Below are positions 1 to 64,000 of a DNA stretch of 64,000 bases, piece by piece. The notes beneath the pieces are model-generated. The model was not told the origin of the DNA, ran no database searches, and saw only the letters and a program-made list of their open reading frames with translations. The stretch is taken from NCBI RefSeq assembly GCF_900156255.1, contig NZ_FTMK01000009.1:1-64000 (forward strand). Direction: 5' to 3'. Made by a program: the position numbers and the translations under genes. Every line of letters starts with the position of its first letter. The first letter of the stretch is position 1. Source of the stretch: Paracoccus thiocyanatus. GTDB taxonomy: Bacteria > Pseudomonadota > Alphaproteobacteria > Rhodobacterales > Rhodobacteraceae.

Positions 1-33
1 GCTGAGCCGCACCGGACTGCCCCGGTTCTTGCG

Positions 34-57
34 TGGAAAAATATCCCCGCCGGAGGC
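34..57 (-). repeat. Intergenic repeat, copy 1 (partial)
   Basis: Read on the minus strand this holds the arms CCTCCGGCGGGG and ATATTTTTCC. They match the left part of the copy at 17832-17867. It lies just past the 3' end of the sulP gene. Related copies occur at 11837, 17832, 25445, 38752, 56002, 59683 and 60786. Function is unknown; the position past gene ends suggests a role in transcript ends. Confidence 0.5.
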
Positions 58-99
58 CGGCAACGCCGAAGGCCGGGGAAATTGGGCCAAGAAGGGGCG

Positions 100-1758
100 T
101 TAGGCGTCGTGGCGCCGGTCCAGCGCCTCATCCACCGTGGGCGCGTAATGCACCAGCGGGCGGCGCAGCCCATGGGTCAGCAGCACCCGGCGGATGTCGC
201 GGCTGGTGCCGGTCAGCCACAGGGCGATGCCGCGGCGCTGCGCCTTGTGCGCCAGCCCCTCGATCATGTTGGCGCCGGTGGAATCCAGGAAGGGCACGGC
301 GCTGAAATCCACCACCAGCACCCGGAACCCGTCCTGGATGCGGTCCAGGACCGAGCCGATCGAGGCCGTGGCGCCGAAGAACAGCGCCCCCGAGATGCGA
401 TAGACCACCACGTCGCGCGGCTGCGGCTGGTCCGGGCGCGGCCGGCCGCTGTCGGCCATGTCGGCGCCGACCAGCGCCTCGACCCCCACCGCCTGGCTCA
501 TGCGCTGGATGAACAGCACCGAACCCAGCGCCAGCCCGACGACGATGGCCTCGGTCAGGTCGCGGAAGATCGTCAGCCCGAAGGTGACGAGCAGCACCGC
601 CGCCTCGCCCCACCCCGAACGCAGCAGGATGGCGATGGCGGGTTTCTCGATCATGTTCCAGGCCACCACCGCCAGCACGCCGGCCAGCGCCGCCAGCGGG
701 ATATAGGACGCCAAGGGCGCCGCCAGCAGCATGAAGCCCAGCAGGAACAGCGCATGCAGCATCCCCGCCACCGGCCCATGCGCGCCCGCCCGTACATTGG
801 TTGCGGTCCGCGCGATGGTGCCGGTGACGCAGATGCCGCCGAACAGCGCCGAGCCCATATTGGCCACGCCCTGCGCCACCAATTCGCAGTTCGAACGGTG
901 GCGGCGGCCGGTCATGCCGTCGGCGACCACCGCCGAAAGCAGCGATTCGATGGCGCCGAGCAGCGTCAGCGACACCGCGGCGGGCAGCAGCGCCAGCACC
1001 CTGTCCAGCGACAGTTCCGGCAGCGCCGGGGCGGGCAGGGATGAGGGGATGCCGCCAAACCGGCTGCCGATGGTCGCGACATCCGCCCCGGTTGCCGCGG
1101 TGATGCCCGCGGCCAGCGTCACGGCGATCAGCATGCCGGGCCAATGCGGTCGGGCGCGCTTCAGCCCCAGTATTGCGGCGATGGTCCCCAGCGCGAGCCC
1201 CAGCGCCATGGGCGACAGGCTGGTGCGGGCCTGCCAGAGGGCGGGGATCTTTTCCAGCAGCTCGCCCGGTTCATGGGACAGCGCCAGGCCGAAGATTTCC
1301 TTCAACTGGCTGGTGAAGATGATGACGGCGATGCCGGCGGTGAAGCCGACCGTCACCGGAAAGGGGATGAACTTGATGAAGGTGCCCAGCCGCAAGAATC
1401 CGATCGCGACCAGCATCAGCCCGGACATGAAGGTGGCCAGGATCAGTCCCGACATGCCGTGCTGCGCGACGATCCCGGCGACCAGCACGATAAAGGCCCC
1501 GGCCGGACCGCCGATCTGATAGCGCGAGCCGCCCAGCAACGAGACCAGGAAGCCGCCGATGATGGCGGTATAAAGCCCCTGCGCCGGCGAGGCGCCCGAG
1601 GCGATGGCGATGGCCATCGACAAGGGCAGCGCCACGATGGCGACGGTCAGCCCGGCCAGGGCATCGGCGCGCAGCTGGGCCGCGCCATAGCCTTCGCGCA
1701 GGACGGTGATCAGTTTCGGGGTGAACAGCGGCGCGAAGCCGGGGACTGGTTGGTTCAT
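100..1758 (-). CDS. SulP family anion transporter with STAS domain
   Basis: A 552-residue inner-membrane permease of the SulP/SLC26 family, which carries sulfate, bicarbonate or other anions. The N-terminal two thirds are a run of hydrophobic segments. The family signature region around residues 76-89 contains GGSRYQIGGPAGAF. The last ~110 residues form a cytoplasmic STAS domain, with the core VVDFSAVPFLDSTG near residue 500. Length fits the family. The substrate cannot be told from sequence, and no carbonic anhydrase or sulfate-assimilation gene is adjacent. A small XRE regulator ends 67 bases upstream on the same strand, so the two may be co-transcribed and the regulator may act on this gene. 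Confidence 0.9.
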   Translation of the reverse strand: MNQPVPGFAPLFTPKLITVLREGYGAAQLRADALAGLTVAIVALPLSMAIAIASGASPAQGLYTAIIGGFLVSLLGGSRYQIGGPAGAFIVLVAGIVAQHGMSGLILATFMSGLMLVAIGFLRLGTFIKFIPFPVTVGFTAGIAVIIFTSQLKEIFGLALSHEPGELLEKIPALWQARTSLSPMALGLALGTIAAILGLKRARPHWPGMLIAVTLAAGITAATGADVATIGSRFGGIPSSLPAPALPELSLDRVLALLPAAVSLTLLGAIESLLSAVVADGMTGRRHRSNCELVAQGVANMGSALFGGICVTGTIARTATNVRAGAHGPVAGMLHALFLLGFMLLAAPLASYIPLAALAGVLAVVAWNMIEKPAIAILLRSGWGEAAVLLVTFGLTIFRDLTEAIVVGLALGSVLFIQRMSQAVGVEALVGADMADSGRPRPDQPQPRDVVVYRISGALFFGATASIGSVLDRIQDGFRVLVVDFSAVPFLDSTGANMIEGLAHKAQRRGIALWLTGTSRDIRRVLLTHGLRRPLVHYAPTVDEALDRRHDA

Positions 1759-1825
1759 CTGGGCCGCACCTTGGGCAAAGGGGGCGGCGGGATCGTCGGC
1801 TGTCTGTCGGCGGTCGCCGTCGCGA

Positions 1826-2083
1826 TTACGTCTGGGGACCGGATTTCAGCCGGACGCCGCGCCCGCCCTGGGGGCTGGCGGCGCCTTCGCCGATCAGCTC
1901 GATCCCGGCGGATTCCAGCGCCTCGACCACGCGGGTCAGGCTTTCGACCACGCCGCGCACATTGCCGTCGCTGGCCTCCATCCGCTGGATGGTGGGGACC
2001 GACAGGCCCGAAAGCTCGGCCAGCCGTTTCTGGTCGATGCCAAGCAGGGCACGCGCCGCACGCATCTGGGCCGAGGTCATCAT
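1826..2083 (-). CDS. Small XRE-family helix-turn-helix regulator
   Basis: About 85 residues, made of one Cro/C1-type helix-turn-helix at residues 1-60 (QKRLAELSGLSVPTIQRME holds the turn and recognition helix) and a short C-terminal tail rich in Gly and Arg. I start it at the first of two adjacent ATG codons (2083/2080), because the fold begins there; a longer frame back to 2140 would add an unstructured head. A perfect 12-base palindrome sits about 40 bases upstream at 2124-2135 and is a plausible operator for autoregulation. The sulP gene follows on the same strand. Targets are inferred from position only. Confidence 0.75.
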   Translation of the reverse strand: MMTSAQMRAARALLGIDQKRLAELSGLSVPTIQRMEASDGNVRGVVESLTRVVEALESAGIELIGEGAASPQGGRGVRLKSGPQT

Positions 2084-2123
2084 GCGCCGATTTCCAATCC
2101 TTGATGAAGGATGTCTAGCATGG

Positions 2124-2135
2124 ATATCATGATAT
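2124..2135. promoter_or_regulatory. 12-base perfect palindrome, candidate operator
   Basis: The sequence ATATCATGATAT reads the same on both strands. It lies about 40 bases before the chosen XRE start, in a short AT-rich patch that contrasts with the GC-rich surroundings. That is where a promoter and an autoregulator site would be expected. Binding is inferred only. Confidence 0.4.
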
Positions 2136-2170
2136 TTCAAACATCATCTTTGGCGGTTTAGGCATAAGAG

Positions 2171-2196
2171 AAAGGCCCCCGCGAGGGAGGGCCTTT
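2171..2196 (-). terminator. Rho-independent terminator of the TonB-dependent receptor gene
   Basis: AAAGGCCC and GGGCCTTT form an 8-base-pair perfect stem around a 10-base loop. On the minus strand it is followed by TTTCTCTTAT. It lies 22 bases past the receptor stop codon at 2218. Confidence 0.75.
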
Positions 2197-2217
2197 GCTG
2201 TCTGCCTGCCGGATGGA

Positions 2218-4260
2218 TCAGAAGTCCATCTTCACGCCCAGCGTGACGGTGCGGCCGGGGGCGTAGAGGGGTTCGATCCTGCTTGTGCCGCGGATACGCT
2301 GCACATAGCTGGAACGTTCATAGTAGCTGCGGTCGAACACGTTGTCGATGTTCAGGTGAACGGCAATGTTTTCATAATTTTGCGGACGCCATTCGCCATA
2401 CAGGTTCAGCACCGCATAAGAACTGTGGTCATCGAAGCCCTCCGCCGTCATTTCCTCGGTGCCCAGCGTGTCGGCCCATTCAAGGGTGCCCCCGACCCGC
2501 AGATTGTATTGTGGAATATCCTGGTCGATGAACAGCGTGGCGAGCTTTCCAACCGGCATGACGGTGCCGCCTTGCGGCAGGACTTCGTCGCCATTCTGGG
2601 TCACGTCTGCGTCGGTGAAGCTGGCGCCGATGCGGCCGGAACCCCAGCTATAATTCCCCTGGAGCGTAAAGCCCTTGCTGCGATATTCGTCGGCATTGGT
2701 AAGAAAGCCGCCGGCGACGTCGTATTGTGCCAATCCGTCAAGACGGGTATCGAAAAAGGTGATATTCCCGGTCCAGTTCCCCTGATTGGCGTTCAGGCCC
2801 AATTTTATGTTGCGGGCAGTTGCCGGCTCGTAATCTGGATCAGTGGTGAAGTCATCGTTGCGGGCATGCAGCAGGCCGTACTCGCCAATCTCGTAACCCA
2901 GCCAGGTGTGGGATGCTCCGGCGAAGACTTCGTAGCCTTCCGCGAACTCATAGGACACGGTGCCGTTCACGCTCGCACCAGTGTCGGAATAGCTGTTATT
3001 GTCCCAATCGGTATATCGGTGGTGATCAAGCCGCAAGCCGGTGGACAGATCGATTCCGTTGTCGAATTCGAAGCGGCCCTGCACGAAAGCCCCGATTTGC
3101 ATCGTATCCAGGTTAAAGGGCGTTGTCCGCGCCATGGAATGATCGCCGTAATTGTCGATATGATAATCGTCATACTGCCAATCGAGCCCGGCCGTGATGT
3201 TGCCGCTGCCCAGCGTGTAGGTGTTCTTGAGAACGCCGCCAATGGTGGTGCTTTCCAGATTCATATCTCCGTTCGGACGGCCGGATGCATCTGGATCGTC
3301 GCTGATAAGGTCCCCAATGGCATAGTTGGGCCGCCGGTATTCATTGCGGCTGATATAGACCATCGCCTCGGGATCCCAAGCGTCGGTCGGTGCGGTCGAG
3401 GAATATTTAAGCGACAGAGTGTTTCGAGTGACGTCAAGCGGATAGGTGCCGCGATCAAGGACCGCCTCGGGATCGTTGGAATACAGGTCCATGTTCATCT
3501 TGATGACGCGGTCAGCGTCGTCACGGCTGTATTCATAGGCCAGTTCAATGCGGTGGGTGTCAAACTCATAGCCGAACTTGGTCAGCAAGCCACGGGTGGC
3601 CGGCGCGCTGCCGTTCATTTCAAGCCCATCCCCGTTCTCGTAGTTCTTGCCATCCGCCGCATGGATCATGGCGAACCAGTCGAAGCCCTCATAGACCCCG
3701 TAGCCGGCCAGCGAGCCCGCGACGCCGCGGCCGTTCGAACCATAGGACAGGCCGACGCGGCCGCCCTGGTTGCGGCCGTCGGTCAACAGATCCCTGGCGC
3801 CCACGGTTTCATAGCGCACCGCACCCGCGGCGGCGCCGAAGCCGGCATCGGCGGCCGCCGCACCGGCCTCGACCTCGACGGATTTCAGGAAAGCCGGGTC
3901 CACGACGTTCGAGCCGGTATGGTGCCAACTGGTCACGCCCTGCGGCACGCCGTCCACGGTCACGGCCAGGTTCGATTGCTCCATGCCGAAGATGTGGATG
4001 CGCTTGGACGGGCCGGCGCCGCCCGACACGGTGATCGCGGAATCGCGCGCGAACAGCTCCGAGACATCGGCGGGCTGCATCGCCTCGATATCCTCGGCGG
4101 TGACAGAGACGCCGCCGGTCGCCTCGACGTTCTCCTGGCCGTCGGCGACCAGGGTGATCGGGTCCAGCACCACCGCCGCGCCGTTGTCCTGGGCGTAAAG
4201 GGCGGATGCCAAGGCAAGGGAGGAAACCCCCGCCAGCGGAATGATACGGCGCAGTCTCAT
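2218..4260 (-). CDS. TonB-dependent outer-membrane receptor
   Basis: A 680-residue outer-membrane receptor that imports a ligand with TonB/ExbB/ExbD energy, probably an iron chelate or heme. Visible parts are a signal peptide (residues 1-24, ending ASALYAQ), a plug domain (~35-150, with VTVDGVPQGVTSWHHTG) and a long beta-barrel ending in phenylalanine after LGVKMDF, as outer-membrane proteins do. I use the ATG at 4260, which has an AGGG ribosome binding site 8 bases upstream; a GTG at 4266 is possible. The barrel half is clearly poorer in GC than the plug half (about 53-55% in sampled 60-base lines against 67-70%). The ligand is not identifiable here, and the window's iron locus is 37 kb away. 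Confidence 0.88.
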   Translation of the reverse strand: MRLRRIIPLAGVSSLALASALYAQDNGAAVVLDPITLVADGQENVEATGGVSVTAEDIEAMQPADVSELFARDSAITVSGGAGPSKRIHIFGMEQSNLAVTVDGVPQGVTSWHHTGSNVVDPAFLKSVEVEAGAAAADAGFGAAAGAVRYETVGARDLLTDGRNQGGRVGLSYGSNGRGVAGSLAGYGVYEGFDWFAMIHAADGKNYENGDGLEMNGSAPATRGLLTKFGYEFDTHRIELAYEYSRDDADRVIKMNMDLYSNDPEAVLDRGTYPLDVTRNTLSLKYSSTAPTDAWDPEAMVYISRNEYRRPNYAIGDLISDDPDASGRPNGDMNLESTTIGGVLKNTYTLGSGNITAGLDWQYDDYHIDNYGDHSMARTTPFNLDTMQIGAFVQGRFEFDNGIDLSTGLRLDHHRYTDWDNNSYSDTGASVNGTVSYEFAEGYEVFAGASHTWLGYEIGEYGLLHARNDDFTTDPDYEPATARNIKLGLNANQGNWTGNITFFDTRLDGLAQYDVAGGFLTNADEYRSKGFTLQGNYSWGSGRIGASFTDADVTQNGDEVLPQGGTVMPVGKLATLFIDQDIPQYNLRVGGTLEWADTLGTEEMTAEGFDDHSSYAVLNLYGEWRPQNYENIAVHLNIDNVFDRSYYERSSYVQRIRGTSRIEPLYAPGRTVTLGVKMDF

Positions 4261-4288
4261 TGTCACGACCCTCGATTCGATTGGAATT

Positions 4289-4360
4289 GGCAGGGTTCTA
4301 CAGGCAGGGTTCGCGGCGGCACAAGTATTTTACTCGGGTATCGAAAACAAAATACTCGGG
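4289..4360. promoter_or_regulatory. Repeat-rich control region of the TonB-dependent receptor
   Basis: The 213-base gap between the divergent receptor and rnd genes holds a direct repeat GGCAGGGTTC at 4289-4298 and 4303-4312. It also holds an inverted repeat GTATTTT/AAAATAC (4325-4331 and 4349-4355). Two copies of ACTCGGG (4332-4338, 4354-4360) overlap the inverted repeat. The AT-rich block stands out from its GC-rich surroundings. A metal- or iron-responsive regulator site is a reasonable inference, but I do not recognise a known box. Confidence 0.4.
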
Positions 4361-4479
4361 ATTGTGGCATCGGCGCGCCACTGCGCCGCGGCGGGCCTGG
4401 GGGCGGCGCGGCCATGCCGGGGGTGGCGCTGACCGGCGGATTGGGGTTAGAGCAGGGGAAACCCATCCGAGAAGTGCAA

Positions 4480-5094
4480 ATGACCATCACCCTTTATCAG
4501 AACGACCTGCCCGACGATCTGGACCTGGGTCCGGTCGTGGCCATCGACACCGAGACGATGGGGCTGGACCCGCGTCGCGACCGGCTGTGCCTGGTGCAGC
4601 TGTCCTCGGGCGATGGCAATGCGCATCTGGTCCAGATCGCCCAGGGCCAGCGGCAGGCGCCGAACCTGGTGCGGATGCTGGCCGATCCCCAGGTGCTGAA
4701 GCTGTTCCACTTCGGCCGCTTCGACATCGCCGCGCTGGAGGCGGCATTCGGCGTGGTGACGCGTCCGGTCTGGTGCACCAAGATCGCCAGCAAGCTGGTG
4801 CGCACCTATACCGACCGGCATGGGCTGAAATACCTGCTTTCGGAACTGGTCGGGGTCGACATTTCCAAGCAGCAGCAGACCAGCGACTGGGGCGCGGCGG
4901 ACCTGTCCGAGGCGCAGCGGGAATATGCCGCATCCGACGTGCTGCACCTGCACGCGCTGATGGCCGAGCTGGAAAAGCGGCTGGCGCGCGAAGGGCGGCT
5001 GGCCCTGGCCCAGTCCTGTTTCGACTTCCTTCCCACCCGCGCCCATCTGGACCTGCTGGGCTGGGGGGATGAAAACGACATCTTCCGTCACTAG
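4480..5094 (+). CDS. rnd: Ribonuclease D-like 3'-5' exonuclease
   Basis: A 204-residue DEDDy-type exonuclease acting on structured RNA 3' ends such as tRNA precursors. The four acidic residues and tyrosine are visible: VAIDTETMGL near residue 18 (Asp/Glu), FHFGRFDIAAL near 80 (Asp), and EYAASDVLHL near 150 (Tyr and Asp). It lacks the HRDC domains of E. coli RNase D, the short form usual in alphaproteobacteria. I chose the ATG at 4480; the frame stays open upstream for about 2 kb, but only as antisense shadow of the receptor gene. kdsD starts 10 bases downstream, so this may be the first gene of the kdsD-lpt operon. Confidence 0.88.
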   Translation: MTITLYQNDLPDDLDLGPVVAIDTETMGLDPRRDRLCLVQLSSGDGNAHLVQIAQGQRQAPNLVRMLADPQVLKLFHFGRFDIAALEAAFGVVTRPVWCTKIASKLVRTYTDRHGLKYLLSELVGVDISKQQQTSDWGAADLSEAQREYAASDVLHLHALMAELEKRLAREGRLALAQSCFDFLPTRAHLDLLGWGDENDIFRH

Positions 5095-5104
5095 GTTGCC
5101 GGTC

Positions 5105-6052
5105 ATGAGCGCATATCTGCAAGCCGCCCGCAGGGTGATCCGCACCGAGGCCGAGGGGCTGGCCCTGCTGGCCGACGGCCTTGGCGACAGCTTCGACCGC
5201 GCGGTGGAAACCGTGCTGGCCGCGCGCGGCCGCGTGGTGGTGTCGGGCATGGGCAAGTCCGGCCATGTCGGGCGCAAGATCGCGGCGACGCTTGCCTCGA
5301 CCGGGACGCCGGCGCAATTCGTCCACCCGGCCGAGGCGAGCCATGGCGACCTGGGCATGGTGACGCAGGGCGACGTGGCACTGGTGCTGTCCAATTCCGG
5401 CGAGACGCCGGAACTGGCCGACCTGATCGCCCATACCCGCCGTTTCCAGATCCCGCTGATCGGCGTCGCCGCCCGCGCGCAATCGACGCTGTTGCGCCAG
5501 GCCGACGTGGCGCTGGTCCTGCCCGCCGCGCCCGAGGCCTGCGGCACCGGCATCGTGCCCACCACCTCGACCACCATGACCATGGCGCTTGGCGATGCGC
5601 TGGCCGTGGCGCTGATGGAGCATCGCAAGTTCACGCCCGAGCATTTCCGCACCTTCCATCCCGGCGGCAAGCTGGGCGCGAAACTGTCCAAGGTTGCCGA
5701 CCTGATGCACCAGGACATGCCGCTGGTGTCCGAGGACGCGCCGATGGCCGAGGCGCTGCTGACCATCAGCCAGAAAAGCTTTGGCGTGACCGGGGTGACG
5801 GACGCCCAGGGGCGGCTGACCGGCATCATCACCGATGGCGACCTGCGCCGGCACATGCAGGGGTTGCTGGACCATAGGGCCGCCGAGGTGATGACCCGCA
5901 ACCCGCGCACCATCGGCCCCGACCAGCTGGCCGAGGCGGCGCTGGCCGAAATGCAGGACCGCCGCATCACCAGCCTGTTCGTGGTCACGCCCCAAGGCGC
6001 GCCGGCGGGGCTGATCCATATCCACGACTTCCTGCGCACGGGGCTTGTCTGA
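5105..6052 (+). CDS. kdsD: D-arabinose-5-phosphate isomerase (KpsF/GutQ family)
   Basis: Interconverts ribulose 5-phosphate and arabinose 5-phosphate, the first committed step toward Kdo of lipopolysaccharide. It has 315 residues: a SIS sugar-isomerase domain (~25-190, with VVVSGMGKSGHVGRKIA and LSNSGETPEL), then two CBS domains (~195-315, with GIITDGDLRR). The usual length is ~320-330. I take ATG 5105, 10 bases after rnd; an in-frame ATG at 5069 would overlap rnd by 26 bases and has a G-rich stretch before it, so it cannot be excluded. Followed 2 bases later by lptC, so substrate synthesis and lipopolysaccharide export share an operon. Confidence 0.92.
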   Translation: MSAYLQAARRVIRTEAEGLALLADGLGDSFDRAVETVLAARGRVVVSGMGKSGHVGRKIAATLASTGTPAQFVHPAEASHGDLGMVTQGDVALVLSNSGETPELADLIAHTRRFQIPLIGVAARAQSTLLRQADVALVLPAAPEACGTGIVPTTSTTMTMALGDALAVALMEHRKFTPEHFRTFHPGGKLGAKLSKVADLMHQDMPLVSEDAPMAEALLTISQKSFGVTGVTDAQGRLTGIITDGDLRRHMQGLLDHRAAEVMTRNPRTIGPDQLAEAALAEMQDRRITSLFVVTPQGAPAGLIHIHDFLRTGLV

Positions 6053-6054
6053 CC

Positions 6055-6636
6055 GTGACCACCCGCTCGCGCATCGTGGCATGGTTGCAGGTCATCCTGC
6101 CGCTATCCGCGCTGGCGCTTTTGTCGGTGCTGTTCCTTTTGGGCCGCAAGCCCGACCCCGAGGCGAGCATCCCCTATGCCGATGTGGACCCGCGCGACCT
6201 GGCCGAGCGGCAGGCCGTGACCAGCCCCAGCTATGCCGGGGTCACGCAGGACGGCGCCCAGCTTGGCATCGCCGCCGCCGAAGCGGTGCCGGGCGGCGCG
6301 GATGGCGCCTCCCGCGCGCAGGCGGTGCGCCTGACCCTGCGCGCGCGGGACGGGCGGGCCGCCGAGGTCAGCGCCGGCGCGGCCTGGACCGAGGGCGAGC
6401 AGGTTCGCCTGGCCGAAGGGGTGCGCCTGACCACCGCCGACGGCTGGGTGCTGACCGCGCCGGAACTGCTGGCCTCGACCACCGAGGGCTGGCTGCGGTC
6501 CGAAGAACAGGTCAACGTCCTTGCCCCATTCGGGACCTTGACCGCAGGGCGGATGGAACTGCGCCCCTTGGGGCAGGGCAGCGGCGATCACGTTCTTGAT
6601 TTGAGCGGCGGAGTTCGCTTGATATACCGGCCATGA
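6055..6636 (+). CDS. lptC: Lipopolysaccharide export protein LptC
   Basis: Bitopic inner-membrane protein that passes lipopolysaccharide from the LptBFG extractor to LptA across the periplasm. It has 193 residues: one N-terminal membrane helix at about residues 9-30 (WLQVILPLSALALLSVLFLL), then a periplasmic beta-jellyroll. It starts with GTG at 6055, two bases after the kdsD stop, so translation is probably coupled. Sequence similarity in this family is weak, so the call leans on topology, size and the position before lptA and lptB. Confidence 0.88.
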   Translation: MTTRSRIVAWLQVILPLSALALLSVLFLLGRKPDPEASIPYADVDPRDLAERQAVTSPSYAGVTQDGAQLGIAAAEAVPGGADGASRAQAVRLTLRARDGRAAEVSAGAAWTEGEQVRLAEGVRLTTADGWVLTAPELLASTTEGWLRSEEQVNVLAPFGTLTAGRMELRPLGQGSGDHVLDLSGGVRLIYRP

Positions 6637-6688
6637 CCCGGCGCCGTCCGGCGCGCCATGCGCCCCCAGGCACCAGAAAGGAATTCCG

Positions 6689-7174
6689 ATGATCCGGCCC
6701 GGACCGCTTTTGCCCGCCATCCTGTCGCTTGTGCTGGCAGCGGGGCCGGCATCGGCGCAGGCCACCGGCTTTGGCCGGGCCGAGGACATCAAGGCCCCGG
6801 TCGAAGTCACGGCCGATTCGCTGCGGGTCGACCAGAAGACGGGGCAGGCGGTGTTTTCCGGCAATGTGCTGATCGGCCAGGGCGCCATGCGGCTGTCGGC
6901 CGACAGCGTGACCGTCACCTATGCCCAGGGCGGCCAGGACCGCATCAGCGCGCTGCATGCCCAGGGCAATGTCACCCTGGCCAGCGGCGACGATGCGGCC
7001 GAGGCCCAGGCCGCCGACTACGATGTCGAAACCGGCGCCATCGTGCTGACCGGCGACGTCCTGCTGAGCCAGGGCGGCAATGTGCTGGCCGGCGACAAGG
7101 TCACGGTCGATCTGGAAAGCGGCACCGCCAACGCCTCGGGCCGGGTGCGCAGCGTGCTGCAACCGGGGAACTGA
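6689..7174 (+). CDS. lptA: Lipopolysaccharide transport periplasmic protein LptA
   Basis: Periplasmic OstA-type bridge protein that carries lipopolysaccharide between the inner-membrane and outer-membrane Lpt parts. It has 161 residues: a cleavable signal peptide (1-24, ending AGPASAQA), then repeated beta-strand units with typical phrases such as VTADSLRVDQKTGQAVFSGNV and GNVLAGDKVTVDLESG. An AAAGGAA ribosome binding site precedes the ATG. lptB follows 3 bases after the stop. Confidence 0.92.
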   Translation: MIRPGPLLPAILSLVLAAGPASAQATGFGRAEDIKAPVEVTADSLRVDQKTGQAVFSGNVLIGQGAMRLSADSVTVTYAQGGQDRISALHAQGNVTLASGDDAAEAQAADYDVETGAIVLTGDVLLSQGGNVLAGDKVTVDLESGTANASGRVRSVLQPGN

Positions 7175-7177
7175 CGC

Positions 7178-7912
7178 ATGGCCGGGGAACAGGGGCTGCG
7201 GGTCCGCGACCTGCGCAAATCCTATCGCAACCGCCCGGTGATCCGCGACGTGGCGCTGGACCTGGACCGCGGCGAGGTGGTGGCCCTGCTGGGGCCGAAC
7301 GGTTCGGGCAAGACCACCTGCTTTTATTGCGTGGCCGGGCTGGTCGCCCCTGATTCGGGCCAGGTGCTGATCGACGGGCAGGACGCGACGCGCCTGCCCA
7401 TGTATCGCCGCGCCCGGATGGGCATCGGCTATCTGCCGCAAGAGATGTCGATCTTTCGCGGGTTGACGGTCGAGCAGAACATCATGGGCGTCCTGGAACT
7501 GGTCGAGCCGCATGTCCACCAGCGCCGCGAGCGGCTGGAAGAGCTTTTGGGCGATTTCTCGATCGGTCATCTGCGCAATGCCTCGGCCGTGGCGCTGTCG
7601 GGGGGCGAGCGGCGGCGGGTCGAAATCGCCCGCTGCCTTGCGGCCGATCCGGCCTATCTGCTTCTGGATGAACCCTTCGCCGGGGTCGATCCGATCGCCG
7701 TGGGCGAAATTCGCGCCCTGGTCCACGACCTGAAAAGCCGCGGCATCGGCGTGCTGATCACCGATCACAACGTCCGGGAAACGCTGGAAATCGTGGACCG
7801 CGCCTATATCCTGCACGACGGCCATGTGCTGAAATCGGGCAGCACCGCCGAGATCGTCGCCGACCCGCAGGTCCGCCGGGTCTATCTGGGCGAAAGCTTC
7901 CGCATGAACTGA
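7178..7912 (+). CDS. lptB: Lipopolysaccharide export ABC ATPase LptB
   Basis: Cytoplasmic ATPase that powers extraction of lipopolysaccharide from the inner membrane with LptF and LptG (not in this window). It has 244 residues with Walker A GPNGSGKTT near 39, signature LSGGERRRVEIARCL near 145, Walker B YLLLDEPFAGVDP near 165 and the switch histidine in ITDHNVRETL. The LptB-typical phrase GIGYLPQEMSIFRGLTVE is present. Last gene of the tight kdsD-lptCAB run; hpf follows after a 165-base gap. Confidence 0.95.
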   Translation: MAGEQGLRVRDLRKSYRNRPVIRDVALDLDRGEVVALLGPNGSGKTTCFYCVAGLVAPDSGQVLIDGQDATRLPMYRRARMGIGYLPQEMSIFRGLTVEQNIMGVLELVEPHVHQRRERLEELLGDFSIGHLRNASAVALSGGERRRVEIARCLAADPAYLLLDEPFAGVDPIAVGEIRALVHDLKSRGIGVLITDHNVRETLEIVDRAYILHDGHVLKSGSTAEIVADPQVRRVYLGESFRMN

Positions 7913-8077
7913 ACGGTGCAAGCTGGCGGTCTGCTGCGCGCAGGCGTTGACACCGGGGCATGGCTATCACCAAATGAAGCTATGGCCGGGCAGGAAAGCC
8001 CGGTCGGAAAACCCGGTCACGGCGCGCCCCCCGCGGGTGTCGACGGCAAGACCGGGCAACCGAAAGGACGGACCACC

Positions 8078-8656
8078 ATGCGCTATCAGATCAGCGGAAA
8101 ACAGATCGACGTGGGCGATGCGCTTTCGACCCATGTAAAGACCGAACTCGGCGCCACTGTTGAGAAATATTCCCAGCGGCCCACGGATGCGACGGTCATC
8201 TTTTCCCGCAACGCGCATGAATTCATCTGCGATGCCGTGGTGCATCTTTCGACCGGGCTGACCGCCCAGGCCAAGGGTGCGGCGACCGACATCTATGCGG
8301 CCTTCGAACAGTGCCGCGAGCGGATGGACAAGCAATTGCGCCGCTACAAGCGCCGGCTCAAGGATCATTACAAGGACCGGGCCCAGCCGGTTGAATTCGA
8401 GCAGGCGGGGATGTATGTGCTGGCGGCCGGCGAGGATGATGAATGGGAAACGCAGGACAACGGCCTGCAACCCATGATCATCGCCGAGATGGAGACCCGC
8501 GTTCCCACCCTGTCGGTCGGCGAGGCGGTGATGCAGATGGAACTGGCCGGCAGCCCGCTGCTGGTCTTTCGCAACGAGAAACACGGGGGCGTGAACGTCG
8601 TTCACCGCCGCGAAGACGGCAACGTGGGCTGGATCGACCCCCGCAACCTGGGCTAG
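8078..8656 (+). CDS. hpf: Ribosome hibernation promoting factor, long form
   Basis: Binds the 30S decoding centre and pairs 70S ribosomes into inactive 100S dimers in starved cells. It has 192 residues: an N-terminal S30AE domain (~1-105, starting MRYQISGKQIDVGDAL), a linker, and the C-terminal dimerisation domain (~130-190, MQMELAGSPLLVFRNEKHGG and the final GWIDP). The C-terminal domain marks the long form, which does not need RMF. ATG 8078 was chosen because AAAGGACG lies 8 bases upstream and the fold starts there. In E. coli rpoN sits between lptB and hpf; here it does not. Confidence 0.93.
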   Translation: MRYQISGKQIDVGDALSTHVKTELGATVEKYSQRPTDATVIFSRNAHEFICDAVVHLSTGLTAQAKGAATDIYAAFEQCRERMDKQLRRYKRRLKDHYKDRAQPVEFEQAGMYVLAAGEDDEWETQDNGLQPMIIAEMETRVPTLSVGEAVMQMELAGSPLLVFRNEKHGGVNVVHRREDGNVGWIDPRNLG

Positions 8657-8692
8657 ACTGACGCAGAAGAACAGTCTTGTTGAACCAAACGT

Positions 8693-8717
8693 CCCGGCCG
8701 CGCAGCCCGCGGCCGGG
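8693..8717 (+). terminator. Perfect hairpin after hpf
   Basis: CCCGGCCGCG and CGCGGCCGGG pair perfectly (10 base pairs) around a 5-base loop. CCTGACAATTTT follows, so the T-run starts late. It lies 37 bases past the hpf stop and 20 bases before ptsN. It may terminate most transcripts or protect the hpf 3' end while letting some read through into ptsN. Confidence 0.55.
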
Positions 8718-8737
8718 CCTGACAATTTTCGGGCGAC

Positions 8738-9202
8738 ATGCAAATCAGCGACATTCTCTCCCCCGCCGCCGTGCGGACGATGAGCCAGACCACCAGCAAG
8801 AAACGGTTGTTCCAGGAAATCGCCGAACAGGCCCGGACGGTCTATGGCGTGGATGCCGCGCAGACGCTGGACGCCTTGCAGGAACGCGAAAGCCTGGGCC
8901 CGACCGGCGTCGGCCATGGCGTGGCGCTGCCCCATGCGCGGCTGCACGGGCTGGACCATGTGGTGGGCCTGTTCCTGCGCCTGGAAAAGCCGCTGGATTT
9001 CGACGCGGTGGACCGCCAGCCCGTGGACCTGATCTTTGCGCTGCTGGCGCCCAAGAATTCCGGCGTCGATCACCTCAAGGCCCTGGCGCTGGTGTCGCGC
9101 ACGCTGCGCGACCAGGACCTGCGCGCCAAGCTGCGCGCCAACGAAGATCCGGTGGCGCTGCACGCCATGCTGGCGGCCGCGCCGGGCATCAAGGCGGCCT
9201 GA
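8738..9202 (+). CDS. ptsN: PTS IIA-like nitrogen-regulatory protein PtsN
   Basis: Phosphoacceptor protein EIIA-Ntr of the nitrogen phosphotransferase chain. In related bacteria it regulates potassium uptake, carbon/nitrogen balance and stress functions by its phosphorylation state. It has 154 residues, one PTS_EIIA_2 domain. The phosphorylated histidine is His66 in GHGVALPHARL, and the DRQPVDLIFALLAP strand follows. It sits after hpf as in E. coli. The partner phosphotransferases PtsP and NPr are not in the window. Confidence 0.93.
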   Translation: MQISDILSPAAVRTMSQTTSKKRLFQEIAEQARTVYGVDAAQTLDALQERESLGPTGVGHGVALPHARLHGLDHVVGLFLRLEKPLDFDAVDRQPVDLIFALLAPKNSGVDHLKALALVSRTLRDQDLRAKLRANEDPVALHAMLAAAPGIKAA

Positions 9203-9289
9203 CGCCGGCGGCGGACGTTGGGCGGCGGGCCTTGGGGGGATGAAAACCCCGCCGGCCCGCGCTATACTCCCCGCGGGGAGGACGACCGC

Positions 9290-9484
9290 ATGACCAGACA
9301 TATCGCAGATCGCAGCCGGGACGACGGTTCCGGGCGCACCCGGAACTATACCCGGCAGGAACGCGAATCCGGCCTGCACCCGGCCATTGCCGCCCTGCGC
9401 ATGCGGCCCCGCGCCCGCAACAGCGAAGAGACGAATCGCCGCGCCGCCGAATTTGCCCGGATCGAGCGCGGCCACCGGGTCTGA
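9290..9484 (+). CDS. Hypothetical basic 64-residue protein
   Basis: A short frame with ATG at 9290 and GGGGAGGAC 9-15 bases upstream, a good ribosome binding site. The product is hydrophilic and arginine-rich (RRAAEFARIERGHRV at the end), with no membrane segment or motif I recognise. It lies between ptsN and the ilvE terminator on the opposite strand. Codon choice looks native. It could be a real small nucleic-acid-binding protein or a chance frame in GC-rich DNA. Confidence 0.4.
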   Translation: MTRHIADRSRDDGSGRTRNYTRQERESGLHPAIAALRMRPRARNSEETNRRAAEFARIERGHRV

Positions 9485-9502
9485 TCGGGGCTGCGCAAAT
9501 GC

Positions 9503-9532
9503 AAAACCGGCCGGGCGTCGCCACCCGGCCGG
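9503..9532 (-). terminator. Terminator of ilvE
   Basis: CCGGCCGGG/CCCGGCCGG form a 9-base-pair perfect stem (9507-9515 and 9524-9532) around an 8-base loop. Read on the minus strand it is followed by TTTT (9503-9506). It lies 17 bases past the ilvE stop. The stem could also end transcripts coming from ptsN on the plus strand. Confidence 0.75.
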
Positions 9533-9548
9533 GATTCGTGCGCCGTGA

Positions 9549-10418
9549 TCAGGCGCGGACCAGCTTTTCGTAATCCTCGGCGATCTTGCGGGTAGTGTCG
9601 CCCACCTGGAAATGCCAGTCGCCGATCTGTCCGACCGGCGTCACTTCCGCCGCGGTGCCGGTCAGGAAGCATTCCTGGAAGCTGTCCAGCTCCTCGGGCT
9701 TGATGCGGCGTTCATGCACGGTGGTGCCGCTGTCCTTCAGCATCTGGACGACGGTCTGCCGGGTGATGCCGTTCAGGAAGCGGTCGGCCAGCGGCGTATG
9801 CACCTCGCCATCCTTGACGAAGAAGATATTGGCGCCGGTGGCCTCGGCGACATAGCCTTCCCAGTCCATGAACAGCGCGTCCGAGCAGCCCTTTTCCTCG
9901 GCCGCGTGCTTGGACATGGTGCAGATCATGTAAAGCCCGGCGGCCTTGGCGGCGGTGGGGATGGTCTCGGGGCTGGGCCGCTTCCACTTGGCGATGTCAA
10001 GCTTCGCGCCCTGCCATTTCGCATCGCCGTAATAGCTGCCCCATTCCCAGGCGGCGATCGCCATGCGCACCGGGTTGCGGCGCGCCGAAACCCCCATATC
10101 CTCGCCCGAGCCGCGCCACATCACCGCGCGGACATAGGCGTCCTTGAAGCCGTTGGCCTCCAGCACCGCGGTCTTCGCCGCGTCGATCTCTTCGGCGGTA
10201 TAGGGCGACTTCATGTCCAGCAGCCGGGCCGATTCGATCAGCCGCAGCGAATGTTCGTGCCCCTTGAAGATCTTGCCGCTGTAGCAGCGCTCGCCCTCGA
10301 ACACCGAACTGGCATAGTGCAGCGCATGGGTCAGGATATGGACATTCGCCTCGCGCCACTCCACCAGCTTGCCATCCATCCAGATCTTGCCGTTACGATC
10401 GTCATATGCGCCCGCCAT
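9549..10418 (-). CDS. ilvE: Branched-chain amino acid aminotransferase
   Basis: Pyridoxal-phosphate enzyme catalysing the last transamination in leucine, isoleucine and valine synthesis. It has 289 residues, fold type IV. Visible features are HALHYASSVFEGERCY near residue 27, the region of the PLP-binding lysine, and EATGANIFFVKDGEVHTP near 190. I start at ATG 10418 (MAGAYDDRNGKIWMDG), where the family begins. A longer frame to 10511 would run through the control region shared with petP. Divergent from petP-petR, as in Rhodobacter capsulatus. Confidence 0.93.
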   Translation of the reverse strand: MAGAYDDRNGKIWMDGKLVEWREANVHILTHALHYASSVFEGERCYSGKIFKGHEHSLRLIESARLLDMKSPYTAEEIDAAKTAVLEANGFKDAYVRAVMWRGSGEDMGVSARRNPVRMAIAAWEWGSYYGDAKWQGAKLDIAKWKRPSPETIPTAAKAAGLYMICTMSKHAAEEKGCSDALFMDWEGYVAEATGANIFFVKDGEVHTPLADRFLNGITRQTVVQMLKDSGTTVHERRIKPEELDSFQECFLTGTAAEVTPVGQIGDWHFQVGDTTRKIAEDYEKLVRA

Positions 10419-10479
10419 TATTCCCTCCGGCCGGTTCTGTTTGCGGAATGTTGCGCCGTCAGAGCGTGCCTGGCAAAGA

Positions 10480-10493
10480 AAGTTGCGCAACTT
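10480..10493. promoter_or_regulatory. 14-base perfect palindrome between ilvE and petP
   Basis: AAGTTGCGCAACTT is self-complementary. It lies in the 154-base divergent gap, 62 bases before the ilvE start and 25 bases before the candidate petP -35 box. A related half-site TGTTGCGC is at 10449-10456. MarR-type regulators bind such palindromes and petP encodes one, so an autoregulatory operator is a fair inference. Confidence 0.4.
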
Positions 10494-10517
10494 GAGGCCT
10501 GGGCTATCCATTCATGG

Positions 10518-10546
10518 TTGGAAAGTCAATAAGCCTGACGTAATAA
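10518..10546 (+). promoter_or_regulatory. Candidate sigma-70-type promoter of petP-petR
   Basis: TTGGAA (10518-10523) and TAATAA (10541-10546) are separated by exactly 17 bases, close to the housekeeping consensus. The expected start point near 10553 gives a 20-base leader before the petP ATG at 10573. Confidence 0.45.
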
Positions 10547-10572
10547 GGGGCCATGCAGTCAAGGAAAGGCCC

Positions 10573-11091
10573 ATGCAGAACAAGGTAAGCATCGCCCCGG
10601 CCGGTGGGGAAAGCCTGCTGTTTCTGACCGATGAGCAGCTGCGCCGCGGGATCGAGGCGATGTTCTTCGCCTATCGCGCCTTCACCGCCGATCCCGACCT
10701 GATCCTGGCGGAACTGAACTATGGCCGCGCCCATCACCGGGCGATCCATTTCGTCCACCGCGAGCCAGGGCTCACGGTGACGGCGCTGCTGGATGTGCTG
10801 GGCGTGACCAAGCAATCGCTGAACCGGGTGCTGCGCACACTGATCGAGGATGGGCTGGTCGAAAGCCGCATCGGCCGCCGCGACCGGCGCGAGCGGCAGC
10901 TCTACCTGACCGACAAGGGCGCGGCGCTGGAACGCCGCCTGTCCGAGGCGCAGCGTGCCCGCATGCGCGCCGCCTATCGCGCCGCCGGGCCGCAGGCGGT
11001 GGCGGGCTTCCGCCAGGTGCTGGAGGCGATGATGGACCGCGACACGCTGCGCCAGTATCGCGCGCTGAAAGAACTGCCCGAGGCGCCATGA
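10573..11091 (+). CDS. petP: MarR-family regulator PetP
   Basis: A 172-residue MarR-type winged-helix protein. The DNA-binding core is at about residues 55-120, with LTVTALLDVLGVTKQSLNRVLRTL as helix-turn-helix and the wing RIGRRDRRERQLYLTDKG. ATG 10573 has AAGGCCC just upstream and overlaps nothing. In R. capsulatus petP precedes petR and both are tied to cytochrome bc1 and respiratory growth; the same order here, beside ilvE, supports the name. It overlaps petR by ATGA, so the two proteins are made together. Confidence 0.85.
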   Translation: MQNKVSIAPAGGESLLFLTDEQLRRGIEAMFFAYRAFTADPDLILAELNYGRAHHRAIHFVHREPGLTVTALLDVLGVTKQSLNRVLRTLIEDGLVESRIGRRDRRERQLYLTDKGAALERRLSEAQRARMRAAYRAAGPQAVAGFRQVLEAMMDRDTLRQYRALKELPEAP

Positions 11092-11807
11092 CCATCCCCG
11101 ATCCGCAGCCTGCGACCCATATCCTGGTCGTCGACGACGATGAACGCATCCGCAGCCTGCTGCGCCGCTTCCTGATGCGCAACGATTTCCTGGTGACGAC
11201 GGCGCGCGATGCAGCCCAGGCCCGGCGATTGCTGGAGGGGCTGGATTTCGACCTGATCGTGCTGGACGTGATGATGCCGGGCGAGGACGGGTTTTCCCTG
11301 ACCCGTGCCCTGCGCAAGCACATGGCGACGCCGATCCTGCTGCTGACCGCCAAGGGCGAGACGGGGGATCGCATCGAAGGCTTTGAAAGCGGCGCCGACG
11401 ACTACCTGCCCAAACCTTTCGAGCCGCGCGAATTGCTGCTTCGTATCGCCGCCATCCTGCGCCGCATCCCCGCGGCCGAGGCGAAGGGGCCGAAATTCCT
11501 GTCGCTGGGCCCGCTGCGCTACGACGCCGACAAGGGCGAATTGTGGCAGGGCGATGCGCCGCTGCGCCTGACGGGAACCGAACAGGCGCTGCTGAAGCGC
11601 CTGGCCGATACGCCGCGCCAGCCGGTCAGCCGCAGCGCGCTGATCGAGGATCTGGGCCGCAGCCCGGCCGAGGAGCCGGGCGAAAATTCCGAACGCGCCA
11701 TCGACGTGCAGATCACCCGCCTGCGCCGCAAGATAGAGCCGGACCCCAAGGAACCGCGCTATCTGCAAACCGTGCGCGGGACGGGCTATATGCTGGTGCC
11801 GGATTAG
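11088..11807 (+). CDS. petR: OmpR-family response regulator PetR
   Basis: A 239-residue two-component response regulator. The receiver domain (~8-125) has the acidic pair in LVVDDDERI and the phospho-acceptor aspartate in DLIVLDVMMPGEDG near 58. The C-terminal OmpR winged helix (~140-235) contains ENSERAIDVQITRLRRKIE and TVRGTGYML. The start overlaps the petP stop. No histidine kinase gene is adjacent, which is also true of petR in R. capsulatus, so it is an orphan in its neighbourhood. Confidence 0.9.
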   Translation: MTIPDPQPATHILVVDDDERIRSLLRRFLMRNDFLVTTARDAAQARRLLEGLDFDLIVLDVMMPGEDGFSLTRALRKHMATPILLLTAKGETGDRIEGFESGADDYLPKPFEPRELLLRIAAILRRIPAAEAKGPKFLSLGPLRYDADKGELWQGDAPLRLTGTEQALLKRLADTPRQPVSRSALIEDLGRSPAEEPGENSERAIDVQITRLRRKIEPDPKEPRYLQTVRGTGYMLVPD

Positions 11808-11836
11808 TGGCGCCTGGCCGGCTGCTCCGTTGCGAT

Positions 11837-11905
11837 ATGAGTATTTGAGAAACGGTGAAAGCCCAAGCGGTGCGCCCGGCTCTTCACCGTTTTCCAAATA
11901 CTCAT
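11837..11905. repeat. Intergenic repeat, copy 2, paired as a large inverted repeat
   Basis: Two 23-base arms (11837-11859 and 11883-11905) are inverted copies of one another with only two mismatches, around a 23-base spacer. Each arm contains the family core (GAGTATTTG...AACGGTGAA). They sit between the convergent petR and secA genes and would fold into a long hairpin in either transcript. A bidirectional terminator or transcript stabiliser is a reasonable inference. Confidence 0.7.
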
Positions 11906-11933
11906 GCCGGGCCGGCCATCTTCGCGGCGGGAT

Positions 11934-11956
11934 GAAGAAAGGGGCCCGAAGGCCCC
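11934..11956 (-). terminator. Rho-independent terminator of secA
   Basis: On the minus strand GGGGCC, a TTCG tetraloop and GGCCCC form the stem, followed by TTTCTT. It lies 5 bases past the secA stop codon. Confidence 0.85.
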
Positions 11957-11961
11957 CCGAA

Positions 11962-14667
<2,706 letters not shown>

Positions 14668-14875
14668 ATGAACCTTCAAAATCGCGTATCTGGGGGTGCG
14701 CGGGACGTTCCGCCCACTTGCCGGCACCATTCGCCTTGCCCTATCACTTGGGCCGGAAAAACGGCGACGGGCGCGCATTTTCGGTTGCGCCGGATGTAGG
14801 CCCCGGCCGCCCCACTGTCAACGCTTGCGCCCGTTCGCCCCTGCGTGAACGCGCCGTCCCATGAAGGGGAACATC

Positions 14876-15715
14876 ATGCTGAAACCGCTTTTCGCCGCCT
14901 CGGCCCTGCTTTCGGGGGCCGTCCTGGGCTTGCCGGTGCTGGCGCAGGATGCCGACACGGTCGTCGCCACCGTCAATGACGAGTCGATCACCCTGGGCCA
15001 GATGATCGCCATGCGGCAAGGGCTGGACGCGCATTCGACCCAAGGGCTGCCGGATACGGCGCTGTGGGACCTGATGCTGGACCAGATGATCCGCCAGACC
15101 GCCGTAGCCCAGGCGGCCCAGCCGCTGAGCCAGCGCGACAGCGTGGCGCTGGAACTGGAAAAGCGCGCCTATCTGGCCGGGTCGGTGCTGGAAAAGATCG
15201 CCGAGACCGAGCCGAGCGAGGCCGAACTGAAAGCCGCCTATGACCAGGCTTTCGCCGGCCAGGCCGAACCGGCCATCGAATACAGCGCCGCCCATATCCT
15301 GGTAAAGACCAAGGAAGAAGCCGACGCGATCGCAAAGCAGCTTGCCGATGGCGCCGATTTCGGCGCGCTGGCCGAAGAAAAATCGACCGACAATTCCGGC
15401 CCGAACAAGGGCGATCTGGGATGGTTCCAGCCCGAGCAGATGGTCGCGCCCTTTGCCGAAGCGGTGAAGGCGCTGGAAAAGGGCCAGGTTTCCCAGCCGG
15501 TGGAAACCCAGTTCGGCTGGCATGTCATCAAGCTGAACGACACGCGCGAGGTGACGCCCCCCGCCTTTGACGAGATCAAGGAGCAACTGGCCGTGCAGGT
15601 TCGCCGCGACAAGGTGCAGGCCGAGATCGAAAAGCGCGTGGCCGACGCCAAGATCGAAAAGACCGAGGGGCTTGCCCCCGACCTGCTGAACAAGACCGAC
15701 CTTCTGGGGAAGTGA
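14876..15715 (+). CDS. Periplasmic parvulin-type peptidyl-prolyl isomerase
   Basis: A 279-residue PpiC/SurA-like folding helper. It has a signal peptide (1-22, ending GLPVLAQD), a SurA-like N-terminal region and one parvulin (rotamase) domain at ~135-230 (AAHILVKTKEEADAIAKQL, DLGWFQPEQMV, TQFGWHVIKLND). ATG 14876 was chosen because AAGGGGAA lies 6-13 bases before it, inside a possible upstream start at 14861. Only 3 bases separate it from argJ, so they form an operon. Divergent from secA, which fits a secretion-related role. Confidence 0.9.
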   Translation: MLKPLFAASALLSGAVLGLPVLAQDADTVVATVNDESITLGQMIAMRQGLDAHSTQGLPDTALWDLMLDQMIRQTAVAQAAQPLSQRDSVALELEKRAYLAGSVLEKIAETEPSEAELKAAYDQAFAGQAEPAIEYSAAHILVKTKEEADAIAKQLADGADFGALAEEKSTDNSGPNKGDLGWFQPEQMVAPFAEAVKALEKGQVSQPVETQFGWHVIKLNDTREVTPPAFDEIKEQLAVQVRRDKVQAEIEKRVADAKIEKTEGLAPDLLNKTDLLGK

Positions 15716-15718
15716 GCG

Positions 15719-17116
15719 ATGGCCAAGACCGAAGGCAAGAAATCCCGGCTTTCTGATGCCGAGAAGCTGAAGGCGCTGAAGAAGAAGCTGAAAAAGCTGA
15801 AGGCGGCGTTCAAGGAAACCGCCGCCAGCCTTGAATCGCGCGCGGGGGCGGCGGTGGCGGCCGCGGCAAAGCCCAAGAACGCCGTCTCGCCGCTGGCGCC
15901 GGCGCGCTTTCCCGACCTGCCGGTGATCGAGGGGGCCGAGTTCGCCTCGGGCGCGGCGGGGGTGAAATACCAGGGCCGCACCGATGTCATGCTGGTCAGG
16001 CTGGCGCCGGGCACGGCCGTGGCCGGCGCCTTTACCCGGTCGTCGACCCGCGCGGCCTGTGTGCTGGATTGCCAGGCCAAGCTGGCGCTGGACCAGGATG
16101 CAAGCCAGGGCGCGGCGATCATCGTGAACTCGGGCAATGCCAATGCCTTTACCGGCCGGAACGGGCAAGAGGCGGTGGATGCCGTGACCGGCGGCGTCGC
16201 GGGCGCCCTGGGCGTCCCGCGCGAGCGAGTGTTCTCGTCCTCGACCGGGGTGATCGGCGAGCCGCTGCCGGCCGAGCGTATCACCGCGGTCATCGGCGAT
16301 CTTGCCGCCAGCCTGGACGCGGGCGGCGCGGCCGGGGCGGCGCGGGCGATCATGACCACCGACACGTTCCCCAAAGGTGCGGCGGCCAGTTTCGATGGCG
16401 ATGGCGGCACCATCAATATCGTCGGCATCGCCAAGGGTTCGGGCATGATCGCGCCCGACATGGCGACGATGCTGGTCTATGTCTTTACGGATGCGCAAAT
16501 TGCGCCCGCCCTGCTTCAGCGCATGCTGTCGGCGCGGCTGGACCAGACCTTCAACGCCATAACCGTGGACAGCGACACCTCGACCTCGGACGCGCTGATC
16601 CTGGCGGCGACCGGAAAATCCGCGGCGGCGCCGATCACCGACCTGCGCTCGGCCCCGGCGCGGGCCTTTGGCAAGGCGCTGTCGCAGGTCATGCTGGATC
16701 TGGCGCAGCAGGTGGTCAAGGATGGCGAGGGCGCGACGAAATTCATCGAGGTGCAGGTGACGGGTGCCGCCAGCGACGCCGACGCCCATCGCGTCGCCAT
16801 GGCCATCGCCAATTCGCCGCTGGTCAAGACCGCCGTGGCCGGCGAGGATGCGAATTGGGGCCGCGTGGTGATGGCCGTCGGCAAGTCCGGCGCCCAGGCC
16901 GACCGCGACCGGCTGACCATCCGCTTCGGCGACATGGTGCTGGCCCAGAACGGCTGGCGCGCGCCCGATTACGACGAGGCGCAGGCCAGCGCCTATATGA
17001 AGCGCGACCATCTGGTCATCGGCGTCGACCTGGGGCTGGGCAAGGGCAGGCGCACCGTCTGGACCTGCGACCTGACGCATGGCTATATCGACATCAACGC
17101 CGATTACCGCTCATGA
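15719..17116 (+). CDS. argJ: Bifunctional ornithine acetyltransferase/N-acetylglutamate synthase ArgJ with a lysine-rich head
   Basis: Recycles the acetyl group in arginine synthesis and can make N-acetylglutamate. It has 465 residues, about 50 more than usual. The canonical enzyme starts near residue 55 (VSPLAPARFPDLPVIEG). The self-cleavage site is visible: KGSGMIAPDMATMLV, where cleavage before the threonine makes the nucleophile of the beta chain. The extra head (residues 4-54) is strongly basic and helical (LKALKKKLKKLKAAFKETA) and ends in an Ala-rich linker. The start at 15719 is forced by tight spacing after the parvulin gene (3 bases); no internal ATG lies just before the core. Overlaps mutT by 4 bases. 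Confidence 0.92.
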   Translation: MAKTEGKKSRLSDAEKLKALKKKLKKLKAAFKETAASLESRAGAAVAAAAKPKNAVSPLAPARFPDLPVIEGAEFASGAAGVKYQGRTDVMLVRLAPGTAVAGAFTRSSTRAACVLDCQAKLALDQDASQGAAIIVNSGNANAFTGRNGQEAVDAVTGGVAGALGVPRERVFSSSTGVIGEPLPAERITAVIGDLAASLDAGGAAGAARAIMTTDTFPKGAAASFDGDGGTINIVGIAKGSGMIAPDMATMLVYVFTDAQIAPALLQRMLSARLDQTFNAITVDSDTSTSDALILAATGKSAAAPITDLRSAPARAFGKALSQVMLDLAQQVVKDGEGATKFIEVQVTGAASDADAHRVAMAIANSPLVKTAVAGEDANWGRVVMAVGKSGAQADRDRLTIRFGDMVLAQNGWRAPDYDEAQASAYMKRDHLVIGVDLGLGKGRRTVWTCDLTHGYIDINADYRS

Positions 17117-17511
17117 GGATGGTGCTGGTGGCGGCCGTTGCGCTGATCGACGCGGACGGCCGCGTGCTGCTGGCACAGCGCCCCCAGGGCAAGTCCCTGG
17201 CCGGGCTGTGGGAGTTTCCGGGCGGCAAGGTCGAGCCGGGCGAAACCCCCGAGGCGGCGCTGATCCGCGAATTGCACGAGGAACTGGGCATCGAGACCTG
17301 GGGGTCCTGTCTTGCGCCGCTGACCTTTGCCAGCCACGCCTATGACGACTTCCACCTGCTGATGCCGCTTTTCGCCTGTCGACGCTGGCAGGGCGTGCCG
17401 ATGCCGCAGGAAGGCCAGCAACTGGCCTGGGCGCGGCCGCAGGAGTTGGGCAGGTTCCCCATGCCTCCGGCCGACCTGCCGCTGATCCCCATCCTGCGCG
17501 ACTGGCTATGA
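17113..17511 (+). CDS. mutT: 8-oxo-dGTP diphosphatase MutT
   Basis: Nudix hydrolase that cleans 8-oxo-dGTP from the nucleotide pool and so prevents A-to-C transversions. It has 132 residues; the Nudix box GGKVEPGETPEAALIRELHEELGI is complete (positions ~38-61). The phrase LLAQRPQGKSLAGLWEFPGG is typical of MutT proper rather than other Nudix enzymes. The ATG overlaps the argJ stop (ATGA), giving translational coupling. The argJ-mutT order next to secA is common in Rhodobacterales. Confidence 0.92.
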   Translation: MRMVLVAAVALIDADGRVLLAQRPQGKSLAGLWEFPGGKVEPGETPEAALIRELHEELGIETWGSCLAPLTFASHAYDDFHLLMPLFACRRWQGVPMPQEGQQLAWARPQELGRFPMPPADLPLIPILRDWL

Positions 17512-17535
17512 GACATATGCGCCACGCTGCCGCGA

Positions 17536-17541
17536 TATAAT
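17536..17541 (+). promoter_or_regulatory. Candidate -10 box before the 42-codon gene
   Basis: An exact TATAAT lies 88 bases before the small ORF at 17630. No good -35 box is visible 17 bases upstream, so the site is weak evidence alone. The leader between it and the ATG is unusually AT-rich and contains an inverted pair TGCCGCG/CGCGGCA around it (17529-17535, 17558-17564). Confidence 0.3.
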
Positions 17542-17629
17542 CAGCATTTCGTCCGAAGCGCGGCATTGAGCAATAAACATTTAACAATTTTGTGACAATT
17601 CTGAACTCCTGTAGAGGAGGAGATCGGAC

Positions 17630-17758
17630 ATGATTCGCACGATCACGATCGGCAGCTGCATTTCCGTCCAAGGCATCTTTGAACGGCAGCAGGCGAACGG
17701 GAACATCGTGGTCCGAGTGGGCAGCAAGACCTATGAGGGCAAGCCTGTCATGGCCTGA
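17630..17758 (+). CDS. Small 42-residue protein, unknown function
   Basis: A short gene with one of the strongest ribosome binding sites in the window (GAGGAGGAG, 7-15 bases before ATG). It is preceded by an AT-rich leader and followed 25 bases later by a good terminator. The product is MIRTITIGSCISVQGIFERQ followed by 22 residues ending VGSKTYEGKPVMA. It looks like a single small beta-barrel-like fold with alternating hydrophobic residues, with no signal peptide or membrane helix. The own promoter region, strong RBS and terminator argue for a real, well-expressed gene. I do not recognise the family. Confidence 0.7.
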   Translation: MIRTITIGSCISVQGIFERQQANGNIVVRVGSKTYEGKPVMA

Positions 17759-17783
17759 TGCCGCAGAAATGCGCCACGAAAAC

Positions 17784-17816
17784 GGAGCGGGGTCCGGGAT
17801 GGGCCCCGTTCCTTTT
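17784..17816 (+). terminator. Rho-independent terminator of the 42-codon gene
   Basis: A 12-base-pair stem (17784-17795 with 17801-17812, two G-T pairs) around a GGGAT loop is followed by TTTT. It lies 25 bases after the small gene's stop. Confidence 0.85.
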
Positions 17817-17831
17817 GGCAGCCATGCCGGG

Positions 17832-17867
17832 GCGCCTCCGGCGGGAGTATTTTCGGAAACGGTGAAA
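17832..17867 (+). repeat. Intergenic repeat, copy 3
   Basis: GCGCCTCCGGCGGGAG is followed by TATTTTCGGAAACGGTGAAA. This single-arm copy shows both halves of the family: the GC-rich CCTCCGGCGGG half and the GTATTT..GGAAACGGTGAA half. It lies between two convergent terminators (17784-17816 and 17917-17942). Confidence 0.65.
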
Positions 17868-17916
17868 TCGCGGGGTTTGCGGTGCCTGGACGCGCATCGG
17901 TGCCGCGGGATAGGGA

Positions 17917-17942
17917 AAGGGCGGACCCGCAGGCCCGCCCTT
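17917..17942 (-). terminator. Terminator of the rimP-nusA-ylxR-infB operon
   Basis: AAGGGCGG and CCGCCCTT (17917-17924, 17935-17942) pair perfectly. On the minus strand the stem is followed by TCCCTATCC. It lies 18 bases past the infB stop. The T-run is poor, so termination may be partial. Confidence 0.6.
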
Positions 17943-17959
17943 GCTTATTCGTCGCGAGG

Positions 17960-20503
17960 TTACAGCTGGCGCTGCACTTCCTCGCGTTCGAAGATCTCGA
18001 TGACGTCGCCCTTGCGGATGTCTTCGTAGTTTTCAAAGGCCATGCCGCATTCCTGGCCGGACTGCACTTCCTTGACCTCGTCCTTGAAGCGCTTGAGCGT
18101 CTTGAGCGTGCCTTCGTGGATCACCACGTTGTCGCGCAGCAGACGGACGCCGGCGGAACGCCGCGCCACGCCCTCGGTCACCAGGCAGCCGGCGACATTG
18201 CCGACGCCCGAGACGCGGAAGACTTCCTTGATCTCGGCATAGCCGATGAAGTTCTCGCGCACCTCGGCGGAAAGCAGGCCCGAGGCCGCCGCCTTGATGT
18301 CGTCCACCAGGTCGTAGATGATCGAGTAATAGCGGATCTCGACCCCCTTCTGGTTGGCGGCGTTCCGGGCCGGGGCATTGGCCCGGACGTTGAAGCCCAG
18401 GACCGGCGCCTGCGACGCCTCGGCCAGGCCGACATCCGATTCGGTGATCGCGCCCACGCCGTAATGCAGCACGCGGACCCGCACCTCTTCGTTGCCGATC
18501 TTTTCTAGCGCCTGGACGATGGCCTCGGCCGAGCCTTGCACGTCGGCCTTGATGACCACCGGCAGTTCGGCGACGCTTTCGTCGGCCTTGGCCTTGGCCA
18601 GCATCTGGTCCAGCGTGATCGCGGCACCGGCGGCGGCGCGCTTGTCCTTGGCGGCCTGGATGCGGTAATCGGCGATCTCGCGCGCCTGGGCCTCGGTCGC
18701 GACGACGTTCAGCACGTCGCCCGCCTCGGGCGTGCCGTTCAGGCCCAGCACCTCGACCGGGACCGAGGGGCCGGCCACGTCGATGCGATCGCCGCGGTCG
18801 TTGATCAATGCGCGGACCTTGCCCCATTGTTCGCCGACGACGAAGATGTCGCCGCGCTTCAGCGCGCCGTTCTGCACCAGGACGGTGGCGACCGGGCCGC
18901 GGCCGACATCCAGCTTGGCCTCGATCACCGCGCCCTGGGCGGGGCGGTCGGGATTGGCCTTGAGCTCCAGGATCTCGGCTTGCAGGGCGATGGCTTCCAG
19001 AAGGTTGTCCAGCCCCTTGCCGGTCTTGGCCGAGACTTCGACGTCCTGCACCTCGCCCGACATGGCCTCGACGACCACCTCGTGCTGCAACAGGTCGGTG
19101 CGGACCTTTTGCGGGTTCGCATCCGGCTTGTCGACCTTGTTGATCGCCACGATCATCGGCACCTTGGCGGCCTTGGCGTGGTTGATCGCCTCGACCGTCT
19201 GCGGCATGACCGCGTCATCGGCGGCGACCACCAGCACGACGATATCCGTCACCTGCGCGCCGCGGGCCCGCATCGAGGTGAAGGCGGCGTGGCCGGGCGT
19301 GTCGAGGAAGGTCAAGAGCGCCCCGTTCGCCGCCTTCACCTGATAGGCGCCGATATGCTGGGTGATGCCGCCGGCCTCGCCCGAGACGACATTGGCGTGG
19401 CGGATCGCGTCCAGAAGCGAGGTCTTGCCGTGGTCCACATGGCCCATGATGGTGATGATCGGCGCGCGCGGCTTCAGATCCTCGGCCTTGTCCTCGACCT
19501 GGTCGATGACCTGTTCCACGTCGGCATCCGAAACCCGGACGGCGCGGTGGCCGAATTCGTCGATCACCAGTTCGGCGGTATCGGCATCGACCGCCTGGTT
19601 GGCGGTGACCATCATGCCCATGCGCATCAGCGACTTGATGACATCGGGCGTGCGCTCGGCCATGCGGTTCGCCAGTTCGGACACCAGGATGGTTTCGGGA
19701 AGCTGCACGTCGCGCACCTGCTTTTCGGCGCGCTGGTGGCCGCCCATGGCCTTTTGCCGGGCCTTTTCCTGCTTGCGCTTCATCGCGGCCAGGCTGCGCT
19801 GGCGACCGCCTTCGCCGGCCAGCGCCTGGCTTAGCGACAGCTTGCCAGTGCGACGGTTGTCGTCGCGGTTCTTGGCGCGGCTGTCGCGGTCGTCGGCGCC
19901 GCCGCGGGTGTCGCGGTCGCGATCGGTCTTGCGCGGGCCGGCAGCGGTGACGCCCTTGGTCTCGGCGCGTGCGGCGGCCGCCTCGGCCGCGGCGCGGTCG
20001 GCGGGGGTCGCGGGACGTGCATCGGCCTTGGGCTTGGCGATCTCGGCCTTTTTCTTTTCACGCAGCTCGGCTTCGCGGGCGCGGCGCTCGTCCTCTTCGG
20101 CCTTCAGCCGCAGGGCTTCTTCGCGCTCGCGTTCTTCGCGCTCCTTGGCCTCGGCTTCCTGCCGGCGGCGCTCGCGTTCTTCCTCGCGGGCCTTTTCATC
20201 GGCGGCGCGCTGCGCGGTCTCTTCGACCTCGCGGGCCTTGGCGGCCTTCAGCGCGGCCAGGCGACGCTCCATCTCGGCATCCGAGATGCCGGCGGGGCGC
20301 TTCGACGGGTCGCCCGACACGGCCGAGGGCGAGCCCGAGCGCCCGCCGCCAGCCGACGCCCCGGCCTTGCCGGGCACGACCACGCGCTTGCGCTTGGTCT
20401 CGACGACCACGTTATGGGTCCGGCCGTGGCTGAAGCTTTGCTTCACATGGCCCGAACGGCCGCCACCAAGACCCAGGGGTTTCTTTCCGTCAGTATCGCT
20501 CAT
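17960..20503 (-). CDS. infB: Translation initiation factor IF-2
   Basis: GTPase that brings initiator fMet-tRNA to the 30S subunit. It has 847 residues. The N-terminal ~330 residues are a highly charged Lys/Arg/Glu-rich region, including an IF2-associated domain ([12 protein letters not shown]). The G domain starts near 345 with [17 protein letters not shown] and NKVDKP, followed by the beta-barrels and the fMet-tRNA-binding C-terminal domain. Start ATG 20503 ([20 protein letters not shown]) has GAAGGA upstream; an ATG at 20545 is unlikely because it would overlap ylxR. Last gene of the operon. Confidence 0.97.
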
Positions 20504-20510
20504 CCGATCT

Positions 20511-21131
20511 TCATTCCTTCCCGGCAGCCGCATTGCTGCCGTCATGCTTGCGCAGACCTGTCAGTCTGCTCGCGTCCCTGATCAATTTGTCGGTCAGGCC
20601 CCCCGGCGCAAGCGCGCTGTGTATGACATGATCGCGCCCAAAGGACAAACCCAATTCTGATGCGGTCAGGCAGCCGAACCATCGCCCGCCGGGCGGGGTC
20701 CAAAGCTTGCCCTTGCCGCGTTCGGACCCGTCGCTGGCTTGCAGCAGGACCCTGGCCCGGCCGGCCGCCAGCCAGTCCTTGACCTTTTCGAATCCGGCGA
20801 CCGCCAGCCCGGCCTTGCGGGCCAGGGACAGCGAATCCGTCACCCGCCGCGCCAGCCCGGTCTCGATCATCGCCAGCAGTTCGGGCGGCGCGGAAACGCG
20901 GGCTTTCGCCCCGCGCGAGAACAGCCCCTTGGTCGCCGCCTTGTCCAGCGCCGCGCGGTCGGCCACGACCCAGAAGCCGCGTCCGGGCAGCTTTTCGGCC
21001 AGGTCCGGCACCACCGCGCCATCGGGGCCCGCGACAAAGCGGATCAGCCCAGCCTTGGGCTGGACCTCGCCCGTGACGATGCAGCGCCGCTCGGGCGTCT
21101 CGCGGTCCTTGATACGGCCCCCGCGTGTCAT
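20511..21131 (-). CDS. YlxR-type RNA-binding protein fused to an L7Ae-like domain
   Basis: A 206-residue protein between nusA and infB. Residues ~10-85 are a DUF448/YlxR fold with the hallmark [19 protein letters not shown] and LPGRGFWV. Residues ~95-200 look like an L7Ae/L30e-type RNA-binding domain ([19 protein letters not shown]). In Bacillus and others the two parts are separate genes (ylxR, ylxQ); the fused form is usual in alphaproteobacteria. A role in RNA or ribosome handling is inferred from fold and operon. Spacing to infB is 7 bases. Confidence 0.85.
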
Positions 21132-21146
21132 CCGATTTCCGGGGCG

Positions 21147-22829
21147 TTACACCCCGGCCTCCTGTTCGTCGCCGGCCTCGGCCTCGGCCTCGTCGGCCGC
21201 TTCCAGTTCGGTGGGATCGACCCAGCCCAGCATCACGCGGGCGGTCATCACCATGGTCTGCGCCTCGTCCAGGCTGATGTCGAAGGGCTCCAGGATGCCG
21301 TCGTCCTTGATGCGCTGGCCGTCCTGCGTGGTCCAGCCGCCGGCCAGTTCCCAGTCGGCGCAGGTGGCGAAATCTTCCAGCGTCTTGACGCCGTCCTTGG
21401 CCAGCGCCTCGACCATCTGCGGGGTCAGCCCCTCAAAGCCGATCAGGCTGTCCTCGGCACCCAGGGCGCGGGCGTTTTCCAGCGCCGCCTTGTTCGCGGC
21501 CTCCAGATGCTCGCGGGCGCGGGTCTGCAATTCCTCGGCGGTGCCTTCGTCGACGCCTTCGATGGACAAAAGCTCGTCCAGGTCGACATAGGCGACTTCT
21601 TCCAGGTTGGTAAAGCCCTCGGCCACCAGAAGCTGGGCAAAGAACTCGTCCAGGTCCAGCGCATCCATGAACAGCTTGGTGCGGGCGTTGAACTCGGCCT
21701 GGCGGCGCTTGGACTCTTCCTCTTCGGTCAGGATGTCGATGTCGAGGCCGGTCAACTGGCTGGCAAGCCGCACGTTCTGGCCGCGCCGCCCGATGGCCAG
21801 CGAAAGCTGCTCGTCGGGGACCACCACCTCGATGCGGGTCGCGTCCTCGTCGAAGACGACCTTCGCCACCTCGGCCGGTTGCAGCGCGTTGACCAGGAAG
21901 GTCGCCTGGTCCTCGGACCAGGGGATGATGTCGATCTTTTCGCCCTGCAATTCGCCGACCACGGCCTGCACCCGGCTGCCGCGCATGCCGACGCAGGCGC
22001 CGACCGGGTCGATCGAGCTGTCATAGGAAATCACCGCGATCTTGGCGCGCGAGCCGGGATCGCGGGCGCAAGCCTTGATCTCGATCACGCCGTCATAGAT
22101 TTCCGGCACTTCCATCTTGAACAGTTCGGCCATGAACTGCGGATCGGTGCGCGACAGGAAGATCTGCGGGCCGCGGGCTTCGCGGCGCACGTCCTTGACA
22201 TAGGCGCGGATGCGGTCGTTCGGGCGATAGCTTTCGCGGCCGATCTTTTCGTTGCGGCGCAGGATGGCTTCGCCCCGGCCCACATCGACGATGATGTTGC
22301 CGTATTCCTCGCGCTTGACGACGCCGTTGATGATGGTGCCGGCGCGGTCCTTGAATTCTTCATACTGGCGGTCGCGCTCGGCCTCGCGGACCCGTTGCAG
22401 GATCACCTGCTTGGCCGATTGCGCGGCGATGCGGCCCAGGTCGACCGGCGGCACCTGTTCCTGGAACACGTCGCCCGGCTGCGGCCTGCCCGAGAAATCC
22501 GCCAGAACCTGGCCGTCGCGCAGCCAATGGGCGCGGCCGTCCTTGGACGGTTCGAAATAGGGCGCGGCCTGTTCGGCGGTGAACTGGGCCTGGTAATTCT
22601 CGACCGCGTCATCCTCGACCACGGTGCGGGCGCGGGTAAAGGCGGCATTGCCGGTCTTGCGGTCGATATGGACGCGGATGTCCATTTCCGAGCCATAGCG
22701 CGACTTCGCCGCACGGGCCAGGCTGTCCTCCATCGCCTCGATCACCAGACCGGGGTCGATCATCTTTTCCCGTGCAACGGCCTCGGCAGTTTGCAGCAGT
22801 TCAAGCTGGTTGGCAGAGGTGATGGCCAT
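21147..22829 (-). CDS. nusA: Transcription termination/antitermination factor NusA
   Basis: RNA-polymerase-associated factor controlling pausing, termination and antitermination. It has 560 residues: an N-terminal RNAP-binding domain (~1-130), an S1 domain (~135-205, with INGVVKREEYGNIIVDVG), two KH domains (~210-345, with CVGMRGSRVQAVVGELQGEKIDI), helix-hairpin-helix modules (LLSIEGVDEGTAEELQ) and an acidic tail. Second in the operon, 3 bases after rimP. The leader of this operon carries a hairpin that NusA itself could influence. Confidence 0.96.
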   Translation of the reverse strand: MAITSANQLELLQTAEAVAREKMIDPGLVIEAMEDSLARAAKSRYGSEMDIRVHIDRKTGNAAFTRARTVVEDDAVENYQAQFTAEQAAPYFEPSKDGRAHWLRDGQVLADFSGRPQPGDVFQEQVPPVDLGRIAAQSAKQVILQRVREAERDRQYEEFKDRAGTIINGVVKREEYGNIIVDVGRGEAILRRNEKIGRESYRPNDRIRAYVKDVRREARGPQIFLSRTDPQFMAELFKMEVPEIYDGVIEIKACARDPGSRAKIAVISYDSSIDPVGACVGMRGSRVQAVVGELQGEKIDIIPWSEDQATFLVNALQPAEVAKVVFDEDATRIEVVVPDEQLSLAIGRRGQNVRLASQLTGLDIDILTEEEESKRRQAEFNARTKLFMDALDLDEFFAQLLVAEGFTNLEEVAYVDLDELLSIEGVDEGTAEELQTRAREHLEAANKAALENARALGAEDSLIGFEGLTPQMVEALAKDGVKTLEDFATCADWELAGGWTTQDGQRIKDDGILEPFDISLDEAQTMVMTARVMLGWVDPTELEAADEAEAEAGDEQEAGV

Positions 22830-22832
22830 TCC

Positions 22833-23453
22833 TCACTCCTTCGCGGCGGCGTTGTCTTCGCCGGCTTCCGTTTCGATCTCGTCAAAGGCGGTTTCGTCCA
22901 GGTTGTCGATCTGCACGCCCGCATCCTTTTTCTGTCGCAGCATCTCGGCGATCAGCTCGTCGGTCAGCACCAGCTTGGCATCGGCAAGCCAGTCGAAATT
23001 CAGCCCGATGGTCTGGGTCTCGCCGCCTTCCTCGATGTTGAGCAGCACTTCTTCGCCGCCGTCGCCCTGTTCGACGCCGGCCAGCATGCCCTTGAAGCGC
23101 TTGCGCCCGTCGATGGGCTGGTTGGTTTCCAGCCGCGCCTCGTAACCCTCGAAGGTGGCGAAATCCTTCAGCCGGGTCAGCGGCCGGTCGATGCCGGGGC
23201 TGGACACCTCCAGGTGATAAGCCTCTTCCAGCGGGTCCTCGACATCCAGGATGGCGCTGACGGCGGTCGAGATATCGGCGCAGTCATCGACATTGATGCC
23301 GCCTTCGGGCCGGTCGGCCATGATCTGCAAGGTCGCGGTCTTGCCGCCTTGCAGGCGGATGCGCACCAGTTCGAAACCCAGATCCTCGATGACCGGGGCG
23401 ATGATCTCGGCCAGGCGCCGGTCGATGGCGGTCTTGGCGATGAGGTCGGTCAT
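22833..23453 (-). CDS. rimP: Ribosome maturation factor RimP
   Basis: Needed for 30S subunit maturation. It has 206 residues: an N-terminal domain (~1-90, with [20 protein letters not shown]) and a C-terminal SH3-like domain, with the family phrase [13 protein letters not shown] near 88. The tail after ~180 is acidic and variable. ATG 23453 is preceded by GGGGGAT. That ribosome binding site directly abuts the T-rich end of a terminator-like hairpin, so every transcript entering rimP from an upstream promoter must pass the hairpin. First gene of the operon. Confidence 0.94.
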
Positions 23454-23464
23454 GCTGATCCCCC

Positions 23465-23494
23465 AAAAAAGAAAAACGGGCCGAGGCGGCCCGT
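23465..23494 (-). promoter_or_regulatory. Terminator-like hairpin in the rimP leader (possible attenuator)
   Basis: On the minus strand ACGGGCC, GCCTC and GGCCCGT form a perfect 7-base-pair hairpin (23476-23494). It is followed by TTTTTCTTTTTT (23465-23475), then GGGGGATCAGC and the rimP ATG. This is a complete intrinsic terminator 11 bases from a start codon. It may end the pip transcript (stop at 23643, about 150 bases upstream) or act as an attenuator of rimP-nusA-infB. Confidence 0.75.
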
Positions 23495-23642
23495 GCGACT
23501 TCCCGGTGGGCAGGGTCGTGGACCTGCGCCGCTGTTGAGCCGCATATAGGCCCGCCGGCGCGGGATTGCAAGGAAAACCGCCGCGTCGCCTGCGCTTTGC
23601 CTGGCGGACCGCAAATCCGCCGCGCCCGCGCCCCGCAAAAGC

Positions 23643-24632
23643 CTAGCTGGCGACCCCCCCGGCATCGCGGAAACCGTCCATGACGCGCACCAGCTCCGCG
23701 GCGATTCGCGGCTCGCTCAGCGCATGGCCCGATGCCGGGACCAGCCGCAATTCGGCCCGGTCCCAGCCCTGGGCCAGCTCCCAGGCGGTCGCGGGCGGAC
23801 AGACCATGTCATAGCGACCCTGCACGATCACGGCCGGGATATGCTCGATGCGGTGGCGGTCGCGCAGAAGCTGCCCCTCGGCCAGGAAGCAGTCATTGGC
23901 GAAATAGTGATTCTCCAGCCGGGCAAAGGTGCGGGCGTAATCGGGCGGCGCGTGGCCGGACCCGTTGATCTCCAGCCCGGCCAGCGCATTTTCCCAAAGC
24001 AGCCAGGGCAGGGCAAAGCGCGTCTCTTGCCCGCGGTCGCCGCTGAACAGCCGGCGGTGATAGGCGGCGATCATGTCGCCGCGCTCGGCCTGGGGGATCG
24101 GGGCCTGGAACTCGGCCCAGCGGTCGGGGAAAAACCGTGCGACGCCGCCGCCATAGAACCAGTCAAGTTCGGCCCGCCGGCCCAGGAACACGCCGCGCAG
24201 GGCCAGCGCCAGGACCGCCTGCGGATGCGCCTCGGCATAGGCCACCGCCAGCGTCGCGCCCCAGCTGCCGCCGAACAGGATCGCCCGCTCGATCCCCAGG
24301 GCGCGGCGGATCACCTCGATATCGGCGACCAGGTGCCGGGTGGTATTGGCGATGACGGCGGCATGGGGCTGCGAGCGGCCGCAGCCGCGCTGGTCGAACA
24401 GCACCGCCCGGTAATGCGCCGGATCGAAAAAGCGCCGCATGAAGGGGCTGCACCCGCCGCCCGGCCCGCCATGCAGCACGATCACCGGAACGCCCTGCGG
24501 ATTGCCGCTCTGCTCGACATGCAGCCGGTGGCCGTCACCTACGCCGATCACCCGGCGGTCGAAGGGCTCGACCATCGGGTGCAGCCTGCCATGCGACGAT
24601 GCGCCGCCGATTTGCCCTGCCAATCTGTCCAT
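23643..24632 (-). CDS. pip: Proline iminopeptidase
   Basis: Cytoplasmic serine peptidase that removes N-terminal proline. It has 329 residues, an alpha/beta-hydrolase. Visible are the oxyanion-loop HGGPGGGCSPFMRRFFD near 50, the nucleophile serine in GGSWGATLAVAYAE near 122, and the catalytic histidine in ASGHALSE near 300. I start at ATG 24632 (MDRLAGQIGG); the longer frame to 24791 runs through the ubiG start on the other strand. Divergent from ubiG with 51 bases between the starts. Confidence 0.92.
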   Translation of the reverse strand: MDRLAGQIGGASSHGRLHPMVEPFDRRVIGVGDGHRLHVEQSGNPQGVPVIVLHGGPGGGCSPFMRRFFDPAHYRAVLFDQRGCGRSQPHAAVIANTTRHLVADIEVIRRALGIERAILFGGSWGATLAVAYAEAHPQAVLALALRGVFLGRRAELDWFYGGGVARFFPDRWAEFQAPIPQAERGDMIAAYHRRLFSGDRGQETRFALPWLLWENALAGLEINGSGHAPPDYARTFARLENHYFANDCFLAEGQLLRDRHRIEHIPAVIVQGRYDMVCPPATAWELAQGWDRAELRLVPASGHALSEPRIAAELVRVMDGFRDAGGVAS

Positions 24633-24683
24633 GGCACCACTATATAGCGCCTCGCAGGCGCCCGCCACATGAAGGACGGCCAG

Positions 24684-25436
24684 ATGAGCGAAAGACCAGT
24701 TCCCAGCAGCATCGACCCGGCCGAGGTCGCCAAGTTCCAGGCCATGGCGCGGGACTGGTGGGACCCGCAGGGCAAGTTCAAGCCGCTGCACATGCTCAAT
24801 CCGACGCGGCTGGACTATGTCACCGCCCAGATCGCCGCGCAGTTCGGCCGCGACCTTGCCGCGCCCACGCCCTTCCAGGGGCTAAGGCTGCTCGACATCG
24901 GCTGCGGCGGCGGGCTGATGGCCGAGCCGATGGCCCGGCTGAGTGCCACCGTCACCGGCGCCGACGCGGCCGAGGGCAATATCGCCGTCGCCCGCCTGCA
25001 TGCCAGCGAACAGGACCTCGCCATCGACTACCGCGCCACCACGGCCGAGGCGCTGGCGGCCGAGGGGCATCGCTTCGACGTGGTGATGGCGCTGGAGATC
25101 GTCGAACATGTCGCCGACCCCGCGCAGTTCATCGCCACCTGCCGCGACCTGCTGGCGCCGGGCGGCATGCTGATCCAGTCGACGCTGAACCGCACCGCGA
25201 AAAGCTTCGCCGCCGCCATCGTAGGGGCGGAATGGGTCATGCGCTGGCTGCCCAAGGGGACGCATGACTGGCGCCGCTTCATCACGCCCGACGAACTGGC
25301 GGCGATGACCCAGGCGACCGGGCTGCGCGTCGTGGACCGCTGCGGCATGGTCTTCAACCCGCTGGGCTGGAGCTGGTCGCTGTCGCATCGCGACCTGTCG
25401 GTGAACTACGCGATGACCGCCCTGCGCGACGCCTGA
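24684..25436 (+). CDS. ubiG: Ubiquinone biosynthesis O-methyltransferase UbiG
   Basis: SAM-dependent enzyme that methylates two hydroxyls in ubiquinone synthesis. It has 250 residues. SAM motif I is [18 protein letters not shown] near 67, and [12 protein letters not shown] near 140 follows. The N-terminal phrase [19 protein letters not shown] is characteristic. ATG 24684 is chosen because AAGGACGG lies 8 bases upstream, inside an alternative start at 24669. Ubiquinone as the main quinone fits an alphaproteobacterium. Confidence 0.95.
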
Positions 25437-25444
25437 CTTCTTCG

Positions 25445-25510
25445 CTCCGCAAATACCCCGCGGCAGCGGGGCGATCCCGCGCCGGCCTTCACCGTTTCGA
25501 AAATACTCAT
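25445..25510. repeat. Intergenic repeat, copy 4 (two arms)
   Basis: CTCCGCAAATACCCCGC (25445-25461) and TTCACCGTTTCGAAAATACT (25488-25507) are both reverse-strand versions of the family core, separated by a GC-rich hairpin (CCCCGC..GCGGGG). It lies between the convergent ubiG and marR genes. Confidence 0.6.
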
Positions 25511-25531
25511 GCGACCGGGCAACCGGCGGGG

Positions 25532-26035
25532 TCAGCGCCCGCCGCGCGTTTCGTGACGCAACGTCTCTTCAAGCTGCTTGCGCAGCATGCGCAGGACCGG
25601 CAGCGCCGCGCGCACCCGGTCGGCGCCGACATCGCGCACCACATCGGCGATTCGCGGCATGAACGCCGCCAGCGCCGCGTCCCGCGCCGCCCGGCCCGCC
25701 GGGCTGATGGCGATGAACTTGCGCCGCGCGTCGTCCCAGTCGGGGCGGATATGGATATGCCCCGCCCATTCCAGGCGCGACAATGTGTTGGTCATGGCGC
25801 CGCGGGTGACATGGAACGCCTCGGCCAGTTCGGCCGGCGTGCGCTCGACATTCAGATGCGCCAGCAGGTTCAGCACCGAGAAATGCGAGATCTGCATGCC
25901 CTTGGGCAGCGCCTTGCCGATCAGGTCGCGCGCCAGTTGGTCGGCGATGAACACCTCGGAAAACAGGCCGGCCGCCAGCGCATCGGCCGCAGCTTCGGCC
26001 TGTCCGTGCGGGCTGTCTTGCGTCTTGTGGATCAT
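25532..26035 (-). CDS. MarR-family transcriptional regulator
   Basis: A 167-residue winged-helix protein. The DNA-binding region is at ~60-125, with RTPAELAEAFHVTRGAMTNTLSRLEWAGHI as helix-turn-helix and RPDWDDARRKFIAISPAGR as the wing. The start overlaps the nit stop (ATGA), so it belongs to the comF-grxC-nit run. Its ligand and targets are unknown; regulation of the upstream genes is a possibility, not shown. Confidence 0.85.
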   Translation of the reverse strand: MIHKTQDSPHGQAEAAADALAAGLFSEVFIADQLARDLIGKALPKGMQISHFSVLNLLAHLNVERTPAELAEAFHVTRGAMTNTLSRLEWAGHIHIRPDWDDARRKFIAISPAGRAARDAALAAFMPRIADVVRDVGADRVRAALPVLRMLRKQLEETLRHETRGGR

Positions 26036-26883
26036 GGGCCCGCGAAGTTCCGGTCATGCGTCAGGGATGGGATGCGGGACCGTGCCCCGAGAACCGCCGC
26101 CGGGTCAAGCGTCACGAAGGTCACGCCGGGCTCGGCGCCGCCATCGGCCAGCACCTCTCCCCAGGGCCCGACGGCGAGCGAATGCCCGTGGCTGCGGCGC
26201 GGCCGGCGGTCCGGCTCGGCATGGGCGGGATGGGTGCCGCATTGCGCCGGCGCCAGCACGAAGCAGCCGGTCTCGATGGCGCGGGCGCGCAACAACACCT
26301 CCCAATGCGCGGCGCCGGTGGTGTCGTTGAAGGCGGCGGGCACCACCAGCACCTGCGCCCCGGCCTGGGCCAAGGCCCGGTAAAGCGCGGGAAAGCGCAG
26401 GTCGTAGCAGACGGTCATGCCGACCGGCAGCGGCCCCCGGCCCAGCACCGCCCGGTCGCCCGGCCGGAAGACCGCCGATTCGCGATAGGATTCGCTTTCG
26501 GACACGGTGACGTCGAACATGTGCAGCTTGTCATAGCGCGCCCGGATGCCGCCATCCGGCGCGATCAGGAAGCTGCGATTGGCAAAGCGGCTTTCGCCCG
26601 GATCGCCGGTCTTCAGCGACAGCGACCCGATCAGCAGCCAGATGCCCAGTTCGCGGGCATCCTCGCGCAGCGCGGCCAGGGTCGGGTCCTCGGCCTCGAC
26701 ATGCAGGATGCGGTCCAGCCGCTCGCGGCTGGCGCCCAGCAGGTTGGTGGCCTCGGGCGTCAGCACCCAGCCGGCCCCGCCCTGCGCCGCCTGGCGCAGC
26801 AGCGCCCGCGTCGCCGGCAGGTTGCGCGCCGGGTCGTCCGAAACGCTGAGCTGCACCAGCGCCGCGGTCAGCGCCTGGTTCAT
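26032..26883 (-). CDS. Carbon-nitrogen hydrolase, Nit1/deaminated-glutathione amidase type
   Basis: A 283-residue nitrilase-superfamily amidase. The catalytic triad is visible: Glu in TPEATNLLG near 42, Lys in ARYDKLHMFDV near 115, Cys in GMTVCYDLRFPALYR near 150. In this family the likely substrate is deaminated glutathione, so it would be a metabolite-repair enzyme. Location beside a glutaredoxin gene supports a glutathione link. Overlaps both neighbours by 4 bases. Confidence 0.88.
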   Translation of the reverse strand: MNQALTAALVQLSVSDDPARNLPATRALLRQAAQGGAGWVLTPEATNLLGASRERLDRILHVEAEDPTLAALREDARELGIWLLIGSLSLKTGDPGESRFANRSFLIAPDGGIRARYDKLHMFDVTVSESESYRESAVFRPGDRAVLGRGPLPVGMTVCYDLRFPALYRALAQAGAQVLVVPAAFNDTTGAAHWEVLLRARAIETGCFVLAPAQCGTHPAHAEPDRRPRRSHGHSLAVGPWGEVLADGGAEPGVTFVTLDPAAVLGARSRIPSLTHDRNFAGP

Positions 26884-27143
26884 GCGGTCAGGCCCAGCAG
26901 CCCGTCCAGCTTGCCCTGGCGGTCCAGCGCGTGCAATTCATCGCAGCCGCCGACATGGCGGCCGTCGATAAAGATCTGCGGTACGGTGCGCCGGCCGCCG
27001 GCGCGCTGGGTCATGGCGGCGCGCAATTGCGGATCGCGCCCCACATCGGTGTCCTGATAGCTGACGCCCTTGCGCCGCAACAGCGATTTTGCCGCGATGC
27101 AATAGGGGCAGGTGGACGTGCTGTAGATCTCGACCTTGGGCAT
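26880..27143 (-). CDS. grxC: Glutaredoxin 3
   Basis: An 87-residue glutathione-dependent disulfide reductase. The dithiol active site CPYC lies at residues 12-15 (STSTCPYCIAAKSLL), with the TVPQIFIDGRHVGGCDEL glutathione-binding region near 55. Overlaps nit by ATGA. Upstream of it lies comF. Confidence 0.94.
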   Translation of the reverse strand: MPKVEIYSTSTCPYCIAAKSLLRRKGVSYQDTDVGRDPQLRAAMTQRAGGRRTVPQIFIDGRHVGGCDELHALDRQGKLDGLLGLTA

Positions 27144-27179
27144 ATGCGCGTTCCGTTCATCATGGTTCGGCCCCTTTAT

Positions 27180-27917
27180 CTAGGTATCCTTGACCGCCCG
27201 CGCCAGAACCACGACCGAGATCGGCCCCGCGCCCGCCGTCGCCAGCGCCTGGGCCGAGGCCGCCAGCGTCGCCCCCGACGCCATCACGTCATCGACCAGC
27301 AGCACCGCGCGGCCCCGCAGCCGCGGGACCATGCGCGCGACCACGCCGATCGCCCCGTCCACATTCGCGAAACGGTCGCCGACGCTGCCATGATCCTGCA
27401 TCGGCGTATGGCGAAGCCGGCGCAGCGCCCCCGGCAGATGCGCCAGCCCATGCGCGCGCGCGACGCGTTGCGACAGCATTTCGGCCTGGTTGTATTTCCG
27501 CCTTAGAAGCCGGCGCAGATGCACCGGGACCGGCACCACCACCGCGTCCGGCCGCAGCAGCGGCAGCGCCGCCCGCGCCACCCAGTCCCCCAGCGCCGGC
27601 GCCAGGTCCAGCCGGTCGGCATGTTTCAGCATCAATGCCAGCCTGCGCCCGGTGCCGCGATAGGCCAGCGCCGCCCGCCCTTGCTGCCAGGGCCGCGGCA
27701 TGGCCAGGCATTCGTCGCAGATCAGCAGCCCCGCCGCGGCATCCCCCGCATCGCCGGTCCCGTCGCCGGGCAGCGGCAGCCCGCAACGCGTGCAGCAGGT
27801 GCCGGTGACGAATTCGGCCTCGCGCCAGCAGGCGGGGCAAAGCCCGCCTTCTTCGGCGACCGGGGCGCCGCAGCACAGGCATTGCGGCGGATAGACCAGC
27901 CGCAATGCGTCTTTCAT
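27180..27917 (-). CDS. ComF-family phosphoribosyltransferase-like protein
   Basis: A 245-residue double-domain protein. The N-terminus has paired zinc-finger cysteines (CLCCG, CPAC, CTRCG, CDEC). The C-terminal half is a type I phosphoribosyltransferase fold with the PRPP loop VLLVDDVMASGATL near 210. ComF proteins take part in uptake of transforming DNA in competent bacteria; the biochemical role is unknown. Start ATG 27917 leaves 31 bases to the divergent methyltransferase; an ATG at 27950 would overlap that gene's start. Confidence 0.88.
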   Translation of the reverse strand: MKDALRLVYPPQCLCCGAPVAEEGGLCPACWREAEFVTGTCCTRCGLPLPGDGTGDAGDAAAGLLICDECLAMPRPWQQGRAALAYRGTGRRLALMLKHADRLDLAPALGDWVARAALPLLRPDAVVVPVPVHLRRLLRRKYNQAEMLSQRVARAHGLAHLPGALRRLRHTPMQDHGSVGDRFANVDGAIGVVARMVPRLRGRAVLLVDDVMASGATLAASAQALATAGAGPISVVVLARAVKDT

Positions 27918-27948
27918 CAGGCCGCGAAGCCCCCTATGTTCAGCCCCC

Positions 27949-28788
27949 ATGATGCCCGATCCCACCCCTTCTGTTCCCCGTCTGACCGACCGCCCGGCGC
28001 TGGAGCGCAACCGCGCCCGCGCCCTGCGCCTGGGGCCTGTCGATTTCCTGCACCGAATCGTCGCCGACGAAATCCAGGATAGGCTGGCAGAGGTTAACAG
28101 AACCTTTAGCGCCGTCGCCGTCGTCACCGGCCAGCCGCATTTCTGGCGACAGGCGATGCCTGGGGCGACGATCGTGGCGGACGGGCCGGCGCTGGCGCTG
28201 GAGCACGGCGCACATGATCTGGTGATCCACGCCATGGCGCTGCACTGGGCCGAGGACCCGGTGGGCCAGATCGCCCAGGCGGCGCGCGCGCTGCGCCCCG
28301 ACGGGCTGTTCGTCGCCGCATTTCCCGGCGGGCGCAGCCTGCACGAGCTGCGCGACGCGCTGACCCGCGCCGAGGCCGAGGTCACGGGCGGCCTGTCCCC
28401 CCGCGTCCTGCCGATGGGCGAGATCCGCGATCTGGGCGGGCTGCTGGCGCGCGCGGGCCTGGCGCTGCCCGTCGCCGACCAGTTCACCCAGACCGTCAGC
28501 TATCGCAACCTGTTCCACCTGGGGGGCGACCTGCGCGCCATGGGCGAGGGCAATGCGCTGGCCGGGCGGCTGCGGCACCCGACGCGACGAGATGTCCTGT
28601 TGCGTGCCGCCGCGCTTTATGCCGAAAACCATGCCGACCCGCAGGATGAAACGCGCATCCGGGCAACCTTCGATCTGGTCTTCCTGACCGGGTGGGCGCC
28701 CGATGCCAGTCAGCAGAAACCGCTTCGCCCAGGTTCGGCCCGGATGCCGCTTGCCGAAGCTCTTGCCAGCACGAGAAAGCCCGAATGA
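27949..28788 (+). CDS. BioC/NDUFAF5-like methyltransferase-fold protein
   Basis: A 279-residue protein with class I methyltransferase features such as ALHWAEDPVGQIAQAARALRP near 95, and the NDUFAF5-typical phrase DLRAMGEGNAL near 190. The glycine-rich SAM-binding motif I is not recognisable: its place is taken by FSAVAVVTGQPHFWRQA. NDUFAF5 hydroxylates an arginine of complex I rather than methylating, so loss of motif strictness may not mean loss of function. Overlaps hemH by ATGA. Confidence 0.75.
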   Translation: MMPDPTPSVPRLTDRPALERNRARALRLGPVDFLHRIVADEIQDRLAEVNRTFSAVAVVTGQPHFWRQAMPGATIVADGPALALEHGAHDLVIHAMALHWAEDPVGQIAQAARALRPDGLFVAAFPGGRSLHELRDALTRAEAEVTGGLSPRVLPMGEIRDLGGLLARAGLALPVADQFTQTVSYRNLFHLGGDLRAMGEGNALAGRLRHPTRRDVLLRAAALYAENHADPQDETRIRATFDLVFLTGWAPDASQQKPLRPGSARMPLAEALASTRKPE

Positions 28789-29816
28789 CGATTGCCGAGT
28801 ATGCCCCAGCCGACCATCCCAGCATCCCAGCCCGCAAGATCGGCGTGCTGGTCGCCAACCTGGGCACGCCCGATTCGCCCGATTACTGGCCGATGCGGCG
28901 CTATCTGAGCGAGTTCCTGTCCGACAAGCGGGTGATCGACTATCCGGCCTGGAAATGGCAGCCGCTGCTGCAAACCGTCATCCTGTCGAAGCGGCCCTTT
29001 ACCTCGGGGGCGAATTACCGGCTGATCTGGAACAACGAGGCGAATGAAAGCCCGCTGATGACCATCACCAAGGAACAGGTGGCGGCGCTGCGGGAACGGG
29101 CCTCGGCGCTGTGGGGCGACCGGGTCATGGTCGATTTCTGCATGCGCTACGGCAACCCCTCGACGCCGGAGGTGGTGGACCGCATGGTCAAGGCCGGCTG
29201 CGACCGCATCCTGTTCTTTCCGCTTTATCCGCAATATGCCGGCGCGACCTCGGCCACGGCGAACGACCAGTTCTTCCGCGCGCTGATGACGCAGAAATGG
29301 CAGCCCGCCTCGCGCACCGTGGCGCCCTATTTCGACCGGCCCGACTATATCGAGGCGCTGGCGGCCTCGGTCGAGCGCGCCCTGGGCGGCCGCCAGCCCA
29401 GGAAGCTGGTCGCCAGCTATCACGGCATGCCCCAGCGCTATCTGATGGAGGGCGACCCCTATCATTGCCAATGCCAGAAAACCTCGCGCCTGCTGGCCGA
29501 GCGGCTGGGCTGGGACCGGGACGTGATCGACACCACCTTCCAGTCGGTCTTCGGGACCGAGGAATGGCTGCGCCCCTATACGGTCGAGCATGTGGCCGAA
29601 CTGGCCAAGCAGGGCATTACCGAAATCGCGGTGATCTCGCCCGCCTTCTCGGCCGATTGCATCGAGACGCTGGAAGAGATCCAGGGCGAGATCCGCGAGG
29701 CGTTCGAACATGCCGGCGGCAAGGAATTCACCTATATCCCCTGCCTGAACGCAGACCCTGCGCATATCGACGTGCTGACCGCGGTGATCGCCGAGAACCT
29801 GGCGGGCTGGGTCTGA
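28785..29816 (+). CDS. hemH: Ferrochelatase
   Basis: Inserts ferrous iron into protoporphyrin IX, the last step of heme synthesis. It has 343 residues. The metal-binding histidine is in the signature ASYHGMPQRYLMEGDPYHCQCQ region (near 210), and AFSADCIETLEE (near 280) carries the conserved glutamate. The start overlaps the methyltransferase stop. Followed by a 10-base-pair hairpin at 29824-29852. Confidence 0.96.
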   Translation: MTIAEYAPADHPSIPARKIGVLVANLGTPDSPDYWPMRRYLSEFLSDKRVIDYPAWKWQPLLQTVILSKRPFTSGANYRLIWNNEANESPLMTITKEQVAALRERASALWGDRVMVDFCMRYGNPSTPEVVDRMVKAGCDRILFFPLYPQYAGATSATANDQFFRALMTQKWQPASRTVAPYFDRPDYIEALAASVERALGGRQPRKLVASYHGMPQRYLMEGDPYHCQCQKTSRLLAERLGWDRDVIDTTFQSVFGTEEWLRPYTVEHVAELAKQGITEIAVISPAFSADCIETLEEIQGEIREAFEHAGGKEFTYIPCLNADPAHIDVLTAVIAENLAGWV

Positions 29817-29823
29817 CGCGTGG

Positions 29824-29852
29824 ATGTCCGCTTTGCAGGACGAAGCGGACGT
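29824..29852 (+). terminator. Hairpin after hemH
   Basis: ATGTCCGCTT and AAGCGGACGT pair over 10 positions with one G-T, around a 9-base loop, 7 bases past the hemH stop. A T-run is lacking, so it may only be a 3'-end-protecting hairpin. Confidence 0.5.
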
Positions 29853-29919
29853 TCTGACCTGCAATGTTGGCGGGCGCTGGATTCACCGGCGCGCGCGTCC
29901 CTTGCCCGGCCGCCGGACG

Positions 29920-29940
29920 AAAAAGGGGCCTTGCGGCCCC
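29920..29940 (-). terminator. Rho-independent terminator of the Tat-exported L,D-transpeptidase gene
   Basis: On the minus strand GGGGCC-GCAA-GGCCCC is followed by TTTTT. It lies 26 bases past the stop at 29967. Confidence 0.85.
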
Positions 29941-29966
29941 TTGCTGTCATTCCAGTTGCGGCCGGA

Positions 29967-30620
29967 TCAGATCAGCAGCACCTGGGTCCCGACCTTGGTC
30001 AGCCCGAAAAGCTGCTGGATATGTTCATTGTAAAGCCCGATGCAGCCGTTCGAGGACTTGCGGCCGATCTTGCGCGTGTCATGCGTGCCGTGGATGCGGT
30101 AATACTGCCAGCTTAGCCACAGCGCATGGGTTCCCATCGGGTTGTCCGGGCCCGGCGGCACGAAATCCGGCCATTCGGGATTGCGCTTCTTCATCTCGGG
30201 GGTGGGGGCCCAGCTTGGCCCCTCGACCTTCTTGATGATTTCGGTGCGGCCGGTGCGGGTCAGGTCGGGGCTGACCGGGACCGAGGTCGGGAACAGCTTG
30301 TAAACCGTCTGGTCCTCGGACCAGAAATGCAGCGCGCGCGAGGTCAGGTCGACCAGGATCGCGCCATTGGTCAGGCTGCTGAAATAGGGCTGCCAGTCCT
30401 GCATGCGGAAGCTGGAGATGTTGCGCCGCGCATCCTGCGTCGCGTCATATTGGACCATGCCCGCGTCGGGCGTGGCGCCACCCGCCGCGCCCTGCAACGG
30501 CTGGCCGGTATAGGGATCGAAGGATTGCGCGATGGCCGGCGCCGCCAGCCCCGCCGCGCCCATCGCCATCGATGCGGTCAGAAATCTCCGACGCGAAACC
30601 GGATTTTTCGGCGTGATCAT
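29967..30620 (-). CDS. L,D-transpeptidase (YkuD), Tat-exported
   Basis: A 217-residue periplasmic cell-wall cross-linking enzyme. The N-terminus is a twin-arginine signal (SRRRFLTASMAMGAAGLAAPAIA). The YkuD domain covers ~75-217. The catalytic region reads IHGTHDTRKIGRKSSNGCIGL, giving the active cysteine; the usual SHGC histidine is Asn here. Enzymes of this kind make 3-3 peptidoglycan links or attach proteins to the wall. AGGAG lies 9 bases before the ATG. Divergent from a CAP-domain lipoprotein. Confidence 0.9.
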   Translation of the reverse strand: MITPKNPVSRRRFLTASMAMGAAGLAAPAIAQSFDPYTGQPLQGAAGGATPDAGMVQYDATQDARRNISSFRMQDWQPYFSSLTNGAILVDLTSRALHFWSEDQTVYKLFPTSVPVSPDLTRTGRTEIIKKVEGPSWAPTPEMKKRNPEWPDFVPPGPDNPMGTHALWLSWQYYRIHGTHDTRKIGRKSSNGCIGLYNEHIQQLFGLTKVGTQVLLI

Positions 30621-30846
30621 GTGTCGCTCCTGATATGTGGCGGACCGCTTGCCGGCCTTCTTGCTCGAATACGGAAATGAGGTCGTTCCGAGACGGGCAT
30701 TTACGCCTGCCGCAGGCGCCGCGCAATTCAAACAAGCGTCATTGTCGCAACACAGCCGCAGCCTGTGGCGCTCACGCAATCTTGGGTTTGATGCGGCGGG
30801 CAGGCTTTTGTATGGCTGGCACAAATATCCTCGGGGACAAGACATC

Positions 30847-31413
30847 ATGCTGAAACTTTCGACCCTGGCGCTCGTCTCGGTGCTGGCGCTGGCGGCCTGC
30901 CAGCAGCCGCAGCAACAGCAACTCGGCCCCGACGGCCAGCCGCTGCCCGTCGCCTATCGCATCACCCCGCGCGAAGAGGGGCAGATACCGGGCCGCGTCC
31001 TGGGCCAGATCAATGCGCTGCGCGCCAATATCGCCGCGCCCGCCATGGTGCAGAGCCCGGCCCTGGATGCGGCGGCCAAGGTGCATGCCCGCGACATGGC
31101 CGCGCAGAACCGGGCCTGGCATTTCGGCTCGGACGGCTCGTCGCCGCTGGATCGGGTGCGGCGGCAGGGCTATATGGGCCATCTGGTCGGCGAGAACATC
31201 TCGGAAACCTATGAGAACGAGATCACCACGCTGAACGCCTGGATGCAGACCCGCGACACGCGCGACGTGATCATGGACCCGCGCGCTACGGAATTCGGCA
31301 TCGGCTGGTATCAGGAACCTTCGGGCAAGATCTGGTGGGTGCTGATCACCGGCGGCGCGGCGGGGGCCCCGACGGCCCTGGCGGGCGGATTTGCGCCCGG
31401 CGCCGGCATCTGA
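30847..31413 (+). CDS. CAP/SCP-domain lipoprotein
   Basis: A 188-residue protein with a lipoprotein signal (MLKLSTLALVSVLALAAC, lipid attachment at Cys18) and a CAP (SCP/PR1-like) domain at ~50-165. Typical features are HARDMAAQNRAWHFGSDG, VGENISETYE and FGIGWYQEPSGKIWWVLI. The role of bacterial CAP proteins is mostly unknown; some act on cell envelope or as proteases. Divergent from an L,D-transpeptidase gene across 226 bases. Confidence 0.85.
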   Translation: MLKLSTLALVSVLALAACQQPQQQQLGPDGQPLPVAYRITPREEGQIPGRVLGQINALRANIAAPAMVQSPALDAAAKVHARDMAAQNRAWHFGSDGSSPLDRVRRQGYMGHLVGENISETYENEITTLNAWMQTRDTRDVIMDPRATEFGIGWYQEPSGKIWWVLITGGAAGAPTALAGGFAPGAGI

Positions 31414-31727
31414 CCGGCCGCGGGTTTCGCCCCTGAACGGGACATGACGGCCGGCGGGCGGCCTTGCCGCCAAGGCCGCTTGCGCCGGCGATCATGCGCG
31501 GGACCGCAGATAAAGGCGGTGTTCACGGCCTTGGCGCCCAGCCAAGGCTTGAACAGCGTTATCTAGCCTTCGTCCATGCGGCCGGTGAACGGGCCCGGTT
31601 TCCTGTCCTCCCGCTCCAGCACATGGATAGCGCATCCCGCATCCGTCCTGGGACGGAGCGAGCCGCGCCACGACCGGCCGCGACCACGGCGGGAACGCCC
31701 CCGGCGCATGGCCGGGCGCGCGCGGCC
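31414..31727. other. Gene-free stretch with two stem-loops
   Basis: These 314 bases lie between the CAP lipoprotein and the opposite-facing 88-residue gene. I see two hairpins: GCGGCCTTG/CAAGGCCGC (31458-31466, 31471-31479; 9 perfect pairs, 4-base loop), probably ending the CAP transcript, and GCCTTGG/CCAAGGC (31528-31534, 31542-31548). Short frames here have no ribosome binding site or protein-like composition. No tRNA or known RNA family is recognisable. Confidence 0.5.
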
Positions 31728-31994
31728 CTATTTGAAGGTCAGCTCGTATTCGCCATCCTCGAAGGACAGCATCTCGACAAAGGTCATGTCCTCGTCATCC
31801 TTGAAGACATAGACGTGGAAAGTGTCGTTCTGAAGGGTGGCGCGACAGAAGACATCCTTGGCCGTCACCTTGGCCGGACAGGTCTTCAGGTCGATATGGT
31901 TCACCGAAGGCTCGAAGGCCATATAGCCGAACTCCTGCGCATGCGCACCCATGGCAGCAGCGACAAGAAGGGCAGGGACGAGAAGCGGTTTCAT
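31728..31994 (-). CDS. Secreted 88-residue protein, unknown function
   Basis: Short exported protein. The signal peptide covers residues 1-19 (ending MGAHAQ), and the mature part has two cysteines (LKTCPAKV and VFCRATLQ) that could form a disulfide. It is acidic near the end (VFKDDEDMTFVEM). ATG 31994 has GGAG 8 bases upstream; a longer frame to 32027 would destroy the signal peptide start. A TGA-N9-TCA element lies 28 bases upstream (32022-32036). I do not recognise the family. Confidence 0.75.
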   Translation of the reverse strand: MKPLLVPALLVAAAMGAHAQEFGYMAFEPSVNHIDLKTCPAKVTAKDVFCRATLQNDTFHVYVFKDDEDMTFVEMLSFEDGEYELTFK

Positions 31995-32018
31995 GGTGAT
32001 CTCCAGCACTGGACATGA

Positions 32019-32036
32019 GACTGACAAAATCAGTCA
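32019..32036 (-). promoter_or_regulatory. Inverted repeat with TGA-N9-TCA before the secreted 88-residue gene
   Basis: GACTGA-CAAAA-TCAGTC (32019-32035) is a perfect 6-base inverted repeat. The block also contains TGA, nine bases, TCA (32022-32036), the pattern described for RirA iron-responsive boxes in alphaproteobacteria. A few such matches are expected by chance in 64 kb, so this is a weak call. Confidence 0.3.
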
Positions 32037-32096
32037 GCTTTTCCTACAGGAGGCAGCACGCGCCACGCAACGCTTATTTGGGTGCGGCAGAACCGG

Positions 32097-32122
32097 CGGC
32101 CGCAAGCCGTCGCTTGCGGCCG
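32097..32122. terminator. 11-base-pair perfect hairpin
   Basis: CGGCCGCAAGC and GCTTGCGGCCG pair around a CGTC loop. It lies between the second L,D-transpeptidase stop and the 88-residue gene, both on the minus strand. With the stem CCGCGGCCC/GGGCCGCGG around 32197-32225 it forms a two-hairpin boundary. Neither has a T-run. Confidence 0.45.
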
Positions 32123-32238
32123 GCCTGGTGCGGCGGGATCGGATAAGGCGGCGCGGCGGCATCGACTGCCTGCGCGGCTACGCGCCGTGACAGGCCCCGC
32201 GGCCCTGCTTCTGCCGGGGCCGCGGCGTCCCTTTCCTT

Positions 32239-32757
32239 TCAGGGATAGATAAAGATCGGCACGCCTGGGCGCAGGATGCTGAAGATTTCCTCGATTTCCT
32301 GGTCCGTTACTGCGATGCAACCGGCCGTCCAGTCCGCGCGGTTGAGCGCGCGGCCTTCGGGCCCCAGTCCGTGGATGAAGATATCCCCGCCCGGCCGCAG
32401 CCCCATCGCCGCCGCATTGGCCACGTCCTGTCCCGACGGATAAGAGATGCCGACCGACAGGTGATAGCGGCTTTGCGGATTGAAGCGGTCGATGAAATAC
32501 ATCCCCTCGGGGGTGCGGCCGTCGCCTTCATATTGCTTGCGGCCGACCGGCTGGTTGCCCAGGTTGATGCTGTAGCTTTTGACGACCTCTTTGCCGCTGA
32601 CCAGATACATCTTGCGGTCGGCTTTCTTGACCACGATCTGCGTAACCGGCGGCCCCTGATAGGTCTGGCTGGGTTGCAAGCTGTCGCCCCCGCCGCAGCT
32701 TGCCAAAAAGGCCACTGCGACAAACGCGAAAAATGCGCGTGTTGCCCGAATCATCAC
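32239..32757 (-). CDS. L,D-transpeptidase (YkuD) lipoprotein
   Basis: A 172-residue YkuD enzyme with a lipoprotein-type signal (FVAVAFLASCGGG, Cys at ~21). The domain covers ~45-172. The catalytic region is IFIHGLGPEGRALNRADWTAGCIAVTD, with the active cysteine in TAGC. This is the short form, probably periplasmic and lipid-anchored. The second YkuD protein within 3 kb; the two are not close copies (one Tat-exported, one lipoprotein). Confidence 0.88.
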   Translation of the reverse strand: MMIRATRAFFAFVAVAFLASCGGGDSLQPSQTYQGPPVTQIVVKKADRKMYLVSGKEVVKSYSINLGNQPVGRKQYEGDGRTPEGMYFIDRFNPQSRYHLSVGISYPSGQDVANAAAMGLRPGGDIFIHGLGPEGRALNRADWTAGCIAVTDQEIEEIFSILRPGVPIFIYP

Positions 32758-32819
32758 TGCCCTCTGTATGCGCTATGCGCTTCGTTTTGTTATGAAATAC
32801 CACAGAGGTTAAGATTCGG

Positions 32820-34037
32820 CTAGCGGCGGCGAAATTCCGCCACCGTTTCGACATGGGGCGACCAGCGGAACTGATCGACCACGAACAGGCGCTGGACCGT
32901 ATAGCCGCCTTGGGCAAGAATCCGCGCATCCCTTGCAAAAGTCACGGGGTCGCAACTGACCCAGGCCAGCGTGGCAACGGCCGAGCGGGCGATCTCGCGC
33001 GCCTGCGCCTCGGCCCCGGCGCGGGGCGGGTCGATCACGATCGCGTCATAGTCCAGCTCGTCGGCCAGCAGCGGGCGGCGCGCCAGGTCGCGGATCTCGG
33101 TCGTGATTCGGCGCAGGCCGGGTGCCTGCCGGGCGGCGGCATCCAGCGCCTGCAACGGCGCGGCCAGCCCTTCGACGGCATGAACCTCGGCCGTCTCGGC
33201 CAGGGGCAGCGAAAAGGTGCCGCAGCCGGCGAAAAGGTCCAGCACCCGCCCGGCGTTCCCCACCATGCCGCGCACTGCGGCCAGCAGCGCCGCCTCGCCC
33301 TCGGCGGTGGCTTGCAGGAAAGCGCCCGGTGGCGGCACCACCCGCGCGCGGCCCATGGCCAGCGCCGGCGGGCGGCGGGTGATGGCCTGGCCGTCCCAGC
33401 CAAGCCGCGCCAGGTCGCCCTGATCCGCCAGCGCAGCCAGGCTCTGGAACAGCGCCGGTTCCATCGGCTTGCCGCCGGTGACGGCCACGTCCAGCCCGGC
33501 CGGGGTTTCGGTCACGGTCAGCGACAACTCGCCCGAGCGCGAGGCGCCGGCGACCACCAGCCGCCGCAGCAAGGGCAGTGCCGCCTGGATGGCCGGCCGC
33601 AGCACCGGGCAATCGGCGACATCCACGATCACGTCCGAGGCGCGGGCGTGAAAACCCAGCAGCGCGCCTTTCTTCGTGCGCCGTCCCGACAGCACCGCCC
33701 GCCGGCGCGAGCGCGGCGGCGAGACATGCATCCCCGCGACGGGTGCGGCAAGCCCTTGCGCGCGCAGGGCTTCGGCCACCACGCCGGCTTTCCATTCCTT
33801 TACCAAGGCATCCGAGCCATGCATCAGCGAACAGCCGCCGCAGGTGCGGTAATGCGGACAGGCGGGGCGCACCCGCTCGGCCGAAGGGGTGACGATGCGG
33901 GGGCTGGCGATGCGGCCGTCCTGGGCCGCGCCCTCGATCACCTCGCCGGGCAGGACCAGCGCGGCCAGCGCCCGCTGCGTGCCGCTGACGGCCACGCCAT
34001 CGCCCTTGCGGCCCAGCCGCTCGACGGTCCAGATCAC
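32820..34037 (-). CDS. TrmA/RlmD-type RNA (uracil-5-)-methyltransferase
   Basis: A 405-residue RumA-family enzyme that methylates C5 of a uridine in rRNA or tRNA. Visible are Fe-S cluster cysteines (CPHYRTCGGC near 59, plus a later CPVL), SAM motif LDLFAGCGTFSLPLAE near 270, and the catalytic cysteine in WVSCDPVTFARD near 360. GTG 34037 overlaps the exporter stop by 4 bases; the frame continues to 34097 only inside that gene. Which RNA position it modifies cannot be told. Confidence 0.88.
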   Translation of the reverse strand: MIWTVERLGRKGDGVAVSGTQRALAALVLPGEVIEGAAQDGRIASPRIVTPSAERVRPACPHYRTCGGCSLMHGSDALVKEWKAGVVAEALRAQGLAAPVAGMHVSPPRSRRRAVLSGRRTKKGALLGFHARASDVIVDVADCPVLRPAIQAALPLLRRLVVAGASRSGELSLTVTETPAGLDVAVTGGKPMEPALFQSLAALADQGDLARLGWDGQAITRRPPALAMGRARVVPPPGAFLQATAEGEAALLAAVRGMVGNAGRVLDLFAGCGTFSLPLAETAEVHAVEGLAAPLQALDAAARQAPGLRRITTEIRDLARRPLLADELDYDAIVIDPPRAGAEAQAREIARSAVATLAWVSCDPVTFARDARILAQGGYTVQRLFVVDQFRWSPHVETVAEFRRR

Positions 34038-35884
34038 TCGGCGGCCTCGGCCGCGTCGTCCTCGGTGCCCAGGAAGCCGCCCGACTGGCGGTTCCAATAG
34101 CGCGCATAGGTGCCATTGAGCGCCAGCAGTTCGGCATGGGTGCCCTGTTCGACGATGCGCCCCGCCTCCATCACGACGATGCGGTCCAGCTCGGCGATGG
34201 TCGAAAGCCGGTGGGCGATGGCCAGCACCGTCTTGCCCTGCATGGCGCGGTGCAGCGCGTCCTGAACCTGGGCCTCGACCTCACTGTCCAGCGCCGATGT
34301 CGCCTCGTCCAGCACCAGGATCGGCGCGTCCTTCAAAAGCGCGCGGGCCAGGGCGACGCGCTGGCGTTGCCCGCCCGACAGCTTGACGCCCCGCTCGCCC
34401 AGATGCGCGTCATAGCCGGTGCGGCCCATATGGTCGCGCAGACCCAGAACGAAGTCATGCGCCTCGGCGGCCTTGGCGGCGGCCACGATTTCCTCTTCGG
34501 TCGCATCGGGGCGGCCATAAAGGATGTTTTCGCGCGCCGAGCGGTTGAACATCGCGGTTTCCTGCGTGACCATGGCGACGTTGCGGCGCAGGCTTTCCTG
34601 CGTCACCGCGCGCAGGTCGTGGCCGTCCACCCGCACCGCGCCGCTTTCCACGTCGTAAAGCCGCAAAAGCAGCGACACCATGGTCGATTTCCCCGCCCCC
34701 GAGGCGCCGACGATGCCCAGCTTTTCGCCCGGCGCCACATGCAGGTCCAGGTCGCGAATGCCGCCTTCACCGCGGCCATAGGCGAAATCGACATGGTCAA
34801 AGTCGATGCGGCCCTGGACCCGGCCCAGGGCAAGGGCGTCGGGGGCGTCGGTCAGGTCATGGGGCGGGGACAGGGTCTTCATCCCGTCCTCGACCTCGCC
34901 GATGCTGCCCCAGACGCCCATCAGCGCCATGCTGACCCAGCCGGTCATCTGCGCCAGCCGCATGGCGATGGCGCCGGCGGCGGCGATGTCGCCGGCCGTC
35001 GCCATGCCCTGCCGCCACAACAGGATGGTGCCGCCGACCAGGATCACCGGCAGCGCGCCGGCGATGGTCATCAGCGACAGGCGGAACCAGGTGCTGACCC
35101 GGCCGAAATCCAGCGCGCGTTCGCGAAATCCGGCCATGGCGCCAAGTGCGGCGCGGTCTTCGTGCTCGGCATGGGCGAAAAGCTTGACGGTCTTGATATT
35201 GGTGATCGTGTCCACGACCTGCCCCGTCACCATGGCCCGCGCCGAGGCCCGGCTGGCCGAGCGGGTGCGGATGCGCGGCAGGAAGAAGCGGATCAGCAGG
35301 GCATAGAACCCCAGCCAGACCAGAAGCGCCAGCGCCCCCCAGCCATCGACCGAGACCAGGAAGGCCGCCGAGCCGATGACCGAGGCCAGGGCAAAGGCCA
35401 CCACGTTGACGAATTCGCTTGCCACATCGGTCACGGCGCGGGCGGTCTGCATCTGCTTTTGCGCGATGCGGCCGGCGAAATCGTTGTCAAAGAACGTCAC
35501 CGCATGGCCCATGGTCCAGCGATGCAGCCGCGACAGCACCAGGGGCAGGATGTTCGGCCCGATCATGACGCTGGAACTGGCAGTCGAAAGGCCAAAGATC
35601 GCCGGGCGGATCAGCAGGAAGAAGGCGACGAAGCCCAGCATCAGCCCGCCCTGTTCCGCCCAGATCCGGTCCGCGGGGGTCGAGACCACCGCGTCGATCA
35701 CCCAGCCCAGCAGCACTGCCGAGGCGACATCGGCGATGCCCCCCAGCGCCGAGGCGACCGCCGCCAGCGTCAGCCCCGGCCAGGCGCCCGACAGGCACCA
35801 GCGGAAAAAGGCCAGCAAGGTGCGGGGCGGCGGACCCTCGGCCGGGCGAAAGGCGTCGATCATGCGGGCGAAGAAATCATGCAT
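34034..35884 (-). CDS. ABC exporter, fused membrane and ATPase domains
   Basis: A 616-residue half-transporter that would work as a homodimer in the inner membrane. Six membrane helices lie at ~20-330. The ATPase has Walker A GASGAGKST near 400, signature LSGGQRQRVALARAL near 510, and Walker B ILVLDEATSALD near 530. It belongs to the MsbA/lipid- and drug-exporter group; substrate unknown. Start is 1 base from the cca stop region, and it overlaps the methyltransferase by 4 bases. Confidence 0.9.
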   Translation of the reverse strand: MHDFFARMIDAFRPAEGPPPRTLLAFFRWCLSGAWPGLTLAAVASALGGIADVASAVLLGWVIDAVVSTPADRIWAEQGGLMLGFVAFFLLIRPAIFGLSTASSSVMIGPNILPLVLSRLHRWTMGHAVTFFDNDFAGRIAQKQMQTARAVTDVASEFVNVVAFALASVIGSAAFLVSVDGWGALALLVWLGFYALLIRFFLPRIRTRSASRASARAMVTGQVVDTITNIKTVKLFAHAEHEDRAALGAMAGFRERALDFGRVSTWFRLSLMTIAGALPVILVGGTILLWRQGMATAGDIAAAGAIAMRLAQMTGWVSMALMGVWGSIGEVEDGMKTLSPPHDLTDAPDALALGRVQGRIDFDHVDFAYGRGEGGIRDLDLHVAPGEKLGIVGASGAGKSTMVSLLLRLYDVESGAVRVDGHDLRAVTQESLRRNVAMVTQETAMFNRSARENILYGRPDATEEEIVAAAKAAEAHDFVLGLRDHMGRTGYDAHLGERGVKLSGGQRQRVALARALLKDAPILVLDEATSALDSEVEAQVQDALHRAMQGKTVLAIAHRLSTIAELDRIVVMEAGRIVEQGTHAELLALNGTYARYWNRQSGGFLGTEDDAAEAAE

Positions 35885-37050
35885 CAGTTTTCAGCCTTGT
35901 GTTGCAGCGCGATCCGCAGCAGCGCCTGGCGCGGCAGGGTGAAATCGCTTTCGACAAAGGCGTCCTCGGCCCGGCGCAAAGCCTGGCCCAGGGCGGGGCC
36001 GGACAGGTCCGGCATCAGGTCGCGGGCGGCCAGCGGGAATTGCGCCCCCGCTCCGCGGGCCAGGTCGTGGCACCAGCCAAAGGCGGGCCTGTCGCCGCGG
36101 GCGGCGCGGATCAGCACCGCCTGCGCGGCCGGGGCGCGGCCCAGGCGATAGGCGGCCTGGGGCGCAGGCAGGCGCAGCGCCTGGGCGATCAGGTGCTGCG
36201 CGCGGGTCTCGTCCCGCGACAGGCGCAGCGCCTGGGCGGCACCCGCAGCGCCCAACAGCGCCAGCCGGCGCGGCCAGCAGGGCAGGGCGCCGGTGCCGTA
36301 TTCCCGCTCGACCTCGATCAGCTCGGGCAGGTCGCTGGCATCCGCACCGGGCAGGACCAGCGCCAGCACCCCCGCCTCGGCCATCAGCGCCGTGGCCGGT
36401 GCGGGATCGGGGGCGTCCAGCAGCTTGCGCATCTCGTGGCCGATACGCTCGCGCGAGATGCCGGCCAGCCCCTGGCGCAATTCGCGGCAGGCGGCCAGCG
36501 CGTGCAGGTCGGCCTCGCGCCCATACCAGGCCAGCAGGCGGAAAAAGCGCAGGATGCGCAGATAATCCTCGGCGATGCGGGCGCGCGGGTCGCCGACGAA
36601 GCGCAGCCGGCGCGCGGCCAGGTCGGGCAGGCCGCCCACCGGGTCCAGGACCTCGCCCGAGGCGGTGGCGTAAAGCGCGTTCATGGTGAAGTCGCGGCGC
36701 TGCGCGTCATCCTCGATGCGGTCGGAATAGGCCACGACGGCGCGGCGGCCATCGGTTTCCACGTCGCGGCGAAAGCTTGTCACCTCGAAGCCGCGGCCAT
36801 CGGCGATGACGGTGACGGTGCCATGTTCGATGCCGGTCGGCACGCTGCGCAGGCCGGCCGCCTGGGCCAGCCGCACGGTGTCCTGGGGCCGGGCGGAAGT
36901 CGAGATGTCCACATCCGACGCCGGCTCGCCCAGCAGCGCATTTCTGACCGCACCGCCGACGACCAGCGCCTGCGCGCCTTGCGCCGCCAGCGCGGCCAGC
37001 ACCCGTTTCAGGGCCGGGTCGTCAAGGAAGGGCGCGTTCAGTCGGGTCAT
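35884..37050 (-). CDS. CCA tRNA nucleotidyltransferase/poly(A) polymerase family protein
   Basis: A 388-residue class II nucleotidyltransferase that adds or repairs the CCA end of tRNA. The head has ALVVGGAVRNALLGEPASDVDIST with the GG motif and the metal-binding Asp-x-Asp; YSDRIEDDAQRRDFTMNALY and LRFVGDPRARIAEDYLRILRFFR follow, as in the family. ATG 37050 overlaps the Nudix stop (ATGA); a TTG at 37056 is less likely. No HD domain is obvious. Confidence 0.9.
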   Translation of the reverse strand: MTRLNAPFLDDPALKRVLAALAAQGAQALVVGGAVRNALLGEPASDVDISTSARPQDTVRLAQAAGLRSVPTGIEHGTVTVIADGRGFEVTSFRRDVETDGRRAVVAYSDRIEDDAQRRDFTMNALYATASGEVLDPVGGLPDLAARRLRFVGDPRARIAEDYLRILRFFRLLAWYGREADLHALAACRELRQGLAGISRERIGHEMRKLLDAPDPAPATALMAEAGVLALVLPGADASDLPELIEVEREYGTGALPCWPRRLALLGAAGAAQALRLSRDETRAQHLIAQALRLPAPQAAYRLGRAPAAQAVLIRAARGDRPAFGWCHDLARGAGAQFPLAARDLMPDLSGPALGQALRRAEDAFVESDFTLPRQALLRIALQHKAEN

Positions 37051-37631
37051 GCGCAAAGCCTTGTCGCCAGGGAATGCAGCACGCGGGCGGTGGCGCCCCA
37101 GATGTAATAGGGGCCCCAGGGGGCGACATAATAGTCGCGCCGCGCCCCGCGCCAGATCCGGCCCTCGACATGGTAATTCGCCGCGTCGCAGACATGGGCG
37201 AAGGGGACGGTGAACACCTCTTCGACCTCGCCCGCCTCGGGGATGGGGGTGAAGGGGCCGTGGACCAGCGCCAGCACCGGGGTCATGGCAAAGCCGGTGA
37301 TGGTGCGATGCGCCGGCATGGTGCCCAAGACCTCGACACGGGCGGGGTCCAGGCCCACCTCTTCATGCGCCTCGCGCAGGGCGGCGGCGGTTTCGTCGGC
37401 ATCGCCGGGGTCGACCTTGCCGCCGGGCAGGGCGATCTGGCCGGGATGGTGGCGCAGGCTGGAGGCGCGCTTGGTCAGGATCAGCCGCCCGTCCGCGGCG
37501 TCAAAGGCCGCCAGCACCCCCGCCGGGCGCAGCGCGACCCCCTGGGGGGCGGCGGTGCCGAAATCGTAGTCGGACGAAGGCCCCGTCGTTCCCGACAGGG
37601 CCCGCATCAGCGTCTGGCGGATCGTCGCCAT
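37047..37631 (-). CDS. Nudix hydrolase, coenzyme A pyrophosphatase type
   Basis: A 194-residue enzyme likely to hydrolyse CoA derivatives, perhaps oxidised CoA. It has the CoA-type lead LILTKRASSLRHHPGQIALPGG, then the Nudix box GGKVDPGDADETAAALREAHEEVGL at ~69-93. ATG 37631 overlaps the hslO stop (ATGA). Sits with the redox chaperone Hsp33, consistent with oxidative damage control. Confidence 0.9.
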   Translation of the reverse strand: MATIRQTLMRALSGTTGPSSDYDFGTAAPQGVALRPAGVLAAFDAADGRLILTKRASSLRHHPGQIALPGGKVDPGDADETAAALREAHEEVGLDPARVEVLGTMPAHRTITGFAMTPVLALVHGPFTPIPEAGEVEEVFTVPFAHVCDAANYHVEGRIWRGARRDYYVAPWGPYYIWGATARVLHSLATRLCA

Positions 37632-38656
37632 CAAAGCGCGGCCCGGCTTTCCCCCGCGCCGCCCTGGGCAAGCGGCCGGCCATCGGCGTCGATGGTCGCC
37701 TCGAAGCCAAGGCTTTGCGGGTCGAATTCGTAATGCGCGCCGCAGAACTGGCAATCGGCGGTCACGATGCCGTCGTCGTTGGTCATGTGCCGGATGTCCT
37801 TGGCGGAATAGATCGACAGGGTGCCGCGCACCCGATCCGCATTGCACGAACAGCCGAAGACCAGCGGCTGGGCGGCGAAGGCCGTCGGCTCTTCCTCGTG
37901 GAACAGGCGGAAGACCAGGTTGGGCAGCGGCAGGGCGGGATCGACCAGTTCCATCGCCTCGACCGTGGCCATCAGCGTGGTGGCGCGGTTCCAGTCCTCG
38001 GATTGCGCGCCTTGCAGGATGTCGGCGGATTGCAGCGCCTCGCCGCCGGGTGCTGTATGGCTGGCGGCGGGCAGGGTCTGCACCATGATGCCGCCGGCGC
38101 GCCAATGCTCCTGTGCCTGGCCCGGCAGGCGGGCGCGGCCCACCGTCAGCTCGAACTGGGTCGGAAGCTGCTCGGACTGTTCGAAATAGGTCTGCGCGCA
38201 GGTGGCAAGCGAGCCGCCCGCCAGGGGCGTCAGGCCCTGATAGGGGGTCGTGCCCTCGCCCTGGTCGATCAGCACCGCGAAATAGCCCTGGCCAAGCTGG
38301 TCGAAGCCGGGCAGGTCCTCTTGCAGGCGCTCGGCGTCGAAACTGGCCCAGGCGCGCATGCGGGCGGGGCCGCCCTCGGTCTCGGGGGCATAGTAATCGG
38401 TGGCGATGGTGCGGATGGCGCCGTTGCCGCGCACCTGAAGCGACAGTTTCCAGCGCAGCTTGACGGTCTGGCCGATCAGCGCCGTCAGCGCCGTCAGTTC
38501 GGCCACCATGGCGCTGACCGCCACCGGATAGTTGTGGCGCGACAGCACATGTTCGAGCAGCGGTCCCAGGCGCGCCGCGCGCCCGCGCATGCCCGAGCGT
38601 TCCAGCTGGAACGGCAGCACGGCGTCGTCCCAGGAAATATCCTTCGTTTCGGTCAT
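37631..38656 (-). CDS. hslO: Redox-regulated chaperone Hsp33
   Basis: A holdase activated by oxidation and unfolding. It has 341 residues. The zinc-binding switch is FGCSCNADRV (C-x-C) and ADCQFCGAHYEF (C-x2-C) near 275 and 305. The N-terminal ~255 residues are the substrate-binding part. ATG 38656 lies 6 bases after AGGA; a GTG at 38659 is also in frame. First gene of the coupled five-gene operon that runs to the RNA methyltransferase. Confidence 0.93.
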   Translation of the reverse strand: MTETKDISWDDAVLPFQLERSGMRGRAARLGPLLEHVLSRHNYPVAVSAMVAELTALTALIGQTVKLRWKLSLQVRGNGAIRTIATDYYAPETEGGPARMRAWASFDAERLQEDLPGFDQLGQGYFAVLIDQGEGTTPYQGLTPLAGGSLATCAQTYFEQSEQLPTQFELTVGRARLPGQAQEHWRAGGIMVQTLPAASHTAPGGEALQSADILQGAQSEDWNRATTLMATVEAMELVDPALPLPNLVFRLFHEEEPTAFAAQPLVFGCSCNADRVRGTLSIYSAKDIRHMTNDDGIVTADCQFCGAHYEFDPQSLGFEATIDADGRPLAQGGAGESRAAL

Positions 38657-38751
38657 CACAAGTCCTTCGGAACAGGGTGCGCGGCGGCCGGCAAGCGGCC
38701 TGGCGCCTTGGCCTCAATATAGGGTTTGGGGCGGAAAGCCCAAGGGGGCAG

Positions 38752-38803
38752 CCGGGGGCTTCGCGCCCCCGGACCCCCGCGGAGTATTTGGAAAACGGAG
38801 AAA
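38752..38803 (+). repeat. Intergenic repeat, copy 5, with hairpin
   Basis: CCGGGGGC-TTCGC-GCCCCCGG (38752-38772) is followed by CCCCCGCGGAGTATTTGG and AAAACGGAGAAA. It lies between the divergent hslO and rpe genes, so this copy is not at a gene end and would sit in a promoter or leader region. Confidence 0.6.
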
Positions 38804-38878
38804 TGCGACTTTCAGGCCTGTTGACGGGCAGTGCGCTTGGACGATAACCGGAAGCGGGGGCAGTGCAGGGAGCTAGAC

Positions 38879-39571
38879 ATGACATTCGATCGACGCATCA
38901 AGATCGCGCCTTCCATTCTTTCCGCGGATTTCGCCAATTTCGGCCAGGAATGCCGCGCGGTCGAGGACCAGGGCGCAGACTGGATCCATGTCGACGTGAT
39001 GGACGGGCATTTCGTGCCCAACCTGACCTTTGGCCCCGCCATGTGCAAGGCGATCCGCCCGCATGTGCGCGGCGTGATGGACGTGCATCTGATGATCGCG
39101 CCGGTCGATGCCTATATCGATGCCTTTGCCGAGGCCGGCAGCGACATCATCACCGCCCATGTCGAGGCCGGGCCGCATATCCACCGGACGCTTCAGGCGA
39201 TTCGCGGCACTGGCGCCAAGGCCGGGCTGGCGCTGAATCCCGGCACCCCGGCGGAGGCCGCGCGGCTTTTGCTGGACGATGTCGATCTGGTCTGCGTGAT
39301 GACGGTGAACCCCGGCTTCGGCGGGCAGAAGTTCATCCGCAGCCAAGTCGAGAAGGTGCGCGAATTGCGCGCCATGATCGGCGACCGCCCGGTGCATATC
39401 GAGATCGACGGCGGCGTCGATCCTGCGACCGCGCCGCTGGTCGCGGCGGCGGGGGCGGATGTGCTGGTCGCCGGCTCGGCGGTGTTCCGCGGCGGTTCAG
39501 TGTCGAACAGCGCGCCCTATGGCGAAAATATCCGCGCCATCCGCGAGGCTGCCGAGGCCGCCCTGCGTTGA
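38879..39571 (+). CDS. rpe: Ribulose-phosphate 3-epimerase
   Basis: Interconverts ribulose 5-phosphate and xylulose 5-phosphate in the pentose phosphate (and Calvin) pathway. It has 230 residues, a TIM barrel. Signatures are IAPSILSADFANFG near 9, HVDVMDGHFVPNLTFGP near 35, HLMIAPVDAYIDAFAEAG, MTVNPGFGGQKFI near 142 and EIDGGVDPATAP. ATG 38879 has GCAGGGAG 8 bases before it. It feeds the ribulose 5-phosphate pool that KdsD uses, and the next gene also acts in lipopolysaccharide synthesis. Confidence 0.96.
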   Translation: MTFDRRIKIAPSILSADFANFGQECRAVEDQGADWIHVDVMDGHFVPNLTFGPAMCKAIRPHVRGVMDVHLMIAPVDAYIDAFAEAGSDIITAHVEAGPHIHRTLQAIRGTGAKAGLALNPGTPAEAARLLLDDVDLVCVMTVNPGFGGQKFIRSQVEKVRELRAMIGDRPVHIEIDGGVDPATAPLVAAAGADVLVAGSAVFRGGSVSNSAPYGENIRAIREAAEAALR

Positions 39572-40767
39572 TCTGGCGCGCCGCCACGGCGCTGGCCGGC
39601 GGGGCGCTGGGGCTGGCGGCGCCGCTGGCCGGGGCGGATTGGCGCGAGCGGCTGGTGCTGTCCGGCCCCAAGGCCGCGCCGGGTGGCATCTGGCTGCATG
39701 CGGCCAGCGTGGGCGAGTTGAACTCGGTCCAGGTGCTGGCCGAGGCGCTGGCGCGGGATTTTCCCCTGGTGGTGACGACGAACAGCCTGACCGGGCGCGC
39801 GCTGGCGCGGCGGCTGGGCTATCCTTGCGCCCTGGCGCCGCTGGACGTGCCGCAGGCCGTCGGGCGCTTTCTGGACCGGGTTCGGCCCGCGGTCCTGGTC
39901 ACGGTCGAGAACGAGCTTTGGCCCAACCGCTCGGCCATGGCGGCGGCGCGGGGCGTGGCGCAGGTGGTGGTGGGTGCGCGCATATCGGCGCGCTCGGCGG
40001 CGCGCTGGGGCCGGCTGCCGGGGCTGATCGGGCCGATGCTGGGCCGCATCGACGCGCTGTCGGCGCAGGATGCGGAGAGCGAGGCGCGGCTGCTGGCGCT
40101 GGGGCTGCGCGCGGGCGCGCTGGCGCCGCGGCTGAACCTGAAGCTGCTGGCGCCTGCGCAGGTCGAGCCGGGCGAGGACGGGCCCGAGCGCGCGCACACC
40201 GTCCTGGCCGCCTCGACCCACGAAGGCGAGGATGCGCTGATGCTGGACGCCTGGGCCGCCGCCCGCGCCGCGGCGCCCGGCCTGCGGCTGATCCTGGCGC
40301 CGCGCCACCCTGGGCGCGGCGACGCCGTGGCGGCGCTGATCGCGGCGCGCGGGCTGGAGTTTGCCCGCCGCAGCCAGGGCGGCGGGCTGGAGGCAGGGCT
40401 GCTGCTGGCCGATACGCTGGGCGAGATGGCGGCCTGGTATCGCGCCGCCGGCATCTGCATCACCGCAGGCTCCTTTGCCGATCACGGCGGCCATACGCCG
40501 TGGGAGCCGGCGGCCTGGCGCTGTGCCATCCTGCATGGGCCGCATGTCGCCAACCATGCCGGCGATTACGCCGATCTGGCGGCGGCCGGCGGGACCGAGG
40601 GTTCCTTGGCCGAGGCGCTGCCGCAGGTGCTGGCGGCGCTGGTCCAGGACCTGCCCCGCCAGCGCCGCATGGGCGCGGCGGCGCGGGCGCTGCTTTTGGC
40701 GCGGGCCGGCGACCCGGCGGCGCTGGTGGCGCGTATCACGGCCCTGGCGCGACGCGGTCTTGCATAA
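39568..40767 (+). CDS. waaA: 3-deoxy-D-manno-octulosonic acid (Kdo) transferase WaaA
   Basis: Inner-membrane-associated glycosyltransferase that adds Kdo to lipid A. It has 399 residues, GT-B fold. Typical features are WLHAASVGELNSVQVL near 38, VTVENELWPNRSAM near 111, LAASTHEGEDALMLDAW near 212 and FADHGGHTPWEPAA near 310. No ATG is near; the frame begins with TTG 39568, which overlaps the rpe stop as TTGA, so translation is probably coupled to rpe. The N-terminal membrane anchor is short (GGALGLAAPLAG). Confidence 0.92.
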   Translation: MIWRAATALAGGALGLAAPLAGADWRERLVLSGPKAAPGGIWLHAASVGELNSVQVLAEALARDFPLVVTTNSLTGRALARRLGYPCALAPLDVPQAVGRFLDRVRPAVLVTVENELWPNRSAMAAARGVAQVVVGARISARSAARWGRLPGLIGPMLGRIDALSAQDAESEARLLALGLRAGALAPRLNLKLLAPAQVEPGEDGPERAHTVLAASTHEGEDALMLDAWAAARAAAPGLRLILAPRHPGRGDAVAALIAARGLEFARRSQGGGLEAGLLLADTLGEMAAWYRAAGICITAGSFADHGGHTPWEPAAWRCAILHGPHVANHAGDYADLAAAGGTEGSLAEALPQVLAALVQDLPRQRRMGAAARALLLARAGDPAALVARITALARRGLA

Positions 40768-40807
40768 CCCCTTGCGCGGCCCGATATTTGACGGGAAAGG
40801 AGCGACG

Positions 40808-41227
40808 ATGATCCGCTATGCCCTGCGCTGTGAAAAAGGCCATGATTTCGATGGCTGGTTCCGGTCTTCGGACGGGTTCGACACCCTTCTGGCCGCCGGG
40901 CAGGTCACGTGCACGCAGTGCGGCTCGGCTCAGGTGGGCAAGACGCTGATGGCGCCGCGCGTCGCGCATGGCCGCGACGACACCCCCGACCTGCACCGCC
41001 CGCGCAACGCGCAGGAAGCCGCGCTGGAAAAGCTGCGCCGCCATGTCGAGGAAAATTCCGATTACGTCGGCATGTCCTTTGCCGCCGAGGCCCGCGCCAT
41101 CCACGAGGGCCAGGCCGCCGAACGCCCGATCCATGGCGAGGCGAAGCTTGAGGATGCGCGCAAGCTGCTGGAGGACGGCATTCCCGTTGCGCCCTTGCCC
41201 TTTCGTTCGCGCCAGCGGGCGAATTGA
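40808..41227 (+). CDS. DUF1178-family protein
   Basis: A 139-residue conserved alphaproteobacterial protein of unknown function. The N-terminal third looks like a small zinc ribbon (RYALRCEKGHDFDGWF and VTCTQCGSAQVGKTLM). The rest is charged and helical, and the family phrase FAAEARAIHEGQAAERPIHGEA is present. AAAGGAG lies 7 bases before ATG. In many relatives it is linked to grxC and nit; here it follows waaA. Confidence 0.85.
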   Translation: MIRYALRCEKGHDFDGWFRSSDGFDTLLAAGQVTCTQCGSAQVGKTLMAPRVAHGRDDTPDLHRPRNAQEAALEKLRRHVEENSDYVGMSFAAEARAIHEGQAAERPIHGEAKLEDARKLLEDGIPVAPLPFRSRQRAN

Positions 41228-41241
41228 AGGCCAGCCGGCGG

Positions 41242-42018
41242 TCAGCCCGCCGCGTGTTCGCCGTCGATCATCACCATGATGCGCCCGCGCGAACAGCGTT
41301 CCACCCGCGCTTCGACGCCATAGACCTGGGCCAGCAGTTGCGGGGTCAGCACCTGTTCGGGCGCGCCTTCGGCATGGGTATGGCCGCCATGGATCAGCAC
41401 GATGCGGTCGGCCCATTGCGCCGCCAGCGCCAGGTCGTGCAGCACGGCGACGACGATGCGCCCCTCGCCCGCCAGGCGGCGCAGTTCGGAAAGCAGCCGC
41501 ACCTGGCGCGCCAGGTCCAGCGCGCTGGTCGGCTCGTCCAGAAGCAGCAGGCGGGGGTCGCGCACGATGGCCTGCGCCAGGCTGACCATTTGCCGCTGCC
41601 CGCCCGACAGCGCCGACAAGGGCTCCAGCGCCAGCGCGCCGATGCCCAGCTTGTCCAGGACCGCCATGGCGGCGGCATCGGCTTGGCGCGCGCCCAGCGT
41701 GTCGCCCGCGCGCAGCGCCGCGATTACGCTTTCCAGCGCCACCAGGGACGAGCCTGACGGCAGGCTTTGCGGCATAAAGCCGATCAGCCGGGCGCGGTCG
41801 CGCATCGGCACATGCGCCAGGTCGCGCCCGTCCAGCAGCACCTGCCCGCCATGGGGCTGCAACTGGGCGATGGCGCGCAGCAGCGTGGATTTCCCCGCGG
41901 CGTTCGGCCCGGCCAGCACCGTGACCTCGCCCGGCCGCAGCAGGGGCAGGTCCAGGCCCGCAAGCACGCTGCGCGCGCCGTAGCGCACCGAGATGCCCTG
42001 TGCCAGCAGCCCCTGCAT
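41242..42018 (-). CDS. Iron-complex ABC importer, ATPase (FecE/FhuC type)
   Basis: A 258-residue cytoplasmic ATPase. It has Walker A LAGPNAAGKST near 34, signature LSGGQRQMVSLAQAI near 135 and Walker B LLLLDEPTSALD near 155, and it ends with the H-loop in VVAVLHDLALAA. The pattern is that of siderophore, heme or cobalamin importers. ATG 42018 overlaps the permease stop (ATGA). Last gene of the minus-strand importer operon. Confidence 0.9.
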   Translation of the reverse strand: MQGLLAQGISVRYGARSVLAGLDLPLLRPGEVTVLAGPNAAGKSTLLRAIAQLQPHGGQVLLDGRDLAHVPMRDRARLIGFMPQSLPSGSSLVALESVIAALRAGDTLGARQADAAAMAVLDKLGIGALALEPLSALSGGQRQMVSLAQAIVRDPRLLLLDEPTSALDLARQVRLLSELRRLAGEGRIVVAVLHDLALAAQWADRIVLIHGGHTHAEGAPEQVLTPQLLAQVYGVEARVERCSRGRIMVMIDGEHAAG

Positions 42019-43052
42019 CAGCGCCGCCTGCCGCGCAGGATCAGCGCGAAAAAGATCGGCAGCCCGATCAGCGAGGTGACAAGGCCCACCGGCAGCAGCA
42101 CCCCCGGCACCAGCGTCTTCGACAGCGTCGAGGCCAGCGACATGACCAGCGCCCCGGTCAGGATGCTGGCGGGCAAAAAGACGCGGTGGTTTTCACCGAC
42201 CAGCATCCGGGCGATATGCGGCCCGGCCAGCCCGACGAAGCCGATGACGCCGACCATGGACACGGCCGAGGCGGCCAGCAGGCTGACCCGCAGCAGCGTC
42301 CAGCGGCGCAGGCCGGCCACATCGACGCCGAAGCTTTTCGCCTGGTCCTCGCCCAGCCGCAGGGCGGTCAGTTTCCACGCCGCGCGAAAGGAAAACGGCA
42401 CCGTCGCCGCCAGCACCACGCCGATCATCACCACGCCCGGCCATTGCGCCGCGGCAAGGCTGCCCATGGTCCAGAACACCAGTTGTTGCAGCGCATCGGC
42501 CGAAGCGACGAATTGCAGCAAGGACAGCAGCGCGGCGGCGGTAAAGTTCAGCGCCACGCCGAACAGGATCAGCACCTCGGGGCCGCCGCCGCGGATGCGG
42601 CCCAGCAGTTGCAAAAGCCCCAGCGCACCCAGCGCGAACAGGAAGGCATTGCCCGAGACGCCCCAGACCGGCGGCAGGCCGGGCAGGGTCAGGCCCAGCA
42701 CGATGGCCACCGCGGCGCCAAGCGCGGCGGATGACGACACGCCCAGCGTGAAGGGTTCCGCCAGCGGGTTTTCCAGCACCGTCTGCATCTCGGCCCCCGC
42801 CAGCGCCAGCGCCGCGCCGACCAATAGCGCCATGCAGGCCACGGGCAGCCGCACGTCCCAGACGATGACCTGTGTGCCGCGGGCCACCTCGGCCCCGGTC
42901 AGGGCGCGCAGCGTTTCGGCCAGGGGCAGGCCGGCCGGGCCGGTGACCAGGTCCAGCAGCAGCGCCGCCAGCGCGGCAAGCCCCAGCACCGCCACCAGCA
43001 GGGTATTGCGCCGGCCTTGCCGGTGATAGCGTTGCAGGGTCGCGTCGCTCAT
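42018..43052 (-). CDS. Iron-complex ABC importer, permease (FecCD family)
   Basis: A 344-residue inner-membrane permease with about ten hydrophobic helices. FecCD-type phrases include ALAGAEMQTVLENPLAEPFTLGVSSSAALGAA near 80-110 and GFVGLAGPHIARMLVG near 270 (coupling-helix region). ATG 43052 overlaps the binding-protein stop (ATGA). Works as a homodimer with the ATPase encoded next. Substrate is likely a ferric siderophore, judged from the neighbouring synthetase and esterase. Confidence 0.92.
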   Translation of the reverse strand: MSDATLQRYHRQGRRNTLLVAVLGLAALAALLLDLVTGPAGLPLAETLRALTGAEVARGTQVIVWDVRLPVACMALLVGAALALAGAEMQTVLENPLAEPFTLGVSSSAALGAAVAIVLGLTLPGLPPVWGVSGNAFLFALGALGLLQLLGRIRGGGPEVLILFGVALNFTAAALLSLLQFVASADALQQLVFWTMGSLAAAQWPGVVMIGVVLAATVPFSFRAAWKLTALRLGEDQAKSFGVDVAGLRRWTLLRVSLLAASAVSMVGVIGFVGLAGPHIARMLVGENHRVFLPASILTGALVMSLASTLSKTLVPGVLLPVGLVTSLIGLPIFFALILRGRRR

Positions 43053-44146
43053 TGTTCCGGCGTCACCCACCAGGTTCCCGGCACCACCACGGGCGAGAAG
43101 CGGGCGTTGATCTCGGCCAGGGTCTTGGCGGGGTCGACGTCCTGGAACAGGTCGGGATGAAAGGTCTTGGCCAGGTATTCGATCAGCGCGATATGCACGG
43201 GCGAATCGTTGAACAGGTGCCAGACGCCGGCCGCGCGCCCCTGTTCCACCGCCCGCAACGAGGCAAAGCCGGGCGCCGAAAGCAGCCGCTGAAAGCTGGC
43301 CTGAGCGGTTTCGGCGTCGACGCCCGAACCCAGCACCAGCCCGCCCCGCGTCGCCATATGCGTGCCGCCGGTGGCGATATAGACGTCCGGGTCGGCGCCG
43401 ATCAGATATTCCAGGCTGACATTGCCCAACACGCCCTTGACGGTGTCATGGCCGATGTTTTGCCCGCCCGCCGTGGTGATGAAATCGTCGAATACCCCGG
43501 TCCCCACGGTCGAGCAGCAGTTCTGTCCCGCGGCATGGACGTGGAAGAATACGCGCGGCCTTGGCGGCTTGGCGCCGGCCAGGCGGTCGCGGATGCGGGC
43601 AAGCCGGGTGTCGTAGAACTCGGCGAATTCCTCGGCGCGCTCTTCGGCGCCGGTCAGCGTGCCCAGGATGCGCAGGCTGGGGATCGAGTTTTCCCGCGGA
43701 TGCGAAAAGAAATCGACATAGGCGACCGGGATGCCCGCCGCCTCGATCTGTTGGCGGGCGACCTCCATGCCGGGGTCGTTCTGGTCCATCAGCGTCAGCA
43801 CCACCAGGTCGGGATGCAGCGCGATGATCGCCTCGGCAGAAATGTCGCGATTGCCCGAGCCGACGGGGCGGATCGCGTCGATATCGGGGAATTTCTCGCG
43901 GTAAGCCTGCATGGTCGGCTGATCCAGCGCCTTGTCCAGCCGCCAGCCCGAAACCAGCGCCACCGGGTCGTCGTGGATCAGCCCCAGGACCGACAGGTGC
44001 CGCCCCTCGCCCAGCACGATATGGCGGGCGGGTTCGGGCAGGTGGATTTCCCGCCCCAGGATATCGGTGGCCGTCACATCCGCCGCGGCAGCGCCAAGCG
44101 AGGCGATCAGGGCAAGGGCGGCTAGCAGCGGGCGGGTCAGGGTCAT
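43049..44146 (-). CDS. Periplasmic iron-complex binding protein (FecB/FepB type)
   Basis: A 365-residue class III solute-binding protein. It has a signal peptide (1-22, ending LGAAAADV) and two lobes joined by a helix. Family landmarks are TDILGREIHLPEPARHIVLGEG near 25 and EAIIALHPDLVVL near 105. Catches the ferric chelate for the FecCD/FecE pair. There is 67 bases between it and the beta-propeller gene upstream, so all four are probably one operon. Confidence 0.9.
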   Translation of the reverse strand: MTLTRPLLAALALIASLGAAAADVTATDILGREIHLPEPARHIVLGEGRHLSVLGLIHDDPVALVSGWRLDKALDQPTMQAYREKFPDIDAIRPVGSGNRDISAEAIIALHPDLVVLTLMDQNDPGMEVARQQIEAAGIPVAYVDFFSHPRENSIPSLRILGTLTGAEERAEEFAEFYDTRLARIRDRLAGAKPPRPRVFFHVHAAGQNCCSTVGTGVFDDFITTAGGQNIGHDTVKGVLGNVSLEYLIGADPDVYIATGGTHMATRGGLVLGSGVDAETAQASFQRLLSAPGFASLRAVEQGRAAGVWHLFNDSPVHIALIEYLAKTFHPDLFQDVDPAKTLAEINARFSPVVVPGTWWVTPEQ

Positions 44147-44213
44147 GTCGGGTCCGTTGGCTCATGCGCCAGGGCGCGCGCGTGGACGCGCCCCGGCAGG
44201 GTCAGCCCCCTCT

Positions 44214-45620
44214 TTACTGCGTGGCGGGGGTGATGCGCCAGATGCGGTCGCCCGCCTCGTCGTTTTCGCCGCGCGACTTGTTGACCGCCCAGACATTGCC
44301 CTTGCCGTCGGCGCGCAACTGGTTGGGCAGGCTGCCGGCGTCCAGGTTCGCGACGATCTCGCCCTGGAGGCTGACCACGGTGATGGTGCCGGCGCCGCGA
44401 TTGGCGACATAGGCCAGCCGCCCCACCGGCTCGAAGGCGACGTTCAGCGGGCCGGCGCCGACGGCGACGTCATGCAGGACTTCGCCGGTCTCGGCCTTGA
44501 CGATCAGCAGGTTGTCGGTGGCCTGCGAGGCGACGAAGATCAGCCCCTCCTGCGGGTCGTAGGCCACGCCCGAGGCGGCCTTGGCGCCCGGCAGCGCGAT
44601 CACCCTGACCTCGCCCGAGGCCAGGTCCACCACCGCCGCTTCGGGCGTGGACAGGCTGACCGTGACCAGCTTGCCGCCCGCCTCGTCGATGTCCAGCGCC
44701 ATGGTCGAGAATTCCTCGCCCCGGATCTGCGACTGGATGGTGATCGGCTCCAGGGGCTCCAGCGTCTTGGTGTCGAAGACCCGGATCTCGGGCGTGCCGG
44801 TGGCGCTGGCATAGGCGCGGCCATTGGCCTCATCGACCACCACGTCGCGGGCATGGGGGACGGCGCCCGGCTCGAACTGCTTGACCAGCGACAGGTCGGA
44901 TTGCTTGTAGACCGCGGCCGTGTCCTGCCGGGTGTTCGTCACCCAGACATTGCCGTTCGCCTCGTCCACATCGACGCCATAGACGGCGATCAACCCGCCA
45001 TCGCTGCCGTCGGGACGGGCGGGGGCGGCGCCGGGGATAACCTCGGCCTCGATCTTCAGCGTCTCGCCGTTGATCTTGACCAGCTTGGATTCCTTGACCG
45101 GCGGGCGGCCCACGGCGCTGGTGACGAAGGCGGCATTCGCCCCCTCGCTGAACTTGACCTGGTAAAGGCCGCGCACCACGGGTTCACTGGTCACGCTGAA
45201 CTTGTCGGCCCCCGCGACGGCGATCTCGGGCGAGATCTTCAGTTCGACCACATCGGCCGAGGCCGGATTTTCGGTGATGACCGCGATGGGCTGCAAGCCG
45301 GTCTCGGCCTCGGCGTCGATGTCCAGCGCAAAGCTGAACTTGCCATCGGCATCCACGGTAATCGGCTCGGCGTTCAGCGCCGTGGCGCCGCGCATCAGCG
45401 TGACGGTCTGGCCGGGGATCAGGTTCTCGCCCGCGATCACCGCCTTGCCGCCCTTGTGGACCGGGCTGCGGTCGGGCCCGCCGGCACTGACGCGGCCGGC
45501 GAAATCAACGAGCGGCTTGGTAAAGACGGTGTCGGCCAGCGCCGGGCCCGAAACCAGCGCCAGGGCCAGCGCCGAAGCGCCCAGCAGGCTGCGCAGCGAA
45601 GGGCGCGATGGATATGCCAT
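44214..45620 (-). CDS. Secreted YncE-like beta-propeller protein
   Basis: A 468-residue exported protein. It has a signal peptide (1-29, ending GPALAD), an N-terminal Ig-like region (~30-140), then a seven-bladed YncE/PQQ-type propeller (~150-460) with recurring phrases such as GVDVDEANGNVWVTNTRQ, YASATGTPEIRVFD and VGRLAYVANRGAGTITVV. E. coli YncE lies beside a TonB receptor and responds to iron. Here the gene heads the iron-importer operon, so a role in iron handling is inferred. AAGGAG lies 5 bases before ATG. Confidence 0.82.
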   Translation of the reverse strand: MAYPSRPSLRSLLGASALALALVSGPALADTVFTKPLVDFAGRVSAGGPDRSPVHKGGKAVIAGENLIPGQTVTLMRGATALNAEPITVDADGKFSFALDIDAEAETGLQPIAVITENPASADVVELKISPEIAVAGADKFSVTSEPVVRGLYQVKFSEGANAAFVTSAVGRPPVKESKLVKINGETLKIEAEVIPGAAPARPDGSDGGLIAVYGVDVDEANGNVWVTNTRQDTAAVYKQSDLSLVKQFEPGAVPHARDVVVDEANGRAYASATGTPEIRVFDTKTLEPLEPITIQSQIRGEEFSTMALDIDEAGGKLVTVSLSTPEAAVVDLASGEVRVIALPGAKAASGVAYDPQEGLIFVASQATDNLLIVKAETGEVLHDVAVGAGPLNVAFEPVGRLAYVANRGAGTITVVSLQGEIVANLDAGSLPNQLRADGKGNVWAVNKSRGENDEAGDRIWRITPATQ

Positions 45621-45705
45621 GAGAAACTCCTTGAAAACGGATCAGGACTCGCTTTGGCTCACCCCGGATCAGGGCTGGCTTCGGTCAGCGCGCAACCTAT
45701 ATTCC

Positions 45706-45720
45706 TGACCGTCCTTGTCA
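45706..45720. promoter_or_regulatory. Candidate iron-responsive (IRO-like) box in the divergent promoter
   Basis: TGA, nine bases, TCA (TGACCGTCCTTGTCA) matches the pattern proposed for RirA boxes in alphaproteobacteria. It is centred in the 148-base region between the beta-propeller/importer operon (minus) and the siderophore esterase (plus), where a shared iron switch is expected. The motif is short, so chance is possible. Confidence 0.4.
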
Positions 45721-45768
45721 ACTAATCTCGGCAGGGGAACAGGAGTTTGTGAGCAGGAGAGTTTGCCT

Positions 45769-46605
45769 ATGATGTCGCAGCTTGGACGCGTCGGGCCGGA
45801 ACATGCCAGGAAACAGGCCGAATTGCGCATCTTCCAGGACGGGTCCGCAACCCATGCGCTGTCCCAAAAGGTGGTGGCGGTCGGCCCCGGCTATCGGCTG
45901 TTCCTGGCCGTGCCCAAGGCGCCCCCGCCTGCCGGGGGCTGGCCGGTGCTTTACATGCTGGACGGCAATGCCGCCTTCGATTTCCTGACGGCCGAGCATC
46001 TGGCGCTGGCGCCGGGGCTGGTGGTGGCCGGCATCGGATATGACACCGACCGGCAATTCGCCCGCGAACTGCGCACGCTGGACTTTACCGCGCCCGACGG
46101 GCCGGGCGACGGCCTGCGTCCCGACCATGTCCACGAAGGCCGCACGGCCGGGGGTGCGGCGATCTTTCACGACCGGCTGACCGGCCCGCTGCGCGACGCG
46201 GCCGAGGCCGGCCTGCCCATCGACGCGACCCGCCGCACGCTTTGGGGCCACAGTTTCGGCGGGCTGTTCACGCTTTACGCGCTGCTGGCGCGGCCGCATG
46301 GCTTCGCCCGCCATGCCGCGATCAGCCCCTCGATCTGGTGGGACGAGGCGCTGATCCGCCGCGTGGCCCAGGCGGCCGCGCCGGCCTCGCTGCCGCTGCT
46401 GGTGGCGCTGGGGGACCGCGAAAAGCGCTCGGGCAGCGACGGGCCGCCGCCGGACGGGCCGGCGCCGGCGACGATGCAGCTTGTCGCGGATCTTGCCCGC
46501 CATCCCGGCCATCGCGCACAGGTCCATGTCCTGCCCGGCCATATCCATATCCAGACGCTGGCGGGATCGTTCCCGCTGGTTCTGCCTTTCGCCAGCGCGG
46601 ATTAA
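45769..46605 (+). CDS. Alpha/beta hydrolase, siderophore-esterase type (IroE/Fes-like)
   Basis: A 278-residue member of the putative-esterase family. The nucleophile serine is in LWGHSFGGLFTLYA near 165; GWPVLYMLDGNAAFDF near 50 and LPGHIHIQTLAG near 255 (catalytic histidine) complete the fold. Members such as IroE and Fes cut ester siderophores to free iron or linearise them. No secretion signal is visible, so it probably acts in the cytoplasm. AGGAGA lies 8 bases before ATG 45769 (45772 is also possible). Shares its promoter region with the importer operon. Confidence 0.82.
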   Translation: MMSQLGRVGPEHARKQAELRIFQDGSATHALSQKVVAVGPGYRLFLAVPKAPPPAGGWPVLYMLDGNAAFDFLTAEHLALAPGLVVAGIGYDTDRQFARELRTLDFTAPDGPGDGLRPDHVHEGRTAGGAAIFHDRLTGPLRDAAEAGLPIDATRRTLWGHSFGGLFTLYALLARPHGFARHAAISPSIWWDEALIRRVAQAAAPASLPLLVALGDREKRSGSDGPPPDGPAPATMQLVADLARHPGHRAQVHVLPGHIHIQTLAGSFPLVLPFASAD

Positions 46606-46659
46606 CCGGATCTCAATCCTTTTGCGCTGCTGTGGTGGCAGGCAACAAAGGGGATTCGG

Positions 46660-46998
46660 ATGGTTTTCGCCAGATATGCGCTGGTCCTGATCGGGCTGGT
46701 CCTGTGCGGGCTGGGCGTCGCGCAGGTGCCGCAAGGGGTGCCGGGCCTGTCGCCGCCGCCCGCCGGTCCCGTGCCGGCGCATGACGCCTTGCTGGCCTTG
46801 GGCGGGCTGGCCGGGGGACTGGTTTGCGGTCTTGTCGCGCTGGCTTTGGCCGGCCCTGCGCCCCCACCGATTCGCGTGCCGGCGGGCGGGACAGGCGGGC
46901 CGGTCAGTTCCGGCCCAGCCGCGCCGCCAATGCCGGCGCGATCAACGCCGAGGCTTCTTCCGAGGTCATCTGCGCATGCAGGAATGGCAGGTCGATGA
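46660..46998 (+). CDS. Small two-helix membrane protein, overlaps the synthetase 3' end
   Basis: A 112-residue frame with AAAGGGG 6-12 bases before ATG. Two hydrophobic helices (ARYALVLIGLVLCGLGVAQV, ~5-24, and ALLALGGLAGGLVCGLVALALAG, ~42-64) are joined by a Pro-rich loop, followed by a Pro/Ala-rich tail. The last 95 bases overlap the opposite-strand synthetase gene, so the tail may be a by-product of the frame staying open. Follows the esterase by 54 bases. Unknown function; membrane location inferred. Confidence 0.5.
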   Translation: MVFARYALVLIGLVLCGLGVAQVPQGVPGLSPPPAGPVPAHDALLALGGLAGGLVCGLVALALAGPAPPPIRVPAGGTGGPVSSGPAAPPMPARSTPRLLPRSSAHAGMAGR

Positions 46999-49900
46999 CC
47001 TCCAGCCCTGCGGCATAGGGGGCCCACATCCCCGGCCGCAGGTCGCGGTCCTTGTGGTCGCGGGCGGCGCGGAAATGCGTGATCGTGCCGGCAAAGCGGC
47101 GGTGATGGTGGCTGCGGATCAGCCGGTTGGTGCCGGTGACGGTGCGCACCACCCCGTCCAGGACCCGCGCCGGCAGCGCCCCCAATGCGCTTTCCCCGCG
47201 CCGGAGGAAGGCCACGACCTTTTCGCGGCTGTCCAGGTCGCGATGCGCCTCGGGGTCGTAGCCGGCGATGGCCAGCAGCGCGCGCAGCGCCGCGGCGGGG
47301 TCCGGTTCGGGCTCGTCGCGCCAGGCATCGCTGGGATAGCTGTCCAGCATGGCGACCACCCCGGCCTTGCGGCCGGCCGCGGCCAGGATCACCGCGATTT
47401 CCTGCGCCAGGATGCCGCCGACCGACCAGCCGGCCAGGTGCACCGGACCCTGCGGCGCCAGTGCGGCGATGCGCCCGGCATAGTCCTGCGCCAGCGCGGC
47501 CAGGCTTTCCGGCATCGGCACGCTGGGATCCAGTCCCGGATGTTGCAGCCCCCAGACCCGCCGCTGGGGCGCGATCCGCCGCGCCAGCCCGCGATAGCCC
47601 CAGGCCAGGCCGCCTGCCGGATGGATCAGGAACAGCGGCGCGGCCTGGCCGTCGCCGTCGGCCAGCAGGATCAGCGGTCCCAGCCCGTCGTCATGGGGCG
47701 CCTGAGCGTCCAGCGCCGCCGCCAGTGCCGCCAGCACCGGCTGTTCGAAAATGGTGCCCAGGCCGGGGTCGCGGCCGGTCTCGGCCTCCAGCGCCTGGGC
47801 CAGCCGCACGGCGGACAGCGAATCGCCCCCCAGGGCAAAGAAATCCGCCTCGGCCGGGGCCGGCTGGGGCAGGTGCAGGATCAGCGCGTAAAGCCGGGCC
47901 AGCAATTGCTCGGTCGGCGTTTCCGCCGCGCGGCCCGAGGCGGCGAATTCCGGCGCGGGCAGCGCCTTGCGGTCCAGCTTGCCGTTCGACGTGACCGGCA
48001 GCGCCTTCAGCGCCACCTCGGCCGAGGGCAGCATATAGGCGGGCAGCCCGGCCGCCAGCCGTTCCGCCAGCAGCCCCGGCCGCCAGTCCGCCGCCGGCAC
48101 CAGATAGGCGACCAGGCGCTTTTCGCCGGCATGATCCTCGCGCGCGACGACCACGCATTCGCGCGCCATGCCGGTGGCCATGATCGCCGCCTCGATCTCG
48201 CCCAGCTCGACCCGCAGCCCGCGGATCTTGACCTGGTGGTCCGAACGGCCCAGATAGACCACCGCCCCGTCCGGCCGCAGCCGCGCCAGGTCGCCGGTGG
48301 CGTAAAGCCGGCCCTGGGGGGCGTCGATGAAGCGTTCCGCCGTCAGGTCCGCCCGGCCCAGATAGCCGCGCGCCAGTTGCACGCCGCCCAGATACAGGTG
48401 CCCGGCCAGGCCCGGTGGCACCGGGCGCATGCGGTCGTCCAGCACCTCCAGCGCCGTGTTCCAGACCGGCCAGCCGATCGGGATCGGGTTGGCGCGATCC
48501 TCGGGTCCGGCGGGCCAGTAGCTGACATCCACCGCCGCCTCGGTCGGGCCGTAAAGGTTGTGCAGTTCGGCCGTGATCCGGGCGTGGAAGCGGTCGCGCT
48601 GGTCCGCCGTCAACTCCTCGCCCGAGCAGAACACCCGGCGCATCGCCAGCCCCTGCGAGACGGGCGAGGCCAGAAAGGCCGACAGCATCGACGGCACGAA
48701 ATGACAGGTGGTGACGGCGCGGTCGCGGATCAGGCGGGCGATGGCGGCGGGGTCGCGATGCGCGCCGGGCGGCGCCATGACCAGTTCCGCCCCGGCCATC
48801 ATCGGCAGGAAGAATTCCCAGACCGAGACGTCGAAGGTCGCCGGGGTCTTTTGCAGGATGCGGTCCTGGGCCGCGATGCCGTAATGCGCCTGCATCCACA
48901 TCAGGCGGTTGACGATGGCGCGATGTTCGACGGCGACGCCCTTGGGCTCTCCGGTCGAGCCCGAGGTGAAGATGACATAGGCCAGGTCGCCCGGCTGCGG
49001 CCCCCCCGCGGGGCGACCCCCGGCCGGCCAGTCGGCGGGCAGCAGCAGGTCGGTGCCCAAAGGGCACAGCCCCGCCAGGTCGGCCGTGGTCAGCACCGCC
49101 ACCGGCCGGGCCTGCGCCAGGATGCGGGCGATGCGTTCGGGCGGATGCGCCGGGTCCAAGGGCAGATAGGCCGCGCCGGCGCGCAGGATCGCCAGCAGCG
49201 CCACGGGCAGTTCCAGCGAGCGTTCCAGCGCCACGGCGACGATGCGGTCGGGGCCGGCGCCAAGCTTTTGCAGCCGTGCGGCCAGCGCGGCGCTGCGGCG
49301 GTCAAGATCGGCGAAGCTCAGCCTGTCCGCGCCAAAGCTGACCGCCGGCGCATCGGGCGTGGCGGCAAGCTGCGCCTCGATCAGCGCGGTCAGGGTGGTG
49401 TCGGGCAGGGGATGGCGCGTCGCCTGGGCGCGCGCCTGCGCAGCGGCGATTTCGGCCGGGCTGGCGGTCGGCACCTCGGCCAGGGTTTCGGCCGCAAGTG
49501 CCGCGATCAGAAAGGCCACCAGCCGGTCGCCATGTCCGCGCACCTCTTCGGGCGCATAAAGCGCGGGGTTCGCGTCCACCTCGAAGATCATCCCCGAGGC
49601 GGGATCGCCGCGGAAGGTCAGCGTCAGGTCATCGACCGCGCCCGCCCCCAGGATATGCAGCCGGGCTTGCAGCCCCGGAAATTCCGGTGCCTTATCAAAG
49701 GGCTGAACGTTCACCAGCGGACCGTAAAGCCGCCGCGTGCCGCCGACCAGACCCAGTTCGCGGCGCAAAAGCTCGCTGCGGTAAAGGCCGCGGCGGCGGC
49801 CCTGCGCCATGCGCCTGGACTGCGCGGCCAGCCATTCGGGCAGGGCTGCGTCCTCGTCCAGCCGCAGCCGGTGCGGCAGCACGTTCATCGCCATGCAGGG

Positions 49901-50761
49901 CACCTGCGCGATCTTGCGGCCCATCCGCGCCATGAAGGGCAGGCCGATCACCGCCTCGCCCCCGGTCCAGCGCGCCAGATAGGCGCCGGTCAGCGCGTTC
50001 AGCACGTCGGGCCAGCCCAGCCGGTGCCGGGCGGCATAGCCGGCCAGCCGGTCCAGCAAAGCCTGCGGCAGCAGGCGCGTGTCGCGCAGGAAATCGGCGC
50101 CGCTGACCGCGCGGCCCTGCGCCAGCCCGGCAACCTCGGGCAGGTCGGCCAGTTCGGCCAGCCACCAGTCGCGGTCGGCCCCCCGGCGGGGCGAGGCGCG
50201 CCAGGCCGCGTCCTCTTCGGTCGCCAGCGACAGCGGGCCAAAGCGCTCGGGCGCCGGCGCCCCGCCCACCAGCGCGGCGTAATGCGCGGCGATGCGGTTC
50301 GTCACCAAGACCATGCCATAGCCGTCGATGGCCAGGTGGTGGATGCGTTCGTAAAGCAGATGCCGTTCGGGACCCAGGACGAACAGCGTCAGCGCCCCGG
50401 CCGGGTCCTGGGCCAGGTCCAGCGGGCGCTGGCTGTCGGCGCGCATCTGCGCCAGGGCCTGCGCCTCGGCATCGGGCTGGGCGGACAGGTCGGCAAAGCC
50501 CAGCATCGGCGGCAGGCCGACCCATTGCCGCGGCCCGTCGGGTCCGTGGCCAAAGCGCAGCGACAGGGCCGGGGCTTCGGCGATGGTGCGCGCGACGGCC
50601 TGGGCCAGCGCATCGCGGTCCAGGGGGCCGGTCAGTTCCAGATATTGCCCGGTGTTCAGGATCGGGTTGCCGGGGTCCAGCGCCTGGACATACCACAGCC
50701 CTTCCTGCGCCTCGGTCAGCGGGCAGCCGGCTTGGCACTGAAGATGGTGATGTGTGTCCAT
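46904..50761 (-). CDS. Single-module nonribosomal peptide synthetase, C-A-T-TE, serine-specific (EntF-like)
   Basis: A 1285-residue synthetase. Order: condensation domain (~10-430, HHLAIDG at 141), adenylation (~455-940, core YVIFTSGSTGEPKG near 600), carrier protein (~955-1025, FFALGGDSLSAVRL, phosphopantetheine Ser near 979), thioesterase (~1050-1285, GWSVGG near 1110, MLDSYPSD, HAQMTSEEAS). Pocket residues read from FDVSVW, CHFV, FCSGE, LYGPTEAAVD and NGKLDRKA spell DVWHFSLVDK, the serine code of EntF. The module order also equals EntF, which joins aryl acids to serine and trimerises the product by its thioesterase. No entA, B, C, E or MbtH-like gene is in the window. The nearby importer and esterase point to a siderophore. 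Confidence 0.92.
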   Translation of the reverse strand: MDTHHHLQCQAGCPLTEAQEGLWYVQALDPGNPILNTGQYLELTGPLDRDALAQAVARTIAEAPALSLRFGHGPDGPRQWVGLPPMLGFADLSAQPDAEAQALAQMRADSQRPLDLAQDPAGALTLFVLGPERHLLYERIHHLAIDGYGMVLVTNRIAAHYAALVGGAPAPERFGPLSLATEEDAAWRASPRRGADRDWWLAELADLPEVAGLAQGRAVSGADFLRDTRLLPQALLDRLAGYAARHRLGWPDVLNALTGAYLARWTGGEAVIGLPFMARMGRKIAQVPCMAMNVLPHRLRLDEDAALPEWLAAQSRRMAQGRRRGLYRSELLRRELGLVGGTRRLYGPLVNVQPFDKAPEFPGLQARLHILGAGAVDDLTLTFRGDPASGMIFEVDANPALYAPEEVRGHGDRLVAFLIAALAAETLAEVPTASPAEIAAAQARAQATRHPLPDTTLTALIEAQLAATPDAPAVSFGADRLSFADLDRRSAALAARLQKLGAGPDRIVAVALERSLELPVALLAILRAGAAYLPLDPAHPPERIARILAQARPVAVLTTADLAGLCPLGTDLLLPADWPAGGRPAGGPQPGDLAYVIFTSGSTGEPKGVAVEHRAIVNRLMWMQAHYGIAAQDRILQKTPATFDVSVWEFFLPMMAGAELVMAPPGAHRDPAAIARLIRDRAVTTCHFVPSMLSAFLASPVSQGLAMRRVFCSGEELTADQRDRFHARITAELHNLYGPTEAAVDVSYWPAGPEDRANPIPIGWPVWNTALEVLDDRMRPVPPGLAGHLYLGGVQLARGYLGRADLTAERFIDAPQGRLYATGDLARLRPDGAVVYLGRSDHQVKIRGLRVELGEIEAAIMATGMARECVVVAREDHAGEKRLVAYLVPAADWRPGLLAERLAAGLPAYMLPSAEVALKALPVTSNGKLDRKALPAPEFAASGRAAETPTEQLLARLYALILHLPQPAPAEADFFALGGDSLSAVRLAQALEAETGRDPGLGTIFEQPVLAALAAALDAQAPHDDGLGPLILLADGDGQAAPLFLIHPAGGLAWGYRGLARRIAPQRRVWGLQHPGLDPSVPMPESLAALAQDYAGRIAALAPQGPVHLAGWSVGGILAQEIAVILAAAGRKAGVVAMLDSYPSDAWRDEPEPDPAAALRALLAIAGYDPEAHRDLDSREKVVAFLRRGESALGALPARVLDGVVRTVTGTNRLIRSHHHRRFAGTITHFRAARDHKDRDLRPGMWAPYAAGLEVIDLPFLHAQMTSEEASALIAPALAARLGRN

Positions 50762-50932
50762 GTCAAGCCCGCTCCGGTCGGGGAAAGTGAAATTGCAGCC
50801 GAAGGATAGAACTGACGACCATGTTACCCCAGGGACCGGCTTGCAGGACTTGCCCGACTGCGGCCAAGGCCATACTGTCGCCCAGGAAATTAGTCAACTT
50901 TCTAGCGCAGCCCGGCTGCGTCCGGAGCAGCC

Positions 50933-51502
50933 ATGGCCTTGCAATCCCTGCCTTTGCGCGACACCGAACAGGCCTATGGCCGGGTGTCCCGCCTGCTGCA
51001 TTGGAGCATCGCCGCCCTGATGCTGTGGCAGTTCCTGGGCATGGGTCTGCGGCTGCTGCTGGGCCGCCAGCCGGTGGTTTCCTTTTTCGTGGGTTGGCAC
51101 CAGCCGGTGGGAACGGTGCTGTTCGTGCTGATCGCCCTGCGGCTGGCATGGGCGCTGGCCAATCGCGGCAACCGGCCCGATCACGGCCGCGGGCTGGGCG
51201 GGCTGGCGGCGCGGCTGGGCCATCTGGCGCTGTATCTGGTCATGGCCGCCGTGCCGGTCGCGGCCTTGCTGCGCGCCTATGGCGGCGAGCGGGCCTTTGC
51301 GCCCTTCGGCTTCCAGATTTTCCCGGCGCAGGTGCCGCCGATCGGCTGGATGGTCGGCCTGGGCGATGCGCTGCACGGAGAGATGGCCTGGCTGCTTTTG
51401 CTGCTGATCCTGGGCCATGTCGTCATGGTCGGCGTGCATGAAAGCATGTGGCGCGACGGCACCCTGGCGCGCATGGCCGGGCGGCGCCGGGCGGGCCTTT
51501 AG
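50933..51502 (+). CDS. Cytochrome b561-family protein
   Basis: A 189-residue membrane cytochrome with four hydrophobic helices. Heme-ligand histidines are in VSRLLHWSIAALML (~23), VGWHQPVGTVLFVL (~55), LGHLALYLVM (~100) and LHGEMAWLLLLLILGHVVMVGVHE (~147-170). Moves electrons across or at the inner membrane; the donor and acceptor are unknown. Divergent from the synthetase across 171 bases. In some iron loci a b561 may help ferric reduction, but that is only speculation here. Confidence 0.88.
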   Translation: MALQSLPLRDTEQAYGRVSRLLHWSIAALMLWQFLGMGLRLLLGRQPVVSFFVGWHQPVGTVLFVLIALRLAWALANRGNRPDHGRGLGGLAARLGHLALYLVMAAVPVAALLRAYGGERAFAPFGFQIFPAQVPPIGWMVGLGDALHGEMAWLLLLLILGHVVMVGVHESMWRDGTLARMAGRRRAGL

Positions 51503-51582
51503 GCCACAGTCGCGCGCCGGCAAACAGGGGCGGCGCGGCCTTTTTCGTTGATTGCCCGGCGGGCCGGTGTCACCATTGCGTC

Positions 51583-51918
51583 ATGATGAATGCGCCCTTC
51601 GGCTTTCCGTCCCAGCATGATCGCGTGGCCTTTGACCGCGCCGAACTGGGCGTCATCCTGTCGCTTTACGGCCGCATGGTCGCGGCCGGGGAATGGCGGG
51701 ACTATGCCATGTCGTTCCTTCGCGACATGGCGGTGTTCTCGGTCTTTCGCCGGGCGGCCGAACATCCGCTTTACCGCATCGAAAAGCGCCCCAGGCTGCG
51801 CCAGGCGCAGGGGCAATATGCGGTAATCGGCATGGATGGGCGCGTTCTCAAGCGCGGCCACGACCTGCCCACGGTGCTGCGGGTGCTGGAGAAAAGGCTG
51901 ATCCGCGCCGTGGACTGA
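51583..51918 (+). CDS. DUF2794-family protein
   Basis: A 111-residue conserved alphaproteobacterial protein of unknown function. Typical phrases are VAFDRAELGVILSLYGRMVAAGEWRDYAMSF and AVFSVFRRAAEHPLYRIEKRPRL. Soluble, no motif of known activity. Two adjacent ATG codons (51583, 51586) are possible; the longer frame upstream runs through the b561 end and has no support. Confidence 0.82.
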   Translation: MMNAPFGFPSQHDRVAFDRAELGVILSLYGRMVAAGEWRDYAMSFLRDMAVFSVFRRAAEHPLYRIEKRPRLRQAQGQYAVIGMDGRVLKRGHDLPTVLRVLEKRLIRAVD

Positions 51919-51922
51919 CACG

Positions 51923-52765
51923 TCAGCCTGGCCGGCCGCCGGGCGGGGGCGCTTCGGCCCGGCTGCGCAGATAGCTTTGCGGCGGAACGCCGAAATGGCC
52001 GCGAAACGCCGCGACAAAGGCGCTGGCGCTGCGATAGCCCAGCGAATGGGCGATGGTGGTGCTGCTTTCACCGCGCTCCAGCCGCCCGACGGCGGCCAGC
52101 AGGCGCACCCGGCTGCGCCAGTCGCGAAAGGACAGGCCGGTCTCGGCGCGAAACAGCCGCTCCAGCGTGCGGGGGCTGGCCCCGGCCTGGGCCGCCAGCA
52201 GCGGCAGCGGGCGCGGATCGGCGGGATGGCGGCCCAGATGCGCCGTCACCCGCCGCAGGCGCGGATCATGGCCACCGGGCAAGTCCAGGGGCGCGGGCTG
52301 CGCCGCCGCGATCTCGTCCAGCGCCACGGCGCCCAGCCGGGCCAGGCGGGCCGGATCGGCCTGGGCCACCATGCGCAGGATCACCTCGCGCAGCAGGGCC
52401 GAGACCGGCAGCACCTCGCATCCCCGTCCCTGGGGCCGCACCGGATGCGCGGGATCGACGTAAAGGTTGCGGGTCCGGGCCCCGCTGCCGGGGCGCGACA
52501 CGACATGCATCTCGTGCCGGGTGCCGCCGGGGATCCAGATGCCGAAGCCGGGCGGCACCAGCCAGGTCCCGTCCTCGGCCCCCAGTCGCAACAGCCCCTC
52601 GGCCGCCCATAAAAGCTGTCCGCGCGGATGGGCGTGCGGCGTCACATGCGCGCCCGCCGCAAGGTCGCGCCCATGGGCAAGCACCGGCCGCGCCGGGTCG
52701 ATCACAAAGGCGGCGCCGCTGGGGTCAAAGCGCAGGATTGGCGGATCAGCGACAAGTTTTGTCAT
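51923..52765 (-). CDS. AraC-family transcriptional regulator with cupin sensor
   Basis: A 280-residue regulator. The N-terminal cupin-like part (~20-110, VTPHAHPRGQLLWAAEG, PPGFGIWIPGGTRHEMHV) binds a small ligand. The C-terminal AraC double helix-turn-helix (~170-265) has GASPRTLERLFRAETGLSFRDWR and IAHSLGYRSASAFVAAFRGHFGVPP. Start at ATG 52765 leaves 65 bases to the divergent DASS transporter, which it most likely controls. Confidence 0.88.
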   Translation of the reverse strand: MTKLVADPPILRFDPSGAAFVIDPARPVLAHGRDLAAGAHVTPHAHPRGQLLWAAEGLLRLGAEDGTWLVPPGFGIWIPGGTRHEMHVVSRPGSGARTRNLYVDPAHPVRPQGRGCEVLPVSALLREVILRMVAQADPARLARLGAVALDEIAAAQPAPLDLPGGHDPRLRRVTAHLGRHPADPRPLPLLAAQAGASPRTLERLFRAETGLSFRDWRSRVRLLAAVGRLERGESSTTIAHSLGYRSASAFVAAFRGHFGVPPQSYLRSRAEAPPPGGRPG

Positions 52766-52830
52766 GATAGCGAACTTACGCAATGGGCGGGCTTCCGTCT
52801 AGGCTGCGCCGTCCCAATCAGGCGCTTGCG

Positions 52831-54198
52831 ATGAAACTCTCTGTCCGTCCCCTTGTCTTTCTGCTCAGCCTGGCCCTGGCCGTGCTGCTGGCCGTCGGCC
52901 CGATCCCCCAGCCCCTTGGCCGAAACGCCGCCGTGGTGCTGGTCACGCTGTCCTTGTGGAGCACCGGGCTGGTGCCGCCCTTCCTGACCTCGCTGATCTT
53001 TTTTGCTGCGGTGCTGATCCCCGGCCTGGCCCCGCCGGACCTGGTCTTTGCCGGCTTCGGCTCGGCCGCGGTCTGGCTGATCGTGTCGGGCTTCGTCATC
53101 GGGGCGGCGATCACCGGCTCGGGACTGGGCGGCCGCATCGCGGGGGTGCTGGCGCCGCTGGTCGGCAGCAGCTATCTGCGGCTGATCCTGGTGATGACGC
53201 TGGCGGCCATGGCACTGGGTTTCGTCATGCCGTCGTCGGTCGGGCGGGCCGTGGTGCTGGTGCCGGTCGGCATGGCGCTGGCGGAACGGCTGGGGCTGCA
53301 CCAGGGATCGAACGGGCGCATCGGCCTGGCCGTGGCGCTGACCCTGGCCTGCAACATGCCCAGTTTCGCCATCCTGCCGTCGAACATCCCCAACATGATC
53401 CTGGCCGGCGCGGCCGAGGGGCAGCACGGCGTCACCTTTGGCTATATGTCCTATCTGGTGCTGCACTACCCGGTGCTGGGGATCGTGAAATCCCTGCTGA
53501 CCGTGGCGCTGGTCGTCGCGCTTTTCCCCGCCCAGGTCGTCCCCGCCGCGGGGGCGATCGTCGACCGTCCGCCGATTTCCGCGGCCGAGCGCCGGGTGGC
53601 GCTGATCCTGGCGGGCACGCTGGCGCTGTGGATGACCGACCGGCTGCACGGGATCGGCCCCGCCTGGATCGGCATTGCGACGGCGGCGCTGCTGTTGATG
53701 CCGCGCCTTGGCGCGGTGCCGCCCAAGCAGTTCAACGCCTCGGTCGATTTCGGCATGGTGCTGTTCGTCGCGGGCGCGCTGGCGCTGGGGGCGGTCGTCA
53801 ACGCCTCGGGCCTGGGCAATGTGCTGGGCGGCGCGCTGCGCGACTGGCTGCCGCTGCAAGAGGGTGCGAGTTTCGTGAATTTCCTGTCCCTTACCGCCAT
53901 GTCGGGGCTGATGGGGCTGATCACCACCAATCCCGGCGTGCCGACCGTGCTGACGCCGATGGCGCCGGATCTGGCGCTGGCGACCGGGCTGTCGCTCAAG
54001 GCGGTGCTGATGACCCAGGTGGTCGGCTTTGCCACGGTGATCTTTCCCTATCAGGTCGGGCCGTTCGTGCTGGCGATGCAGCTTTCGGGCGAAAGGCTGG
54101 GCCATGTGCTGCGCATCACCCTGCCGCTGGCGGTGCTGACCTTCGTGGTGCTGATGCCGCTGGACTGGCTGTGGTGGCGGCTGCTGGGCTGGCTATAG
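52831..54198 (+). CDS. DASS-type anion/dicarboxylate symporter
   Basis: A 455-residue inner-membrane transporter with about 12 hydrophobic helices, from the divalent anion:sodium symporter (SLC13/CitT) group. Two hairpin-like repeats with Ser-Asn/Thr-Asn motifs are visible: LPSNIPNMILAG near 195 and LITTNPGVPTVLTP near 375. A dicarboxylate, citrate or sulfate are candidate substrates. Probably controlled by the divergent AraC regulator. Confidence 0.85.
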   Translation: MKLSVRPLVFLLSLALAVLLAVGPIPQPLGRNAAVVLVTLSLWSTGLVPPFLTSLIFFAAVLIPGLAPPDLVFAGFGSAAVWLIVSGFVIGAAITGSGLGGRIAGVLAPLVGSSYLRLILVMTLAAMALGFVMPSSVGRAVVLVPVGMALAERLGLHQGSNGRIGLAVALTLACNMPSFAILPSNIPNMILAGAAEGQHGVTFGYMSYLVLHYPVLGIVKSLLTVALVVALFPAQVVPAAGAIVDRPPISAAERRVALILAGTLALWMTDRLHGIGPAWIGIATAALLLMPRLGAVPPKQFNASVDFGMVLFVAGALALGAVVNASGLGNVLGGALRDWLPLQEGASFVNFLSLTAMSGLMGLITTNPGVPTVLTPMAPDLALATGLSLKAVLMTQVVGFATVIFPYQVGPFVLAMQLSGERLGHVLRITLPLAVLTFVVLMPLDWLWWRLLGWL

Positions 54199-54258
54199 GG
54201 CGCGGCGCGCGGCGCGGGTCTTGCGGTTCGCGGCCGCAATCCCGGACGCACCGGCGGC

Positions 54259-55188
54259 CTAGCCCTTGGCAATCCAGTGGATGACGACGGGGACGGTGGC
54301 GATGCTGGCCGCGGTCGAGATCACGATCGCGGCCGAGACGCGCTGCACGCCCGCGCCGAAATATTGCGCAAGGATATAGACATTGCCCGCCACCGGCAGG
54401 CTGGCGGCGGCGATCATCACCCCTGCCGCATAGGGTTCGACGCCAAAGACCGCCAGCGCGGCCACGCCCACCGCCAGCGGGTGCAGCACCAGCTTGGCAA
54501 AGCCCAGCCACAGCGCCGGGCCCATCCGCTCGGCCACGCGGCCGGCAAGGCTGGCCCCGATGGCAAACAATGCCCCCGGCGTGGCCGAGGCGCCCAAAAG
54601 CGCCAGGAATTCGTCCAGCGGCGCCGGCATCGGCAGGCGCAGCCCGCCCCAGGCCAGGCCCGCCAGCATCGAGACGATCATCGGGTTCGAGACGATCCCC
54701 CGCAACAAGGGCCAAAGCGTCGCCAGCCGCACCCGCCCCTGGCGCGCGCAAGTGGCGATCAGGGTGATGAGCGTTGAAAACACCACCAGGTCGATGGTCA
54801 GCACCATCAGCACCGGCCCGATGGCGCGTTCGCCCAGCAGAACGACCAGCATCGGCACGCCCAGGAAGCCGGTATTGCCGATTATCGCGGTATGTGCCTC
54901 CATCGCCGCAGTTACGAGCGGCTGGCGCCGCCAGCGCGCCACCGCGAAACCCAGCGCCCAAAGCCCGGCCGAGCCGCAAAGATAGGCCAGGGCAAAGGCC
55001 GGGTCGAACAGCCGCCCCATGTCCAGCGTCGCGGCAAAGCGGAACAGCATGGCCGAAAGCGCGAAATAGAAGACGAATTTCGTCAGCCAGCCGGTCGCCT
55101 CGGCCGGAAAGAAGCGCGTGCGCCCGGCCAGCCAGCCCGTGCCGATAAGCAAGAAGAACGGCAGGGTCTTCAGAAAGATTGCCAGCAT
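54259..55188 (-). CDS. AEC-family transporter (auxin efflux carrier type)
   Basis: A 309-residue membrane protein with ten predicted helices in two halves. Typical phrases are GWLAGRTRFFPAEATGWLTKFVFYFALSAMLFRF near the start and TAIIGNTGFLGVPMLVVLLGE near 95. AEC carriers in bacteria transport malate, malonate and similar acids; substrate unknown. Starts at the stop of the TusA-like gene, so it is the last gene of the DUF2478-TusA-AEC run. Confidence 0.87.
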   Translation of the reverse strand: MLAIFLKTLPFFLLIGTGWLAGRTRFFPAEATGWLTKFVFYFALSAMLFRFAATLDMGRLFDPAFALAYLCGSAGLWALGFAVARWRRQPLVTAAMEAHTAIIGNTGFLGVPMLVVLLGERAIGPVLMVLTIDLVVFSTLITLIATCARQGRVRLATLWPLLRGIVSNPMIVSMLAGLAWGGLRLPMPAPLDEFLALLGASATPGALFAIGASLAGRVAERMGPALWLGFAKLVLHPLAVGVAALAVFGVEPYAAGVMIAAASLPVAGNVYILAQYFGAGVQRVSAAIVISTAASIATVPVVIHWIAKG

Positions 55189-55436
55189 CAGTCCGCGGCG
55201 ATGGCGCAGGCCGGGCCGCGCTCAATGATATATTCGGTCTCGCCGGGGGCAATGTCGCGCCGGGCGATCAGCCGGTGGCCGGCTTCGGCGCAGAAATGCG
55301 GCACGTCTATCACCGCGGCGGGATCGGTCGCCAAAAGCGCGACCCGGCTGCCCTGCGGCAGCGCCATCAGCCGCTTGCGCAGCCGCAGCACCGGCAGGGG
55401 GCAGATAAGACCGCGCGCGTCGATCTGCACGGTCAT
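55188..55436 (-). CDS. TusA/SirA-like sulfur-carrier protein
   Basis: An 82-residue protein of the TusA family. The sulfur-carrying cysteine is in the canonical CPxP motif: DARGLICPLPVLRLRKRL, Cys12. The rest of the small alpha/beta fold is present (VALLATDPAAVIDVPHFCAEAGHRL). Such proteins pass persulfide sulfur to tRNA, molybdenum cofactor or other sulfur pathways. ATG 55436 overlaps the DUF2478 stop (ATGA). Which pathway it serves is unknown; the DUF2478 partner hints at molybdenum. Confidence 0.88.
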   Translation of the reverse strand: MTVQIDARGLICPLPVLRLRKRLMALPQGSRVALLATDPAAVIDVPHFCAEAGHRLIARRDIAPGETEYIIERGPACAIAAD

Positions 55437-55948
55437 GCGGCGGTATCCGCCAGCCGAGCGCGGCACCAGTCGTCGATCCGGTCGGCGCAGACCGGCTGGG
55501 CCAGGTCGCCGGCAAAGGCGTGAAAGCCGGGCAACTGTTCGTCGGGGACATGCACCAGCACCGGAATGCCGGCGGCCAGCGCGCGGGCGATGGTTTCGCG
55601 AAAGCCGCGGCCAAAGCATTCCTGCTTGCCGAACTTGTTGACGATCATCAGGTCGGCGCCACGCGCCAGCACCGATTCGGTGCGGGCGACGGCCTGGGCC
55701 AGCGCGCCGGTATCCAGCCGGCAGCCCTGCGAGCCGAGCCCGAGCGACTGGGTGATGCGCACCGGCAGGCCGTCATCGCCCAGGATGCGCAGGTCCATGT
55801 CGCAATCGCAGCCGGGGCTGGTCTCGGTGTTGATCTGCACTGCGCCGGCCAGCCGCATCCCGGCCGCGGCAAGCCGTTCGGCCGCGGCGGTCAGCAGCCG
55901 GTCGCCGGCGCCCGGCGTCTGGTCCTGGATGGTGACGAAACCCAGCAT
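55433..55948 (-). CDS. DUF2478-family protein
   Basis: A 171-residue protein of the DUF2478 family, NTPase-like in fold, often near molybdenum genes. A family phrase is DLMIVNKFGKQECFGRGFRETIARALAAGIPVL near 100-135. A short cysteine motif SPGCDCDMDLRIL near 45 could bind a metal or sulfur. ATG 55948 is chosen because AAAGGAA lies 7 bases upstream; the frame continues to 55990. Coupled to the TusA-like gene by a 4-base overlap. Confidence 0.8.
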   Translation of the reverse strand: MLGFVTIQDQTPGAGDRLLTAAAERLAAAGMRLAGAVQINTETSPGCDCDMDLRILGDDGLPVRITQSLGLGSQGCRLDTGALAQAVARTESVLARGADLMIVNKFGKQECFGRGFRETIARALAAGIPVLVHVPDEQLPGFHAFAGDLAQPVCADRIDDWCRARLADTAA

Positions 55949-56001
55949 GGCGGTTCCTTTCATGGCGGCCAGCATAGTCCCTGGGCGCACCGGCGCAATA
56001 T

Positions 56002-56026
56002 TGAGTATTTGGAAAACGGTGAAAGC
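56002..56026 (+). repeat. Intergenic repeat, copy 6 (single arm)
   Basis: TGAGTATTTGGAAAACGG followed by TGAAAGC, an almost perfect match to the core. It lies just past the cobA stop (56035) on its downstream side. Confidence 0.65.
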
Positions 56027-56034
56027 GGCCGAGG

Positions 56035-56769
56035 TCAGTTCCCCTCGGCCAGCGGGCCATAGAGGATCAGCGCCGGATGCGGGCTGGGGCCTTCGGTCGC
56101 CAGTTGCTGGGCCAAGGCCGCCACGGTGCTGCGGACCAGGCGCTGGTGGGGGTGGCCCACCGCCTCGGCCAGCAGGGCGGGGGTGTCGGGGGGCAGGCCG
56201 TTTTCGGCCAGCAGCGCCGCCATGCGCGGGAAGGTGCGCTGGCCCATGAAGACCACGGTGGTGGCCTGCGGATCGGCCAGGGCGGCCCAGTTCTGGTCCT
56301 GGGGCAGCCCGCCGGTCACATCGGCGCCGGTGACGAATTGCAGCCGCCGCGCGGTCTGGCGGCGGGTCAGCGGCAACCCGGCCACGGCGGCCGCCGCAAC
56401 GGCCGAGGGCACGCCGGGCACGATCTGGAACGGGATCGCGTGGCGGCGCAGGGCCGTCAGTTCTTCCTCCAGCCGGCCGAAAATGCCGGAATCGCCGGAT
56501 TTCAGCCGCACCACATGCTTGCCGGCGCCGGCATGTTCGACCAGCAGCGCGTTCACATGGTCCTGCTTGGCCGAAGGCCGGCCGGCGCGCTTGCCGACGC
56601 CGATGCGCTGCGCCTGCGGCCCGGCCAGGTCCAGCACCGGCCCCGAGGCGAGGTCGTCGTAAAGCACCACATCCGCCTGGGCCAGCAGCCGGGCGGCGCG
56701 CAGGGTCAGAAGCTCGGGGTCGCCGGGACCCGAGGAAACGAAGCTGACAAGACCGATCCGTTCACGCAT
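56035..56769 (-). CDS. cobA: Uroporphyrinogen-III C-methyltransferase (CobA/SUMT type)
   Basis: SAM-dependent enzyme that methylates uroporphyrinogen III twice to precorrin-2, the branch point to siroheme, heme d1 and cobalamin. It has 244 residues. Signatures are [19 protein letters not shown] near 11, [19 protein letters not shown] near 87, and a second domain with [11 protein letters not shown] near 145. ATG 56769 leaves 102 bases to the divergent pyrB. No other tetrapyrrole-branch gene adjoins it. Confidence 0.9.
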
Positions 56770-56871
56770 GACCTGGCGATGCGGCAAAATCCGCGCCAAG
56801 GCAAGGGGCTGCTTGCCGGCTGCCCCACCATTTGCCATAGAGGGCGCGACCGCGACCTTGGGGATCAAGCC

Positions 56872-57831
56872 ATGTTCCGTGCCCGCCATCTTCTGGGGAT
56901 CGAGCCGCTCGCCCCCCCCGAAATCACCACGCTTCTTGACCTGGCCGAGACCTATGTCGACCTGAACCGCCGCACGGTCAAGCATTCCGACGCCCTGGCC
57001 GGGATGACGCAGATCAACATGTTCTTCGAGGCCTCGACCCGCACCCAGTCCAGCTTCGAGCTGGCCGGCAAGCGGCTGGGCGCCGACGTGATGAACATGG
57101 CGATGCAAAGCAGTTCGGTGAAAAAGGGCGAGACGCTGATCGACACCGCGCTGACGCTGAACGCCATGCATCCGGACCTGCTGGTGGTGCGCCATCCGCA
57201 ATCGGGCGCGGTGGACCTTTTGGCGCAAAAGGTGAATTGTGCGGTGCTGAACGCCGGCGACGGCCGGCACGAGCATCCGACGCAGGCGCTGTTGGACGCG
57301 CTGACCATCCGCCGCGCCAAGGGGCGGCTGCACCGGCTGACCGTGGCGATCTGCGGCGACATTGCCCATAGCCGGGTCGCGCGCTCGAACCTGATCCTGC
57401 TGGGCAAGATGGAGAACCGGCTGCGGCTGGTCGGCCCGGCGACGCTGATGCCCTCGGGCGCGCGGGACTGGGGCTGCGAGGTCCATGAGGACATGCGCGA
57501 GGGGCTGAAGGGCGCCGATGTGGTGATGATGCTGCGCTTGCAGAAAGAGCGGATGGACGGCGGTTTCATCCCCTCGGAACGGGAATATTACCACCGCTGG
57601 GGGCTGGACGCCGAAAAGCTGGCCCTGGCGGCGCCGGATGCCATCGTCATGCATCCCGGCCCGATGAATCGCGGGGTCGAGATCGACGGCACCATCGCTG
57701 ACGACATCAACCGCTCGGTGATCCAGGACCAGGTGGAAATGGGCGTCGCCGTGCGCATGGCGGCGATGGACCTGCTGGCGCGCAACCTGCGCGCCGAGCG
57801 GGGCCGTGCGGCGGCGGAGATGATGGCATGA
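56872..57831 (+). CDS. pyrB: Aspartate carbamoyltransferase catalytic chain
   Basis: Joins carbamoyl phosphate and aspartate in pyrimidine synthesis. It has 319 residues. The carbamoyl phosphate site is [22 protein letters not shown] near 51 (STRT). Further residues: [12 protein letters not shown] near 135 and [12 protein letters not shown] near 260. No pyrI regulatory chain gene is near; instead a PyrC-like gene overlaps the end (ATGA), the arrangement of Pseudomonas-type ATCase complexes. Confidence 0.95.
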
Positions 57832-59099
57832 TCCTGCACTTTCAAAACGCCCGCCTGATCGACCCCGAGGCGCAATCGGTCGGCGAGGGCTCGCTGACCG
57901 TCCGCGACGGACGGATCGAGGCCCTGGGCACTGATGCCCCGCAAGGCGCCGAGCTGATCGACTGCGGCGGCAAATGCCTCGCCCCCGGCCTGGTCGACTG
58001 GGGCGTCAAGATCGGCGAGCCGGGCGAGCGGCACAAGGAAAGCTTCCGCAGCGCCGGCCGGGCGGCGGCGGCGGGCGGCGTGACCACGGTGATCGCCCGC
58101 CCCGACACGCTGCCGCCGATCGACGCGCCGGAATCGCTGGAATTCGCCACCCGCCGCGCCGCCGACGCGCCGGTGAACATCCGCCACATGGCGGCGCTGA
58201 CCCGCGGCCGCGAAGGACGCGAGATGGTCGAGATGGGCTTTCTGCAGGACGCGGGCGCCGTCGCCTTCACCGACGGGGTGCGGGTGGTTTCCGACACCCG
58301 ACTGCTGTCGCGCTGCATGACCTATGCCCGCGGGCTGGGCGCCCTGATCGTCGGCCATCCGCAGGAACCGGGCCTGTCCAGGGGGGCCGCGGCGACCGGC
58401 GGCAAGTTCGCCTCGCTCTACGGCCTGCCGGCGGTCTCGCCCATGGCCGAGGTGATGGGGCTCGACCGCGACCTGGCGCTGGTGGCGATGACCGGCGCGC
58501 GCTATCACGCCGACCAGATCACCGTCGCGGCCAGCCTGCCGGCGCTGCGGCGTGCGCGCGAAGGTGGGCTGGACGTCAGTGCCGGCATCTCGATCCACCA
58601 CCTGACGCTGAACGAATATGACGTCGGCGGCTATCGCACCTTCTTCCGCTTTACCCCGCCGCTGCGGTCCGAGGACGACCGGCTGGCCATGGTCGAGGCG
58701 GTGGCCGATGGGCTGATCGACGTGATCGCCAGCTTCCACACGCCGCAGGACGAAGAAAGCAAGCGCCTGCCCTTTGCCGAGGCGGCGCCGGGCGCGGTGG
58801 GGCTGCAAACCCTGTTGCCGGCGGCGATGCGGCTTTACCACCAGGGCGGGCTGAGCCTGCCGCAGCTTTGGCGGGCGATGGCGCTCAATCCGGCGCGGCG
58901 GCTGGGCCTGCCGGGTGGGCGGCTTGCGGCGGGCGCGCCGGCCGATCTGGTGCTGTTCGACCCCGACGCGCCCTTCGTGCTGGACCGCTTCACCTTGCTG
59001 TCGAAGTCCAAGAACACCCCCTTCGACGGGGCGCGGATGGAGGGCCGGGTGCTGGGCACCTGGGTCGCCGGCTGCCGCGTCTTCGGAGAGGCGGCATGA
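57828..59099 (+). CDS. pyrC': Dihydroorotase-like protein PyrC', probably without catalysis
   Basis: A 423-residue amidohydrolase-fold protein coupled to pyrB. It keeps dihydroorotase landmarks ([66 protein letters not shown]-like end). But the metal-binding His-x-His is gone: [14 protein letters not shown] has Gly59 and Lys61 where the family has DxHxH. The final catalytic Asp (TDHAPH) is replaced in IASFHTPQ. In Pseudomonas a similar inactive PyrC' holds the PyrB dodecamer together. I infer the same structural role here; a true dihydroorotase should be elsewhere. Confidence 0.85.
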
Positions 59100-59680
59100 G
59101 CCTGATCCTCTGGGCCGTCATCGGCTACCTGCTGGGCTCGGTGCCCTTCGGCATCGTCATCACCCGCGCGCTGGGCCTGGGCGATTTGCGCCAAATCGGC
59201 TCGGGCAATATCGGCGCGACCAATGTGCTGCGCACCGGCAACAAGCCGGCAGCGCTGGCCACGCTGCTTCTGGACAGCGGCAAGGGGGCCATCGCCGTGC
59301 TGCTGGCGCGCTGGCTGGCCGGCCCCGACGCGGCGCTTCTGGCCGGCGCCGCGGCCTTCCTGGGCCACCTGTTCCCGGTCTGGCTGGGCTTTCGCGGCGG
59401 CAAGGGGGTCGCCACCTTTCTGGGCACGCTGCTGGCGCTGGACTGGCGGCTGGGCGTTGCGGCCTGCAGCATCTGGCTGCTGACGGCGGCTGCCGGCCGG
59501 ATATCGTCGCTTTCGGCGCTGGTGGCGGCGGCGCTGACGCCCTTCGTTGCCCTGTGGCTGGACGGCACGCGCATGGCGGCGGTGACGGCGTTCATGGCGG
59601 TGCTGATCTTCATCCGCCACCGGGCGAATATCGCCCGCATCCTGGACGGAACCGAGCCCCGCATAGGTGGCAAGGCCTGA
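59096..59680 (+). CDS. plsY: Glycerol-3-phosphate acyltransferase PlsY
   Basis: Membrane enzyme that transfers the acyl chain from acyl-phosphate to glycerol-3-phosphate, the first step of phospholipid synthesis. It has 194 residues, about five helices. The three motifs are visible: GSVPFGIVITR near 15, IGSGNIGATNVLRTGNK near 35, and FRGGKGVATFLG near 100. ATG 59096 overlaps the pyrC' stop (ATGA). Confidence 0.94.
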   Translation: MSLILWAVIGYLLGSVPFGIVITRALGLGDLRQIGSGNIGATNVLRTGNKPAALATLLLDSGKGAIAVLLARWLAGPDAALLAGAAAFLGHLFPVWLGFRGGKGVATFLGTLLALDWRLGVAACSIWLLTAAAGRISSLSALVAAALTPFVALWLDGTRMAAVTAFMAVLIFIRHRANIARILDGTEPRIGGKA

Positions 59681-59682
59681 TC

Positions 59683-59726
59683 TTCACCGTTTTGAAAATA
59701 CTCCGGGGTCCGGGGCAGAGCCCCGG
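59683..59726 (-). repeat. Intergenic repeat, copy 7, with hairpin
   Basis: TTCACCGTTTTGAAAATACT (59683-59702) is the core on the minus strand. It is followed by the hairpin CCGGGGC-AGA-GCCCCGG (59710-59726). It lies between the convergent plsY and hbd genes, as copies 2 and 4 do between convergent genes. Confidence 0.65.
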
Positions 59727-59740
59727 TCCGGCCGCGCCGC

Positions 59741-60616
59741 TCAGCGCGTCGGCACCGGCTCCTCGCCCGCGTAATCGTAAAAGCCGCGCCCGGTCTTGCG
59801 GCCCAGCCAGCCCGCCTCGACATATTTCACCAGCAGCGGGCAGGGTCGGTATTTGGTGTCCGCCAGCCCCTCGTGCAGCACGTTCATGATCGCCAGGCAG
59901 GTGTCCAGGCCGATGAAATCCGCCAGTTCCAGCGGCCCCATCGGATGATTGGCGCCCAGCTTCATCGACTGGTCGATGGATTTGACCGAGCCGACGCCCT
60001 CGTAAAGCGTATAGACCGCCTCGTTGATCATCGGCATCAGGATGCGGTTGACGATGAAGGCCGGGAAATCCTCGGCGCTGGCCGAGGTCTTGCCGATCTT
60101 CTCGACCACCTCGACCAGGGCCTTGTAGGTTTCTTCGTTGGTGGCGATGCCGCGGATCAGCTCGACAAGCTGCATGACCGGCACCGGGTTCATGAAGTGG
60201 AAGCCCATGAAGCGTTCAGGGCGGTCGGTGCGGCTGGCCAACCGGGTGATCGAGATCGACGAGGTGTTCGAGGTCAGGATCGTTTCCGGCTTCAGATGCG
60301 GCAGCAGGTCCTCGAAGATCGCCTGCTTGACGGTCTCGCGCTCGGTCGCAGCCTCGATGACCAGGTCCGTCCGGCCCAGGTCGGCCAGGGTCATGGTGGT
60401 GGCAATGCGCTTCATCGCTGCCGCCTTGTCCTCGGCCGAAACCTTGCCGCGGCCGACCTGGCGTTCCAGGTTATGGTCGATCTGGGTCAAGGCCCTGTCC
60501 AGCGCCTCGCGCGAGATGTCGGTCAGAATCACGTCATAGCCTGCCAGCGCAAAGACATGCGCAATGCCATTGCCCATCTGCCCGGCGCCGATCACGCCCA
60601 CCGATTGAATCGCCAT
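59741..60616 (-). CDS. hbd: 3-hydroxybutyryl-CoA dehydrogenase
   Basis: Oxidises 3-hydroxybutyryl-CoA with NAD(P) in beta-oxidation, polyhydroxybutyrate turnover or the ethylmalonyl-CoA pathway. It has 291 residues. The NAD site is GVIGAGQMGNGIAHVFALAGYDV near 7; the typical ASRTDRPERFMGFHFMNPVPVMQLVELI (~130) and GANHPMGPLELADFIGLD (~230) follow. Third gene after etfB-etfA on this strand, separated by a 201-base hairpin-rich gap. Confidence 0.94.
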   Translation of the reverse strand: MAIQSVGVIGAGQMGNGIAHVFALAGYDVILTDISREALDRALTQIDHNLERQVGRGKVSAEDKAAAMKRIATTMTLADLGRTDLVIEAATERETVKQAIFEDLLPHLKPETILTSNTSSISITRLASRTDRPERFMGFHFMNPVPVMQLVELIRGIATNEETYKALVEVVEKIGKTSASAEDFPAFIVNRILMPMINEAVYTLYEGVGSVKSIDQSMKLGANHPMGPLELADFIGLDTCLAIMNVLHEGLADTKYRPCPLLVKYVEAGWLGRKTGRGFYDYAGEEPVPTR

Positions 60617-60678
60617 GAACTCATCCTTTCGTCGATCAGCCGGGACGATAGGCGCAAGCGCCCTGGACGTTCAATGCA

Positions 60679-60709
60679 AAAACCGCGCAGCCTGGTGCCG
60701 CGCGGTTTT
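60679..60709 (-). terminator. Strong bidirectional terminator between etfA and hbd
   Basis: AAAACCGCGC and GCGCGGTTTT form a perfect 10-base-pair stem around an 11-base loop, and T-runs follow on both strands. It lies between etfA (stop 60818) and the hbd start (60616) and would end most etfA transcripts. Confidence 0.85.
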
Positions 60710-60747
60710 CAGGTTGTCCTGGTCGGCCCAGGGGGGCTTTGCCCCCC

Positions 60748-60784
60748 GCGACCCCACGGCCCCTTGATGGGGCCGCGGGGTCGC
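60748..60784. repeat. Long nested GC hairpin after etfA
   Basis: GCGACCCC-a-CGGCCCC, loop TTGAT, GGGGCCG-c-GGGGTCGC gives 15 base pairs with one mismatch. The adjacent small hairpin GGGGGGC-TTT-GCCCCCC lies at 60731-60747. Together with 60679-60709, three stem-loops fill the gap between etfA and hbd. Confidence 0.7.
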
Positions 60785-60785
60785 T

Positions 60786-60814
60786 CCCCCCAGGATATTT
60801 GGCCACGAAAGAAG
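60786..60814 (+). repeat. Intergenic repeat, copy 8 (divergent)
   Basis: CCCCCCAGGATATTTGG followed by CCACGAAAGAAG resembles the GGGGATATTTGG..AACGG core with several changes. It lies four bases from the etfA stop codon. Confidence 0.45.
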
Positions 60815-60817
60815 CGA

Positions 60818-61744
60818 TCAGAGCTTGCCGGTCAGTTCCGGCACCACGGTGAACAGGTCGCCCACCAATCCGTAATCGGCGATCTGGAAGATCGGCGCCT
60901 CTTCGTCCTTGTTGATCGCCACGATGACCTTGCTGTCCTTCATCCCCGCAAGGTGCTGGATGGCGCCGGAGATACCGACCGCCACGTAAAGCTCGGGCGC
61001 CACCACCTTGCCGGTCTGGCCGACCTGCCAGTCGTTCGGGGCATAGCCGCTGTCCACCGCCGCGCGCGAGGCACCCACCGCGGCGCCAAGCTTGTCGGCC
61101 AGCGCCTCGATCAGCGCGAAGCTTTCCTGCGAGCCAAGGCCGCGGCCGCCCGAAACCACGCGCCGGGCCGAGCTGAGCTCGGGGCGGTCCGATTGCGCCA
61201 CCTCGTCGGCCAGCCAGGCCGACAGGCCCGGATCGGCCGCCGGGGCGGCGTCGGAGACCGCGGCCGAACCGCCTTCGCCCGCCGCCTCGAAGCTGGCGGT
61301 GCGGATGGTGAAGACCTTTTTCGCATCGCGCGACTTCACCACCTGGATGGCGTTGCCGGCATAGATCGGGCGTTCGAACGTGTCCGCGTCGATCACCTTC
61401 GACACATCCGAGATCACCATCGCGTCCAGAAGCGCCGCGACGCGCGGCATGACGTTCTTGGCATCGGTGGTCGCCGGGGCGGCGATATGGTCGTAATCGC
61501 CGGCAAGGCCCACGATCAGCGCCGCCGTCGGTTCGGCCAGGCGGTGGCCGTAGCGTGCATCCTCGGCCACCAGCACCTTGGCGACGCCGGCGATCTCTGC
61601 GGCCTCTTCGGCCGCGGCACGCGCCTGGGCGCCGGCGCAAAGCACCGTGACATCGCCCAAGGCGCCGACCGCGCCCACCGCCTTGGCGGTCGCATCGCGG
61701 TTCAGCGTGCCATTCGTGACTTCTCCAAGCAGCAGAACCGCCAT
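60818..61744 (-). CDS. etfA: Electron transfer flavoprotein alpha subunit
   Basis: Carries electrons from acyl-CoA dehydrogenases to ETF-ubiquinone oxidoreductase. It has 308 residues. The FAD-binding region is the signature [39 protein letters not shown] near 190-230; [29 protein letters not shown] and the [22 protein letters not shown] end complete it. ATG 61744 overlaps the etfB stop by 1 base region (ATGA). Confidence 0.96.
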
Positions 61745-62502
61745 CAGATCACCCCCGCTTCTTTCAGTTTCGACACCAGCTCGTCCACCGAGCCCAGCTT
61801 GATGCCGGCCTTGCGCCCCTCGGGCTCGCGCACCGAGACGACTTCCAGCCGCGGCGAGACGTCGACGCCGTAATCGGCCGCCGTCTTTTCCTCCAAGGGC
61901 TTTTTCTTGGCCTTCATGATGTTGGGAAGGCTGGCATAGCGCGGCTCGTTCAGCCGCAGGTCGGCGGTGACGACCGCCGGCAGGCCGACTTCGATGGTCT
62001 GGAGGCCGCCATCGACCTCGCGGGTGACGCGGGCCTTGCCGCCGTCGAGTTCCAGCTTGCTGGCAAAGGTCGCCTGGCCCCAGCCCAGGATCGCCGCCAG
62101 CATCTGGCCGGTGGCGTTCATGTCGTTGTCGATGGCCTGCTTGCCGGCGATGATCAGTTCGGCGCCCTGTTCCTGGGCCACCGCGGCGAGGATCTTCGCC
62201 ACCGCCAGCGGCTCGATGTCCTGGTGCACGTCATCGGCGGCGACGACCAGGATCGCCCGGTCGGCGCCCATGGCGAGCGCGGTGCGCAGCGTCTCGGCCG
62301 CCTGACGCACGCCGATCGAGACGGCGATGACCTCCTCGGCCTTGCCGGCTTCCTTCTGCCGGATCGCCTCTTCCACCGCGATCTCGTCGAACGGGTTCAT
62401 CGACATCTTCACATTCGCAAGATCGACGCCCGAGCCGTCAGCCTTGACGCGGGCCTTCACGTTGTAGTCGATCACCCGCTTCACGGGCACGAGGATCTTC
62501 AT
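61744..62502 (-). CDS. etfB: Electron transfer flavoprotein beta subunit
   Basis: A 252-residue partner of EtfA that binds AMP. Typical features are [18 protein letters not shown] at the start, [24 protein letters not shown] near 37, and [32 protein letters not shown] near 110. It is followed directly by etfA. Upstream, a 120-base gap separates it from the adenosyltransferase gene. Confidence 0.96.
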
Positions 62503-62622
62503 CAGCCTTTCCCCTTTGATTGCGTCATCTGTTCGGAGGGTGTGTTAGCGGGCCATCGGCGGCAATGACAGGGAAAAAACGACCGCAACTTGTCGCAACC
62601 CCGGCATTCCAACATGTTGCCG

Positions 62623-63195
62623 CTAACGGCTGGCCCCCGGCACCCACAGGATATCCTGCGCGCCGTTTTCATTGGCGACGCGCCCGGCCACGAACAGCCA
62701 GTCCGACAGGCGGTTGAGATATTTCACCGCCGCGGGATTGGCATCCTCGGCCGCCGCCAGCGCCACGGCGGCGCGTTCGGCCCGGCGCGCCACGGTGCGC
62801 GACAGGTGCAGATGCGCCGCGAGCGCCGAACCGCCGGGCAGGATGAAGCTGCGCAGGGGCGACAGCGCGGCGTTCATCGCGTCGATCTCGGATTCCAGCC
62901 GCTCGACCTGGGGCTCGATGATGCGCAGGACCGGATAGGGGGCCGCGGCATCCTCGTCCATCCGCGGGCGCGACAGGTCGGCGCCAAGATCGAAAAGGTC
63001 GTTCTGGATCACCGCGATGCGCGCCGCGATCTCGTCCGCGGCATGCAGGCGGGCCAGGCCCAGCGTGGCGTTCAATTCGTCCACGGTGCCGTAAGCCTTA
63101 ACCCGCAGCGAATGCTTGGGCACCCGCTCGCCATTCGACAGCGCGGTTTCGCCCTTGTCGCCGGTGCGGGTGTAGATCTTGTTGAGGACGACCAT
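62623..63195 (-). CDS. Cob(I)alamin adenosyltransferase, PduO type
   Basis: Makes adenosylcobalamin from cobalamin and ATP. It has 190 residues. The ATP-binding N-terminus reads IYTRTGDKGETALSNGERVPKHSLRV with the PduO phrase KAYGTVDELNATLGLARL near 35; the LRSFILPGGSALAAHLHLSRTVARRAER core (~115-142) follows. ATG 63195 has AGGAG 8 bases upstream. Starts 2 bases after the HIG1-like gene. Confidence 0.93.
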   Translation of the reverse strand: MVVLNKIYTRTGDKGETALSNGERVPKHSLRVKAYGTVDELNATLGLARLHAADEIAARIAVIQNDLFDLGADLSRPRMDEDAAAPYPVLRIIEPQVERLESEIDAMNAALSPLRSFILPGGSALAAHLHLSRTVARRAERAAVALAAAEDANPAAVKYLNRLSDWLFVAGRVANENGAQDILWVPGASR

Positions 63196-63197
63196 GG

Positions 63198-63395
63198 CTA
63201 GCTCCTGAACCACAGATAAAGCAGGAAGACCGCGATGGCCACGGCCTGGGCGATGATGCGCCAGCGCATCATGCGGTTGCCGTGCTTGCGGTTGAATTCG
63301 CCGCCGCGCGCGAAGCCGCCGATGCCGGTGGCCAGGATCACCACCACCGCAAGGCAGCAGATCGCGAGCAGATAGAAAAGCGGTTCGTCATGCAT
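63198..63395 (-). CDS. HIG1-like twin-helix small membrane protein
   Basis: A 65-residue protein with two helices (~6-28 FYLLAICCLAVVVILATGIGGF and ~46-64 IIAQAVAIAVFLLYLWF) and a basic loop (FNRKHGNRMMRWR) between. The loop and second helix match HIG1-domain proteins (hypoxia-induced gene family; Rcf1 in mitochondria), which bind cytochrome oxidase. In alphaproteobacteria the function is little known. Sits next to the PduO-type and ETF genes, so it may share their transcript. Confidence 0.8.
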   Translation of the reverse strand: MHDEPLFYLLAICCLAVVVILATGIGGFARGGEFNRKHGNRMMRWRIIAQAVAIAVFLLYLWFRS

Positions 63396-63419
63396 GGGCG
63401 GGCCCTTTCGGCGCGAAGC

Positions 63420-64000
63420 CTAGCTGCGGCGCGCGAACCAGTCCAGTGCGCGCGTGGAAAGAAACCGCCGCCCGATGCCCGAGACATGGGTCGGCGTGGT
63501 GACGTAATAGCGCGGCCGCGGCCGCGGGCTTTCCAGCGCCTGGGCGATGCGGGCGCTGACCGCCGCGGGCGGCAGTTCGAAGCGGTCCTTTTTCGCGGCA
63601 GGCTCGTAGAGGCGTTTGAGCAGCGTGCGGCGGTATTGCTCGGCCCGCGGGCTGGAGCGCCAGTCGATCCAGGCCTCGAAATGCGAGATCGAGTTCTGGC
63701 GGATCTTCGTGCCGATGGGGCCGGGCTCGATCAGGATGAAGCGCACCCCGGTATCGGCCATCTCGACGCGCAGCACGTCGGTCAGCCCTTCCAGCGCGAA
63801 TTTCGTCGCCACATAGGCACCGCGCCAGGGGATGCCGACCAGGCCCAGGACCGAGCTGATGTTCACCACCCGCCCGCCATGCGCACGGAAATGCGGCAGC
63901 AGCCGGCGGGTCAGGTCATGGGTGCCGAAGAGATTGGCCTCGAAGATCGCGCGCAATGCGCCGCGCGGCAGGTCCTCGGCCGCGCCGGGGATGGCGAAGG
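63420..64000 (-). CDS. SDR-family oxidoreductase, 5' end beyond the window
   Basis: The 3' part of a short-chain dehydrogenase/reductase gene; the frame runs open to the last base of the window. Visible are AIFEANLFGTHDLTRRLLPHF (NNAG-region neighbour), VVNISSVLGLVGIP (Ser of the catalytic set), and GAYVATKFALEGLTDVLRVE (Tyr-x3-Lys). The tail is longer than in simple SDRs and arginine-rich, with RPRYYVTTPTHVSGIGRRFLS near the end. Substrate unknown. The TTG at 63954-63956 is an internal Leu codon, not a start. Confidence 0.9.
   Translation of the reverse strand, partial: FAIPGAAEDLPRGALRAIFEANLFGTHDLTRRLLPHFRAHGGRVVNISSVLGLVGIPWRGAYVATKFALEGLTDVLRVEMADTGVRFILIEPGPIGTKIRQNSISHFEAWIDWRSSPRAEQYRRTLLKRLYEPAAKKDRFELPPAAVSARIAQALESPRPRPRYYVTTPTHVSGIGRRFLSTRALDWFARRS

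Follow-up and report, generated by a model that had tools for sequence, protein, structure and literature searches.

The enterobactin pathway closest to the one considered here is that of Paracoccus denitrificans PD1222, which, in the parts of Robes et al. (mBio 2026, PMC13251462) drawn on here, makes enterobactin with an entF gene lying far from its dhb genes; parabactin, brucebactin and enterobactin are all reported there from the species. For Serratia plymuthica V4, the relevant passages of PMC7962358 describe an EntF homologue, SchF0, that is needed for enterobactin, while the rest of its cluster also serves a polyamine catecholate whose synthesis involves a VibH homologue. Within that account, 2,3-dihydroxybenzoate (DHB) genes common to two products are already known from Serratia. 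The window analyzed here is a stretch of 64,000 nucleotides from Paracoccus thiocyanatus, and its entF gene, like that of PD1222, lies apart from the dhb genes. Its likeness to the Escherichia coli enterobactin synthase (EntABCDEF, YbdZ) extends to domain order, the ten code residues, catalytic residues and the presence, in the vicinity of entF, of genes for an esterase and an ABC transporter. The E. coli system differs in that our genes are spread over two loci, the function of EntB is split between a stand-alone isochorismatase and a stand-alone aryl carrier protein (ArCP), and the PPTase candidates and catecholate-like receptors lie elsewhere. SchF0 sits inside an enterobactin-like cluster, whereas genes for DHB, EntE and ArCP are absent from our EntF locus.

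The initial annotation described the entF product as a single C-A-T-TE synthetase with the domain order of EntF, and Pfam analysis confirmed this arrangement (condensation, residues 13-423; AMP-binding, 462-801, with its C-terminal part at 855-928; carrier, 953-1017; thioesterase, 1042-1226). Alignment with E. coli K-12 EntF gave 40.8% identity over 1225 residues. The proposed serine code was borne out as well, in that the residues at all ten code positions (D644, V645, W648, H687, F711, S713, L736, V744, D745 and K928) are the same as the aligned E. coli residues. The C-domain residues H141/H142/D146/G147, the carrier S981 and the TE residues S1113/D1140/H1262 also match E. coli EntF, and an alignment of our protein with 14 orthologues showed the code and the catalytic residues of the C, T and TE domains to be invariant. 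The top solved-structure match is EntF itself (5ja1, 727.9 bits). The protein scores 803.4 bits against the NCBIfam EntF equivalog model and does not reach its cut-off of 2400 bits. We read this cut-off as suited only to proteins closely related to E. coli EntF, because our protein shares 91% identity with that of P. denitrificans, a species reported as an enterobactin maker. The 91% figure refers to the orthologue of strain DSM 413, which has the same neighbours, and not to the IMG gene of the PD1222 paper.

Table 1. Features at the entF locus (positions in the window)
Feature	Positions	Strand	Remarks
ABC ATPase	41242..42018	-	nearest model, haem transporter
FecCD-type ABC permease	42018..43070	-	nearest model, BtuC
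Periplasmic binding protein (Peripla_BP_2)	43049..44146	-	nearest NCBIfam model ferrichrome/ferrioxamine B, below cut-off
YncE-like beta-propeller protein	44214..45620	-	found in most relatives examined
Esterase, GHSFGG motif	45715..46605	+	nearest solved structures PfeE/IroE/BES; convergent with entF
entF, C-A-T-TE synthetase with serine code	46904-50761	-	1285 aa, ATG start
entF/b561 intergenic region, 171 bp	50762..50932		site where sister species have entE and the ArCP gene
Element AAGTTGACTAATTT upstream of entF	50887..50900	-	
Cytochrome b561-like gene, other locus edge	50933..51502	+	

The initial annotation saw no partners for this synthetase. That statement holds for the aryl, MbtH and PPTase genes, none of which was found in the window. 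A tblastn search of the window with our own EntA, EntB, EntC and EntE and with E. coli EntA, EntB, EntC, EntE, YbdZ and EntD yielded no partner gene; its sole matches were the A domain of the synthetase itself and a 29% match to EntA at 63.6-64.0 kb, which we take to be a generic dehydrogenase. The statement had overlooked the esterase and the ABC transporter genes (Table 1). The best structure match of the esterase, which adjoins entF in most relatives examined, is a ferric enterobactin esterase (6gi0, E 4.4e-35), and it scores 23.9 of 222 bits against the NCBIfam enterochelin esterase model; it would cut the enterobactin trilactone. The transporter (41242-44146, minus strand) is of the iron-siderophore type. 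The NCBIfam models do not recognize it as an enterobactin system, its binding protein reaching 265.6 of 374 bits with the ferrichrome/ferrioxamine model and 24.4 of 205 with the enterobactin model.

A search of the whole genome for DHB synthesis genes and an aryl-AMP ligase, as the initial annotation had proposed, found both on another contig (C22), where entE, the stand-alone ArCP gene, entA, the stand-alone isochorismatase gene, entC and a gene for a VibH-type amide synthase are located. The genome thus contains DHB genes, a DHB-AMP ligase and an aryl carrier protein. EntE scores above the curated cut-off (785.5 bits), EntA falls just below both of its cut-offs (297.8 of 312 and 293.4 of 300), and the isochorismatase matched none of the DHB-specific models. 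The synthetase is therefore not an orphan, and the first of the two options originally offered, aryl genes at another locus, is the one found. The initial annotation had itself stated, as a refutation, that a complete enterobactin-type gene set elsewhere in the genome would make this a known pathway split in two, and this is the case encountered: its observation is confirmed and its interpretation partly supported. Its second option, a condensation domain that accepts a non-aryl acyl donor and yields a new serine ester siderophore, would fit the lack of aryl genes in the window. We reject it as scarcely credible. In the suggested condensation-domain tree the C domain groups with EntF and VibH domains and away from two further NRPS C domains, one of them from the candidate parabactin synthetase (long branches call for caution in this tree); the DHB module is present in the genome, with an EntE above its cut-off; entE and the ArCP gene adjoin entF in sister loci; and the esterase and the 91% identity with the EntF of P. 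denitrificans, an enterobactin maker in the passages of PMC13251462, point the same way.

Taken together, it is highly probable that this EntF belongs to a distributed enterobactin pathway, and the product in this strain is very probably enterobactin; the genes, domains, residues, synteny and trees come from this analysis and the enterobactin of P. denitrificans from the literature. In the proposed pathway, EntC, the isochorismatase and EntA of the other contig would convert chorismate to DHB, which EntE would load onto the stand-alone ArCP. The C domain of EntF would join DHB to serine on EntF's own T domain, and the TE would gather three DHB-Ser units and close the trilactone. The neighbouring ABC transporter may then bring in the ferric complex for the esterase to open, if their substrates are rightly assigned to enterobactin. 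Since ring size is not readable from the TE sequence, and linear dimer and trimer accompany enterobactin in Kushneria (PMC13251462, in part), EntF might instead release DHB-serine products that are all linear or incomplete, or else a lactone of another size; we hold this to be highly improbable, as the TE triad is invariant in 15 aligned proteins and the same source records enterobactin in P. denitrificans. The system is mostly ordinary, a known pathway split in two with a likely history of swapped partners, because the aryl genes lie on another contig and P. denitrificans is reported with enterobactin and an entF far from dhb. The case shows that the whole genome needs to be searched before a siderophore synthetase standing alone is interpreted as a new pathway.

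Only two condensation domains were found in the genome, those of EntF and of the VibH-type enzyme, whose best structure match is the VibH amide synthase (1l5a, E 1.7e-60). The latter enzyme sits at the other locus, its gene adjoining entE as in G026 (taken as P. denitrificans), and it appears to serve a separate product line. Parabactin uses threonine, and the remark that serine would set this synthetase apart is fair. Spermidine is named in parabactin in a literature passage, yet that siderophore is co-reported with the other two in P. denitrificans, as noted above. The NRPS on contig C94 of G026, probably a parabactin synthetase, is shared by some relatives; it was not found in our genome, where EntF and VibH supply the only condensation domains detected, and we therefore predict enterobactin and a brucebactin-type product without parabactin. 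The absence of this NRPS, and a single DHB module that would serve both enzymes here, would also suit a cooperation in which the TE hands DHB-Ser to DHB-spermidine to give one mixed seryl-polyamine siderophore in place of enterobactin. We judge such a hybrid very unlikely. The two genes come apart in the genus, VibH being present in 20 of the 38 EntF genomes, absent from 18 and found without EntF in 19 genomes (counts that include some partial matches or matches with internal stop codons); P. denitrificans, which has both, makes enterobactin and brucebactin separately in the account of PMC13251462; and a TE and an esterase suit a lactone.

To place the distributed pathway in its genus, EntF, VibH and EntE were searched in 125 genomes, with at most the best 5, 12 and 11 candidates per genome, respectively, scored in the first scans. 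An EntF relative of at least 53% identity occurs in 38 genomes, all 38 of which have an EntE match at E 1e-100 (45 genomes match EntF at E 1e-100, 7 being set aside as having only other NRPS matches of at most 47% identity). In sister species, this locus has entE and an ArCP gene placed immediately ahead of entF; ArCP is present in 18 of the 19 such loci examined, and plasmid annotations from P. alcaliphilus and Haematobacter massiliensis show the pair there too. One Paracoccus clade, our genome included, lacks the pair at its entF locus; its 15 rows, none of which has entE next to entF, group as a single clade (FastTree, local support of 100) among lineages with the adjacent gene. Our EntE, the only one in the genome, falls in a lineage found at VibH loci and separate from the EntF-adjacent EntEs (15 rows of this tree are labelled as VibH loci, 4 of them, G053, G033, G060 and G017, without VibH there, and one EntF-adjacent gene, L201, was entered twice). 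What is new here is this difference between sister species with entE-ArCP before entF and our clade without it, whose EntE in our genome is of the VibH-locus lineage.

All 19 genus genomes without an adjacent native entE carry our EntE or one 66-91% identical, and none of the 15 with a native-type EntE has an EntE like ours. This count leaves out G020 (contig broken) and G121, G046 and G087 (entF broken or partial), and adjacency was judged from match coordinates in G073, G030, G092, G107 and G093. With no more than 2 independent pairs behind it (sign test, p 0.5), the association is no proof on its own. The entE-ArCP pair before entF appears to have been lost in our clade and its place taken by the DHB module from the brucebactin-type (VibH) locus, so that the ArCP of that locus probably feeds EntF. 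We lean towards a change of aryl donor in which EntF would now receive DHB from the ArCP of the polyamine-catecholate (VibH) pathway, so that an amide synthase and a trilactone synthetase would share one carrier, with no MbtH. If true, this would be a natural replacement of a carrier-protein partner in an NRPS, and the genus offers a ready comparison set, EntF with its native ArCP versus EntF with that of another pathway, for how condensation domains accept new carriers.

Our ArCP has Met, Phe and Ala at the positions where E. coli EntB has them, positions that we presume to contact EntF; no support for such contacts was found in the literature. These residues are permissive at most as evidence for the pairing, because all three are present in 4 of the 5 listed ArCPs of this type from genomes without EntF and the ArCP of G060, where EntF is present, lacks the Phe. 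The E. coli entF is preceded by ybdZ (MbtH), whereas no MbtH-like protein was matched in our genome among all 107 candidates scored. Across the genus, an MbtH match occurs in 8 of the 125 genomes, in no case close to an EntF orthologue, and G026 is among those without a match (at most the best 48 candidates per genome scored). The strain thus offers a case of an EntF with no MbtH gene found. Two PPTase candidates are present, neither on the entF contig, and the catecholate-like receptors lie outside the entF locus.

Upstream of entF, an element (Table 1) may, at a guess, act in iron control. A Fur box is quoted in the available part of PMC9409073, and PMC4618611, in the part drawn on, treats the Iron-Rhodo-box without giving its letters. 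An iron box common to entF and the dhb locus was rejected, since no match to the entF element with up to 3 mismatches occurs in the 20 kb dhb-locus stretch. At the entF locus itself, AAGTTGACTA is present in 13 of the 14 aligned group A regions.

Analysis of the synthetase encoded by entF confirmed the domain order and serine code of the EntF type that the initial annotation had proposed. A domain search of its 1285 residues recovered condensation, adenylation, carrier and thioesterase domains (C-A-T-TE), and its closest solved structure is EntF (5ja1). Alignment with E. coli K-12 EntF (from MG1655; 40.8% identity, 1225 residues aligned) demonstrated identical residues at the ten positions that we take to form the serine code, as well as at the condensation-domain HHxxxDG motif, the carrier serine and the thioesterase triad. 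Code and catalytic residues are unchanged across an alignment of the window protein and 14 orthologues (54-92% identity). In a tree of 32 condensation domains, those of EntF and VibH cluster (support 99/99), separate from those of a candidate parabactin NRPS and one other NRPS. This grouping with VibH only partly places the domain among starter and LCL types, because long branches meet (a program warning that includes the E. coli row) and the EntF group is not resolved.

None of entA, B, C, E, an MbtH gene or a PPTase gene was found inside the window, as the initial annotation had claimed for the 13 kb on either side of entF, and the first of its two alternatives, that the aryl genes lie at another locus, was borne out. 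A search of the P. thiocyanatus genome (3.52 Mb, 62 contigs, 99.92% complete) located the 2,3-dihydroxybenzoate (DHB) genes on contig C22, in a VibH locus of the brucebactin type, with the single EntE above the curated cut-off in this genome. Whereas E. coli EntB is a fused protein, the aryl carrier protein (ArCP) and the isochorismatase are separate here. Two condensation domains only were found in the genome. Its PPTases are an Sfp-type candidate on contig C12 and AcpS on C4. MbtH had no match in this genome; it occurs in 8 of 125 genus genomes, of which only G009 and G072 also hold EntF, on different contigs from MbtH. Four TonB receptors were detected: those on C15 and C12 are nearest catecholate or related receptors, below all cut-offs, and the others are B12-like and haem-like. 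The NRPS protein on C12 (1537 aa) has a luciferase-like monooxygenase (MupA/Atu3671 family) apparently inserted in its adenylation domain, and with the adjoining PKS it is a second, uncharacterised assembly line.

Features of the entF locus, the DHB locus (L013, on C22), the C12 locus (L015) and TRAP-bearing loci
Feature	Position	Strand	Basis or remark
entF	window 46904-50761	-	domain search
Upstream element of entF	window 50887-50900	-	pattern match
Esterase	convergent with entF		best structure match ferric enterobactin esterase 6gi0 (E 4.4e-35); next IroE 2gzr, BES 2qm0
YncE-like protein	beyond esterase		domain/model search
Peripla_BP_2 binding protein	beyond YncE-like gene		domain/model search
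FecCD permease	beyond binding protein		domain/model search
ABC ATPase	beyond FecCD permease		domain/model search
Haem-like TonB receptor	window 2218-4266	-	
VibH-like amide synthase	L013 12179-13666	-	best structure match VibH 1l5a
entE	L013 13717-15336	+	above curated cut-off
Stand-alone ArCP	L013 15345-15590	+	carrier domain; best structure match EntB 2fq1
entA	L013 about 15587-16357	-	slightly under its two cut-offs
Stand-alone isochorismatase	L013 16351-17004	-	isochorismatase domain
entC	L013 17004-18203	-	above isochorismate synthase subfamily cut-off
NRPS protein	L015 7654-12267	-	beside Sfp-type PPTase candidate
Adjoining PKS	L015 13253-18985	-	beside Sfp-type PPTase candidate
TRAP substrate-binding gene	L096, L100, L103, L104, L110, L135-L138, L141, L143-L145, L147-L149, L151, L152, L165, L172, L223		some loci are one genome counted twice

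The block from esterase to ATPase adjoins entF in most relatives examined, though not in G004. That this is a siderophore locus is well supported. Because NCBIfam does not recognise the neighbours as enterobactin proteins (scores with its models for enterochelin esterase and for an enterobactin binding protein fall far below cut-offs, and the model nearest the binding protein is ferrichrome/ferrioxamine B), we only infer an enterobactin-type substrate for the esterase and transporter.

The EntF orthologue of P. denitrificans DSM 413, of which PD1222 is presumably a derivative, is 91% identical to the window EntF and has the same neighbours. Robes et al. (PMC13251462) report that PD1222 produces enterobactin, parabactin and brucebactin and that its entF homologue lies far from the dhb genes. 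Serratia plymuthica, according to PMC7962358, makes enterobactin via an EntF homologue while other genes of the cluster also serve polyamine siderophores. An open-licence literature search recognised no further report of this Paracoccus arrangement. With the gene set present elsewhere in the genome, the alternative of a new pathway gives way to a known one: entF very probably belongs to a pathway divided over two loci, and the arrangement described in P. denitrificans gains another member in P. thiocyanatus.

Our contribution is an evolutionary reading, in which an entE-ArCP pair was lost from beside entF. The locus order in sister species is b561 (cytochrome b561-like), entE, ArCP, entF, esterase, yncE, fecB, fecC, fecE, with ArCP located in 18 of 19 sister-type loci inspected; in P. 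thiocyanatus 171 bp lie between entF and b561. The same genes are annotated on plasmids in P. alcaliphilus and in Haematobacter massiliensis, in the latter with esterase and transport genes on the opposite side. In an EntF tree (91 rows, FastTree, local support, no bootstrap), 15 rows without adjacent entE, that of the window included, form one clade (support 100) amid lineages having it, and the label requires 5 changes over the whole tree. In an EntE tree of 50 rows, the 30 EntF-cluster rows make up one side of a branch (support 100), and the P. thiocyanatus EntE belongs to the second lineage, alongside EntEs from VibH loci and from related VibH-less loci. This separation argues that the native entE, the type adjoining entF, was not relocated and that an EntE of different lineage remains. 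All 19 genus genomes with usable entF but no adjacent native entE (P. thiocyanatus included) have a VibH-locus-type EntE, 66-91% identical to that of P. thiocyanatus in the other 18, and such an EntE is absent from all 15 whose EntE is of the native type (adjacent to entF in 14, about 5 kb off in the remaining one), a pattern with just 2 independent pairs behind it. A further EntE lies near the candidate parabactin NRPS in some clade members (e.g. G026, G059, G075), with none in P. thiocyanatus at E 1e-100.

Across the genus, an EntF relative (at least 53% identity) occurs in 38 of 125 genomes, all 38 with EntE at E 1e-100; EntE without EntF occurs in 20 more. VibH proper (at least 43% identity) is present in 39 genomes. 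Because each occurs without the other (EntF alone in 18 genomes, VibH alone in 19, both in 20), EntF and VibH appear to draw separately on a DHB supply. G053 and G033, from the EntF clade of the window, have no VibH match and retain entC, entB, entA, ArCP and entE; as support for EntF using DHB independently of VibH they are only suggestive, because condensation domains of the candidate parabactin NRPS also find matches in G053, and G033 carries a different NRPS. Both loci share one contig in G059, about 1.6 Mb apart. In G121, G046 and G087 (the last just 71% complete), entF matches are partial or stop-containing and may reflect decay; a VibH match is present, in pieces in G121.

Isochorismatase had no match at E 1e-40 in 8 of the 15 genomes with native-type entE and entF (G004, G024, G032, G042, G062, G070, G090, G093). 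Many Rhodobacterales carry a TRAP substrate-binding gene in the fetched flanks of the native entE-ArCP-entF locus (51-86% identical to the L096 query). Among 65 named loci with native-type entE, TRAP occurs without local entB in 15, local entB without TRAP in 36, neither in 14 and both in 0. One idea is that the TRAP gene imports an aryl acid, but G030 and G099 hold it plus entB at another place, and kinship alone may account for the split.

Upstream of entF, the pattern RTTGACTAAWT has its single exact occurrence in the P. thiocyanatus genome, and AAGTTGACTA is present in 13 of 14 aligned entF upstream regions of the clade.
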